A stretch of 64,000 nucleotides of DNA from Tomocerus qinae (Eukaryota > Arthropoda > Collembola > Entomobryomorpha > Tomoceridae): positions 20,809,013 to 20,873,012 of the forward strand of contig CM034547.1 in NCBI GenBank assembly GCA_020055645.1, given 5' to 3'. The translations under genes and the position numbers were made by a program. How positions within the stretch are numbered: the stretch's first letter is position 1; the number at the start of each line of letters is the position of its first letter. This document shows positions 1 through 64,000 of this stretch, one piece after another. Under the pieces are notes generated by a model. It was given only the letters and a program-made list of their open reading frames with translations. It did not search any database and had not been told where the DNA came from.

Positions 1-1315
1 CTACGTTTCGTGGCGGGAGGAATAGACAGGTAATGTGAGATCCCGGACGAAGTAGACCAGGCTGTCCGGAATCACAAAGTATGGATATTTTCACATGATT
101 CACCCCCAAATTGTCAACACCTTTTTGTCAACCCCCTTTTGTCAACACAATTAATGCAAGATTTTTTTTCAACACCAAACTACCTTTTTGTCAACAAGTT
201 ATAGTAATATAAGATCCTTATAGTGCAGTACCGTATTTAGAAGTCGATTTCGGAGGGGGCAATGACGTCATACAATTATATGTATTCGGCATTATCGCGC
301 GAAGCGCGAAAAATTTTGGCTTATTTTAGCTAAAATGAGTCAAAAATAGCCTAAAAATCACATAAAACCGCGCGAAGTGCGAAATTTTTTGATATTTTGA
401 GAAAAAATTTCCTCTTTTCTTGGATTTCGGGGGGGGCATTTGCCCCCAATGCCCCCCCCTCAATACAGCCTTGTTATAGTGTATGTTTACAGGAGCTTTA
501 GGAACCGTGGTATACAGTCATCTGAGTAGATAGATAGAGTAGACTGCCTTGCCTGTGCTCTGATACTCTGTGTAGATTACCATTTTATGCATTATCAGAT
601 ATTTAAATTTCTGATAATGATAATGAATGGAAGAGGGAAGAGAAGGTAAGATGTTTGAACTTTATTTGTTCTTGTCCATTTGAGCTGTGCAGAACAGAGT
701 CCCTTGCTTGCAAGTATTTTTAGGGAAAATGGCATTATATTGTACTTTATTTACTTCAAAAACGAATAAAGTTACTCAACAACTTGCCAGAAACGGTTAT
801 GTCTACAGTTTAGACAAGTAAGTTTTTGTGGCATGACAGTGGCTCGACCAATGAAATGCTAATTTTTACCACTGCAAAATCTGAAAAAATTATCGTCGTG
901 AGACACTTGGATTGCAGACGGGACGTTTAAGACTACTCCAAAGATTTTAGGGAAAAAAACTCAACTCTATGTAATTCATGGCATTTATAACAAGTTGGAC
1001 AAAAAAGGCCGAACACTTACTTGACATTGCTGGTTGACTGATTAATTTGTTATTATTACAACTTATTTACGTTGAGACTTATTTACCCAATTATATCGTA
1101 AACTTACTTTTACACATTCCTGTATACAAACATACTTCTAACCTATTGAATAAACATTTTGTTGACAAAAAGTGAATGCTGTGTTGACAAAATGGAAAAC
1201 CGTGTTGGTAAAAAGTTTTTTTTCCTGTTGACATTTAGGGTTTGACAATTTGGGGTTCTTCCTTTCACATACTTCTTCGGGCCCCTCCCGAAATTCTTTT
1301 CTGGCTGCGGCCCTG
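1..1315. mobile_element. hAT-like non-autonomous DNA transposon, left end outside window
   Basis: The right end at 1301-1315 reads CTGGCTGCGGCCCTG, the reverse complement of a hAT-type terminus (CAGGGCCGCAGCCAG). The identical 15-mer ends the complete small element at 2930-3050. Inside each end lies an array of about five degenerate copies of TTTTTGTCAACA: plus orientation at about 111-196 and inverted at about 1160-1240. The blocks around the arrays (CCCCAAATTGTCAA at the left, its complement near 1240-1255) also mirror each other, so the left terminus should lie at or just before base 1. No transposase reading frame is visible. A second MITE sits inside at 226-473. The hAT assignment rests on terminus style; the target duplication cannot be tested because the left flank is missing. 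Confidence 0.6.
226..473. mobile_element. hAT-type MITE nested in the larger element
   Basis: An approximately 248 bp element is flanked by the 8 bp direct repeat TTATAGTG (218-225 and 474-481), the target-site duplication size of hAT transposons. The ends are CAGTACCGTATTTAG and, inverted, CAAGGCTGTATTGAG. The body holds GCGCGAAGCGCG palindromes and a G-run/C-run hairpin near the right end (GGGGGGGCATT...AATGCCCCCCC). It is clearly homologous to the element at 54765-55197, which has its own different 8 bp duplication. Confidence 0.75.
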
Positions 1316-2929
1316 ATAAATTTTATCAACATCACACAATTGCAAGTAGTCATTTAACTTTACCTCAGCTGTCTGTCGTATTTTTTACTTTTTTCGGAAA
1401 TCTCTGGCGACTTGGGCGACGGGGAGGCTGAGCTTGCCATCATGCTAGGTTTTCATTTAAGAAATTCGTATTTATTTGAGCTTACCAGAATACAAATTAC
1501 TCCCGATTTTAAAGGATATAGAAAAGCAGCAATAAAAAAGTACCTGCAAATTAATCATATTAGTTTCCTTTCACAAGATATTTTAGCTGACAACATCAAC
1601 AAATCAATAATTCACATTTCTTAAATCAAAAAAAAGTCAATGAAGTTGGAAGTTTCTTCCAAAGTCTACAATAAATAAATAATAGTATATATCTGATTTT
1701 TCCTAATCAAAACTGTGAATAATTTAGCCATTAGTTATAAGTCATAAGTAATGAAAATATTGACCGATAAACTGAAATTACCTTTGAAGATTAAAGTTTA
1801 TTAGTGGAGTTTACTTTTAATAGGTGTAGATTCCGTTCCACTTTTCTTATCAAGTCACCAGTTATCAATCAGTTGTTCGCCTGAAGGATGCACCGGTCAA
1901 ATATTAGGAAATGCTGTTCCTATTTCCTACTCTTTTTGGTCTTTAGCGACTCCAAACTCTACTCTGTAAATAAGCACATCAAAAATATCAACCAAAATTA
2001 TACCAAATCACAGTATTTGGGAAACTGTGACAGTCTGTCGAATCGACGTTTGAATAGTGTCAGCTGTCAGCCAACGCAATCTACAAACCGAAAAATCCTA
2101 TCAGCTACGAATATTATAAATTTGTGTAAGTAACTATTAGTCAGTAGTAGTTAGTCATTAGTACCTTAGCTCAGCAGCACTGCTGGTGGGACTGGCATAG
2201 CCAGAGAAAATGAAAGTGTCGCAATTTTTGCAGTCCGAATCTGAATGGATCCAAAAAATTGTTTTACTCAATGTTTGTTTATGTAACTTATCGTTTCCTC
2301 TTGCAAATTGATTCACAAACACAAACGGTGATATTATGCAAAAATGTAAATGACAACAATAATTTCCTTCAATAGAGGAGGATGATTGAGAATAACTAAG
2401 AGTCTTGAGAATCGGCTTCCAGAGATTTTATTCATTTATTCATAAAGCTGTTCAATTAGCGGGATTTGACAATTCACTGGAACAGACGGGAGATGCTGCT
2501 GCTGACGTCAAGTCGTTACGTTTGGTAGAAGTTGCATCAGAAACAATCTTCTCTCTCACTTGGTCGAGACGGTCCAGTCGGGCTGGGGTCGGTCGGGACG
2601 GAGTACGGGAGTCGGGCAAGTCGGGACACGGACACGGACAAGTAGTATCAATATCAATTACCAAAGGCTTTTGTCCGTTAAAAATTATAGATAGTGATAC
2701 TTTGATATTTGATATGTTTAATTATTATTCTCTTGCACAATTGTTGACCAAATTAAAATTCAATTTTTACTATTTATAATTGGAGAAAAACGGGGTTTTC
2801 AATTTTGGTTTAAATATTCTGAATTTTATGGTTTTGGGCATTTGCTTGATGTGACTATGTGACTAACGAAGTAACTTATTCCGGGCAACTAGTAGTTAAG
2901 AGATGACATATTATTATTACAGTATTTAA
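1316..2929. other. Non-coding stretch, no gene recognised
   Basis: Only short reading frames without family resemblance occur here. A local GC-rich, TCGGG/GGACA-rich patch at about 2565-2645 stands out from the AT-rich surroundings. It produces a 124-codon frame (2405-2779) of repetitive composition that I do not regard as a gene. Confidence 0.5.
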
Positions 2930-3050
2930 CAGGACCGCACCCAGAAATTAAATTTCGGGAGGGGGCGATAAATATTAATTTTTTGGTTTTAAGACAAAAA
3001 ATTCTTTTCTTTCCTTCGATTTCGGGGGGGGGGGCCTGGCTGCGGCCCTG
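2930..3050. mobile_element. Short hAT MITE with 8 bp target duplication
   Basis: The element is 121 bp. The termini CAGGACCGCACCCAG and, inverted, CAGGGCCGCAGCCAG match at 13 of 15 positions. The flanks GTATTTAA (2922-2929) and GTATTTAG (3051-3058) match at 7 of 8 positions, as expected for an old 8 bp hAT duplication. The body contains TTTCGGGAGGGGG and a run of G. It has no coding capacity and must have been moved by a hAT transposase in trans. Confidence 0.8.
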
Positions 3051-6000
3051 GTATTTAGTCGTTTCCTATTGTCCACATAAATACAACGTCCAAACATTAT
3101 GGATCACGCATTACTTTCATCCAACACATGAAGATGAGTACCTCAACTTTCGCTATTAGAATTTGGTTGGACCATAAATCAAAGATTCTTCTGCTGGAAA
3201 AGGAGCATTCATCGAGGATTATCTGGATTTTGCATCGGATATTTGGTTGGATATATGCTTTAGAGCTGCATTTATGAACGAAGAATGCTAAAGAAATCTG
3301 CAGTATGAAAATTAAAGATACACCAGATATTGAGAATTTCACATCACAAATACTCATAAAATATTTATTACCACCATGTAGCATTATTATTATTACCTAT
3401 CTTGTGACAGTATTACAATTTTGCTCACTGACAACCTAAAATTAGTGATTACGCGGTATTTTATTTATTTATAGGTACATGCTTAATTCTAGACCATCTA
3501 TTTTGATGCAAACATTTTTAATCGTAATTATAATAGTAGCACAACCTACAAGTTGTTCCGTATGATTGCATTTGTTTGTTTTTGCTTATTAAAGCTTAAA
3601 AGCTATTTTCTTAGCTAAATACTACTAAATTAGACACAACTAAAACCATCGTCGCCTCGCGAGTCTAAAATGTGTTTGTATTTAGTTAAACATGAGGAAA
3701 GGAAATCTTTCCCTATAGCCGAGAGCATAAAAGCTTTTCATTTATACATCTTTTAAGCGTTTGCATTTCTCATGCTTACAATATGGACACACAGTTTATC
3801 ACATTTAAATTACCTATTATCATGTAAATTACTCCTAGCTGCCGAGCCATGGTCTATTTTCTAATTGTTTTACTTATTTCAATAATAACGTTCCTCGCCA
3901 TTTCTACATTATTTTCATACATTCATCGTACTAAGTACTAACTAATTAATACATAGGTATACAGTATTTAAGGTTACTTAACTACTGTTATTACTATTGT
4001 AAATATCATATTCACAATTTTTCTCACTAGTACCAAAGCAATATTGTTTAGTGGAGAGTATTATTAGTAGGGAAATGTTCTCAAGCGTCTATAAGTAGCA
4101 CCTTTATTCTATAAATGCTCCTCTTTTCATTCTGTAAACTTTCCTTTGCAGATTTCATTTCTGTCCGTATCATATGATTACAATATGTTTAGTTAAGATA
4201 AGACATAAATTGAGGTAAAAACATTAAAAATGATTCCTGCATCTATCTAGTAATCTGTACCTTATAGTACCATTACTGTAGTTCCACCGACTTTGGAGTT
4301 TCAGGAACATACAATTAAGTTATTTCGAATAAGTGTTGGAACATATTCAATAGAATGTATCCTGACAATATGACGAAATTATGCCCTTCTAGAGTTATGT
4401 TGATACTTAAATATTTTTAGATGTCTTCCTTGATTTTATACCTCAAAATCGAATCCTAAAAGCATTTCTATTTTATTTTCATCCTTTCCATTTGCTTTGC
4501 GCACTGAGTTACCAAACAGAAACTATAACTGACTAGCAATAAGACTGGAGCTAATCATGTACCATTAATTAACATTAACTATTAGTTAATAAGTGGGTAG
4601 AATGCATCCACTTTTGGAGTTTTCTACGTTTTTACATGAGATTGTCGGGCAATTTTTAATGGCTCTTGCTTCCGCTGAACCATTAATTGATTACTATACT
4701 AACTCGAAACATCTTATACTAATGATACTACCCTACTACCTAAACCGAGACATTTGAAGATTTCAAATTGTCCTCAACAATCTTCTCAACATTTTTTGAC
4801 GCTTAAGAACTAAGACTGACAAATATAGCAATAGTATTCGAATACAGAAAGAACTGTTGAAGTCTGCATAAAATATGTTACTTAAAAGCTTTTCATACAC
4901 CAGGGCATGAGAGAGTCCAAAAGTAAGGACCCCTCCACTTGGGGTTTCAGTAGATATTTCAGCAATATAATAAAAGTATTATATAGGTTATGAACATAAA
5001 AAATTAAATATATGGTAATTCTATATACACCTGCAAAGTCTACATCGACTCGATTAAAACAGTATTATAGTATATGTGCATATTTATAAGTTATTGAATA
5101 AGCTTCTTTCTACATAACTTACTATGCAGATTATGGTTGCAATATCCATTATGCTAACTCAGGCATAGTAGACTACATTCTATAACTACTAATGGAAATT
5201 CCCACTTCCAACATATGATTTTAGTTTCATCTACTGAGCATTCCCATATGCTAAAAGAAACTATTCTATAAAATAACTATTCTTTCTCAGAAATTCAGAG
5301 TTTGAAGGTTCTCTGTTCAATATTAATTAATACAGAATGCATATTTCACGTAGGTCCTGTATGACCGAGACCAAATGATTATATTTCCACTCTGTTCTCC
5401 GCACGTAAGAACCTAGTTATGTACACAAGGATTGAAATGGCGAATGGAGAAAAGATGAAACCACATACGAACATTTGGGTTTATTTGCTCGAATAAAATA
5501 GTACATTGAAGTGGAGGCTTCTGATCAGCTCAAGACTTGAGTTCAAATACTATTTCTCCTTCTCTAGTGTGCAAAACAGTGAAATCCTCTACTGCTCTAC
5601 ATACAGTCAATGCATTGTATTAAATACATACATTGACAGAGACTGGATTATAAAGAATCTTGTTGTTCTGAATGGGTTCTTCAATTTCAGTACTAACTTA
5701 AATAGAATATTATTATGCAGTCACTCCAAATTCTTATATCTGTAGAGTTAACACTAATAACTTTGTACATGCATCTGTGTCAATAAGAAAATAGACTGAG
5801 TGGGGTAGACTTGGCTAGACTGTTGAATGGGGATTCTATTGTAATGCAAGAGTATGAGATAATCTTTTACATTGTCAAAAGAATTTAATACGAATGTATC
5901 CTACTTAACTTAATTGATGTTTGCTACGCAGTTTTAGTTTAACTTTCAATATTTGCAAAATGACTTGTGATTTTCTGCTTTCGTGAACTTTGTTGTTAAT

Positions 6001-9000
6001 ACATCTATTATGAACTGTTCTTTTCAATTTATCATTGTCCAATTACTGTCTGAAAAGCCATTTCTACTTTCTCTGATCTTCATTCATTAATATAGAGCAA
6101 CCACAAAGCCTACACAATGTAATTTTCTACTTTCTTCTTATCCAGTGCCTTTGAAAGTGTACATTCAGTAACATGTATGTAGGACAATAGTGTACGTCTT
6201 CGTACAGAATACAGATACGATTAAAGTATGCAGGTAACTTATTTGTGATTACTTAATGGCATCTCAGGAGGCATGGCATAACAGCCTATGCATACCTACT
6301 TAATTTATATATATGTATTAATATTTACTATACATTTTAAGACTAATGAACATTAATACTTTCATCTTTGTTTACCCCTTCAATTAACCAGGCTCATATA
6401 GGCTTAAATATTATACAGTATCTCCAAACAGCGATGCCTATCTAATTACAATTCACTTTACAAATATAAACTTCTTAAATGTTTATATAGGTAAATATGA
6501 ACTGTAAAATAAAAGTTTTTCAGTTTCACCAACACACGTGCACATTTAACTTACGAAATCAATGTAAATCCCAGAGGAAACAAAAAATGTTCCAATATCT
6601 TGTAATGACAATGATATTATTATTTGATCCCGTTTATGAATTTGATTATCGAGGTCAGTACACATCATTCAAATTTATATTAATTAAGAAAGCGCAAATT
6701 TCTAGCTGCCTGTCATCCTTTAAGTTATTTACTCGACACTTGGAATTTATTTCAAAACTATTTTTAGATAAATTATAGAATTCTATGAAGCTTTGTAATT
6801 TTGGCTGGGTTTTTCTCGATAATAAGTAAAAGCAAGCAAATGGGGTAACTTAAGGTATCGTTGGGTCTAGGTCTAACCAGTTTACTCGTAATAATGGCAA
6901 AGCTTCAGCTTTATTTATAAGTCATAAGATAATTAAGAAACCTAAAGTTACTAATTGCTCTCTAACAATATTACCGATAATGGATTTAGTAACAAATTAA
7001 ATTATTCATTTAATGGGCGCTTTCTCTAAGGGCTTTGACTAACGTTATCTCATCCTTGATTCATGCCATATACTGCAAAGTTGATAATAATTGCAGTACT
7101 ATAATTTCACACAATAAAAGAATTGTACTTAAACTGTGCTTAATGACTAACTTTATTTGTTTTAGCTTATAATATCGCAGTACACTGCTTCCTACATACT
7201 AAACTGTTTACGCAGAGTTTAAAAGCCCTTTCAAGAATAAGCAGAGCAATTCCCGTCAGAATCCCCTGATGAGTATTTTGTTAAATTTGTGAGATAAGTC
7301 ATCTTAGAATTTTAGTACAAAACTTTAACATGTAATAAATAGTCTGAGTTTGGATTAAATACAACAAATCTCCATAGGGCAAAAGTTTCCTTAAGTCCAT
7401 TCTCTGTAAAGATTTGGCTTTAAAAGCTTTTGACAACTAATTGTAAGTTAAGGAGAACAAATGCTGGAGGCTCTAATCATAGGTTAATCATGCTGTAATT
7501 AACTGAGGAACTAGACTTAATTGGTTTGATAATTACTTCTTCGTCCTTTGATTACACTTCCGACTGTTCCAACATATAATTTGCAACTATCCTACAGTAA
7601 ACAATTATTATTCTGTTGATTGGGGTTGCTTTACGTACACTGTAATTAGGACGTCTCCTACCTCGTGTTGATGTTTTTCATACTGAATTCATGATTTGAA
7701 TAAGGTAAAGTACCTAATAATATAAACTTCATTAAAAGATCAACTAAGGGAAGGAATGATTTACGCTAGAAATGTTTTACGTCACATATACAAACCTGTA
7801 ATTTAGATTGTATCATAAAATATAGGATAGAATCTTGCTAGATTGCTTGTAAAAGCAGCATAGAAAGTCAATTTACAAAGAAATCAGAAAGAGAAAGCGG
7901 GTAATAACTTAAATACCAATTCTTGAAAATGATACTCAGTAATAATCCTGCCTGTGGTAATTTTATACTGAGATACATAAGTATACCTAAGCTGATTATG
8001 AATTTGTTGCATACATTCAGATTGCGTTGTACGGTAGCAGAAGGGAATCAATTAAAATGATAGAATACCTGCGTCTTTTCTACTTATTACATATATAGAC
8101 CATGATTATATACACGTGATTTCTTGTTGAAGGTGAAATATGTATCCAATGACCTCTGTCAGGGGTTAAAGCTTAAAGTTTGCATATATATACGTACACT
8201 ATTGAAAACGTCAAGTGATATTTAGTAAGACAAGCAAGAGAAATGTGATACATAATGGATTTAACTTTCTTCCCTTTCAGCATCTACGTTCTTTGATGTT
8301 GATTGGGTACTTCTAATACCTAGTGAGGTTTGAACCAGCCTTTTGAAATTATGTTATCTTATTATTGGTTACAGCTTACACAGGGAAGGTTATTAAATGA
8401 CAGAAAAGAAATCCTCAATGACGGCGACTCTGATTTTTGTGAAAGTGGAGGAGAGAGAAACGTGACTCTGAGAACCCATTACATATTATGTGACTTCCAC
8501 TTGAACGTTTGACCAACCTACCATTTGTTTCAAGGCGCATCTGCTTAGGGATTGCTAAGCAAATACTTTCATAATGTACTTTATTGCCTACAAAATGCAA
8601 GTCCTTTGGCCTTCGGTTGTTATATCACGCTTTTAGGTATTTTTTATATTTAGTTAATGCTACATTATATGTCATGGTAAAATACAGTTGCAATTTACGA
8701 TGCAATATTCCCCGACCATCCTCCTCATTACAAAAGCTTTTACCTCCTTAGCAAAGAGCTCTATTCCAGAACAGCCTTAAAAGTCTTTTCAAGACAGTCA
8801 ACGATAATATTTGACTAAGAGTAGTATAATGTCATCATACGAAGACTGAACATTGGCAAATGAATTCATTACTTGCATCATAAGCTAACTACTTCTTTGC
8901 TATTTTTATCTAAAAAATTATCATATCCCTATACTTAAGAAGCGAATATTGATCGAAGCATTTCCCCAACGCTATCAAAGTTAATGTTTATTATTACTTG

Positions 9001-12000
9001 CATGTAAAATTCACATTTTCCAGCATTCAGGACATTCAATTACGCTACAGCATATCCTATTTTCATACTCGTCAACAAAATCTATTTACGTTCACTACCA
9101 GACCAAGTCTCAGTAATAGGAAATAAGGACAAAATATGTCCTTAAAGAATGTCTCAGTCGAACTACTTATAAATATTTACTACGTATCAACATGTAGGTA
9201 TTAATTGATGCATTCAGAACGAAACGCTCAAACTATTCGTACGACAAAATCTTCATTTCCAAGAAGAAAATCTGACTTTGATGAAATATATTATGCACTT
9301 TTCTCAAATGGGTGCTCTTGTATCTCCACGACTGCCATTAACTTAACAAGTTGCTCCAAGTTCTCATCTTAACGTTTTTCTGTTTGCCTCGCATTTGCTC
9401 CTTCTTAAAGTATGCTCTGGTAGCTCATATAACTATCTTTTAGATAGTCATAGAAGATAGTTACATAAAATTACGTCCTTAACTATAATGACCTAACTCA
9501 AAGTTGAGTTTTAGTACTTGTATTAGTAAAAGCGGTTTACCTTTTTAGTATGTACATATCCTATTTAGTATATGATTTATCATGTAAAATCACCTTGCAA
9601 GTAACCAACAACATCTTAATAGTGCTAGTACAACAATTATATCCTTACCACTACAATGTATAAACCTTAACATTATAAACACATACACGTTTATACATCA
9701 ATATTTTACTTGAAGTAATTTCCGGTAGTCCACTTAACTACTTTAGTTTTGTCAAGATAAATGCATTAGTTATGTTGACGTATTAAGCTTGAGTAGTGAG
9801 AGGAGCCATGTTTACTTAACATGACCGATTGTCTCTTTTCTAATATTAGCTCATTATGTTAGTTTTACATTGTTTTGTTAGTACAGTATATTATGGTATG
9901 ACTGATACTGATACATCCGACCAAGTCCTTCCAACCACTAAAAGTTTTTTTGCTGGTTACTGTACATAAACTCGTTGAATAACAAAGATAAGATACTTTT
10001 ATGTTACAGTTGCATACTTTGCAATAAAAAGATGAAGAATGTGTAAATAGGTAGCTTTAAGTAGCTTCTTGCATGTATGTTTACTATAACTGTACATAAT
10101 ATAGCTATAGATACAAAGGCAATGCACTTAAATCGAGTGTATATGTATTAATAGTCCCCCGGCACTTACTACACTTTTAAATAAATTGCACAAATGTATA
10201 CATGTACCCATTGCAGGCAATATGTCATCATAATTTATGAGACATTTATCAGAGAAAGTAGCCGTGCCTGCACTTTGTAATATATGTGTATCGTATCACA
10301 GCTTAAGATACTAATAGATAGTACTAATGGGTATTTCATGTAGTTAGAATTACAAAGTCCAAAAGTAGGTTTCTAGAAAATGGAATAAAATAATGGAGGT
10401 TTCAACTGCTAAAGTGCTTAATCGGAGAATCTATCTAGATTAAATCAAGAGTTTACTTCTCCCACGTATATAAGCTTTCTCCAAGATATATTTCGTCTAA
10501 TATTAGTGGAGTGTGAAAGTGAACAAACAGAAAGGCGGTCGAGTGGAAAAGAGGAAGCGTTGATGTTTAATAAAATAAAAGGCAGTAAAACAGAAAGATA
10601 GATATTTATGTTGTAGTCTAGAAACTGGACAGAGCAACGGAGTTGTAACAACGGACTGGCTATTTTATCTGGTTGAGTTGCCATTGAAGGAAAGACGAAG
10701 CCAGAGGCAAACAATTTAGTAAGATAAAGTATATTAACATGCCTATCCACAAGATAGAAAGTGTGTAGACAGCCGAAGCAATCAAACTAAACCTCGAGCA
10801 CAGTAGGTAGCTCTATTTCCCCCATCACCACTGTATACATTAACTGCTTTTTAGGTACACTACACAATCTGACAAAATCAGAAGGATATGGAAGTGCAGA
10901 AGCTTGAGTTCAATTGCAGTTCCACTTGATGTATCATTGGGAGAGAAGCAATTCCATATAGAATTCTATTACATATTCCACAAACATCAGACACCATAGC
11001 TAAGTGTGCTTTGCATATATATTATATACATGTACCGTACAAAGCTCCATAAAATACATTCACAATCACAATCATCTTGGCTTTGCATATTGACTACCTA
11101 CCACTTAATATACGTACCTATTGGAATCCGCAGATTCCCTACCTACTTACACTTACAAATATCTATACTTTGCATAGAGACACTCTTCTATGACATATTT
11201 CACTGTAAGAGTCTTGTTTAAGAATCTTTGTACATACTTTCCAAGTTCTCAACAACTGCTATAGTTTTCCTTCCTATATTTATACTCACGTTTTCTCCAA
11301 GTATATTGAAGTGTCACTGCCAATATGTACATACCTGCGTGGTTTTCGAGGATTTGTGCAATATGCACGTTTATTTAGTTTGTCGAGGAAACGGACGGAA
11401 TCCAACATCCAAAGCTTTAAGTCGAGTCATATTAGAAATGCATGGAATAAGTGGGAATTCACAATCCTAGGATAGATATATTTTATTAGACAACGTAGTT
11501 TTGGTCGGTCAGTGACGTGTGCATCACTATCTCCCTCCTTTCCTCAAACAACTCTACATCCCAAGCATACCAAATCCTAGCCATTTCTACATCAAACCAA
11601 ACTCAACTAAATATTTCTGTTATAATTAATATATTTTTGTATTTTGATTTCACTGTGCAAATCTAAAAGATTGCGTATAGTCTGTGATCAGAGACCTGGG
11701 GAAATGTAGGACAGATTCAACAACTGTGTTTTAAAAGACACACGCAAATATTGATCAGTTATACAACGGGGAAAACTGATCCTAGATGGAAATGATGAAA
11801 GGATCGCAAAGTAAATAAGGTTTACACTATTTGGAGATGGATTATAGAGTTAGCGCCATATGAAGACATATTTTCATCAATACTCGGATATTTTCATACT
11901 AGTATCGCATCTTCTCTTACCTCCTGAATAAATTCGTATCTAAAAAGCTTGTCTATCAGTGCGATTAGCAAGATATAGGCATGAGAATACCAAATTATGA

Positions 12001-13563
12001 TCGACACAAGATAACAAATTCTTACTTTACAAATCAAGAAATTCTATGAAAACTTTGAAAACGAGAGAATTGTTGTGAAATTGTAAAGAGAATTTGTTAG
12101 ACTTTTTGTTAAGACATATAAAAATATAAGTATACTAGAACATCGTTCAATAATAATATGACTTTCACAGGGCTAAACTTAATATAAAACTTTCACATGT
12201 GAAAAGGATGACATGATGAAAATTTTCTATGGAATTTAGGCTTCAAAAGGGAAATCAAATTTGCATGGTGAAAGCCATATGGCTGCCATACAGTGAATAT
12301 AGTAAATAGAGATACTACTGTTATTGCATGAATTAGAAAATAAATATAAGTGCAAACGAAGTATAAGTTTACTAAGTATGTTTGTGAGTTGAGTGAAATG
12401 TAGACGAAAGATGACAGCGTTGAAATGTTTGGTTGACGTGTGAGTGTTTAACTTTACTGGTTTCACTGCTTTCCCTGGAGAAAGTCTGCTTTTGTTGTAT
12501 ATCTTGGGTGCAGTATATTGTGTGTAGGCGTTTAACTGAAACTTGTTTGCAGAATCTGCACCTTGAGTTCACACGAGATGACTTGAGGATATGAATGAAT
12601 TGGAATGGATTCGATTGGAGCTCTAATGCTCGTATTCTGCTAGGTATCTTATTTTATAGTACGATAGTACTTTGGTCTCTGTTGAAGTATTAGCATTGTG
12701 AGTTGCCTTGTAGTTGTAGAGAATAGAGAAGTAAGTGGATCTAGACGGAAGAATGTGAACTGCCTTCCTTTCTACTTTCTATTGTACTTGTATTAGATAA
12801 TACGTACGTCAAGCCGAGTAGTAGTAAAGTTTCGTTTACGTACGGATGGTGATAATGGTTTCGGAGAGTCAGTAGGAAGAAAACGTAAAACGTAGACAGT
12901 AGGTAATAAAATGGAATGAGGAGACGATAATGCTTACAATAAAAGAATTGACGACACTGGATAGATACCGGAAGAAATAAATGGCAAGGGTTGCAGAACA
13001 GTATTGCATACAGACATAGTATTTACATAGAGTTCTTCTGTCTCTAAATTGAATGAAATGGAAGATATAGCATCATTGCACGCTAGTAAAATAAAGTTGG
13101 ACGAACTACAGCAATATACTTATTAGAAGAGCACATATCAAACTAGTTTGAATCGTGCACTAAACAGTATTAGTCTTACAACTACAACTTAGGTTTGTTT
13201 AAGGAGGTATACATAGAAGTGTTGTCAACAGATGATTGTATAATGTATCTAATAAAACGTTTTATAAGGGAATAGGGAATCAACTAATGTGTATCATAAA
13301 TGTTTGGGGCCATTTTCAGCACTGAAATTTTCTATAGGGGTAAACTACTACAACAGTAAAGTGAACAGAGTCACTCGGACTAAGTAGTAGTGTGTAGGTA
13401 GGTATGTCTCGAAAATGGATCAAACGAGATCGTGTATTGGAGACCGATATGACATAATGACGAAGATGTGTCGGGTATTCATTTTGGGTGGATGTGTGTT
13501 GTAGTAATTGCTTTGCAGATGTAGAGTAATAATTGGGAATGGGTCTAATGAGGGGTCTGCTTA
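3051..13563. other. Gene-free stretch; minus-strand 3' UTR of the GPCR expected at its right edge
   Basis: No reading frame longer than about 100 codons and no recognisable domain, RNA gene or long repeat was seen in 3.1-13.5 kb. The sequence is uniformly AT-rich. The part just left of 13564 should contain the GPCR 3' untranslated region, but I could not identify a convincing polyadenylation signal. Confidence 0.5.
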
Positions 13564-14672
13564 TTATAACTCGTAGACATCTCTTTTGCAATTCATTAAT
13601 GGGCCGCATTTGAAGGTATTGAACCTGGGTGGAGTAGTGGAAACTTCATTGAAATGACCTGCGGAAGATGAGTAGATGTTGTATCCGGGAATGATGTGCA
13701 CTCTGACGTCGGAGCCACCACGGAGATTGTCGCGGGGACGGCGAGTGAGAGCGACGGACGTTTTGCAACAGCAGTAGTGAAAAAGTTGGACGTAACATCT
13801 GCGAAAATCCCTGTTTGCCATCGCATTAATGAGACTTCCTAAGCATGAGGGCAGAATGGCAGGCCAAACGAGTAATCTTTGAAAAGCTATTTGCTCCTGA
13901 CTGATTGAGGGAGTGCTGGATGAAGACGTCGATGTTGATATCGTCATCATCGTTGTGGTACTTGTCACAGGCATTCCGTACCATTCTCCGGACGAGCGAT
14001 GAGATTGAGATACGATGGCGACGACAATGGATGGAAACCAGATGAGGAAACGAGCAAGCCAGTTCCAGAAGTTCGATGTAACAAGTGCAAATTCTCTCGA
14101 TGTCAAATACGGCTTCGGTTTGTCCCAAGATCTCATTATGCAGACACATTTGAGAAAGCCAAGCCCGCCGACAGAGACAGAGACGAGGAAACACACTCCC
14201 AAGATCATCACCGACTCCAATAACGACTTATTTTCATTCCGTCGACCCGGGCTACAAATCGCGTACATTAAATGAGGCATCTGAACGAAATGTATCAAAA
14301 CTACTATCCCTGATAGAAGCCACATTATCAAATTCAACATCGTGACTTGGAAAACCGTGCAGATTGACTGTTTCGCTGGAACTAGCATTGGAGCGTGGTA
14401 GCCTCCAGCGTGATGATGGCTCTGCTGCTGTCGATTGTATTCCACATGACGGAGGGCCTTTAGTCGCAGGAAATTCTCAATCCCGATCGCTGCTGTAAAC
14501 ACTGCTGCGGTCAAACAGGACATGCTGCCGATCCCGTATTGCAGACGACATAGATTTTCAGAACTCTCTATTGAATTTTCAAGCTCTGTCAAAATCGCTA
14601 CGGAAGAGGCTGGCAAAACCACCGCTGTAATCAGTAAATCTGCCAGAGTGACACTCACCAGAAATGTATTTC
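13564..14672 (-). CDS. GPCR coding exon 2: TM2 to C-terminus
   Basis: This exon starts at the acceptor TTGTTGCAG|GA (minus strand) and supplies the second and third bases of the glycine codon that begins GNTFLVSVTLADLL. It encodes TM2 to TM7 and a cytoplasmic tail of about 80 residues with a CYVQLFHYCCCK stretch, a possible palmitoylation cluster. It ends at the TAA complement at 13564. The same frame stays open for about 40 bases upstream of the acceptor, into intron; the splice placement is preferred because TM1 is otherwise missing. Confidence 0.85.
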
Positions 14673-17600
14673 CTGCAACAAAACCACAAACCATATTAAC
14701 GACCTTTCTCATATCCTTTCGAATCTTATTCTTATCGATCCACTGTAAGGATACGACTTAGATAAATAAATTTACATAAGAACTGCAAGGACAAATTTCT
14801 AAGATGTGCATTTCAATAATGGGTTATATTTTCAGAATTAGAAGGCAACATCAAATCTAATATTGACTACCAAATAAACAAAGTAAATAGCATTCAGCAA
14901 GTTATATAGGTTAGCAGGATTGTTTTAGGTACGACTGTAATTCAATTCTAAAGGTTTTATTACAGTTTTCATTCATCCCATGCATACTCAACTAGAGAAA
15001 GTTTAGAAAACATCGACTGGAATTGGTAATAACTAAACATAAAGTGGGTTCAATACTGTCAGATGCTCAAAGGTACTTATTCAAGTCAGGATTGGTGTGT
15101 GTAGTGACTTACTTCCTAGAGGATATTGTGCTTTAAGTTGAAACGAGCTTATCTTTCATGTATCATCTGTTCAGCTAATATTTTGCAACCTCAATTTTGC
15201 CAAAGACATAAACTCAAGAATACTTATCCTTCCGTTCTACATAATATTCTTTTGATTTTGTTCTTGGCTGATACAATTTACTGTTGCTGCTAAGCACAAC
15301 AACAAAGATAAACATGTGCACGGTGCATCAAGGGTAACATCTTATAGATATTGGAATTCGAGTACACTTTATCTCGAGATACCCGTGTTCAACGAGTTTA
15401 TGAAGCTATGAATAAATATTCATATGAGAGTAGCAGCAGCGCAGTTTATTTATGGATTACTCCATTTCTATCTATGTGTCTGAGATAAAGCTTTCTTTTA
15501 AGTATTCATATTTACTCATCCATATGTTCATGTTTCCAAACACTTTCTCCCCATTTGTTACAGTAATAAGAAAGTAATAACCGAACTTCACTTTAGAAAA
15601 AAATGAGTATTAAGTCATGACATGGTTTTCTAATTCATTGTAGTCTAATGCTATTAATCCTTTATAGCTGCTCTATTTTCTATTTAAGTGGAAGACACCA
15701 AAGATTAGCCCAGCATTTTATAGCTACATGGGTGGCTATCATTAAAGACCTTCAGTATCCATTCTGGATTTCATCTGTCGGATGTTTCGGAGGAAGTAAT
15801 GGGTAATACAAAGCCAGTTGGCTTAGATATATGCAAAAGCAATGAACTGAAAGATGTTCGTGGACTGGTGAAAGTTAAAGTGACTTTTCGGGTTACTGGG
15901 ATGTAACTTGAGCGTGTGGTCAAACACAATAACTTTAGTAATCCATCACATAAAACCACGAAGCGCTGACTCAAGCACTGTACATACCCAACGAATAAGG
16001 TCAACTCCTGATGGCAAGTATATCACTAAAGACAAAGTTGTGTTCAGGGGAATCGCGATATCTCCTTCAAATGTCCCTTAGGGAGGTTGAACCTTCAAAA
16101 ACAGACGTGGGTTACCCAATGCTCATTCTAAATCTGACAAGAATTATACCAACGTATTTTTCCAATCGAAACTAGGTATATTATATCCTAAATACATTTT
16201 TTCTTTCGAATGATATAATTAGATATAATTATTAGCACTACGATGGCACCCGGCCTAAGAACAGTAGTGTAAGTGTATGTACAATAATAGGTATTTCATT
16301 CTCATTACTGCATTGTACAATTGCCAAAATACTGTTACATCGTGTAAAGAGGATACGATTCGCAAGGCAGTTTTGTTCTACTTTGGTTCTAACATGAGGT
16401 ATAAATACTCTGAGAACACACTGTAACTTGTATAATGGCCATCTTTGGCTTAATAATAATTTTTATTACTAGCCTACAGCACATTATGGAACAGTTCCCA
16501 ACAAAATGTCATTTCACTAGTACACAACTAAAACTTGTTAAACATGACTAGACAAAGTACCTATACCTACCTACTCTTTTGAAACATGATGTTTTATTTC
16601 CTTTCTTGGAAAAAAACTTTGTATTTTAGGGCAGGCAACTCAGCTGCTGAGTCGACAAATAATTTACGTACAAACACTCGTCACAGGAGAATATAGCCGA
16701 GTGACTACGTACTTATACCATACTCACTGTTCCATAAACTACGCACGGAATTCGTTTCTCGTCTTCCACAAAGATAATTCCTAGTCAGATAATACTAGGT
16801 ATTCACTTAGACAAATACTTCTGGGTCATATCCTTTTTCTTCAATCCTATTTTTCAACCTTTAACACAGTCGGCATTTGCTTGACAGGATCCGTAGGTAG
16901 TTCTAAGCTACCTATATTCTTTACATCTGTTACTCCCTAAATAACGTAAAGAGTTTATTAAATGCGTTCATATATTGGGGCATCACAACTAGTTCATGGT
17001 AGACTTAGTTCAACTCTGAATTATTCTAGAATAGTGTATCCGTAAAGCCAGCAAACAGAAATGTTGCACCTTGCTTTCCTTTCGATCTTGCTATATTTTA
17101 TCTAGGTTTCTCAGTAGAAAGGAAGGAAGGAGATGTGAAGGAAGTACAATTGGGGATTTACGTTAGTTGCCTGGCCTTTTAATAAGGATTATCCTATGTG
17201 TAGTATGTTGCATGTGTAAAACGTATTCCTACTACCTTGGAATAGCTACCTATATGTATTATTGGGGCAAATTTGAAGCCTTATGTGGAGTTGGCAATAA
17301 AATGGTGTAGCTATACAAGTGTAAGTAAAGCATTAGGTAAGGTAGAGTAGGATAAGTCTGTATGTGTATAGTGAGAGAAGGCTTGGAGTCCAAAGATTCA
17401 ATTCTTCTCTTCTTTGTGTTTGCAATATCAGTAAACTTGTCCATTTTCCCTTTTACTGACTGTTCGTCTGGTACTCCTTGGATGGTTCAGAAATCAATAG
17501 GATTCTTTATTATGGAAGAAAAGAAACTGAGAAAGTCAAACCTAGGCAAACATTCACTTTGGTTGTGGGAGAGAGGATCTAACCAAAGTAACAATGGAAG

Positions 17601-20600
17601 AAAGATATCATCAATGTGGCACATGTAGCAGTATAAAGTACAATATTACAGAGTAGGTAAATATACGATAATAATATTACAGCAGACTGGGGGCATGTTT
17701 TCTATTACGCATTCTGAGATAGTCGTCTAGGCCCAATCAAATACATATTTCCTTTTTCCCTTCTCCCTTGGAGTAGATTATTCTTTATCTTATTTTATCA
17801 CCAACGGGAGAGAGTGTGCGAAAAAGAGACTGACACAAATACAAATATACAGATAGTAGTAGAACTCAACTCTGAACTTCTCTCGCTTTTACAATTAAAC
17901 CCTGTAATTGTAACTTACGTTATACGACTGTCTCGGTTAATAATATATTATGTTGCCCCGACTCAGTCAGTTTACTTAAAGACACATTTACACCTATACA
18001 CAATTATAAGACAAAGACGAGTATACTATATCCTTGCTATTTACTACTTGTAGCTCTGTCAGACATATGGAAAGCACAAAATTAATGTTAAAGTAACATC
18101 TCAATCTACTAAAAGAATTATTTACTATATCCTCCCTCCTCGGCAGTTCCGAGTTTATATACGCACCTATTTTTAGATTTTTTCCTCGTCTATTATAGCT
18201 GGCACATTAAGTGCTACGCTGAAATATAAACTAACGCTCTTCCTTTCAAAAAGCACTAACACACTAAATTTTGTGTGAACTAAGACGTCAGCATTATTTC
18301 GAAGCATCACTTTGCGTTGTGTCATTCCTATTAGTACAATGCTATTGTTGTCGACGTCAAAGGAAAAGAAAACGGTAGCTTTTATTCTGTTCTTGGAGAA
18401 AATTGAAGAATGGAGAGAAGTTTCTCAACTTAACTAAAAAGAAATTATTTTTGTCCATCTCACTTGTAGTAATTAGATCTCTGAAACTTATCCAATAAAG
18501 ATAAATACCTACAATGGACCTACACGAAAGTACTAACGACCAAAATGAAGACTTGGCCATTGTAGGCTTGACAGTAAGACTAAATTGAATGGCACATATT
18601 GGAACAACTTTTCAATCAGAGACCTATTCTTTTCACTGCATCAAATCGTGATAACAGACAAAGAAAAACTTTCAACCAATCCACATTAGCAAAGAATGCA
18701 CAAAATTAATAACTCTTTTTATAATTTCTAAACTTTATTGTGCTCTCCATGTAAATTTTTAGGCTTTTTCTACCCACACAAATACGTCCACGTGCCTCTA
18801 GGCAAATAATTAACTCATCCAAGGACTTAAGATCAAAGGCACTTTTTTAAGATTAAGAATCAAGAAGCCTTGTAACAGCTCTGTGAGAAATATCAGCTTA
18901 GGTACTTAATTTTTTTTATTAAAAACGAACATCATAGCACTCAAGGACATCATGTGCAGCAATCAGTCACTTCTATAGAGTTAATGTTCCTTTGTCAAAA
19001 TGAAGATGCAAGGATAAACCTTTATCTCAATCCAGCACTATGGATGCTAATGGAAAGATATTTACTGCATTATTACTCACGGAATGCTGAACAACTACGT
19101 TTTGCACCTAAGATGTTAAGCAACGATGCGAAATTGTAAAATACGGGTAGCAGTTTTTACCATCTGGCTTTCGGTAGTCATAAGTAAACAATAATGTAGT
19201 CCCTTAGCTCTTCTGTAGCAACTCAGTGTAGAAAATACTGCGTCATTGACACAGGAAGAAATCACAAAACACGATTGACGTTGACGAACAAATCTCTTGA
19301 ACAAAATTGCACGAAATTCTACTTTTATTTCCGCATCACCAAATCATATTTCGACTTGAAATGAGGCATTGGATTGGAAGTATATTATTATGCCCAATTA
19401 TACTTTCACTATGCATTCAAAATGGATTTCAACGGAAGAAATTCTTGGAATTCGTTAGTCCAGAGGGAGATTGTAGTATTAATAAGCACAATACTACATT
19501 ATAGGAAAGTAGACACAATACAGCATTGCTCCTATAGGGCTGATAAAGCCCTTTAACCGATTTTTATACCTATAAGGATTATTAGCCATCGTTATGGACA
19601 AAATGAGACGGATGGCTTAGGCAAAATTGGCAACTGGTGCAAAATGTTGTTTACTAACTTTCACCTTATAATAAGGGAAAATAAACTGGCCCAGGTGCAG
19701 ATCACAGAAGTAAATATAACATATTTTATATAATTATATTTACGTTATAGGTATATCAAGGCCAATTATACCATGCATTCATTCAACTGTACATTTCCTC
19801 TCCCATGAACTGATACAATCTTGTTTGCAATGTAAATGTATTAATGAATTACGTAGAAATGCTGGTTTTCTAGAATTCATGAAATAATTTGAAATTGATA
19901 TGTCGAATAGGGAAGAATTGAAAAAGTATTAAATTCGAAGCTGGAAGAGGGTAACGATAATATAATATTACAGAAGTAGATGATAGATAAACAAGGGGAC
20001 TAATAGATGTTATTGCTCTCTCAGTGCTGTGGATGATAAAACTGAAGAGAGATAGAATGATGAAACCAGAGCAGACAAGTGAGAGTTATAGTGAAATCAG
20101 TATATTGGAAATGACTGCTGGAAGGAATCTCTGCTAGGAACGAGACTAGTGCCTTACGCACACTTGATATTAAATGAATTCAGTTCCGTTCATCCGGGAG
20201 TTGAGTTCTTTCTGCTCACTCAGTCAGAGCCCATCATTCGGAATGGCATATACAAGAGCACTACAGAGAGTCCATGCTACATAACATAATATATTCCCTA
20301 TATATAATCATATCCTCGACTGCCTGTTGTGTTCAGAAAAGCCCGATTTCCTTTGCTACGTGTAATAATGTGCGAGAGTGAATGGTTTATCGATTTTCTT
20401 TGAGAGGAAGATCATAATATTCTGTGAGGACAGTCAGCGATTCAACAGCGCACAGAACGAGAAAACCCTCCTTAAGTGAGAAATTCTTCTATTTTAACAG
20501 AATTTCCCTTCCTCTACTACACCTTAAGAACCCCATTCTTCATTTTAAAGATTAGTCATCTTCCCATACTTTCTCTGACTTCTTTTACAACTTCCAAATT

Positions 20601-23600
20601 GAAACTGCATACTGCAATATCTACTGAATGGAAGTAATCTTTCTTTGACATTTTAATTCTCAAATAAATGAACGGAGATATAAAGAACTTTTTACATAAC
20701 CTACACGCCTACATATATATTTTAGAAACTACAGAATTTATTACTTCATTCACATTCATGTTTTGTAAAATAAACATCCATCATTTGCATGAGTTTTCTC
20801 ATCTGTGAAATGCACCTGGCTCCGTTTACTATGCAAACGAAGTCACTCATTCATGTGAATAATGATCATGAACGCATGCAAATAAAATGTTTGGCATTAT
20901 TGGTACAGGTATGAAAGCTTAATCCAACTAAAAAGGTATTACAACCAAATGGTACACCAAAGTACTGGATTAATGAAATCCTTATAATTTAACTCGGCTC
21001 ATTTATTAGATACTTCTCTAAAGGGACACGCAATTTTATCTATGACTGCTCTAAACCAGATACTACAGTTAATGCAATAGTAAATTGCTAAAATACTTGA
21101 TTTAATGTACCATCGAGGCTAGAAAATACACCAGCCTGAGCTCCATTGATTTTGTTACAACTTTTACTACAGTACAATTCAATAAAGAATAGACGCTTCG
21201 ATAATATAGTTGGGTGACCAGGTGATCAGTTCAAAATGAAGCTTTTCTTTCCAGCCAAGTGCATTACTTAGCCTCGGCTATTCTCTGTCCAATGTTGAAT
21301 GTAATCTGGGGTGATTCAATAAAGCTATCGAAATCCATGGACTTATATCATGACTGACAATGAATACAGTTAATTTCGGAAAATGTATGTACTGTATGTA
21401 GTGGACAATAAAACCAAGGACAATAACATCATTGTGTATCTTGACCATAAGTATACCTTCCAGTGATATTAAGTTATAAAGCTGTCTATTTAGATGACGG
21501 GTGCAGCAGTCACGTAAGAAAAATGGACACGCAAGCTGACTCTCGAGCGAAAAAAGAAAGTTATATACCAAACTATATCTACTTACCTATAAATGTATAA
21601 ACAGGAGAGTGTAAGTTGATATGGAAGGAAGTACCTGATCTAGGACTGCCTTTTCTCTGTCTATTATTATCCCGCATCGTCCGATTTCTACGAAAGCAAA
21701 GGATTCAACTGGATTGGATTTGGACACATTTAATGCCACTACATATCTCATCGTCAGTAGCTCTTGCATTATTAAAATCACATTCCTTGTTGCACACGGA
21801 TAATAAAAAGAAAGTATGTATTATGTACAATAGGATGTCTTATTCTTTATGCATTACTGATAAGCTTACATAACACATCTAAATAACATATAAGTCGTAG
21901 CTTAGAGAGATAACCGTCATGGATGGCCTACCTTGCAATTCGATTGTCGAAGATCTAGTATGCTTATGTATACACGTGCATGTAGGATAGTTTCCAAGTA
22001 TATAATTAAATTGTACAGGAATGGAACTGATGTAGCATTGATTAATTTGACAGGCCATTTTTCCCCCAATTGTGGATATTTGTTTGCTTTGGGGATTTTG
22101 TTTTCATGAATTGTAATTTGAGCATGAATTACAGTATTCCCTACGGAGGAATAATTAAGTTTTCCCCAAATGAAAACATTTCACTCTCCTGATGTTTTTG
22201 ACAGTAGTCTCCAAGCTGCCAATATTTCTAAGTACTTGTTTTCGCCAGAAAACAGAGGACAGGCTCAGAGTTTTAAGAGGGACATAATTTTACTTTATGG
22301 ATATACCTTCACAACATAATTAGTATGTCCATAGAGTATGGTTTGGTAAAGTGCGGCGTAAAATAGTTATTTTAGGTGTCAGAGGCATCAAAGACAAAGA
22401 TAAGAATATTTACATATTAAATACTACAGCAAAATGATGAAAATACGGTTCTGGAAGTGGGCAGACTGGTAGGCAAGAAACTCGAGCCTAATTAAAATTA
22501 TTCCAGTTGTCTGCATTGGAACTCTCGACTATAACCGAACTTCCCTCATATTAGTACATTCCCGAAGTAATGGGTAAGCCTATTTATTATAAGAGAAAGT
22601 GGCTGGTTGTGAAGTATAAAGGATCTGTTACCGCTTCTTTATTAACTGCACTTAAAATCATTTATCAAGCTACTGAATAGAACTAAAGAACCAAATCACC
22701 ACGAGTCCATTAGAGTTACTATGCATCGGGAGCTCAACCAAACTACTTTACAATAGCATTAACACGGAATCTGTCAAATTGGACTGCGACATACATTATA
22801 CACTTACAAAGGGAAGCTTACGGAGCAACAATGTATTACAAAGCTATCAAACAACCCTACACAAAAAACAAGATTCATCTAAAGATGCTACTCAATCAAT
22901 AGATCCGTGTAATCCAATCACTTTTATTGATGAAAACAGATAACGCCTGTTATGTAGATGTGCAAAATGCAGAATGGCATAACAATGTAAACCAAACCGC
23001 CATTTCTCCTTCCCTTTAGCTATTAATGCCAAAATCCTTTGCAGGAAACCCACATTTTGGAAGACTGTTTATTTCATATACTATATTGTCCTTATATTCA
23101 AGCTATTCACCACATTTATTATCAATTTGACGAAGGAGTATTCAACTGCGTATGAATGTCAAGTTAGATGATGTAAACAGATGTGAGACAAAAATGATGA
23201 TGCAGTTCTAGTACTATAGACTGTATAGACATAGTAGATACCTAAGTTAAATTATAAAACAGTATAGTAGGGGCAATATTATATTTTAGTAGTTAGCTTA
23301 GTTAGAGGTAAATGTTGCTGACTGTTCAAACTTTCCAGAGGTTTTCGTCAAACTTTCATCTTAATAATCACATTTTGGCTAAGTCTATATGGATCTTTAC
23401 AGGAGTATATACAGTAATTTTAATAAGTTGCGAAGTTATGTATGTATCTTTACCAAGTAACTATGCTGTCTAACATAATGTAGAGAATGGGATGTAGAAA
23501 ACCACATATCTGAGTAATTTTAGGGTTCTTGACTTTAAACATGAGATATTCCATTTCAGCTGACTTTATCTATGAGCACAACTTTAGCACTTAAGTAAGT

Positions 23601-25640
23601 ACGCACATAAAAATCGCTACTAATCAAATTCAAAAGTTAATCGCTGTTGCTTCATGTACAGATAATTTTTACACGAGTATAACACCAAATTACGCTGATG
23701 CCTCAACTTTCCCCAACTATTATGCCCAAACAAAGCACTAACGAAATTCACCAACTACTTCCCCATCTCGACGGACAATAGCAATAAAACTTAATGTAAG
23801 CAAACTAAGTTTATGTACAAGACAAATCAATTTTGCACAAACCTACATTCACTTCAGAACTAGAATCCCTTTCTTGTATTCACTAGATACCAACATTGGT
23901 AGCACTATTCTATTCGTCTGAAATTCTCACTTGTATATTCATGCACCCGAGAGTCGTGTAATATATTTTGATCCTAGTGTAAGCATACATAGGTATGCAT
24001 GCAAGTATTGTTGATTCAAAAGGGATGAAACCTTTCTAAGAAACAATTCTACCTGAGTACTTTCTTTTCTGGGAAATACGATACTTCATGTAAATGTGAC
24101 AAACCTCCGAGAGGTTAATTTAAAAGGTAATTTGGTAAGTAACTGCGATGGTTGCGCTTGGGAGTAAAACACACAAAATCTCCAGTGCAAGCTCAGACAG
24201 ATCGTAGTTTAATTCTTGGATTTAAATTAATTCTCGGAAATCGCAGTTAGGTAAATAATAAATCTAGGAATTCCTAGTTTAATTAGCCAACTCCTTAGTA
24301 GACATATTATTTTCCTTTTCTTGAGACGTAGGAACTAGGTGCATGTGCCAATGTAAATACTACATCCTTTGCTAAACTTTATCTAAATATACTATAGTGT
24401 ACATTGGGCAAATCCTCCGAAGTAATACAAAACTGCGGCTATAACCTTTTATGAAAGTTTCGTTTACGAAAGAGTTAAGAAAGACTGTCTTACGCAACCT
24501 GTTGAAAAGTTGGCACATTGACAAACACATTATTATACACAACTTCTCTTACATAAGCATATATATGCCTAAAGGTAAAACTGTAACTGCCAATGTCAAC
24601 TTTAGTATACTTTTGTTATTTCTACTTACAATCATTCTAAAATTAATCACCACTCGTTGTATCAACTGTAAACACATATACAATCTCGAAATTCTTACAT
24701 TTTTTAAATGCACATCAAACGGATGAGATTTATTGACTTAGATACGTAAGTTGTTGATGTAAATTAAAAACCCTGAATATTCCGAATGTAAACTTCTGTC
24801 GCTTTTTGACAAAGTTATTAAAAATCGTGAGTACTAAGTCCATTTAAATGTGTTTCCAATCATATGCGGTATAAGGGCTACCTACATAATACTATTTGCG
24901 TAGTAAGTGTGGTAGGTACCGTTATTCTCTATAGTTTTATAAAGTTTGAGCCAATTCACCATTATGAAACCTGAAAGTTTGAAGTGAAAATGGTGGAAAG
25001 TGGAAATATTTCCAAAGTGTTTGCAATTTGCAAGGTTTACTTACGAAAAGACTTGAAGTTTTATTATGTGCTTTAGCTAAGTAAGCTTTTTAGGTTATGG
25101 GTTTGCATTTTGCTTGGTAGTCATTGTGCTTGCCAACCAAGGAGTATACTGGTGTGTAGAATTAAGGAGCATACTACAGATATCAGGAGATAACTCACTA
25201 GGTTTTGTGTACTCAGGCATCTTGAGATTGATAGATAAAGCAGGGAGTAAAGGATGTACCACACCTACTTACGGAAAACATAGGAAAAATAAAAAGGTTT
25301 GAGTCCGTTCTATTGCATCACATGAGGGAAACAAAAGAAGTCATTAGAGGATAAGGGCCGGCATTAACCTCCTTAAGGAGATATGAGGACAAGGCCAAGA
25401 ATTAGTGTAGGCAGTATTGAATTACCATAAAGATTACCCACCAACTACCTACATACTATATTGAATTACCATGAAGGAAAACGTACCTTTTTTCCTGAGT
25501 AGATCGTCAACAATGATTGCACTAATGGTAAATATGTTACCAATAGAAGCTACGGTTGCTACAGTGGAAATGATGAGGAGCCGAAACACGGGACCCCAGT
25601 CGTGGTGGTCTCCGTCATTTTGGCGGCCAGGAACCGTCAT
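13564..25640 (-). CDS. Rhodopsin-like (class A) G-protein-coupled receptor, orphan type, two coding exons
   Basis: Predicted seven-helix plasma-membrane receptor of about 420 residues, joined from exons 25640-25487 and 14672-13564 across a 10.8 kb intron. The donor is AAAAAAG|GTACGT and the acceptor TTTTGTTGCAG|GA; both leave a G|GA glycine codon, so phase agrees. Visible: TM1 at about 20-44 with the GN pair (N35); TM2 at 53-74 with LADLL (D63); conserved Cys 93 before TM3 and Cys 191 in loop 2; TM4 and TM5; TM6 with WFP (263-265); TM7 near 319-335 followed by NRDFRR. The DRY site reads ENF (117-119), and the NPxxY site reads GSLIN, so both activation motifs are degenerate. A Ser/Thr-rich loop of about 45 residues separates TM6 and TM7. 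The ATG at 25640 is preceded by an in-frame stop. Ligand and subfamily are unknown. Confidence 0.85.
14673..25486 (-). other. 10.8 kb intron of the GPCR gene
   Basis: Between the two matched splice sites I see only AT-rich sequence with short random frames. No coding exon of another gene, long inverted repeat or RNA gene was recognised. Confidence 0.6.
25487..25640 (-). CDS. GPCR coding exon 1: short N-terminus and TM1
   Basis: It encodes 51 codons plus one base: a short charged N-terminus (MTVPGRQNDGDHHDW) and a hydrophobic helix with the class A GN signature in SIGNIFTISAIIV, followed by a basic first cytoplasmic loop ending in RKKG. The donor is G|GTACGT at 25487/25486. Upstream on the minus strand, TTTGTTTGTAAACAG|GGAGG (acceptor at 25646) just before the ATG looks like a 3' splice site, so at least one 5' untranslated exon probably lies further upstream. 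Confidence 0.8.
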
Positions 25641-25648
25641 CCTCCCTG

Positions 25649-27099
25649 TTTACAAACAAAGAAGTCGATCTTGATCTTATTCGAGATCCTCGGATCCACC
25701 ACCCTACGCTCTGTTGGTTTTTTGAATGCCCTTCGACGTTGTGGTAGCAGCTCCTGGTTTCCACCGACTCTGCCTGTATTTCTCATTGGCTGTGTAAAAC
25801 ACAAAAGATATAATATAGTTAGAGAGAAAGATAAATTTTGCTTCATTTCATTTCACTCTGTCAAATCCTTTCTACTAACTTCAACTTTATTACCCTCTTG
25901 AAAGATATTTATGAGAGTTTACTGCATTACTCCCCATATTAACTTTCTACAGCATCTCTCTTCCCGTGTAATCTTATAAAAGGTACTTTGGTTTGCTTTC
26001 CTGACTGACCCACTATCACTAAAATAAATATCTTTTGAAGTCTTCAAGATAAAAATCAGTATAATTTGGAACTTGCATGGATATAGGTAGAAACATTAAT
26101 TCCATTTGTATACCTATTGTCATTGTAGTCTTTATGAGCATCCTGTCTCTGTAGAGTAAACCTTTTTAAAGTAATCTCCGTTTTCAAAATTTTGAACAAG
26201 GTAATCTTGTCGGAAACGACTACAATGTCAACAATAAGCATGAAAGTTTCTTCTGAATCCGTTAAAAATTGTCACCATAAACTTAATTGGACACTCAATT
26301 TACTTAGCTTTTGTTTAATTAAAGTTATAGAAGACTTGCGGAAGCATTTTCTTTATGTACCTAGCATGGAAAAGACAATTTTCAGAAGTTTCACTTCGGG
26401 GAAAAGGAAAATCTCTTAGTGAAAGACACTTTGAAGTGAATGTACCTACATCCTTTTCTAATCTCATTTATATTTGAGGTGCAGGTAGGTCCTAAATATA
26501 GCTAAGTGACAAGAGTAATTATATTAAAAACGATATACCAACTATATTAACACAGGCTGTTCAAATAATAATTATTGCTTTCACCACTTTCACCAACGTC
26601 CTTTTGTTGTTACATTTTCAAGTTTTTCCTTTTATGTGCTTAATTTTTAATTTCCCTTCAAAACGTGACATTTTCTCCGCATCACAAATATTTTATCAAA
26701 TTGGCACTTTGACACTGAATGTGAAAAGAGAAAAAAGCCAATGATCTTAACTCCAATATTATGTGCATGCTCAAAAACTAAATTTTCACTGGGATTCTGT
26801 GTTCTTGTGAGTTAGATTACAGATTAAAGCCTTAGCACGAAACTGCGTTTGATGGTCTTCTATCTACGGATGGTAGTATTATATTCTGCACTTAAGAAAA
26901 ATATCCTGTTACTTTTAGGTCTTTTTTATGATTCATCTTCCACAATATCGAGTGTTCCAACACTAGAAGCTTGTTTACTATGTAGTGAGAAGTGCGGAAG
27001 CTCTTATAATATCTAGTTAATACTCGACTAAATTCCTTCACATTTATTCAAAGCTTCAGGCTGTTCAAACTCAAAGTTGCTGTAGTTATGGTGATTTGA
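25649..27099. other. Non-coding, no feature recognised
   Basis: AT-rich sequence with short frames lacking any family signature. It probably lies inside a 5' intron of the minus-strand GPCR gene if the exon proposed near 37.7 kb is real. Confidence 0.4.
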
Positions 27100-27382
27100 G
27101 TATCAGGTTGCCTCTTCAGGATATTTGAAAAATGAAAATTCACTTTTTTCATTTGTGGATCTAAATTGGACGATTTAGATCCACAGCCAAATCTACGCTG
27201 CACTCACAGTTTTGACTTATGAGTGACTATGACCCAAAGGTCAAAGGTTGGTTGCCATTGGGTACATACAGCTTTAGCTTTGAGTACAGATTTGGCTGTG
27301 GATCTAAATCGTCCAATTTAGATCCACAAATGAAAAAAGTGAATTTTTATTTTTCAAACATCCTGACGAGGTAACCTAATAC
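27100..27382. repeat. Long inverted repeat (foldback MITE)
   Basis: Two arms of 95 bases (27100-27194 and 27288-27382) are reverse complements with about five mismatches, separated by a 93 base unique loop. Each arm contains a further near-palindrome, GTGGATCTAAAT...GATTTAGATCCAC. No target duplication could be assigned. The structure fits a foldback-type non-autonomous DNA element; its transposon family is unknown. Confidence 0.85.
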
Positions 27383-30300
27383 ACAAATACACTGCTATAC
27401 TAGCTAATACTACAGGGATTTTGGTTCAAACTTGTTCACGATATTATGTTCGTAATTGATCTTCCGTCCTTCTAGTGCAAGTTTGAACTATGTTGTGCTA
27501 TACTCAACATTAGACTAATATAAAAAATACTTCTGATTAGATTACTAAATATAGCATTTTTGAGGTTTGTCTATAGTGAAAATGTTGATTTATATGAAAC
27601 TGCGAAAGATTTGCTTCACCTTTCGGAATTTTATTACTTGTGGTAGGCTTAGCTTTCAATTTGTTTAATGGCAATGATATTCATGAAAATGCTTTCTCTT
27701 TGACAGCGACCCAAACCATTGCAACCTTCAAATGCAAAGAAACTCTGATAATTTTGCATATACATCTAAGGTAGAGAGTCAAATAACAGATCCCTGACAG
27801 GCGGGTAATTGTTTAGAAACGTATACATTAAGTAGATGTATGATAAGTATATGCGATAGTGTTGGATGACAAATAGATCAAAGCCTGTAATAATACTCTC
27901 CGTCGAAAATTTAACCCCGAGTCAATAAGGACACTAAGGGATAGAACTTTTGCCAAACTGAAGTATTACATAATGTATTAGATTGAGCCAAAGGCCCTGG
28001 CTCAAGATCAGATCCGATTCCAAATGTAACAAGCGATGAACTACGGATCAGCTTTTATTTCAGTGGCACTATAAAATAATGTCTTATATGAGAGTTACAT
28101 TGTACGCACGTTTATGGAATTCTACAACCCATTAGCAGTAACATATCATTATATAGCTCCTATAAACACTCCTCTCACTACCTACTACATACTTTTTACA
28201 TAAAATTTTAATTTACATTAGGAGCGTTGGAGGAGAGAGGCTATAATATAGGATTGATAGTATACTACACCCACTTAGACACTTTTGTAACTATATAACG
28301 AGATGTAATAACACATAAACAGTGACAGGGAAGTTTATGCGAGACGCCAGTTTATTTGGAAGGCTCTAACCGGATCGCATCGTTACATTACATTACATTA
28401 GTTATAATTCAATGTAGAAATTCGACTCAACTTCACTCTCGTTCCTATTACTAATGTAAGTGCATGTCTGAATCTCTCTATTATAGGAGAAATGTATTTA
28501 CTTTGAGCTTCTCTGTGAACCTTAGCTAGGAGCTAGTATTTAGGCATGCAAAATATTATACATTCCGTATATAGTGTAAGAATTCAGAATGGTACAGATA
28601 AAAGGCGAACAAACATGGAATGAAGTGGAAGTGTTTCTCCTTGCCTCAAGCTGCATTTCTTGCCTCATCATCACGAATTTTCTACCATGTTTTAACTAAG
28701 GCTGAACCTGATATACATTTCCCTCTCCGGCACTTGATGTACTATGTATTTGGTTTGGATCCGCTCTACGAATTTGAATCCCTTTGTGTCAGATTTCTAT
28801 AGTAGCTCTCGCTCCTCCAAATGGATTTAGCCTTTTTTCTTCACGTCTCTAAAACTTGTCTCAGTCTAAATTCAATTCTCAGACACTTTTGCAGGATGAA
28901 CATGAACTGTCACAGCGCACTGTCAATTCTTCCTTTCGCAGCACTTGTTTAAAAGTTGTCAAACTCTTCCGTATCATTGAATTCGAGAAACAGCCAAGAT
29001 AGGTGTCTTATGAAACTACTTTGATTGAACCTTTGTTTGCTCACTTCGCGTACAGCGAAAAATCCTTCCTTGACATCCAATATGTCTTCAGGTCTCACCG
29101 GCTAAAACTATCGATGCGGAGGACACAATACTGCAAGCCTTTCTATCACAATAAATAAAATTGAACATGAGTCAGATTACAACAATTTTCTATTTCCCAT
29201 CCAATAATTCTCAAAACTAACTTTCCACATAACGTCTCTACGGCCCTATACAAAAGTTAACCTAACTGCATTAAAGGTTTAGTCGGCTTCATTTCCCCTC
29301 CTCACAAGCACCAAATAATTCAATACTCACTCCATTGATTTTCTACTAGTAGTAATGAAATTTTACACAATTTACACACAAACTACGAGATCCAATTCGT
29401 TACCAAGTTCTCACAAATTTTACACAACTCTATGAGTGACAAAATTGTTGCTTGTGTTGTTGCGTTGCGTCCTGAAAAGTATTTCGACCATAGAAGAGAG
29501 GAATTAATGAAGTTGGCAGGCACTAAGTTTCACAAGCATTTTGGTTGGCTACTTTCAAATGTACATTGGATGATAAAATCATTTATGCAGCTGCTTACAT
29601 ATGTACATACGCATAGTATATCATAGAAATCAAATCAAAACTTCATGGTAATGTCACTAATGTCAGATGGTGCGTTGGTGGTATGCTTATTATCGTGTCT
29701 TTGTGTACACAAACAACAAAAAGCTTCTTCGAATTCGACTTCATCAATTTCAAGTTCCAACTTTCCTAACCAAATATCTAGTGTAGCCCGAAAATTAATC
29801 AAGGATATTGTATAAAGTACAGGTAAGCAATTGTACTAATGGTATGACTGTTAAATACAAAATGCAACGCCCACTAAGAATCAGGATGACTACATAAGCT
29901 TGACAATAAAGATAAACTCGCGTGCTGATTACCCTGAAAGTATAATTTATTGCAATTAGGTGCAGGTCATTTGTAAAGTCAAAGTAGGACAAAGACAAAG
30001 TAAAATGCTTACAAAATTATCACATGTAGTTGTGACATATTCAAAGGTAAATGACCTACAATTATCAAAATAATATTCCAATGAAATTGTAATAATTGTT
30101 TAGCAAGTAATTTTTGCCAGAGTCGAAAATTGCTTAGAAAATTACAATTTTGTTACTTGTTAAGTGGTGTATAGGAAAGCTCAATCTGTCTGTACGTCCG
30201 TCCGTCTGGTAATACGATAACTCAAGAACGCATTGAAGGGTTGAAAAATAATGTCGAGTTTGAAAATGGGCAAAAATTAGATAAAAAAATCTGCGGCGTG

Positions 30301-33300
30301 GTTCGAAATCAATAATTGGACGTAACTTTTGTGTTTGTCATCGTAGAAAGTCATGTAATAGCTCATTTGAAATCGGAAAGATTCAGTGACACGACTAAAT
30401 GGTTTACATAATACTCCTGATTGGAAAAGTGGTTAAGAAACAAAAAGTTGATGTAATCTATGCTACGTTTTTATATGCATTTTATCTATGATAGAAGCCA
30501 TCGATTGATAGATCGTTGTTTTTTACGATCGCATATTTCGCAGAAATTATTTCCAAAAATTTGCTTCGTAGTTGACAAAAAAAAGATAAATGTAAGACAG
30601 AATTGAAAAGGTTAAAATTACATTCTTATTTCCAATTCTGCTAGCATGATAAAAATTTAAATTGTACATCTAATTTAGCTATGCCCTTTGTCAATGAAAA
30701 CATTTTATGACATTGCCGAAAGTATAGTATGATTTCGTGGTGAATTTCTAGCTCAAAATTTCCAATTTAAACGGTGCAACTATTGGAGCAACAAAATATT
30801 ATATAGGTGTATATAGATATGCAGCGAGATGACAAGTGTATACAACTGAGTAGATATAGTAATTTACAAGTGGTTCAACTGATTGTGAGAATAATATAAC
30901 AAAAGAGTCTACACGATACTGTCTATTTCATATAAAAACAAATACTATAGACTCAAAGTCTGGGACATAAGTACCAGTGTAATGTAACGGTGTTCAGTCC
31001 TACTATTTCTTCTGAAGTGCAATATTTACAAAAGTTATTTTCTTCCTACTACGACGACTCGACAAGAGTGCCTTTATTTGCCCAAGGCTTTACAGAAATT
31101 CATAGGGTATAACTTCTGTATCACTCTCACTGCCTGACAAACTCTGATACTCTTGTACTACGAAAATTTTATTTTATACTTTCTTGTCTTCCTCTTCTCT
31201 GGCTGGAATCAGAAATTCTCCTGCTGTCCCGTTTTTTTCCTGAGGATACCTGCTCAGATGCTAAAGTAGGTGCCTACGTCATTTAATAATAAAATAATGT
31301 TCACGAAAAAGAATGTAATCCCTTGTATACTAAAATACTCGGATCTTGTAAAAAATACTAGACAATAAGTTGCATAATGCTTTTGTACTTCAGTCTCTAC
31401 TATTACAAAGATTGTGTGGCTACGACAAATACTCATGGCATGACAAACCTTCATCTACCGAAGTGAATTTACTTTCACATGTTGGTCACAAAATCTCTTT
31501 TTTCTCATTCTATTGTGTAGCAGATAGCATAGCATTAGAAAGTGCCTATCCGCCTGCTAATAAGAATGTTACAAATTACACAATCAGCTCTTAGCAAACA
31601 CAATGAGATTAATTACTGAAGGGTAAATTGACTAAAACTTGAGAAAAGTAACCAGGTAATTATACAAAGACCAATAAAAATACAATAACACATGCTTAGT
31701 CTGCGTAGCTCTCAAGTAACTCGTTTTGCCATGTCGCCTAAATGAAAGCTATAGTGTCACAATACTCTCCTCAATGCTTTTCAATGGAAAAGCTACCCAA
31801 TAAACAAAATTTTCCGTATCTATGTCGTTTCAAATACCATATAACCTCCACTACTATCTTTTCGATCATCTTGTTTTATCTATTCGTAGCTTTGTGGTGG
31901 CAGTAGTATAATTGAGACACAATTATCTACAGGTAGATACGATATGCTTGAAAATTGGTACAGCCATACATAAATACATAAAGGTTTGACTCCTTTGCGT
32001 GAGTTTTGCTAGTATTGCAAAAATTATAAAGTTAATAAATCGAATTTTCTGTATTTGAACACGCAATAAGAGTTCAAACGCTTGTCATTTGGTGGTCTAT
32101 CGTACAATTTAGTAATTCGCGATTATGTTAGTTAGGAACTGTTATACTAGAATTTAATTATCTATACGGTTGAAATACGCAGGGAACATTATATGAACTA
32201 AACAAGACGCTGACAACGTTAAAACACAACTTGCTTTAAAAGCAATAAAAGCAAAGTTTACTTGCTTAAAATAAACTTAAAACATTTTTTGAAGTCAAGT
32301 ATTTATTTATGTAAAACTCGCTCAATGATTTTCGCAATGCTTACACCTAGTGAATAATTTAAAGGTTTTAAAAACAGAGGGTATTCTAATGGTTGCTTTC
32401 TTTACAGTCTATACTTATGTACTATATACATAGACACAATAATAAATAGTACACTTTTAAAGGTAGGTGGGTTGGGCTGTTTAGGTTAATGCTCTGACTG
32501 TCCTAACATTAAATAGTTAAGCATGGGCTCAATGTCAATTGCTAAGATGCACATGTTTGGACAGTGTAAGCAAGCTGTGCTTGGCAGTATATTATGCTCT
32601 AGCTCTGGACTACTCCCTTTCATATATACTCCACCATTTTCATGTTAGCAGTATATTTATTATTGGAATTTAATTCCGAAATACATGTATTTTCTCTATA
32701 CAGGATTATCTGGTATAGCATTAGCTTTCACATTACTTTAAAAAACGGTCGACTGCTTTAAATTCTCTTCCATTTCTCTGCAACTATGTACACACGTTTG
32801 TACATTTCTTGCACACAAGTACTACTATTATAAAAGTAAAATATTCTTATGTACCAATATTTTAAGAATACAAGTATTGCAAAAAAGGCATATATGTCTA
32901 ATATACTCAGCTAGAAACATTTGAATTCTATACAGAAAAATGGATTCCATAAGGAATTAAATGGGCTTTGGTGAAAAATGATGAAGGTGGCAGTGAGAGA
33001 GAGTGTAGAATAATTTGGAAGGATAATGGACATGGAAAAGTCGCACGATGACAACAAGATGTCTAGGTACTACTAAACAAGTGTGGTAGGCACACACGGT
33101 TATAGCATTACAAAGAATCTATACAAGTGCCAATAGACTTGCTTGGTAAGTTCGTGTTACTTGACTTTCTCTTATTATTACTTTCTCTGATGACGACTAA
33201 ATCTTAACTTTTCCTTCGCAAACTCCCTTCCCTTGCTTTCTCATCTAACTTAAAAACTTGAACACCATCTCCGTTCCCTATAGACAGCGAGAGACTTTTT

Positions 33301-34472
33301 GAAGATGGAGATATATAGTAGTAAAGACAAAAATACGAGTAGACACTATTAAAACCGGCAGGGTGGATTGAATTGGATAAGCAGAAGACATACTGATAGA
33401 TGGGAAGAATGCTATGTACATGAACATGCAGTAGAGTGAAGTGCTGGATCTTATAATAAAGAATGAAAAGTACGGGGAATAAACGTCTCAAATGGACCTT
33501 GCTGTGTGTACGAGTATAAGCTACTAATGCACGTACATTATATGGGATGCCAATGCTCAACAGACCATTCTCTCGCATTTCTATATAGCAAGGAGCTACC
33601 CATACACACAGTACAAGAGCAGAAAATTTCATTTTCATTATCAACACTCAACATTCCATGACTTTCCAAGTTTTCTCTCGAGCATAGCACAGCTCAGCTT
33701 TCTCTTTTCACTTTCTTGACTTGAATCACTTCGTTACTTTTACTACTTCTTCTTCAAATCCACTTCATTCTACTCTTGCCTTTTCCGCATCTCTCCTTTC
33801 CTCATAAAATCACAGAAACTATCTCCATATTATCTCTCTTGCCAAAAGTTGTTATTCCATGACTCGTTCTCTGCTCTTCCTTTCTTTTTCTCATGTCATC
33901 ATACTTTTCCTATTTATTTCCTACTAAGCTAAGCACTGAACCTTGCTACACATTATAAAACCGCTCCTTACAAGTCACGCACTAAACACAAGGGTTATGA
34001 AAGTCAAAAATTAATTCCACGTGGAAGGTTAAATCACTCATTTCTGATACGAATTGAACTCTGCCTGCCTGAAACTTTACAGCATTTAAGTTTCCGAGAA
34101 TAGGAAATTGTTAAATGCTCTTTTAGTTGATCAAATAGAAAATGAGCGGCTACCCTCAAACTCAACCACTATGGGGCAAAGAAATCCTTCATTTAAACAC
34201 AATCATATACGCAATTTATCTCCTTTCTCAGTCTAAAAAATATCTCTCAATCAAATGAAACTTGATTCTGAATAAAATGATTTTGTATGTACACATCTGT
34301 TGACAAACTCTTTTAAAAATGGTTTATTTGTAGCTAAAAGGTTATAAATGAGATTATTTAACTGTAATATGGACACAAATGTCTGCACAAGGACAATGGA
34401 AGCTAAAATTTATATTATGCAATATTTAGAAAATCTAAGTGCGTCCCACGCTCAACCTGTGTCTTATCTCAA
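27383..34472. other. Gene-poor stretch with a possible dispersed-repeat fragment
   Basis: No coding gene was recognised. At about 30185-30480 a block begins with CTGTACGTCCGTCCGTCTGG followed by GATAACTCAAGAACGC, the kind of phrase seen in dispersed repeats of invertebrates; I cannot delimit it. A minus-strand frame at 33647-33204 (147 codons) begins with a hydrophobic, signal-peptide-like segment but then has no recognisable domain, and I leave it unannotated. Confidence 0.4.
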
Positions 34473-35249
34473 ATACCGTATTAATCGAATTAATTCTCCG
34501 GGTTGTTATTGTTTCATTCACCTTTTTTTAGCTTCTGAAAACGACGAAAATCGAAATAGTTAACCAGGTGGTGAATTATTTCGATACGGAGAATTATTTT
34601 CCAACCGTCAATTTTTATTAAGTTGGTACTTTTTGAAAATTAAAAAATGAGAAATAGTTTAAAAATTCAATTGAGTTTAGTCTTTTTCTGAAGAAATGTC
34701 CATGGTTTCAGGGATCAGTCTTCGTTGTCAATAGTCAATAGTAAGTCATTCTCTTCAATTAATGTCATACCAGTTTCTGGATATTAATTAGGTGCTTTGT
34801 AGCAGAAGCTCCCTTACCTTCAATACAGTCTTTACCAGGTTTTAAGGCCGTAATCATGTCGATTCATAATGCCGCAAGAGTAAAATGGATTTTTAATTTT
34901 GTAACAGAAGTAATGTCCCATGCTTAGCAAAAATCCAATTACAAACCGCTGTCAACGGATGTGGTCTTGAATTCCCTGGAGTTGCAATCCAGTTGTATTG
35001 GTGACCATTCTTACTCTTATCAGATCTACCATTTCTATCTTACGCCGTATAAGCTCATACATTCACTTTTTAAGTACATCTGGATTTAAATTTACCTACT
35101 GAAACTTAGATTGGGATGGTGAATTATTTCGATACGGAGAATTATATTTCAAAGGCTAATATTTTCCTCTTGAAAACGAAAATAATCGAAATAGTTACCC
35201 GGGGGGAGCACTATTTCAATACGGAGAATTAATTCGATTAATACGGTAT
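34473..35249. mobile_element. MITE with 28 bp perfect terminal inverted repeats and TA flanks
   Basis: The left end starts ATACCGTATTAATCGAATTA at 34473. The right end (35222-35249) is its exact reverse complement over about 28 bases. Read with TA as the target dinucleotide, the terminus is CCGTATTAATCG, which would suit a Tc1/mariner-like element, but TA is also part of the palindrome and so is weak evidence. The phrase GAATTATTTCGATACGGAGA recurs in direct orientation at about 34573 and 35120, with a third diverged copy at about 35208, so the right end carries internal duplications. No coding capacity. Confidence 0.8.
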
Positions 35250-38200
35250 GTACACAAAAGTGTCTTCATTTTACTGTCAGCAGAAGCATATGACATTCTT
35301 GACATTTATTACAGCACAGCGTATTGCACAGCATCAGTTATTGGATCAGCATTGTATTATTTATAATTCTCCTTATTACTCCCTACACTGTATTAGGTTC
35401 TTGACGTAATTTCTCAGACTAACAATAAAAAATAAACAATAAGCGTTTGATAAGTTCGCCGTGGGTAGCAATGATGCTGCACAAAGGAATGATTTTTCTC
35501 TCAAGACTTCAACTCAATGTTCACAATAGGTTCGAGACTAGACAGTTGGGTTTTAGGCATGGAAGAGTCTGTCACAAACAATAGAAGCAACTGTCGACAA
35601 CTTCCTACTCTCCACCCACAGCATTTGTCATGACGGCCGGATAACTCTTAATACATTTTTTGCTACCCACTAGCTCCCCACAGTCAGAAAGTAATAGAAG
35701 GTGAAAGCTCTCTACTGAATCCAGCATTTCACACTTGTTGATACTTCTAAAGCCTATTGTGTGAATGTAATATCTAACTCTCTGCTTTGCAACACAAACT
35801 CTGTACATGCATACTCCGTGTACCAATCTAGAGCTCTTATGCGTAACAGAGCAAACATGTATTAGCTGCAACTGGCAGGAATGTGCTTAGAGAAGAATGT
35901 CTGCAGCATAAATGGTCCCATATGTTCATGAAGTCTTTTATACTTTTATCAACAGTCAACAGACATCTTATACATGGAAGATACTATACAACCCAAAAGG
36001 AACAACCTAAGACGCAAACAAGTTTTCAGAAAGCTGCTGGATACTTCTTAAGATACTAGCTTTGGCTAATGTTCAGCCATATGCTGTATAATTTGAGTGT
36101 ACTATGTTTTGGAAATTTTATTTTTAGCTACCATTTATTGCTAATTTATACAAACGCTTGCGAGTACAGACAAAGTATAGTATAAAAATCGCCATAAACT
36201 TTATATCCTATTTAGGTCAGTTATGTAATGATATTGCTATTCAATATGCATATGTTTATAATATATCTACTTCATTTGGCACAATATGGGATTTTCCCTC
36301 TTCTTCATCTCAGGGAAATTAGGAGTTTGTATGGTACACAGATGAATTTTGCATAGGATAGCTAAAAATAGATATTGTGACGGACGGCGGTTTATGAATG
36401 TGTATGTAGGGTTTAATATGTATGGTAGGCTAATTTTTTATTAACTTTGGTGAACAATCAAAATTGGTAAGTAATGCTACATTTTTATTTGATTTTTGAA
36501 TGCAATTTGTAGTTAATTATGATTTAAGCAAAAGACCAATGTCAATAAAGTTAATTACCAGAAGGCCCAGAGCATTTATACTTGGGTCTTATTATGCAAA
36601 TTTATAAGGACGATATAATATTTGTATCACTTTGCTTGTTTTAGGTTTTACGGCTGTTACCTATGTTTATACATAATTAAAAAGCCATACAAAGTCACAG
36701 AGCCACGCACAGTATTTGTCAAAGCGTTCCCCATACAAAATTCATGTGTGTGCCATACGACTTAATATTCAGTCATCTCAGATAACCATTAAAACATTGT
36801 AAATTATATGTACCTATATACATATGTAGACAAAGCAACGTCAATTTTATGTGTAATTTCATTATTTTCCGATTAAATCTATATGTATAAAATAATGCTT
36901 TCTAACTTTTGATCTCATATTATGAAAACAGATATAATAAGATAAAACGAAGCTGAAATCAACAATACTTTTAAAAGAATTATAGTACAACAGCAAAACG
37001 TAAATGGGTGTTTCCAAATCTAATGATAAATGGCTTAAAGCATGTTGTTGTTATCTAAAGCTCATTACGCCTACCCTATACTTATATTCATCAATTTAAA
37101 ACTATAATGCTCATTGGGATTATCATAGTAGACAGATAGATAATTATTTCGTATTAGGAATATATATGCAAGCCCATTTAGTCTGGACTTTGACAGTCTA
37201 ATTTTCTCTTTTGTGAAAATATGATACTGTATTACGGTCATGCGAGAGAAAATAACATTCTCTTATGTTTATGACTACATACTTTTAATTAAATAGGTAC
37301 CTATATACAATTTTCCAATATAATTAGTACCCACGCCAAAATCAGTATAAACTCCCTATTTGGTTGTAACTTTTGAGTAAATACTTGGATTCTTGTTTAT
37401 AAGAATCTCAATCGAGGCCATATACCTAGTAGTACCAACTGATAATTATAGAACACACGCTCAAAACTTTTAAATACTCATTGTTATATATTTATAGAAA
37501 GGCTTTGATCCAATTAGGAAGAAAAGTTACGTTGTACACGACGATGGTACCGATAATTAGCAAGAAAGCAGATACACTGAGAAAGACTATATGTGTACAG
37601 CAATAGAATAAAGATCGTTGACAGTGAATAACCTAAAGATAGTTTTTCACTTGTCACTCCTTATACTTATTAAAATATTAGAATACTTACCTTTCCATGA
37701 GAAGAAAATTCAGGCTTCATAAACTGCGTGAGAGAAGTCAGAACAGAACAGTCTCGGTTGCAAAGCGAGAGGAAACTGAATTGTCAAGAGTTGATAGAAC
37801 GGAGAAAGTTGGTACATTAGTTACATAAGTCGGCAAATCTCTTCGCAATTAGAGTTGCCTATTAGTCGCTGTCACTTCCTACGGGAGTGTCATAGATAAC
37901 GCGTAGGTTGAGTCAAACCCATAATAAAATTACTTGGTACAAGCAGTTCTTTAGTCATTTTTCTTTTGAACAATAAAGTTTCACTAGTTGGTACTCTGTA
38001 CTTTTAGTAAACATCAAAGAAGATGCAAGAAAAAATCAAAGTTTTATGACGCTAGTAGTATCTTCTGAATCTTCTCCATTGCAATTTTAAACTTAGCATG
38101 ACACAAAGTCACAATACGTTGAGTATTGTATATACATACATTTTTAGCGTTCTGCTTCTGGGCTCTTCATCCACCTCCACTCCACAACTAGAGAAATGAA

Positions 38201-41200
38201 CAAATTTAATGAATGTTTACAATTCGGATATAAAGTAACGCCTCATATAGCTTTCTCCATGCAAATCAAATAGCTTCCTTGAAATCTGAACTACTTTAGG
38301 AACTTTATATGGTGTGGGGAATATTTTATATGGTGTTTAGACTTGTATGGCGAAAGTCACACCCAATAATATTACAAAACTTACTAATAAAATCAATTCA
38401 TATTGGATAATAATAAAAGTTTGTATTTAAGTCTAGGAATACGATATATAGAACTGCATGTAATGTGCAGCAGCTATTCAGGCTTACCCCTAATTCTACT
38501 ACACAATAGAATGTAATAAAGTATGTAATGCAAATATTGAAATAAGTTTTTGGAGCAGCAACAGTGGATGTCAATGCCAAAGACGTGTCTTAGAAACTGG
38601 ACTGGTTAAATACAAAGACTAAGCAAAGCTTAAAGTAGTAATAGAGCGCACATTATTTGACTCCACCTTTGGCCAGAAACATGTCTTAATGATATTTACT
38701 ACTACTACTTCTGCTCTATCTGACTAGTCTAACCAAACTGAACTAAACTGTTGACTTGCCGTAAGTAATAATGTAAGTAAACTTTTTTGTCCACTTTGTT
38801 AGCTTTGCACATAATATTACTTTCCTACGTGACAACAGACAAAGTCATGCCATGAAGTAAACGTCACGGCTGTAACCTTCGTACATATACACTAAACCAA
38901 CAGTTACTTATACGTCCAAAATCCTCTGAATAACCTGAACAAGGCGAACAGTCATTACATGTACATGTACAGGTAGAAATAGCAATGGGTCTCGTACTAT
39001 TTGTAGTCAGTATTAACAACCATTACAAACCCTACAACATGTATGCCTATCTAATATCTACTATAGACTCTGCCTTTACTTTAGCTGACTGTTTCTTCAA
39101 CGAGTGGATCAAATTAACAAACGTCATATAAATGTTTCTGACAGATAATATACAAAGTACTTTTTGGGAGAAACAAAAGCATAAACAAAGAAATCTTTCT
39201 CATTAATGGCAAGTAGGAAATCTTCATTAAAAGGAGACATTTGTAGCTTGAAAATTTGGTCTATTCCACATCGTTAGAAAAGTTTTATCTTTTAATATAT
39301 TCTCGAAAATTCCAGAAACACTCCAGTAAAGATTTAAGGCGAGTGCGAGTGCAATACTTCAAAAGGTTTTAATTTGTTGAAATTAGTACCTACTTAGTGT
39401 ATAGGTGACACAAAGTACTCAAAAGGGAGTAGGAATACTCTAATTACTTTTTGAAGTTTTTTAATTAGCAGTAAAAAAGTACAGGTTTAGAGAGAATTAG
39501 TGAGACAGTTTCTTTGTTTGCAAAACTATTGTGTTTGGTACCTTGGTAGGCGTAGGTGGGTCTATTATGCGAGGTATGTATAACAATATTTTACTTGGTC
39601 TTTGGAGAAAGAGAAGCAACAGCAGTATTCACCAGTTGCTTTCTCGTATCAGGGTAAAATAGAAATCATCTAAATGATTGTCTGGAGATGGAGAAAGAAA
39701 ACCGTAGCCAATCCTGTTTTCCTTGCAAATGTTTTATGTGTACCTGGTGCAATTTCAGTCGACAATGGGCGCTCGACGCTCTATTTGTCTTTCTTGTCGC
39801 AATGACTGCTAGATAGAGAAACTATTTTGACAGATGCGTTGTGTTGTAAACTCAAATAGAAACTGAAACTAATGTGTAGAAGGTAGAAAATTCTTTTGAA
39901 CGTGTTAGAGTTCTCTTGCGAAGCAGACGAGAAGGAAGTGATCCCGAATCTCCAGAATTTCCGACCCCATCCGATCCCGCTAAACTAATACCCATCAGTA
40001 AGACACCCAGCGCATGTCACCATCATTGAAGTCAAATGCTTGGATGAAACAGCGATACGCTCTACTACTTCAGTGATGGATAATTATTTATATTTAACTA
40101 TGTACCTAAGTATAGTATAGGCCAGCAAACTTTGTATGTATACAGATCTGCTGTCCTCCTCTCCTACCCAATTTTCCATATGGTCTATACACACCCACGT
40201 GTTAAGTCATAAGCGTCGACTGCTTAATTGTGCTTATGTAATAGGTACTTTACAATAATACGAGTACAGGAAATCAGTTTACTTCAAACTATACGAACTA
40301 AAGATAACAATTATCTGACAAAAAACTTTTCATTTATCACTCTACTGTATTTTGTATTCTGTGAAAAAATCGTCTTATCTGAAATTAGATGAGAAAAGCA
40401 ACAATTCGGAAATAGACAAAATGAACTCAAGTAAATAACATTTTATTTATTAGGACAAAAAAAGCTTGAGTTTGTTCGATAACCCTGAAATTTCCGTAAA
40501 TACCATCAATATAATTATACCATACCATTACCATACATATTATTTTTTGTTAAATTACACCAATTAAAGCTGGACTATAACGAGTTTTAAAGTAAGTGTA
40601 AGACAAAGCTGATGTACTGTACAACTTTAACCTGATGACTTAAAATATAATCTTATTTTAATTACTCATTTAATACTGTATGTAGCCCTGTCCAGTCCGT
40701 GTCCGTCCGTAGGACAATAACTTTATTAAGGAAGATGAGAATGAGACTATCGGCTTTTGCTAGGCTGAGAAGCACTTTCACTATCCTTCGGCCTGGCTGT
40801 CCCGTTCCAGTTCCATTCCGTCTTTCTATTCTATCCTTGACTAGGCGTCGTTAATTCGAATTCTCAGTGGCACGGATTACGGATTCTTGCTACGTTCTTT
40901 GCTATCTAACTGTGTGTGTGTAGTGTGTAGTGTACTCTACTCTGTCATCTGTATGCAACAAATGTATTGTGCTGTGCATCATCAAAATCATCTCAGGTTT
41001 GTGTAGTTTTGTGTTATTTTATTTTATTAATGCATATAGTAAATAAATACATACACAGCCGTAACCCTGTATGTTGGTATCCCTTATACGAAAATATGAA
41101 CTACGTTGGCGTTTTGAGTAAGTTGTGTTGTATTGTAATTGTAAGTCAAAAAATATGCAACCATTTGCATCTTGCAAAATTTGCATGCATTGATGCAATA

Positions 41201-41238
41201 CAAAACACAAGCAAACAAGCTAATAGTTTTGACTTTTG
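35250..41238. other. Gene-poor stretch; candidate UTR exon near 37.7 kb only
   Basis: No coding gene was recognised on either strand. At about 40680-40720 there is a GTCCGTCCGTAGG phrase similar to the one near 30.19 kb, possibly another dispersed-repeat fragment. The stretch 40911-40931 is a short TG-rich microsatellite. Confidence 0.4.
37691..37777 (-). other. Candidate 5' untranslated exon of the GPCR gene
   Basis: On the minus strand the sequence reads CATGGAAAG|GTAAGTATTC, a near-perfect splice donor at 37691/37690. About 85 bases upstream lies TCAGTT (complement of 37774-37779), the arthropod initiator consensus. The next plausible acceptor on this strand is directly before the GPCR start codon (25646). 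Joined there, the short ATG frame in this exon would run into a stop, so it would be leader sequence. This is inference from splice signals alone. Confidence 0.25.
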
Positions 41239-41865
41239 GCATTGAGTGGTATGAATAAGAATAAGTATTTACTACAAAGTAAAAAGTATAAGTAAAAGGT
41301 CTAGACTTGAAGTAAAAGGTATAAGCAAAAGCATTTGCTTCAAATCGAATGAATAAAAGAAAACTTTTACTGTCAAGCAAATACTTTGCAATTGTAGTAT
41401 TTACTTCTCATTTTGTACAAAACAAAATTTGGTTACTATGACTCAGCCAATCAGAGACCAGCAACGAATCACATCTATACTCTATAATTCACAAATACTT
41501 CGTGGTCATGGTTATAAGTAACCGGTCAGAGTTATCTATGAGTTACTTTAGAAAATTAATCGTGAATCCTACTAATCCTACTCTTTTGCGTGGGGAAGTA
41601 AAAGGTGAAGTTGCTATCAGAGAAACTTCAAATTTTTGAATCAAATACTTAAAGTAGAAGAAAATTCAAGATGTTATTCATACCAAAATGTAGTATTTAC
41701 TTCTAACGGTAGTAAATGCTTCATGCAAATTAGCAAATACTTTTAGTCCTAGATTAAGCATAAGCAAAAGTAATTGCTAATATTTTTATTCATACCAAAG
41801 GAACCTTTTACTTCAAAAACTTCAAGTAAAAGCATAAGGTAGACCTTATTCATACCACTCAATGC
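41239..41865. mobile_element. MITE with 21 bp perfect terminal inverted repeats
   Basis: The left terminus contains ATTGAGTGGTATGAATAAG from 41241; the right terminus (41845-41865) is the exact complement over 21 bases. Subterminal regions at both ends carry repeated AAGTAAAAGGTATAAGC-type motifs and their complements, as binding sites for a transposase would. The element is 627 bp without a reading frame of note. No unambiguous target duplication was found, so the superfamily is not assigned. Confidence 0.75.
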
Positions 41866-42144
41866 TCAAAGAATTAGTTTTTGACTGTACCCTTTGCCCT
41901 TTTTGTTTGCCCTTTTGGCATTGCGAGCAAGTTGGAACTTTAACCGTCTGCCATTTGCTGTTGTGTTGCGGTTTATTTTCAGTTCACAAAAGTGGGAAGG
42001 AAGGACAAACGAAGCAACAGTTTCTCTGATCAACAACCAAAATCCGTGGACTGGTGACAGGTGCTTCTTTTGAATATTCTGGTTTAAGTAAGATGTAATG
42101 GCTGAATTTAGGCAGTCGGTTTGAAGGCACGCATTTAAAAATTT

Positions 42145-42186
42145 GGTCAAGGGGGGGCGGGGGCGCAACCAAAAATAATGACAAAT
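42145..42186. mobile_element. Fragment of G-rich hAT-like element
   Basis: GGTCAAGGGGGGGCGGGGGCGCAACC followed by AAAAATAATGACAAA matches the left end of the element at 63141-63286 almost base for base. Only this end is seen here; the rest is lost or was displaced by the adjoining foldback at 42194. Confidence 0.5.
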
Positions 42187-42193
42187 ATTATAT

Positions 42194-42461
42194 CCGAATC
42201 AAGTCAAAAACCTATAGACCTACAATCAATAAAGTTTAAACTGGGGAAAAGATTCTCCACGATCCCATGCAATCGGCTCGGAAAGAATATTTCAAACATT
42301 TTAATCCAGGAGATATAAACGTTCGTGCGGAGTTTACAATTAATCGCAACTACAGAGAAAAGTTTCAAATATTCTTTCGGAGCCAAATGCAGTGGGTTGT
42401 GGACCATCTTTTTCCCTACTTGAACTTTTTTGTAGGTCTATTGGTTTTTGGCTTGATTCGG
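42194..42461. repeat. Imperfect foldback element just upstream of Dicer
   Basis: The block starts CCGAATCAAGTCAAAAACC and ends with the near complement GGTTTTTGGCTTGATTCGG. The two arms, about 95-105 bases each, are reverse complements at roughly 80 percent with small indels, and a short loop lies between them around 42300-42355. An open frame of 98 codons runs through it (42267-42563), but it is explained by the palindrome and shows no protein family. Confidence 0.75.
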
Positions 42462-42816
42462 TTGCTGCAAAAAAAGTTAAGAGACACTATGATAGTCAGA
42501 ATAGTTTGCCAGTTGCCCATGGGCGCTTGGTTAAAGTGGCAACAAGGGCATTGGTTTCGTTAAATGGCTCAGCGCAGTGTGACAATCACTATTGTAGTTT
42601 GTAGTTATATTTATTAATTAACTATCAACTGTAGTTATTTATTTATATTTCCTAATTATCCTCTGTTAATTTACATGAACACTTTTTTGATGTAATGTAG
42701 GTAGTGACCTGCCACTTCAGTGAGATCAATTGTCTCTATCAACTATCATCTATTGTACAGGAAGAGATTATCAGAAATTGTGACGGAACAAAAGTGATAT
42801 TTTATTACGATTAAAA
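42462..42816 (+). promoter_or_regulatory. Presumed 5' flank / leader of the Dicer gene
   Basis: About 350 bases between the foldback element and the first proposed Dicer exon. The start of transcription cannot be placed: no clear initiator or TATA element was recognised. The segment should contain the 5' untranslated region if the start codon at 42817 is correct. Confidence 0.3.
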
Positions 42817-45800
42817 ATGAAATTTGCTAAGTGCCTTTGCTCCCGATGTAGGCTGTACTTAAAAGTCGATTCAGGTAAATTTTTAAATGCACTTATTTTT
42901 TTCATTCCATGAACATAAATAATCCTCAATTATCGGCGTATCCCGTAAAGAAATGTGTTTTTACAGACGTTTATAATAACATAATTATTTGTTTAGAGTA
43001 AAGTGATTTACTCTGTCTTTTTTAATAAATTGTTTTCATGTAGCAAGAGGAAAGTATTTAATTAATAAAGGAATTAGGAATTATGGCCTTTATCTTTATA
43101 AAGTCTTTCAAAGGATTTATGATTTATATGAGTTATCTCTCGCTGTTAATTCAATAACGAAACTATATACTACCAGCTTTCGCCAAAACTTTCATCAAAG
43201 AGGTTTTGTCAAATTATGTCTATGACCACCTTATGTTGAAAGGGTAAAAATTGGTGGAAGGAATTAAGAGAAAGTTATGTTGTGAAAGTGAACTTTCTAT
43301 TATAGTAATACATTGTTTTAACGTGGCAATTTTTTTGAAGATTTTGACTACGATCAATATGAAATGAAAGTGCAATTTTTTGAACGCCGCGAGTATCAGG
43401 TAAGTGCGAGTACTAAATCATTTTAGTCACATCGACTGTTTATTGATTCATATAATATTGAAAATACTATGGGAAACTTTTTCAAATTGCAGCACTACTT
43501 GTTAGAAATTGCGAAAAGGAGGAACATAATTGCCTGCCTTCCAACTGGCAGTGGGAAGACATTTATTGCTTATAAATTGATAGAGTACTTCAATGAAGAT
43601 TTGTTGAAGTAAGAAATACTTTGTTAATTAATTGTACTTATATTCTAGTCTATTAAATTCATTGATAATAATTATTATTATACTATTGTAAATTACAGTA
43701 AGAGCAAAAAAGTGTTTTTCTTAGCCAATACTATACCTTTAGTCAATCAGCAAGCTGCCTTCTTTGCTCGTCATACCACATTGAACGTCAGACATATCAC
43801 AGGTGATATGGAAGTTGATTACTGGTCGGAAGAAAAATGGAAAAATATAATTGAGGGATTTCATGTTAGTGCATTTATAAGCTTGTTACTACTCCTAAAA
43901 GTCTGTTGTACTCCTAAGCGACTCCTAAAAGTTATCCTTCCTCAGTGCTAAATGTTTACCAAATAATAATATTTTCAATTACTTCAGAGTTTGTAATTAA
44001 GAAAAATCTATGGTGTGACTCCTGTTGGTTTTAAGTATCTTAAATATTAGTAAACTGTAAGACAATCTTAATCTGATATTATACTACATTGGCGATGCAG
44101 CACTGCACGTAGGATTAACGGAAGGAGTCCTTTTAGGAGCAAATTACTTACAAATGTATAATGGATTTTGTATTAAATTGGTTAATTTGTTCTTCAATTT
44201 GTAACTTATCTAAATAAAATTTTACAGATTATGGCAATGACGGCACAGATATTTCTGAATTTGATTCGACATGGTTATATACAGTTTCGTCAAGTTGCCT
44301 TGATAGTGTTTGATGAATGTCATCATGCTGTAAAGGAGCATCCTATGAATCAGGTAAAAATGACATTCTGACTTTATCCATATTATCCTAAATCCAAGTA
44401 AGCCAAAAAGCAAGAGCAAGGCTGTCTCATTTGAAGCATTGAAGGCACTATATGTTTTGAAATACTTATAGCCTTGAAATACTTCCCATCAAAGACGTAT
44501 TGAGAGGGGGCGGGGGCTTCACATGTTGAAGCCCCCCCCTCCCCGAAGATAAAGAATTTTTTTTTCGCAAAATAGCAAAACATTTGACAGCGCACAGGTC
44601 GAGTATTGGCCATTTTAGTCCAGTTGTGACTCATTTTCGTAAAAATGCCAAAATTTGTCGCATACATATAATGAAAATGTCCATATATGAAATTGTATAT
44701 ATTGACTTTCGATTGTAACTGGGTACGATGCGGCATTGACTATGGGAGTAAGGTGACTAGCTTGCCTTCGGTGCTATTATTTGAACAGATTTCATGTATA
44801 ATAATACTATATGTTTGTACAGATAATAATTGGCACTTAAATAAAACTAATCTGAATCTGAATCTGAAACATTAGCCATTCCCCCGAAACATTAACCCTA
44901 AAGGATTAAACTGACATTTTCTTGGCAGTAGTTGTATGATAGTTTTTTTACTCCCATTTTCAGATTATGCGAGAATACCATCGCACAAAAAATGCAACGA
45001 CACACGAAATATATCCTGTACCAAGGATATTAGGATTGTCCGCAACCATCATTAAAGGAAACTGTAAGCCGTCCGAGGTGGCCGACAGGGTCACTGAGTT
45101 AGAAGAAATTATGGATTCTATTGCTGTGACCTACAAAGATTACGAGGAAGTTATGCAGTACGTTACATTATTTTCTAAACCATAGCCAAATTTCAGTCAA
45201 CTTAGTAATTAAAATTAAAATAAGTGGAAAACTTATTTATGCAGAAATTCTACAAATGCAAAAGTAGACCCAATTCTTGTCTATACATCAAAACAGTTTG
45301 ATTGGTACCCACCAGCTCTACTTTCAGAAATTGAGGATGTCTCAAAACGCCTTCAAGTATTTCGTAACGAAAGGAAAAAGCAAAAGATGGCTTTAGCTAA
45401 AGTTCCCATTGAAGGAATTCACTCTACTCTAAGAAATTCGAACAATCTATATTTGACGTTTAAAAGTCCTAGCCCTGGAGACTTAAAAACTGCTGTAGAC
45501 GATGTTCGTCATACATATGAAGAACTTGGTATTTAAAAATGTATAAATCATGTACAACTACTATAGCTCCACAAATATCTTAATTTTATTTTATCTACTA
45601 TTATTTTTATTTAGGTCCATACTGCGCCGTCATTGCTATCAATTTGAGACTAGCATTCATTGAATTCAGTTTAATGGATTTGAATTCCGGTGCCATAAAA
45701 TTGTGGTACCAAAATGTGAAAACATTTCTTCTGAAAATGAAGTAACAAGGATAACTAATTACTTTGTTTTAAATTTTGAAGTATATACCTTCATTACTAT

Positions 45801-48800
45801 GTATATTATTGGAAACGATTGCATTATGGATGTATATATATAATTTTTAGAACTATTATTATTGACATAATGGCTAGCCATAGCGAAGACGACAAAGTTC
45901 TACACTTTATTTCTCCAAAATTAAGAGAACTCTTGAATATCATCTGTCAATTTCGGTTTTATATCCTTTACTTTACGTTTTGTATATTCTTGTCCATGTT
46001 TTGGAATGATTTTAAAAGTTTAAATTCAATTTTTTGTGACGACACAGGGATGCTGAACTCACTGAAGATGAAGGGGAAAGCTCCAAGGATGATAAAAGTC
46101 TGTGTGGATTGGTTTTCGTAGATCGTAGAGCGACAGCCCAAGTTTTAGCGTGGTATCTTAAGGTATTACTTTAGTATCTTTCTGGGAGTAGGAAAGATTT
46201 GAGTTGGTGATGAAACATTGGCCAAACTAGGTCATTCCTGACGTATATAATATGGAAATGACTTTGTTGCCACCAGCCATTCAGTCAGTATAATTGATAA
46301 TCAGAATGAAGATCAAAATCATTTATGAACTTAACCCAACACCCATTGAACAAAATCTAACGTTTTATACCAATAGGATCTGGCCGCTGTGAATTCAGAA
46401 TCTTCGAAGTTGTATTCATTCATTAGAGCAAATTTTGTCGTTGGTACGAGTCGATGCCCGTTCGAAACAGTGGAAAGCCGGATTTATGCCAAGAAACAAA
46501 CAGAGACTATAAATAAGTTAGTGACGTTTGATTACAATAATTTGTTATACACCTACCTTACTATGAAAATAAAATTGATAATGCAATATTAAATTATTTT
46601 TACTACGTTTAATTTAATTACAGATTTCGAAAAAAGACATTTAATATTTTAACTGCCACTAGTGTGCTCGAAGAAGGGATAGACGTTCCAAGCTGTAATT
46701 TAGTGGTTAGATTTGACCCTATACCAACATATACTTCGTACATTCAGTCTATGGGTCGAGCACGGAAAAAGGATGCAATATTCAAAATATTTTTAAAACC
46801 CGATAACCACTTGAAAGAGATACAAAAGATTGAGACATTTAAGCGAATTCAGGAATACTTAGTCAGTTATCTTCAGAAGCAAGTTATGAAAGTAGATTCG
46901 GATGCAACCCCAAAAGCTGCATTTCATCTGGATGAAATTCCTCCTCTGTGCCCAGGAGGTACCCCAGATAGTCCTAGAATCACAATGGACTCTTCCTTGG
47001 AAGTCATAGACAGGTATGTTATTTTTCACATGGGCTTGCCATTGGCAGGGTAGATAAATAAGAGTATTACTGTAAATGGAGACCAAACAATTTACTCTTA
47101 TGGGAATTAGACCTAAATATGGGTTTGTTTTAGATAATTGTAAAACGTGATTTATTCTCACTTCTAAGGTATTGTATGATTCTTCCATGTGATGGTGTGT
47201 CTACGTTGCATACCGTGTCTTGGTTTCAGGAACTTCCTAACATCCAATATCAAGCATTTCTAAAATTGCCAATGAACAGTGCTGTGAAGGGAGTTATTTC
47301 TGTAAGTTTGTATTATTATATTCCAAGTACGCCGGGCTAGGTCAGCGTTATTTTTATATAACCTTTTCACAGAACATTATTTCATGTGACTGATGGTAGA
47401 AAATTACTGATTTTTTAATAATAGGGACTTCCCATGAGTAATAAGGAGTTGGCAAGACAGGCTGTATTTTTAGAGGGAGCCAAACGTTTGCATGAAGCAG
47501 GAATTTTAGATGAAAAATTAATTCCTGTGCACCCCACATTTCCAGGTAAGGTGGAAGCATTTTTTACTGTTCTTACACCTTTCTCCAAACCAGAAGACGG
47601 TGAAATGGAAAAAGAAGAAGGAGAGATTGTTGAAAAGCCTGTTAAAAGACCGGAGTGGTACTGTAAAAAAGTAATAAAAAATTCATGTACGTCAAATTCT
47701 ATTGTAATCAAATACTAATTAATCATAATGTTCATAATTAATTCGACAATTGTAATAATTTTAGGAATGTAAAATACTCTTTGGGGCAGATGATTGCATC
47801 CGAAATGGTGGAAATTACTATGTTGCTCGTTTATGCATCCAAACAAACAACCATGGGGAAAGTGCTGCCTCTGATTCAGATATACTATATAACTTGGATA
47901 AAAGCGACTATGCTTTTGGCCTCTTAAGTTGTGAGAAGGTTCCTAATGTAAGAAATGTCTGAGTTATGTAAAAAAAAGTTTTTTAAATTTATATGTAGTT
48001 GTATTTACTAAACAATAAAATAACCTTTTTTAAAAATAAAGATTGGAAATTTTCCACTTTATGGCGCCTTCGGTAACCTTGATGTGTCCCTACAACATGT
48101 TAAAAACATGGTCACCGTTAATTTTGAGTTGCTTGAAAAAATTCAATACTTTCAAGACACCTTTTTTAAGGATATTTTAGGCGTACGACATCCGTTATTT
48201 CGTCGTAAAGGAGAACAGAAGTATTACATAGTTCCAATGTGCCAAGGTTCGATTTCTTCATTTACTTCTGTTCTTATTTATAGGAACCATTTTAATTACA
48301 TCTCTTGGTTTATCACTTATATTTAAAGATATGTGTAATTAACTTAGAAAAAAAGTAGCTCAGTGAATGAAATACGCAAATTTTTTACATTAAAGTTCAT
48401 CAGGCTTACTTAAAGTAGTGACTATTTTTCGCAGTGGGAGGAGATTGGAAAATATCTTTTGGTGAAGCAGATTTTGATTTGGATAGCCTATTTTCTTGCC
48501 AGAACATGAAACCTCCACGGAAAAACAAGTATGCAAGCTACCAAGTTCCTGCAAAGGTGTTTAAACCATCTGTAGATTACGACCGGAAATATAAAGGTCG
48601 CATTGTTATTCCTTGGTATCAGAGAAAACCTCGACCAGTAAGCAAAACTTATTTCTATTTGTCATTGAACTGTTGTGTATGTTAAAATATATTAAAGCTG
48701 TGTTCAGTTAAACTTTTGAAAAGAAAGCGTAATAATTGTATTTCACAGTTTTAAGATGACTAACTAAAGTGAATTGACATGATATATTGTAGCTATATAT

Positions 48801-51800
48801 CGTTGATTCAGTGGCGGACAATATGAGCCCTTTGTCTACATTTCAAGGAGGATATTATACGGACTATAAGCAGTTCATGAAAGGACAATTTAATGTAGAC
48901 ATTGAGGACACCAATCAACCGATGCTTAAATGCAAGATAGCTGGAATTGGGCAAGGGCAAAAACAACTTAATTATCTGTTGAAGAAATATGCTAAAGAAG
49001 ACGAATTTCCTGTATTTCTTGTTCCTGAACTTTGCTTTGTTATACCTGTTCCTGCTTCTTTTATTGTTCAGCTGAAGCTGCTTCCAAGCATAATTCACAG
49101 ATTAAGTCGACTTTTGTTAGCAAAAGAAATTATGGAAGATGTAGGAAAGTCGTGTGGGTGGGCAGGAACTCTGATTAATGATTATAGTTGCGCTGATAAT
49201 GAAATTTTAGCACTAACGCGTACTCATGAAAAACAGAGGAAGGAAGAAGAGGAGAGACGAAAATTAAGGCTTGAAATGCGAAGCAGAATTAAAGTGATCA
49301 ATAAACCAATTCAGGATCCACAAAATTTAGAAAATCGTGAATTACATTATGAATTTATACATCCAAACAAAATAACTAGTAAAGACATAAAGTTATTCCA
49401 TGAAGCAGTATCCATTCAACATGCAGCAAAAAGATTAACAATCGCTAACGATATTGAATATGAAGATTCAAGCGAACTTTCTCCTTCGTGTAAAATGGGT
49501 AAGTGAATCTAATCATTAAAAAGAGAAACAATTTCCAGAATAAGTTTTCGAAAATAGTTCGAAATTTTGTAAAAGTTTTAAACGTCGATCGAGATCCCCT
49601 TTTAGAATAGTTTTCCTAGCAGAATAAACCAAGTCCCCCGAAAATAGGTAGGGTAGTTTCGGAATAAATGTTTTGTCTCTGAATGTCACGTTATCCGAAA
49701 CCTTCCAAACTGCGGATAAAAAAACTGGAAATGGTTTTTCTTGTATAAATAAGTAGATTCGATTCTGAAAGTAAAAACTTTGGCTGTGACAATTGGTTTC
49801 CAACCTACGTGATCTCTTAAATATAAGTATTCTAGAATATAATAAATAATCACATACAAACGATTATTAATTAGAAGTATAATTCATATACGAGAGGATT
49901 TAAAAATTAAAGCAATCTTGTCATTTATTGCAGTTCTGATGGATCCTAAAGACATCAATCTGCCAAAATTGGAAATGTCAATCAATTTGGAAGAAAACCG
50001 AGGCCCTTCCCTGCTAGCAATCATGGAAGTAAGTCCTGCTGTTGCTGTACTTAATGTTTGATGTTATTGGAATTTATTACATCATGTATGGCAACTAATA
50101 TTGCATCATTTTCTTAGGCAATTTCAGTATCAAAATCTAATGAAGGAATATCCAACAATGACTACAGGGTAATTGGCATGTCGTTTCTAAACTATGCAGT
50201 TTCCTCATATTGTTTTTTCAACTTTCCGGAATGGAATGAACCCCTAATGTGCCAACTTAGAAATAAGCTACTCAGCATTCAGACATTGTGCGCTACGGCC
50301 AATAAGCGTAATATTGCTGGAATTTTGAGTGGTAGTTATTTTTACCCAAATGACACTTGGCTACCTCCTGGATTCAAATTGCTTGACGGTGTGGCCGAAA
50401 TTGCTGCTGACGCCAAGGTGCACTTAGGAGTGTATGATAAAATCCTAAAAACAATCTCGGTAAGAACGTTTTGTAGCAATGTTTGGTAGGTAAAAATGGT
50501 AAAATAAGTTACATTGATTTGTTATCATATCATATAAAACGATATCAAACAATAAACTATTATTAATTTAGGTAGTAAGGTAAATTGTCGACCTTTAATC
50601 TGCATAATTAGAAGTTGAATCAATGCTATAAATATTGCCTACTTCCAATTTCTGTAAGCTCTAGTATGTACCATCAAACAAGTCTCTTTTGTTTTTGATT
50701 GTTGAGATTGAGGTAGGTTGAAGCTCAGTATTCCATAGATTATCTTATTTTACTCACCTATTATCACTTACCAGCTTACATACCCTTTTGGCCTAGTAAT
50801 TGTCTGAACCATACAAATGTTAACCAAATATTAACCCACGTGTACCGTGTACCCAACTTTCAACACCAACGTTTCATTTGAGTTGAGTAAAATTCTATTA
50901 AGCAAGCCTAGTAAAAAGTCGGTGAAAGTTTTGTAACGAGTAAGTGGAGGGAAAGTGAAAGTACTTGTCAATTATCTTTTGGGTCTTACGGTAGATATGC
51001 TTAGAATCAAATCCTATTGAAATCCCTATTATGCAAGCTTAAAAGCAAATTATAAGTACATATAGCAATTGATTTAATTAAATTTCTGTAATATATTTTC
51101 GAAATACGAAATATATATCTAACCTTCTGCTGTTCCTTGTGATTCAATGTTCCATATAATTTTACAGAAAATGAATGGAGAAGAGTTGGAAAGATACGTT
51201 ATGAGGGAAGCTCCAAACGTTTTATCAAATCCACCTGCCAAAGGAAAATACGTTATCAAACATTCCACATATACTCATTCCGAGATACCTGATGTGACTA
51301 TAGCTAACGGAATCAATGCACTAGTTGGAACTTTCTTCACCCAGTGTGGTCCAGTTGGGGCGTTTAAGCTTTTGGAATGGCTAGAATTCAAATGTCCCGA
51401 TTTACATGGAAATGATTTGTATCTAAATGAAAACAGGACTATCGACGAAAGTGTACTTTCAAATAATACAGCGAACGAAGTACAAAATATTGAAAGACTG
51501 CTGCCCGGTCTAAAAAAATTTGAGGAACTAATCAATTACACGTAACTTAAGCTATTACATACAATAATAATTATAGAAATTTTATTACGAAGTTTGTGCT
51601 TTAAAATGAGTACACATTTTTTGTGAGATATATATGGTTGTTATTGTCGTTCAATCTTTTCCATTTGCTGAAATAGAAAAAAATGATAAATGGTAGTATA
51701 TACTTTCTGATACACAATCTGACAACTCACTATTCACTTAAAGAAATTTTATGATTTTTCACGTATCAATTAATTATACCATTTTGAGGCATTTCTCACA

Positions 51801-53887
51801 CAAATGTTACTTTGTTGTAGCTAATAGTATGATCGTCTTTATCACAAGACTTCTATTGAAGCGGCATCGTGCATTGGAGTTGTAGTAATAACAGTATTGC
51901 GTTTGCAAATAGAAACATACAATTTTGGTTTATTGATGAATGAAATTAATGAATGAATGAGAGTTCGATTACAAGGTGTAAAAACGTAGCCTTGTGATAT
52001 TCCAGTTTAGCCTTTTGAGACTATTGTTATTATTGGAAAGTTATGGCCATGCTGTGTAAGAAAACTCATGCAAAGCTTTCCACTAACAGTTGCCCTTAAT
52101 ATGTAGGTCAAAATATTGTAGTCCCGTTATGTACATGGATGAAAAATTGTAACCGCTTACCACCTGATCCAAACTAGTCTTTCAGTCGAAACCCAAACTC
52201 TGTTGTTACGTAGAATGTTTCAGAAATTTTTTATTGTTTGTTGTATATTAAAGTCTCAAAGCCTTTAAGACTCATCAAGTTAAGATATTACCAATATATG
52301 TACTATAAAATGCATCCAAAACATTAATAGCTCATATACCTTATTTTAATTTTAGAAAATTATATAAAAAGTATACCAAACGTAATAAGTTATTTAATAT
52401 CCGGATTCTGAATCTTTTCAAAGCGGCACTTCAATAGAAGTTTTCCATCAATATATTGGTTATTATTTTTTATATATTTTCTTTGTTGCAAAGGTTTGCT
52501 GACAAAAAATTGATTCTTGAAGCTTTTACACATCCATCTTATCCAGCTAACAACTTTTCGGAATGCTATCAACGCCTGGAGTTTTTGGGGGACTCTATTT
52601 TGGGTTAGAAACTGATCAAAACAATTATATATTTCTTGATTTATGTTGTTTTAGTCTTGATTACTAAATGTTGATAGAGGAGGTGAGGTGCCTTCGTTTT
52701 TCATGTTCTGTTCATTCTGTTCCTACTTCTGATATACTTTTAGCTTATCTTAAGATTCCTTCTTCAAGTCTACAATCTTTCAGATTATAATATATTTTTA
52801 ATTTGGATTTACTTAACCTTTCTTTTTACAGATTTGTTGATAACAAATTACGTTCATACAGCTGCCGAACGCAAATTTTCAGAAGATCAACTCCGGGATA
52901 TTTGTTTGGCCTTGATTAATAACATAACTTATGCCTCTTTAGCTGTCCGCTATGGCTTTCATAAACATTTACTCTCAATGTCACAAGCTCTGGTTGATAT
53001 GATTGACAATTTTGTAGTATATCAAGAAGCCGTTGAACATCAAGTAGTGGGACATGTGAGTCTCCTATTTTACGTATTCATATTATATAACAATGAATTT
53101 TAATATTTTTATTTTTGTTAATTTGTGGAATGCGTGGCCATAATGTAATAATGACCTAATAGTTTACATTGGTAAGCGATGAGGAATGCTGGGGCCCAAA
53201 GGTGAAACATTGATAAAATATATATTTATATTTAATATATATAGATTTAGTAAAACTACGAGAATACTGACAGATTAGATACCTTTTTTTGTAAGCACGT
53301 GGAAGTTCCTAAAGTACTTGGTGATATATTTGAAGCCGTCGCTGGTGCTATATTTATAGACAGTAATAAGTCTTTGGACGTTGTATGGTCAATATATTTT
53401 CGGCTTATGCAAAATGAAATAGGTATATAAAAAACCATCAACATATTTAATATTTTATAGACTGATTTTCAAACGTTTAATTTTAATGATTTTCGAATTT
53501 ATTCCTTAACTAGATACTTTTCTTGAGGATGTACCAAAATCCCCTTTCCATGAGCTGAAAGACAAGTTTGGAGACAAGTTGGAATTACAGTATGTTTTCA
53601 TTTGTTCTCTTAATGCAATGACTGTGATTGTGAAAGTTGTAAAATTGAAGCAAATGGACGTTTAATGGAAATTAATGTTTATTAGGAAGTGTACATCTAA
53701 GAAAGTTAGAGCACGAGGCCGAGAAATGTGTAAAATTTCTATTGGAGAATATGGACACTATTTTGGAGCAGGGACCAATATTGCCCGAGCAAAGTTTGCT
53801 GCTGCTAAAATAGCTTTAAAAATGATGAAAGAAGAAGATGCATTCACCAAAGATCGTGACGCAAAAAGTATTATGTTGATGATGTAA
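42817..53887 (+). CDS. Dcr: Dicer ribonuclease with degenerate RNase IIIa centre
   Basis: Endoribonuclease that cuts dsRNA into small RNAs for RNA interference. I joined 26 exons in frame with GT-AG introns: 42817-42874, 43341-43399, 43493-43608, 43699-43864, 44228-44353, 44964-45157, 45245-45528, 45615-45741, 45851-45955, 46048-46162, 46377-46516, 46624-47013, 47169-47301, 47425-47670, 47765-47947, 48042-48246, 48435-48637, 48793-49498, 49934-50028, 50118-50459, 51168-51541, 52494-52603, 52832-53055, 53296-53422, 53514-53589, 53686-53887. The product is about 1701 residues, normal for an insect-type Dicer-2. Order: helicase (Walker A near 55-62, DECH 162-165), dimerisation domain, PAZ, RNase IIIa, RNase IIIb, dsRBD. 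RNase IIIb is intact; RNase IIIa lacks every catalytic acid. Exon 1 is tentative; translation could start at ATG 43364. Dcr-1 versus Dcr-2 orthology is not decided by eye. Confidence 0.93.
43493..47013 (+). other. Dcr: Dicer helicase domain (exons 3-12)
   Basis: RIG-I-type ATP-dependent helicase module, residues about 40-626. Motif I is LPTGSGKT, motif II DECH, motif III GLSAT (199-203), and the C-terminal lobe has [14 protein letters not shown] and motif VI QSMGRAR (538-544). The usual Dicer reading of motif VI is QSRGRAR, so the third position has changed from Arg to Met while the Q and the two following arginines remain. ATP binding and hydrolysis motifs look functional. In insect Dicer-2 this domain supports processive cleavage of long dsRNA. 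Confidence 0.9.
44494..44541. repeat. G-rich/C-rich hairpin, likely MITE remnant in Dicer intron 5
   Basis: CGTATTGAGAGGGGGCGGGG leads into the palindrome GGGGGCTTCACATGTTGAAGCCCCC (split as two 12-base arms at 44512-44536). The opening phrase resembles the inverted right end of the hAT MITE at 226-473 (GTATTGAGGGGG). The other end was not found, so this is probably a truncated copy in the 610 base intron. Confidence 0.4.
47169..47947 (+). other. Dcr: Dicer dimerisation (DUF283) region, exons 13-15
   Basis: Residues about 627-814. The stretch [20 protein letters not shown] followed by [11 protein letters not shown] is the typical end of the Dicer dimerisation domain, a dsRBD-like fold that in other Dicers contacts partner proteins. 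The segment after it ([18 protein letters not shown]) is an acidic linker, then a WYCKKECKILFG stretch enters the platform region. Domain limits are approximate. Confidence 0.7.
48435..49140 (+). other. Dcr: Dicer platform/PAZ region (exons 17-18)
   Basis: Residues about 885-1065. It includes [16 protein letters not shown], an aromatic-rich [12 protein letters not shown] helix, the [10 protein letters not shown] strand and the hallmark FLVPELC (1025-1031) followed by IPVPASF and [12 protein letters not shown]. In known Dicers PAZ anchors the 3' overhang of the dsRNA and the following connector helix sets the product length. Nothing here looks broken. Confidence 0.8.
49934..51541 (+). other. 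Dcr: Dicer RNase IIIa domain, catalytic residues lost
   Basis: Exons 19-21, residues about 1186-1455. The fold signature is recognisable: [10 protein letters not shown], then [18 protein letters not shown] where active Dicers read ERLExIGDSFLKY; later WLPPGF; then [15 protein letters not shown] where active Dicers read IPDKSIADCVEALLG. The metal-binding Glu and Asp of the first motif are R1234 and M1238, and those of the second are N1378 and N1381, with spacing of 4 and 3 kept. All four acids are gone, while the reading frame and splice sites are intact, so this looks like selected pseudo-enzyme status and not gene decay. Confidence 0.85.
52494..53422 (+). other. Dcr: Dicer RNase IIIb domain, intact
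   Basis: Exons 22-24, residues about 1456-1610. [10 protein letters not shown] is followed by [18 protein letters not shown] (E1485, D1489), and [18 protein letters not shown] carries D1577 and E1580. All four metal ligands of an active RNase III site are present at the normal spacing. The neighbouring RNase IIIa partner in the intramolecular dimer lacks its own ligands, so this would be the sole cleavage centre. Confidence 0.88.
53514..53887 (+). other. Dcr: Dicer C-terminal dsRNA-binding domain
   Basis: Exons 25-26, residues about 1610-1701. It begins [19 protein letters not shown] and ends with [20 protein letters not shown], the alpha2 helix of a dsRBD, where the basic contacts to the dsRNA phosphates usually lie (usually KxxAK; here [11 protein letters not shown]). 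The coding region stops with TAA at 53885-53887 after a short acidic/basic tail. Confidence 0.85.
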
Positions 53888-54718
53888 AATGGCTTTTAAA
53901 TTTTAGTGTTAGATTATTTTTTGTGAGTATAATTTTATTTGCATGCTGATGCGTGTAAATTCCTTATACGACAAAGTTTACAAAGTATAATTTATAGTTT
54001 ATAATTTAATGAGTATAATTCTTTCATTAACTCTTTCATCTGCATACTTTGTTGTATAATGCAGTTTAATTGTTTAATACAATAACTTATACATATATAC
54101 TTTGCAGAATTCTTTAATACTCATTAATTATTGCAAGCACATATACAGGACAGAACTGAGTTTCGGGAAGGGCTAATATTTCATTTTTCTTGGATATCAA
54201 GGGGGGGGGGGCTTCAGCGTAAACGTTCTTGAATTAGTTTTGAAGTGGAATTATGAATTCCTCAATGATCTTGGTCACATCAGCATCACATATTATATGT
54301 ATAGCTTGTCTTATTTTAATAACAAATCTTTTACTTACAAAAGAGTCAACACTTAGGCTAATAGGTAGTAACTGTGCCATGTTAGTAGATTGTAATTGTT
54401 TGTATATGAGGTATGTATATGTCATGTCATGATTTGAGAAAACTTATCTTAGTTTATTTTTAAATGAAATATAAAGGTATTTGTGCAACCACTGCCTTAC
54501 TTCAACCCTAATTTTTTGTCTACATTAGTTTTGACTTTGACTGATTACTGGTTATAAACAAATAAATTAATTACACCATCCTCTATCTACCTAGGGTAGA
54601 TTTTTACAAATATGCGTGTGGCCTTGGCCTTAAAATGGTGAGGCAAGTGTCAAATGTGATATGACTGATATGATAATGACCAAAACGAAGAGAAGACAAC
54701 TTAGAATTTAATGTTTTA
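53888..54718. other. Dicer 3' flank with a hAT MITE remnant
   Basis: Untranslated and intergenic AT-rich sequence. The only feature seen is the decayed element at 54146-54216. No coding potential was recognised. Confidence 0.4.
54146..54216. mobile_element. Decayed hAT MITE fragment
   Basis: CAGGACAGAACTGAGTTTCG at 54146 parallels the left end of the element at 2930 (CAGGACCGCACCCAG...TTTCGGG). A G run at 54202-54211 follows, as in that family. The right terminus is no longer recognisable. Confidence 0.5.
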
Positions 54719-54764
54719 AATAATGTACCCCAACGCATACCTCCATGTACTAAGCACATGAAAG

Positions 54765-55197
54765 CAGTGCCGTATTTAGAAGTCGATTTCGGAGGGGGCA
54801 ATTATATCATAGGACAATATATATTAGGCATATTATGGTACCGCTGCCACAGTTCTCTCTTTGTATTCGAAAGACAATTGATCATATGTTGCATTACAAT
54901 GGACCTCCCACGTTGATTTGCTCGACTCGAAGTTTGCGCTGAAGTTAAGCCTTTGTATTGCAACATATGACCCATTGTCTTTCGAATACAAAGAGAGAAC
55001 TGTGGCAGCGGAACGATTAATAACCGCGCGAAGCGCGAATAATTTTGGCTTATTTGGTCTAAAATGAGTCAAAAATAGCCTAAAAATCGCGCGAAGCGCG
55101 AAATTTTTTGGTATTTTAAGAAAAATTTTTCCTTTTTCTTGGATTTCGGGGAGGGGGCATTTGCCCCCAATGCCCCCCCCCCCTCATTACGGTCTTG
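54765..55197. mobile_element. hAT MITE with 8 bp target duplication CATGAAAG
   Basis: The flanking repeats CATGAAAG at 54757-54764 and 55198-55205 are identical. The termini are CAGTGCCGTATTTAG and, inverted, CAAGACCGTAATGAG. The body is homologous to 226-473: the AGAAGTCGATTTCGGAGGGG start, GCGCGAAGCGCG motifs, AAATGAGTCAAAAATAGCC and the C-rich right end are shared. It is longer only because a foldback is inserted at about 54836-55020. Confidence 0.85.
54841..55011. repeat. Foldback element inserted in the hAT MITE
   Basis: Arms of about 62 bases (54841-54903 and 54950-55011) begin CCGCTGCCACAGTTCTCTCT and are reverse complements with few mismatches; the loop is about 46 bases. The sequence is absent from the homologous MITE copy at 226-473, which shows it is an insertion. 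Its target duplication is not clear. Confidence 0.8.
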
Positions 55198-55481
55198 CAT
55201 GAAAGTATGCGTTGGGGTACGTTATTGAAAACATTAATAATTAGACAATTATTTAGTTAAGAATAGTCTTATACTCATCTAGTTAAGACTTACGTCACGT
55301 CATGTCACTCACGTACGATCACGTATTATGATATGGTGCTAAAATCAGAAGGCTACAAAAACAAATGAGTTGGTTAACCGGTTTTTTTGATTTAGATTGA
55401 GGTATAATGTAATGTAGTTACATTACTTTACATTTACTTGCACACAATTTACAATACAAGAAAGTGGATCTTCCTCCTTGG

Positions 55482-55637
55482 ATTATGTAAGAGTCTCGCC
55501 CTCTACCTCATAATAATCTAATAAAGTAGTCTCTCCTGTAGAGGTCGTTCGTCCACTATATTTTAAAGCCCAAAAGCTAAAAAATCTTCCCAATTTCGAC
55601 TATGAGCCCGCTCTACCACTCTTTGTTTCTCATTCTT
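55482..55637 (+). repeat. Left inverted terminal repeat of the DIRS element
   Basis: It begins ATTATGTAAGAGTCTCGCC and runs to CTCATTCTT. It is the complement of 60071-60227 apart from the patch CTCTAC/TGAAAA near the outer end and very few other differences. It probably also contains the element's promoter and leader. Confidence 0.88.
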
Positions 55638-55826
55638 CTTTTAGTGGTCGTTCGATTCGCATCGAAATAAACCAAGCTGCGAGTATTATAAAAAATTTTG
55701 ATAAAGTGAAATCGTTGGTAAAATACGGTAGTGGTAATAAATATATTAATCACATTGTATCACATTGAATCAATATTAAAGTTATAATATTATACTATTA
55801 TATCGATATTTGAAGTTTCTAGCAAG

Positions 55827-56936
55827 ATGACTAGGTCCAGCTCATCCAGTTCTTCGGAAGACCGCAAAAGGAAAAGAAAAAAGAAAAAGCGGTCATCACG
55901 GCTGGACAAAATCGAAAACTCGTTACAAAAATTATCAAAACGTATGGAAGAACATCTGAATAAAGATTCTTCCAGGGGTCATCGATCATCTCACGTAGAT
56001 AGATCACGTTCTCCTCTCGGCCGCTCAAGAAATCAACGGTCCAGTAGCAGTGAGAGTAACTCCAGTCATAAAAGTGATTCAAATAGCACCAGAAGATCAG
56101 AGCGTAAGGTCAGTAGCCCAATTGGAGCTAACGAAGGCATAGTTATAGCCGAAACATCTGACAAAAATAACGAGCAGGTCTTAATTATAGACCCGTCTGA
56201 CGACGAAGCCGAAAATTTATTGGGAGCCAACCCTTTGGCTGAGGAGAAAAAAGGTAAGGCCTTACATGAAAAAATTTCGGTTCGTTGGAATGCGATTGCT
56301 CAAAACGGGATTTCTAAGGAAGAAAGAGAAAAGATTGCAAAGGACAATCCTTTACCGGTAAATGGGCAATACAATGAGCCCCTTCTAAACCCAGAATTAA
56401 ATCAAGCAATTCCTTCTTACGCTCGGGACAGAGATACTAATCTACGTAAGGTTCAATCAAACCTGACTATCTCTATAACAGGTATCGGAAATATTTTAAC
56501 TTCATTGTTAAATAACAAAGAGATTGACCGTTCAAAATTAATTGAACAACTCAGCATTTCCGGAAGAAATCTGGTAAGTGCACAGCATTTCGTGTCGAAA
56601 ATTAGACGCAAATCAGTTCAATCAAACATTAAGGACCCAGTGATGAAAGACGTACTCTCTGAAGTACCCTTATACCCTTTACTCTTTGGATCGGACCTTA
56701 GCGAGAAAATAAAATCTGCTCGCAGTATCGCTAAAGTGGGAAAAGACTTAATCCAACCCACCGAGAGCCGAAAGACTTCCGTCACAACTACAAAATCAAA
56801 CGACAAATATTATAGAAGTTCTACAAAATCCACAAGTGGGTCTCAGCCTTCCCGATCTTTAAACTACAAACGCCCGTTCCAAGCACCCAGCAAAAAGACG
56901 GGGGAACGGAGCGGGCAGAGAAAGTATCACCGTTGA
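55827..56936 (+). CDS. DIRS Gag-like protein
   Basis: A 369-residue frame starting with ATG about 190 bases after the left terminal repeat. The N-terminus is a Ser-run followed by a Lys/Arg block (KRKRKKKKRSSRLDKIENSL) and a predicted short coiled coil, then an SR-dipeptide-rich region to about residue 95. The middle (about 120-300) is a more globular part with NPLAEEKKGKALHEKISVRW, and the C-terminus is again basic and Ser/Arg-rich. No zinc knuckle is seen, as is usual for DIRS Gags. It should bind nucleic acid and package the element RNA. Its stop at 56934-56936 lies inside the next frame. Confidence 0.8.
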   Translation: MTRSSSSSSSEDRKRKRKKKKRSSRLDKIENSLQKLSKRMEEHLNKDSSRGHRSSHVDRSRSPLGRSRNQRSSSSESNSSHKSDSNSTRRSERKVSSPIGANEGIVIAETSDKNNEQVLIIDPSDDEAENLLGANPLAEEKKGKALHEKISVRWNAIAQNGISKEEREKIAKDNPLPVNGQYNEPLLNPELNQAIPSYARDRDTNLRKVQSNLTISITGIGNILTSLLNNKEIDRSKLIEQLSISGRNLVSAQHFVSKIRRKSVQSNIKDPVMKDVLSEVPLYPLLFGSDLSEKIKSARSIAKVGKDLIQPTESRKTSVTTTKSNDKYYRSSTKSTSGSQPSRSLNYKRPFQAPSKKTGERSGQRKYHR

Positions 56937-58405
56937 CAGCTGAGGTAAGTATTCATGCAGGAAGGCTAAAACATTTCTCAAACAAATGGAAAGAAATTGG
57001 TGCTGATCAAGTAGTAATGAGTATTATCAAGGGATATTCTATTCCTTTCAGTGCAAAACCAGTTCAGTCGAACTTACCCATTTCTCCTACACTTAGTCCC
57101 AGCGAGGAGAAAAATATGCAGAATTCAATTAATGAATTACTAGCTAAAGGGGCAATTAAACCATGCCATCCTGAACACGACCAGTTTCTATCAAATATAT
57201 TTCTTGTCCCGAAACCTGACGGGTCTCATAGGTTCATATTTAATTTAAAAGAACTTAACACATTCGTAATCAAAGAGAAGTTTAAAATGGAAAATCATAA
57301 AACGGTTTTGCAAATAATGCAACCAGAATGGTATTTAAACAAAATTGATTTGAAGGACGCATATTATCTCATACCGATTAGATCTAAGGACAGGAAATAT
57401 CTAAGATTTATTTGGAAAAGCCAGCTATATGAATTTACATGTTTGCCATTTGGTTTGTGTTCAGCACCAAGGGTGTTCACTAAAATGATGAAGCCAGTCG
57501 TGGCTCTTATAAGAAAGATGGGAATTCTTATTGTAATATACCTAGACGATCTCTTATCGTTATCAGAAAGCAAAATGAAGGCCAGAGAAACAATGAACTA
57601 TATTCTAGAATTGTTTTCACGCTTAGGTTTAGTAGTGAATTATGAAAAATCTGAAATTGAACCAAGTAAATCAATACAATTTCTAGGATTCATATTCAAA
57701 ACAAATGATATGACTATAACATTACCTGAGAAGAAAAGGGAACAAATTTATAAAATGTGTGGTTCACTCTTACGAAGGAAAAAATGCACGGCATTAGAAT
57801 TATCAGAGTTCATCGGTAGTTTGATAGCATCTACCCCAGCCGTACCATATGGAATGTTATATACCAAAAAGTTAGAAAGGAAGAAATTTTTAGCATTGTT
57901 ACCTGATAGAAATAACTATTCAGTCGAAATTGCATTGGATGAAGCTGTTGTTTTAGATATTAAATGGTGGGTAAACAATGTCAGAACAGCTGTTGGCCCT
58001 ATTCGATCTGATTCATATCAGATAGAGATCTATTCCGACGCATCAACCACTGGATGGGGTGCGGCGTGTAACAATAAGTCTATAGGAAATTTATGGTCTG
58101 AAAAAGAAAGAAAATTTCACATAAACTATTTGGAACTACTAGCAGCATATTATGCTCTTACGAGCTTTGCGAAGGGAATAAGAAATGCACAAATATTATT
58201 GTACATAGACAATACAACTGCTATAAGTTACATAAACCGTATGGGTGGTGTTAGATATTCCCATTTACATGACATAACCTGTAAAATTTGGAACTTTTGT
58301 GAATGTAACAATATTTGGATTTTTGCTACGTATATACCATCATCCAAAAACATTCTAGCAGATATGGAATCTAGAAAACTGTTACTGAAACTGAATGGTC
58401 TTTGA
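56933..58405 (+). CDS. DIRS reverse transcriptase and RNase H
   Basis: A 490-codon frame, in -1 phase to Gag. The frame is open from about 56816, so it overlaps Gag by about 120 bases, and it has no ATG until residue 29. A -1 ribosomal shift or an unusual start is therefore implied; the A-rich CAAAAAG at 56891-56897 is a candidate site. RT features: NIFLVPKPDGSHRFIFNLKE (89-108), KIDLKDAYY (D139), LPFGLCSAPRVF, and the polymerase box YLDDLL (203-208). RNase H features: YSDAS (D369), YLELLAA (E401), YIDNTTA (D426) and ILADMESR (D477). All catalytic acids are present. The frame drifts into an unrelated tail after ADMESR and stops at 58405. Confidence 0.88.
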   Translation: MTAEVSIHAGRLKHFSNKWKEIGADQVVMSIIKGYSIPFSAKPVQSNLPISPTLSPSEEKNMQNSINELLAKGAIKPCHPEHDQFLSNIFLVPKPDGSHRFIFNLKELNTFVIKEKFKMENHKTVLQIMQPEWYLNKIDLKDAYYLIPIRSKDRKYLRFIWKSQLYEFTCLPFGLCSAPRVFTKMMKPVVALIRKMGILIVIYLDDLLSLSESKMKARETMNYILELFSRLGLVVNYEKSEIEPSKSIQFLGFIFKTNDMTITLPEKKREQIYKMCGSLLRRKKCTALELSEFIGSLIASTPAVPYGMLYTKKLERKKFLALLPDRNNYSVEIALDEAVVLDIKWWVNNVRTAVGPIRSDSYQIEIYSDASTTGWGAACNNKSIGNLWSEKERKFHINYLELLAAYYALTSFAKGIRNAQILLYIDNTTAISYINRMGGVRYSHLHDITCKIWNFCECNNIWIFATYIPSSKNILADMESRKLLLKLNGL

Positions 58406-58818
58406 GTACCAAAGGTTTTACAAAAATAGCAAAGATATTGGGAAATCCTTCTGTGGATTTATTTGCTTCCATAAGTAATGCTAAGTGTAAAAAATACATG
58501 TCGTGGAAACCAGACCCTTTAGCATACAAAGTAAATGCTTTTACCCAGTACTGGGGCGATTTAAATTTCTATGCGTTTCCACCTTTTAATATGGTGTTAC
58601 GAGTTCTTAAGAAAATTCAAACCGATAGAGCAATGGGGATCGTAGTAGCCCCATACTGGGAAAATCAGTCGTGGTTTCCTTTGTATTTCAAGTTACTGGT
58701 TGGAGACATCGTATTCATTAAACCTAATAAAAATAATCTAACTTTTGGCAATAGGTCGCACCCGTTAGCCAATACAATTACACTGATGGCAGGAGTCTTG
58801 TCAAGCAAGCATTTTTAA
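58402..58818 (+). CDS. DIRS methyltransferase-like domain
   Basis: A 138-codon frame, again -1 to the preceding one, open from 58375 in a 30 base overlap. It contains VDLFAS (18-23), SWKPDPLA, AFPPF (58-62) and PYWENQSWFP, the pattern of the DAM-like adenine-methyltransferase-related domain that follows RNase H in DIRS and related elements. In other DIRS elements this domain is normally part of the RT/RNase H protein. The reading TEWSLSTKGF just before the first listed start codon continues the expected protein, so the break at 58373-58405 is either a one-base loss or a frameshift site. Whether the domain methylates DNA is unknown; it may simply be structural. Confidence 0.75.
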   Translation: MSTKGFTKIAKILGNPSVDLFASISNAKCKKYMSWKPDPLAYKVNAFTQYWGDLNFYAFPPFNMVLRVLKKIQTDRAMGIVVAPYWENQSWFPLYFKLLVGDIVFIKPNKNNLTFGNRSHPLANTITLMAGVLSSKHF

Positions 58819-58826
58819 ACCGTGGA

Positions 58827-59765
58827 GTGGGCGAAGATGCTACAGATATAATCTTAAACTCACTCTCAATTTCCTCGTGGAAACAATACAACTCAACATT
58901 TAATAAGTGGATGAATTTTTGCCAAGAAGAAATTATAAATCCATTCAACGCTTCCGTACCGGAAGTAACAAAGTTTTTAGCCCTGTTGACAACCAACAAT
59001 ACTGGTTACAACAATCTTAACACCGCAAGATCAGCCTTATCTCTTTTATTATTGGATATTGACGGTTATGCAGTAGGGAAGCATCCGGTAATTACTCGAC
59101 TAATGAAAGGTATTGCAAACCGGAGACCTCCAAAACCAAAATATGATTATACTTGGGACCCAACTATAGTCATTACTTTTCTCCGTAAATGGTGGCCTTT
59201 GCAAACGCTATCGTTGATTCAACTCTCAGAAAAATTAGTTACTACCCTAGCACTGATCACCGCTCACAGGATACAGACTATATCGTGCATTAAGTTAGAC
59301 CATATTTCTTATCACGATGATAGATTAGAAATATTTATTTCAGATAAAATTAAAACTAGTGCTCCTGGCAAATCACAGCCTTTGCTAATTTTACCTAAAT
59401 TTAAAGATCAACCCGAATTATGTGTTGCCAATTTATTGCTGGAATACGTTTCTCGCACATCTTCAATCAGAAATAGTGAGCAATACTTATTTTTGGGAGT
59501 AACCAAACCTCACAAGAAAGTGGGATCTCAGACATTAAGTCGTTGGGTGAAATCAGTTTTATCAAAAGCAGGGATAAGTAGTGAATTTGGCAGCCATAGT
59601 TGTCGACATGCAGCTACATCATTAGCATATAAAAAAGGTATTTCTATCGAAGAAATTCGGAAGAAAGCCGGATGGTCACAAAATTCTTCCGTTTTTGTAA
59701 ATTTTTATAATTTACCTATTGTCAATCCTTGTACTTTCGCTAATTCAATATTTAACATAGTATAA
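58827..59765 (+). CDS. DIRS tyrosine recombinase (YR)
   Basis: A 312-codon frame counted from a GTG; the frame is open from 58755 and overlaps the previous one. The sequence upstream of the GTG (KQAFLNRG) resembles YR N-terminal sequence, so translation may begin earlier without an ATG. An N-terminal SAM-like core-binding domain (about 10-125) is followed by the catalytic domain: AHRIQT (R148), a candidate beta-hairpin Lys (K173/K175), HSCRH (H257, R260), AGW (W283) and VNFYNLP with nucleophile Y294. All five key positions of an active tyrosine recombinase are present. It would integrate the circular cDNA at an ATT core. Confidence 0.87.
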   Translation: MGEDATDIILNSLSISSWKQYNSTFNKWMNFCQEEIINPFNASVPEVTKFLALLTTNNTGYNNLNTARSALSLLLLDIDGYAVGKHPVITRLMKGIANRRPPKPKYDYTWDPTIVITFLRKWWPLQTLSLIQLSEKLVTTLALITAHRIQTISCIKLDHISYHDDRLEIFISDKIKTSAPGKSQPLLILPKFKDQPELCVANLLLEYVSRTSSIRNSEQYLFLGVTKPHKKVGSQTLSRWVKSVLSKAGISSEFGSHSCRHAATSLAYKKGISIEEIRKKAGWSQNSSVFVNFYNLPIVNPCTFANSIFNIV

Positions 59766-59887
59766 CACAAACAAGGAAATCTAATTGCATAATTAATTCA
59801 TGTAACATACCTATATAATATAATAAACTATGTATCTCACATTTCACTCGCAGCAACTGTTACAGTTTTTCGTTTAGCTTTAAACAT

Positions 59888-60007
59888 CTACTTTATTAGA
59901 TTATTATGAGGTAGAGGGCGAGACTCTTACATAATTATATGATTAAACGAACGAACGTGACGTTCGATCTGAATTATGTAAGAGTCTCGCCTGAAAACCT
60001 CATAATA
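59888..60007 (+). repeat. DIRS internal complementary region (ICR)
   Basis: The first 48 bases (59888-59935) are the exact complement of the left end 55482-55529. The last 75 bases (59933-60007) are the complement of the right end 60193-60267. The two halves overlap by AAT, the complement of ATT. This is the arrangement expected if the ICR templates completion and joining of both ends into a circle during replication. Confidence 0.9.
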
Positions 60008-60070
60008 CCCTCCCTAAATGAAAAGAATATTTTCATTACCCGCCCAAAATATGGACGAAAAACTCTTTAA

Positions 60071-60267
60071 AAGAATGAGAAACAAAGAGTGGTAGAGCGG
60101 GCTCATAGTCGAAATTGGGAAGATTTTTTAGCTTTTGGGCTTTAAAATATAGTGGACGAACGACCTCTACAGGAGAGACTACTTTATTAGATTATTATGA
60201 GGTTTTCAGGCGAGACTCTTACATAATTCAGATCGAACGTCACGTTCGTTCGTTTAATCATATAATT
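60071..60267 (+). repeat. Right inverted terminal repeat plus 40 bp right extension
   Basis: 60071-60227 is the complement of the left repeat. 60228-60267 is an additional right-end segment containing the palindromic GAACGTCACGTTC, and it is mirrored in the ICR. It ends in ATT at 60265-60267, where similarity to the ICR stops. Confidence 0.85.
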
Positions 60268-61087
60268 TTATTGGTACCTTCATTTTAGCTTGGCTTAGAA
60301 ACTAAAAAAATTGTGATACCTCCTTTCAGTCCTTTCACTTTTCCGTTAAATTGAATGTCACCTACCATCTAGTTTAACTGCGGAAGGAAAAGGAACTCTG
60401 CTCTGATTTTTCATTAATCTTCTAAAGTTGTAAATGTATGTAATCGTACAATCGTATATAGTCGTTCGTTCGTAAGTCGTAAAGAAATTAGAAATCAATT
60501 CATCTTTGGCACAAAGGAAATTTCAGTTTTCCAAAATAGAAATCTCCTTTTTTGGCAGGATATTGATTGTCAAGTATAAATTGAAAATAAAATTGTAAAT
60601 GATGAAATAATTTTCATTTTTTTGTCATTCGTAGTGGGTACAGCTGATTTCATTTCGTCCAGCAAACAGCTCTCAGTCTCAGTTTCTCGTCTCAGAGATT
60701 TCTAATTTACTGACTCTGATTTTGATAACTGTCCACGCTGACGACTGATTTTAAATGGTATACAATTCTCATGTCAATGGTATATTAGTTATTAACTTAA
60801 CAAAGTTTTATTATCACTTGTCATTTTTAATTTAACTTATGATCTTAATAATTTATTATAATATAACTATAATATAGTGATTATAGTGATTCATATACTT
60901 TGAAAGTGTGACATTTCAAAATTTTGAAGTATATGGCCATGGCCTAGCTATTACTAAGAATCGATTTCGATGAATGAAATAAGCTGATTTTTTCAGTAGT
61001 TTTCATTTTTAGCATATATTTTTTACCTTCGCTATTAAAATTATGCAGATTTAGATGCCATATGGAGGTAGCTGCAGATAATATGCT
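60268..61087. other. Intergenic, presumed promoter side of the LYSMD gene
   Basis: AT-rich sequence between the DIRS element and the first LYSMD exon. No frame or repeat was recognised; it should contain the promoter and leader of the downstream gene. Confidence 0.4.
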
Positions 61088-62051
61088 ATGGCCACAAAGC
61101 GGGGAGACAAATCAAGATTTGAACTAGTGGGACATCAACGGAAAGAAGATGAATTTATTGAACGGGTTGTTCTTCCAACTGATACGCTTCAAGGAATCGC
61201 TTTACTCTACAACACTTCGGTAATTTTAACTGGGATTTTAGGACTGTACTGGGCCTAAAAATTTAAAAAAAATGTGTGTACATTTTGTGAATCAGTCCTT
61301 TTGTGTCATATGAGTTACTTACATTTTCAATATTTTGTAGACCCAAGTAAAGATTACTTATATGTGACTTAATTTATATCCTATGTATCACCTAGTTATA
61401 ATGATGTATTTGGAATTTGCAGGTAGCAGAACTTAAGAGGTTAAATCATTTGCATGTGGAAGGGGATTTGCATGCTCGTCGGGTAATTAAAGTTCCTTCG
61501 AGAGGAATTTTAATTAATTTGGAAGATGAGGTGACGTCGCTTTTACCAAATGTGGCTAACGAAGTATTACTCTCACAATCAGACGACGAAACCAATAGTC
61601 AATCTTACCTGAGTAATGTCGATTCTGTTCTAAAAGAAATTAAGGAAAAGGCAGAAATAGCAGCGGCAAATTCGCCAATATTTAACGGATCTGAGAATTC
61701 TCAAACATTTACCGGTAATTGAAATTGAAGTTTTAACTGGTACTTGTACTGTAGCCCTTTGGATGTCAAATAATTATTAAAAGTAACAAAAGCAGAGAGG
61801 AATGAAATGGACCACAATATTATTATGCTAAAACATTCTGCTATTTGACATTCTTTGATAATTCTTTGATTTGTGTTTTTTGTTACCGTTTAGCTGCTAG
61901 CAGTCAAAACGGTGAACTGAAGTGGTGGAAAGTGTTTCTTCCCTGTGTGGGTATTCTTATCGGATTTCCAGTTTTGTACTTTATATATTTGCAACATATG
62001 CATCATATAGGAGAAAATAATGTCAATGTCATTTCATCCGCGCAAACATGA
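61088..62051 (+). CDS. LysM and putative peptidoglycan-binding domain protein, LYSMD3/4-like
   Basis: Three exons join in phase: 61088-61219, 61423-61714 and 61894-62051, with donors TCG|GTAATT and CCG|GTAATT and acceptors TTGCAG and GTTTAG. The product is 193 residues. One LysM domain (about 27-71) begins ERVVLPTDTLQGIALLYNTS, crosses intron 1 at the usual point, and ends HARRVIKVPSRG; LysM folds bind N-acetylglucosamine polymers. An acidic Ser-rich linker precedes WKVFLPCVGILIGFPVLYFI (about 154-173), a single C-terminal membrane helix, which separates LYSMD3/4 from the soluble LYSMD1/2. Vertebrate LYSMD3/4 are longer (around 300 residues). It is probably a type II membrane protein. ATTAAA at 62134-62139 may be the polyadenylation signal. 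Confidence 0.88.
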
Positions 62052-63140
62052 CACTGATGTCTGTCGATATGACGCATTTTATTCACAGATAACGATAAAC
62101 AGCTACCTATATATAAGTACAATATAATGTTCTATTAAAAACGTGTTGCGTGTTGCATAAATTGCTTTGAAAAATCATATTAGATAAGACGATTTAAACA
62201 CCATTATTAAAATGGTAACGATGTCTTTCAAATTTGAGCACTATACTGTAACTGTATAACAATTACTGTTACGTTTTATTGAATTCGATCATACAACAAA
62301 GCCAAGTTAAACAGTAAGAATGTTTTCAATTAAGTTTTACGTAAACATAAAAAATGCCTTCTATATAACTAATAATATAGGGTACAAGTGGGGTGAGTTG
62401 TGTCAGTCGTTTATATTCTTTTTCAAATTGATCTTAAGATTTAAAATTCAAATTCAACCTACGACTTACTATTGTAAATGTGGTGCCGCCACATAATACG
62501 TATAATGTTTATAGCTCTGAGATTTGCTACGTGTTTAGTGTGACAAATGTGATGTAAATTGTATAGTAAATTGTTTTTGTGCGTAAAAGAATTGGATCAA
62601 TTAATAGAACAATATCGTAATCGTATTATTCAGTAGGCAAAAACTATGATATCAAACTGTTCTATGAATGACAGCAATAAATCCCATTATTATTATCGTA
62701 CATTTGTGAGGTGCAGTGCAGCCTTGCAGAGCAAAATTTTACTGGTTCTCCCTAATGTATAAATAACTAACCGTACCTATTCTGCAGTGTTTGCAATTGT
62801 GTAATCTATGATATCGATTTTTATAATATTGACCAAAGAAATGTATTTATATGTGTAAACACGTCAAATATGGAATAATATTTTCATTTCCAGGAAAACA
62901 CGGATGTATTCAAGTTAAAGGCTTTAATTTTTCTTATTACTATACATTACTGTTCGGCACATCCAGCATGACGAAGAAAGTTGCTCATTTGCACTTGCAC
63001 TACTATATATTTACCAGGTATCGTTTAATATTTTCACTAGTGCTTTTTTATTCAGAAAGGAAAATTCCATAGTCAACTTTTATTCCTAAGTATGTTGGGA
63101 AGTCATAGTATTATAGTACGGTACCTATCGGGCTAGTATC
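62052..63140. other. 3' flank of LYSMD gene, non-coding
   Basis: AT-rich intergenic sequence with short frames only. No gene or clear repeat was recognised. Confidence 0.4.
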
Positions 63141-63286
63141 CAGAAAGGTCAAGGGAGCGCAACCAAAAATAATGACAAAAATTGGACATAATTTCGCGCG
63201 AGAATGCAATTTCCCTTTTTTGGGAAAACGCTTATTTTTTTCTCACATTTATGGCAGCATTGCGGTTGTGCCCCCGCCTCCTACTG
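63141..63286. mobile_element. Small hAT-like MITE
   Basis: It begins CAGAAAGGTCAAGGGAGCGC and ends with the complement of CAGTAGGAGGCGGGGGCACA; both termini continue into CAACC. The left end is shared with the fragment at 42145-42186 (GCGCAACCAAAAATAATGAC). No 8 bp target duplication is visible (CTAGTATC versus AATACACG), so the limits or the family assignment could be off. Confidence 0.5.
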
Positions 63287-63713
63287 AATACACGTGCTTT
63301 CAACTCGTCACCTAATACCTATACTATTTATTATTTTTACATTTAGTAAAATAAATAGGGCAGAGGCCTTAGTTGGCGATATTCCAAGATTAACTTCATA
63401 AAATGTACGATGTACGAATGCTACCACTGCACTACCTCCATCCACTTCCATAATCCAAGATTACTTTTTTTCTTGGTCTTTAAACATTCTTTATCAGCTA
63501 CGGCTACGGCAAAATAAAATTAGGTAGGAAGTTAGGAACTATAGTAGGTTTGGTTGGATTGATAGTATGACATTAACTGTCACGTGTTAATAACTGATGA
63601 AAACATATTTTGTATGAAATTGTGAATGGTGTTTTTTGGTTTGGTTTTTTAAAATCAGAAACAAGATTTGACATTCCGTACAAGTACACTCATTCCTTAT
63701 TACCGTGTGCCAT
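63287..63713. other. Non-coding, no feature recognised
   Basis: AT-rich sequence without a gene, RNA or repeat that I could identify. Confidence 0.4.
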
Positions 63714-63977
63714 GTATATGTTACAGGAAATTTGTACAGACCGGACATATGCAAAATGCCTAGGACATATGTAAAACGGAAAACCAAAATTTTGATTTTT
63801 AACGAACCTAACCTAATTTAAAACAACTTTATGACTGTCAAATGTGCTTTCATGTAATTTTGATTGATTTAGATTAGGTTTGGTTCGTTAAAAATCAAAA
63901 TTTTGGTTTTCCATTTTACATATGTCCTAGGCATTTTCAAATGTCCGGTCTGTACAAATTTCCTGTAACATATATAC
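63714..63977. repeat. Long inverted repeat (foldback element) at window end
   Basis: Arms of about 105 bases (63714-63818 and 63873-63977) are reverse complements at about 90 percent or better; both contain GTCCGGTCTGTACAAATTTC or its complement. The loop is about 54 bases. No coding frame or target duplication was found. Confidence 0.85.
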
Positions 63978-64000
63978 TGTCGTAGTCATAGAATACCGAT

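Follow-up and report, generated by a model that had tools for sequence, protein, structure and literature searches.

The springtail Tomocerus qinae carries a Dicer-2 gene in which all four acidic metal ligands of the RNase IIIa domain have been replaced and those of RNase IIIb are complete. It lies in the window, by which we mean the whole 64,000-nucleotide stretch of DNA that was analysed (C2:20809013-20873012). A second open gene elsewhere in the same genome is in the same condition, and the dead IIIa domain is almost certainly maintained by selection. As a whole, the evidence probably describes a long-lived Dicer-2 paralogue whose IIIa domain has become a maintained pseudonuclease and whose most likely role is that of a helicase-fed one-strand cutter.

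A Dicer-2 gene with altered RNase IIIa ligands

The initial annotation had proposed an otherwise complete Dicer at this place, and its view of the architecture is supported by a 26-exon open gene with the full set of Pfam domains. The order in the window protein is helicase, DUF283/dimer domain, platform, PAZ, RNase IIIa, RNase IIIb and dsRBD, with matches above the Pfam cut-offs for DEAD, Helicase_C, Dicer_dimer, Dicer_platform, PAZ, Ribonuclease_3 (two stretches) and Dicer_dsRBD. Searches of the PDB with this protein returned fly Dcr-1 and Dcr-2, mammalian Dicers and plant DCLs, and both its architecture and its descent identify it as a Dicer. The helicase motifs GSGKT and DECH, predicted to serve ATP hydrolysis, are present in the window protein and in the paralogue described below (L016). 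Residues are numbered on the 1701-aa model that includes the upstream first exon, which equals the numbering of the initial annotation and is that of a 1674-aa model plus 27. The gene and its IIIa features, in coordinates of the window, are as follows.

42817-53887, plus strand: half-dead Dicer-2 gene, 26 coding exons, GT-AG introns, single open frame, 1701 aa
42817-42874, plus strand: first coding exon, 19 residues; a homologous first exon (MKFPKCPCSQC...) is visible upstream of paralogue L016
43341-43399, plus strand: second coding exon of the Dicer-2 gene
49934-50028, 50118-50459 and 51168-51541, plus strand: coding pieces of the RNase IIIa region
50166-50168 (AGG) and 50178-50180 (ATG), plus strand: first IIIa ligand pair replaced, E by R1234 and D by M1238
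51306-51308 (AAC) and 51315-51317 (AAT), plus strand: second IIIa ligand pair replaced, D by N1378 and E by N1381

Directly downstream of the gene lies a retroelement (55788-59765, plus strand), presumably DIRS/Ngaro-like, and a 397-aa open frame elsewhere in the window (13564-14757, minus strand) gave a weak match to the 7tm_1 family of rhodopsin-type receptors (26.8 bits, cut-off 30.5). The retroelement includes two open reading frames.

56816-58405, plus strand: reverse transcriptase ORF, part of the retroelement
58755-59765, plus strand: tyrosine-recombinase ORF, part of the retroelement

A catalytically complete Dicer has four acidic ligands in IIIa, where the window protein has R, M, N and N instead; the initial annotation had named these four residues, and it was exact in each case. 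The correspondence of residues holds in alignments both to Drosophila Dcr-1 (PDB 8dfv), in which dyRvigMsf falls on LETIGDSF and iaNgiNal on IADCVEAL, both motifs being free of gaps, and to 231 homologues. The latter are distinct proteins from three homologue searches (best 120 of 606 matches, 4 of 4, and best 120 of 1492), and as top-scoring matches they represent neither a random sample nor a census of Dicers. Among those listed, 228 of 231 carry EDDE in both centres; the exceptions are two proteins of a thrips clade (P0121 and P0122), with ligands lost in both centres, and a fragment lacking the C-terminus (P0124).

Two objections foreseen in the initial annotation, a misread or misassembled region and an alternative exon restoring the acidic motif, were both addressed. 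A misread is excluded by the four altered codons, which are spread across two exons, and by the independent locus L016, where the four sites read K, M, N and N. No alternative acidic exon was found within the window by tblastn with six Dicers (E<=1), a search that gave, besides the Dicer-2 exons, two minus-strand matches (E 0.98 and 0.73), neither of them spanning a ligand motif. An alternative register was likewise rejected, as no gap-free shift brings acids to the ligand columns, and so was D1232 as a ligand, since it lies two residues N-terminal of R1234 at a spacing to the conserved glycine that, judged by eye, is unfit. The dead IIIa (50139-50306, plus strand) also gave a match below the cut-off, maybe by chance, to mL44, a mitochondrial ribosomal RNase III-like protein (E 0.0037, 17.8 bits, cut-off 27).

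Conservation was scored at positions shared by at least 90% of the 228 reference Dicers, ligands left out. The window protein keeps 18 of 32 such positions in IIIa, the lowest among the 231 rows scored, and elsewhere 26/30 in the helicase, 45/57 in IIIb, 11/16 in DUF283, 23/34 in platform-PAZ and 11/14 in the dsRBD; the figures for Orchesella are 26/31 in IIIa, 23/30 in the helicase, 44/57 in IIIb, 13/16 in DUF283, 22/34 in platform-PAZ and 12/14 in the dsRBD. Fisher tests, uncorrected, gave p = 0.027 for the window IIIa against that of Orchesella and p = 0.011 against Folsomia. When branches were compared on a fixed tree, the ratio of IIIa to the rest of the protein was highest for the window among 24 rows (1.44), with Ixodes Dcr-2 (1.37), Glandiceps (1.32) and Limulus (1.31) near it, and the IIIa/IIIb ratio ranked ninth of 24. 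This test points in the same direction but weakly, and we do not regard the acceleration of IIIa as strong proof. The picture is of a burst of change in IIIa when catalysis was lost, followed by constraint in the new state.

A second half-dead copy and selection on the dead domain

The genome searched comprises 334,443,149 bases in 115 contigs, in which a Ribonuclease_3 search found 18 places and a PAZ search 71 matches. Ten loci were fetched and eight of them proved to be Dicers by tblastn: one Dicer-1 (L009), six Dicer-2 genes (L010-L015) and L016, which is by far the nearest to the window gene; the other two (L017 and L018) matched in their RNase III parts alone. L009 and L010-L015 have EDDE in both centres and hence all eight ligands, so that a search for another Dicer with active IIIa, as the initial annotation had suggested, turned up seven ligand-complete candidates. 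Including the window gene, the genome thus holds at least nine Dicers, of which seven are ligand-complete and at least two half-dead. The models of L010, L014 and L015, which were used for ligand sites, tree and yardstick dN/dS, hold 3, 1 and 1 stops, maybe modelling errors. L011 and L012 form a nearly identical Dicer-2 pair about 200 kb apart, and three of the genes L010-L015 lie near C1:137.0-137.4 Mb. The PAZ matches, counted as pieces and with near-identical copies included, fall in Dicer loci in 8 cases and elsewhere in 63; many are on C3 and C1, several of those on C3 with identical scores. The 63 matches outside the Dicer loci suggest a large, partly recent expansion of Argonaute/Piwi genes, with many candidates.

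The second half-dead gene, L016, is located on contig C1 (the window gene being on C2) and has K, M, N and N in IIIa and E, D, D and E in IIIb. Its product is 76% identical to the window protein over 1649 aligned residues, and its spliced model has corresponding exons and an uninterrupted frame, except for one 4-base exon that we took as an aligner error. Between the two genes the overall dN/dS is 0.195 (Nei-Gojobori; bootstrap 95% 0.168-0.226), and by domain it is 0.121 in IIIa (bootstrap 0.076-0.188), 0.075 in IIIb (0.036-0.150), 0.226 in the helicase, 0.220 in DUF283, 0.207 in platform-PAZ and 0.225 in the dsRBD, making IIIb the most constrained of the six. The IIIa value, a check that the initial annotation had called for in related species and that here compares two copies of one genome, indicates purifying selection. 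Recent gene conversion does not explain this conservation, because dS in IIIa, at 0.73, is similar to that elsewhere in the gene. Complete Dicer-2 pairs served as a yardstick, albeit one with high, partly saturated dS and rough gene models: their active IIIa domains gave 0.160 (L010/L013), 0.274 (L014/L015) and 0.064 (L011/L012, nearly identical genes), with no value for L010/L014, where dS is saturated, and the dead IIIa therefore lies within the range of active ones. The conclusion that this is not a pseudogene, drawn at the outset from intact frames and splice sites, is thus strengthened: neither a broken frame nor a dN/dS near 1 is seen, and the open paralogue L016 shares the dead IIIa.

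All trees were made by a quick method, and long branches may meet in them, as Folsomia with Orchesella. A 41-row tree places the window protein within the Dicer-2 clade, together with Orchesella and Folsomia, rather than with Dicer-1; in another tree L009 pairs with a Dicer-1-like protein of Allacma fusca, with which it shares 1407 of 2220 aligned residues. The other springtail Dicer-2s in the sample (the six complete copies, Orchesella and two Folsomia proteins) together form the sister group of the half-dead pair, and this group has a support of 100, or of 99 when both RNase III domains and L011 are left out. The pair's place outside them persists without the RNase III domains, under a mixture model, and its stem is long (1.06 and 1.14 changes per column). 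If this placement is right, the duplication would provisionally predate the split of the sampled springtails, and the half-dead lineage would have been lost, or have escaped annotation, in the others.

RNase IIIb and the likely mode of action

The initial annotation called IIIb intact. This stands for its four ligands, which are complete (E, D, D, E), but not for their surroundings, where changes affect several near-invariant residues of the IIIb helices as well as the IIIa residue that adjoins the IIIb centre; moreover, the interval assigned to the feature, 49980-51420, takes in the IIIa ligands but leaves the following IIIb residues outside.

52494-52603, 52832-53055 and 53296-53422, plus strand: exons with the main part of RNase IIIb
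52579-52581, 52591-52593, 53323-53325 and 53332-53334, plus strand: IIIb ligands kept, E1485, D1489, D1577 and E1580
52894-52896 and 52903-52905, plus strand: IIIb socket residues facing the IIIa centre, T replaced by R1514 and R by C1517
50250-50252, plus strand: C1262, corresponding to human S1344, a IIIa residue next to the IIIb centre

According to passages of PMC6695490, S1344 in IIIa of human Dicer adjoins the IIIb centre, its homologue T1733 in IIIb adjoins the IIIa centre, and the mutation S1344L impairs IIIb; passages of PMC3991619 describe T1733 and R1736 as parts of the IIIb socket that receives the IIIa 'ball' (1732 is printed there twice, and we take the second as T1733). The T and R of this socket are found in 228/228 reference Dicers, and the window protein has R and C, its paralogue Q and C. 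Loss of these residues at the sites equivalent to T1733 and R1736 means that the part of IIIb serving the dead centre has changed too, and an altered socket beside a dead centre lets the composite-centre model of Dicer be tested in a natural protein. At the place of C1262 all 228 reference Dicers have S or T, and both half-dead copies have C; the IIIa-socket arginine beside the IIIb centre is retained. Further changes in the window IIIb are P to E and G to D in a loop, and the replacement of LTDLRSALVNN by eleven other residues. Given the cysteine in place of S/T, the P to E and G to D exchanges and the other changes in the IIIb helices, we speak of a predicted rather than a demonstrated IIIb activity. 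Selection bears on this as well, since in the yardstick pairs, with the same saturation of dS, IIIb gave 0.034 (L010/L013), 0.037 (L014/L015), 0.032 (L010/L014) and 0 (L011/L012), values below the 0.075 of the half-dead pair, which would count against an unchanged IIIb. On balance, we lean towards a IIIb that still cuts, as its ligands would suggest.

Cutting of one strand by IIIb, which the initial annotation had offered beside a partner role and dsRNA sensing, is proposed by analogy with the human IIIa mutant D1320A. Each RNase III domain of Dicer cuts one strand, with IIIa acting on the 3' arm of the pre-miRNA and IIIb on the 5'-phosphorylated arm, as set out in passages of PMC7827160. In the springtail protein, the ATP-dependent helicase would feed in dsRNA, as it does in Drosophila Dicer-2, the pseudodimer of IIIa and IIIb would grip the duplex, and IIIb alone would cut, so that a single strand would be cleaved, which by the human rule would be the one with its 5' end at the bound terminus. 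The products would be nicked duplexes or single-stranded pieces, not 21-nt duplexes, and they might be used by a special Argonaute or by the complete Dicer-2s. A dead IIIa predicts that the protein alone makes no duplex siRNAs of ~21 nt from long dsRNA. To our knowledge, small-RNA production by a one-strand Dicer has not been described from any animal; if our reading is true, helicase-fed, IIIb-only cutting would yield small RNAs as nicked duplexes or single strands. Evolution appears to have kept a half-dead Dicer in two copies beside seven ligand-complete Dicers, which provides a natural system for asking what a one-strand Dicer produces, whether nicked duplexes are usable by Argonautes and what new use an RNAi enzyme makes of a pseudonuclease domain. 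More speculatively, springtails may have evolved old, selectively maintained natural one-strand Dicers that serve a dedicated branch of their large set of PAZ proteins, a tentative extension that we would not yet favour.

The main rival explanation is a non-cutting dsRNA sensor, decoy or scaffold, whose helicase, PAZ and dsRBD would bind or travel along dsRNA and recruit partners and whose IIIb ligands would be retained to bind metal or RNA, cleavage being slight or absent. Such a role would fit the altered IIIb helix and the cysteine next to the IIIb centre, and in thrips P0121 and P0122 long open frames persist although the helicase motifs, and ligands in both centres, have been lost; a pure sensor, however, would not need the four IIIb ligands, all kept in both copies, and IIIb is the most constrained domain. 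We consider this explanation unlikely, if worth serious attention. Less likely again is a partner subunit that would give helicase, binding or one cut to a complete Dicer-2, which would make the second cut. Six ligand-complete Dicer-2 genes are at hand in the same genome, and a compensating paralogue has been suggested, in a passage of PMC3991619, for an Echinococcus Dicer with a lost aspartate, but the two centres of a Dicer normally pair inside one chain. That the gene is decaying towards a pseudogene agrees with the poor retention of conserved IIIa positions and is very improbable in view of the 26-exon open frame, the second open copy in the same state and the dN/dS values, overall and in IIIa. 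An artefact of misassembly, misread codons or an overlooked acidic exon is scarcely credible, with the same substitutions at the independent locus L016 and such an exon absent from the window.

Comparison with known Dicers and RNase III systems

In domain order, helicase motifs and clade, the window protein is like other arthropod Dicer-2 proteins (Drosophila Dcr-2 and the Dicers of Folsomia candida and Orchesella dallaii), from which it differs in the replacement of all four IIIa ligands and of the socket T and R of IIIb. The nearest database protein, among the best 120 of 1492 matches, is about 31% identical to it. The thrips proteins, P0121 of Thrips palmi (1627 aa, QNNE/ASRE) and P0122 (1600 aa, QNNE/ASKQ), are likewise arthropod Dicer-2s with degenerate RNase III ligands, but unlike the window protein they have lost ligands in both centres as well as the helicase motifs, and they form a separate long branch nested in the insect Dicer-2s. 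This position led us to reject the thrips gene as an orthologue of the window gene; with its degenerate helicase motifs, it represents another Dicer that degenerated independently.

Dicers with an altered IIIa are already known. Passages of PMC3991619 report the loss of RNase III catalytic residues in platyhelminth and cnidarian Dicers, and passages of PMC4791657 report changes in one or both motifs in Trichoplax DCL1b (IIIa) and DCL2b (IIIb), Naegleria DCR3, diatoms and others. Like Trichoplax DCL1b, as portrayed there, the springtail protein is a natural Dicer with changed IIIa catalytic residues. In those passages the platyhelminth, cnidarian, Trichoplax, Naegleria and diatom losses are noted from alignments, whereas the springtail case adds two copies, dN/dS, the facing socket and complete paralogues.

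The human IIIa mutant D1320A yields precursors nicked in the 5' arm and no 3p strands, as stated in passages of PMC12700799. The springtail protein resembles it in its inactive IIIa and probably in its IIIb, which is active in D1320A and ligand-complete in the springtail; unlike this laboratory mutant of one ligand, it is natural, has been kept and lacks four ligands. In the RNase III pairs of kinetoplastid RNA editing, a catalytic protein joins a degenerate partner, and one live and one dead domain together cut one strand; these pairs are separate proteins and include no Dicers, unlike the single-chain springtail protein. In the literature searched, as represented by the openings of abstracts and by passages, we found no Dicer described in which selection has kept a dead IIIa beside a live IIIb. 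As far as those sources show, it is new for an arthropod Dicer-2 to have lost all four IIIa ligands with its IIIb ligands complete, and new, too, are the two open copies, the purifying selection on the dead domain, the changes in the facing socket and the seven complete Dicers alongside.
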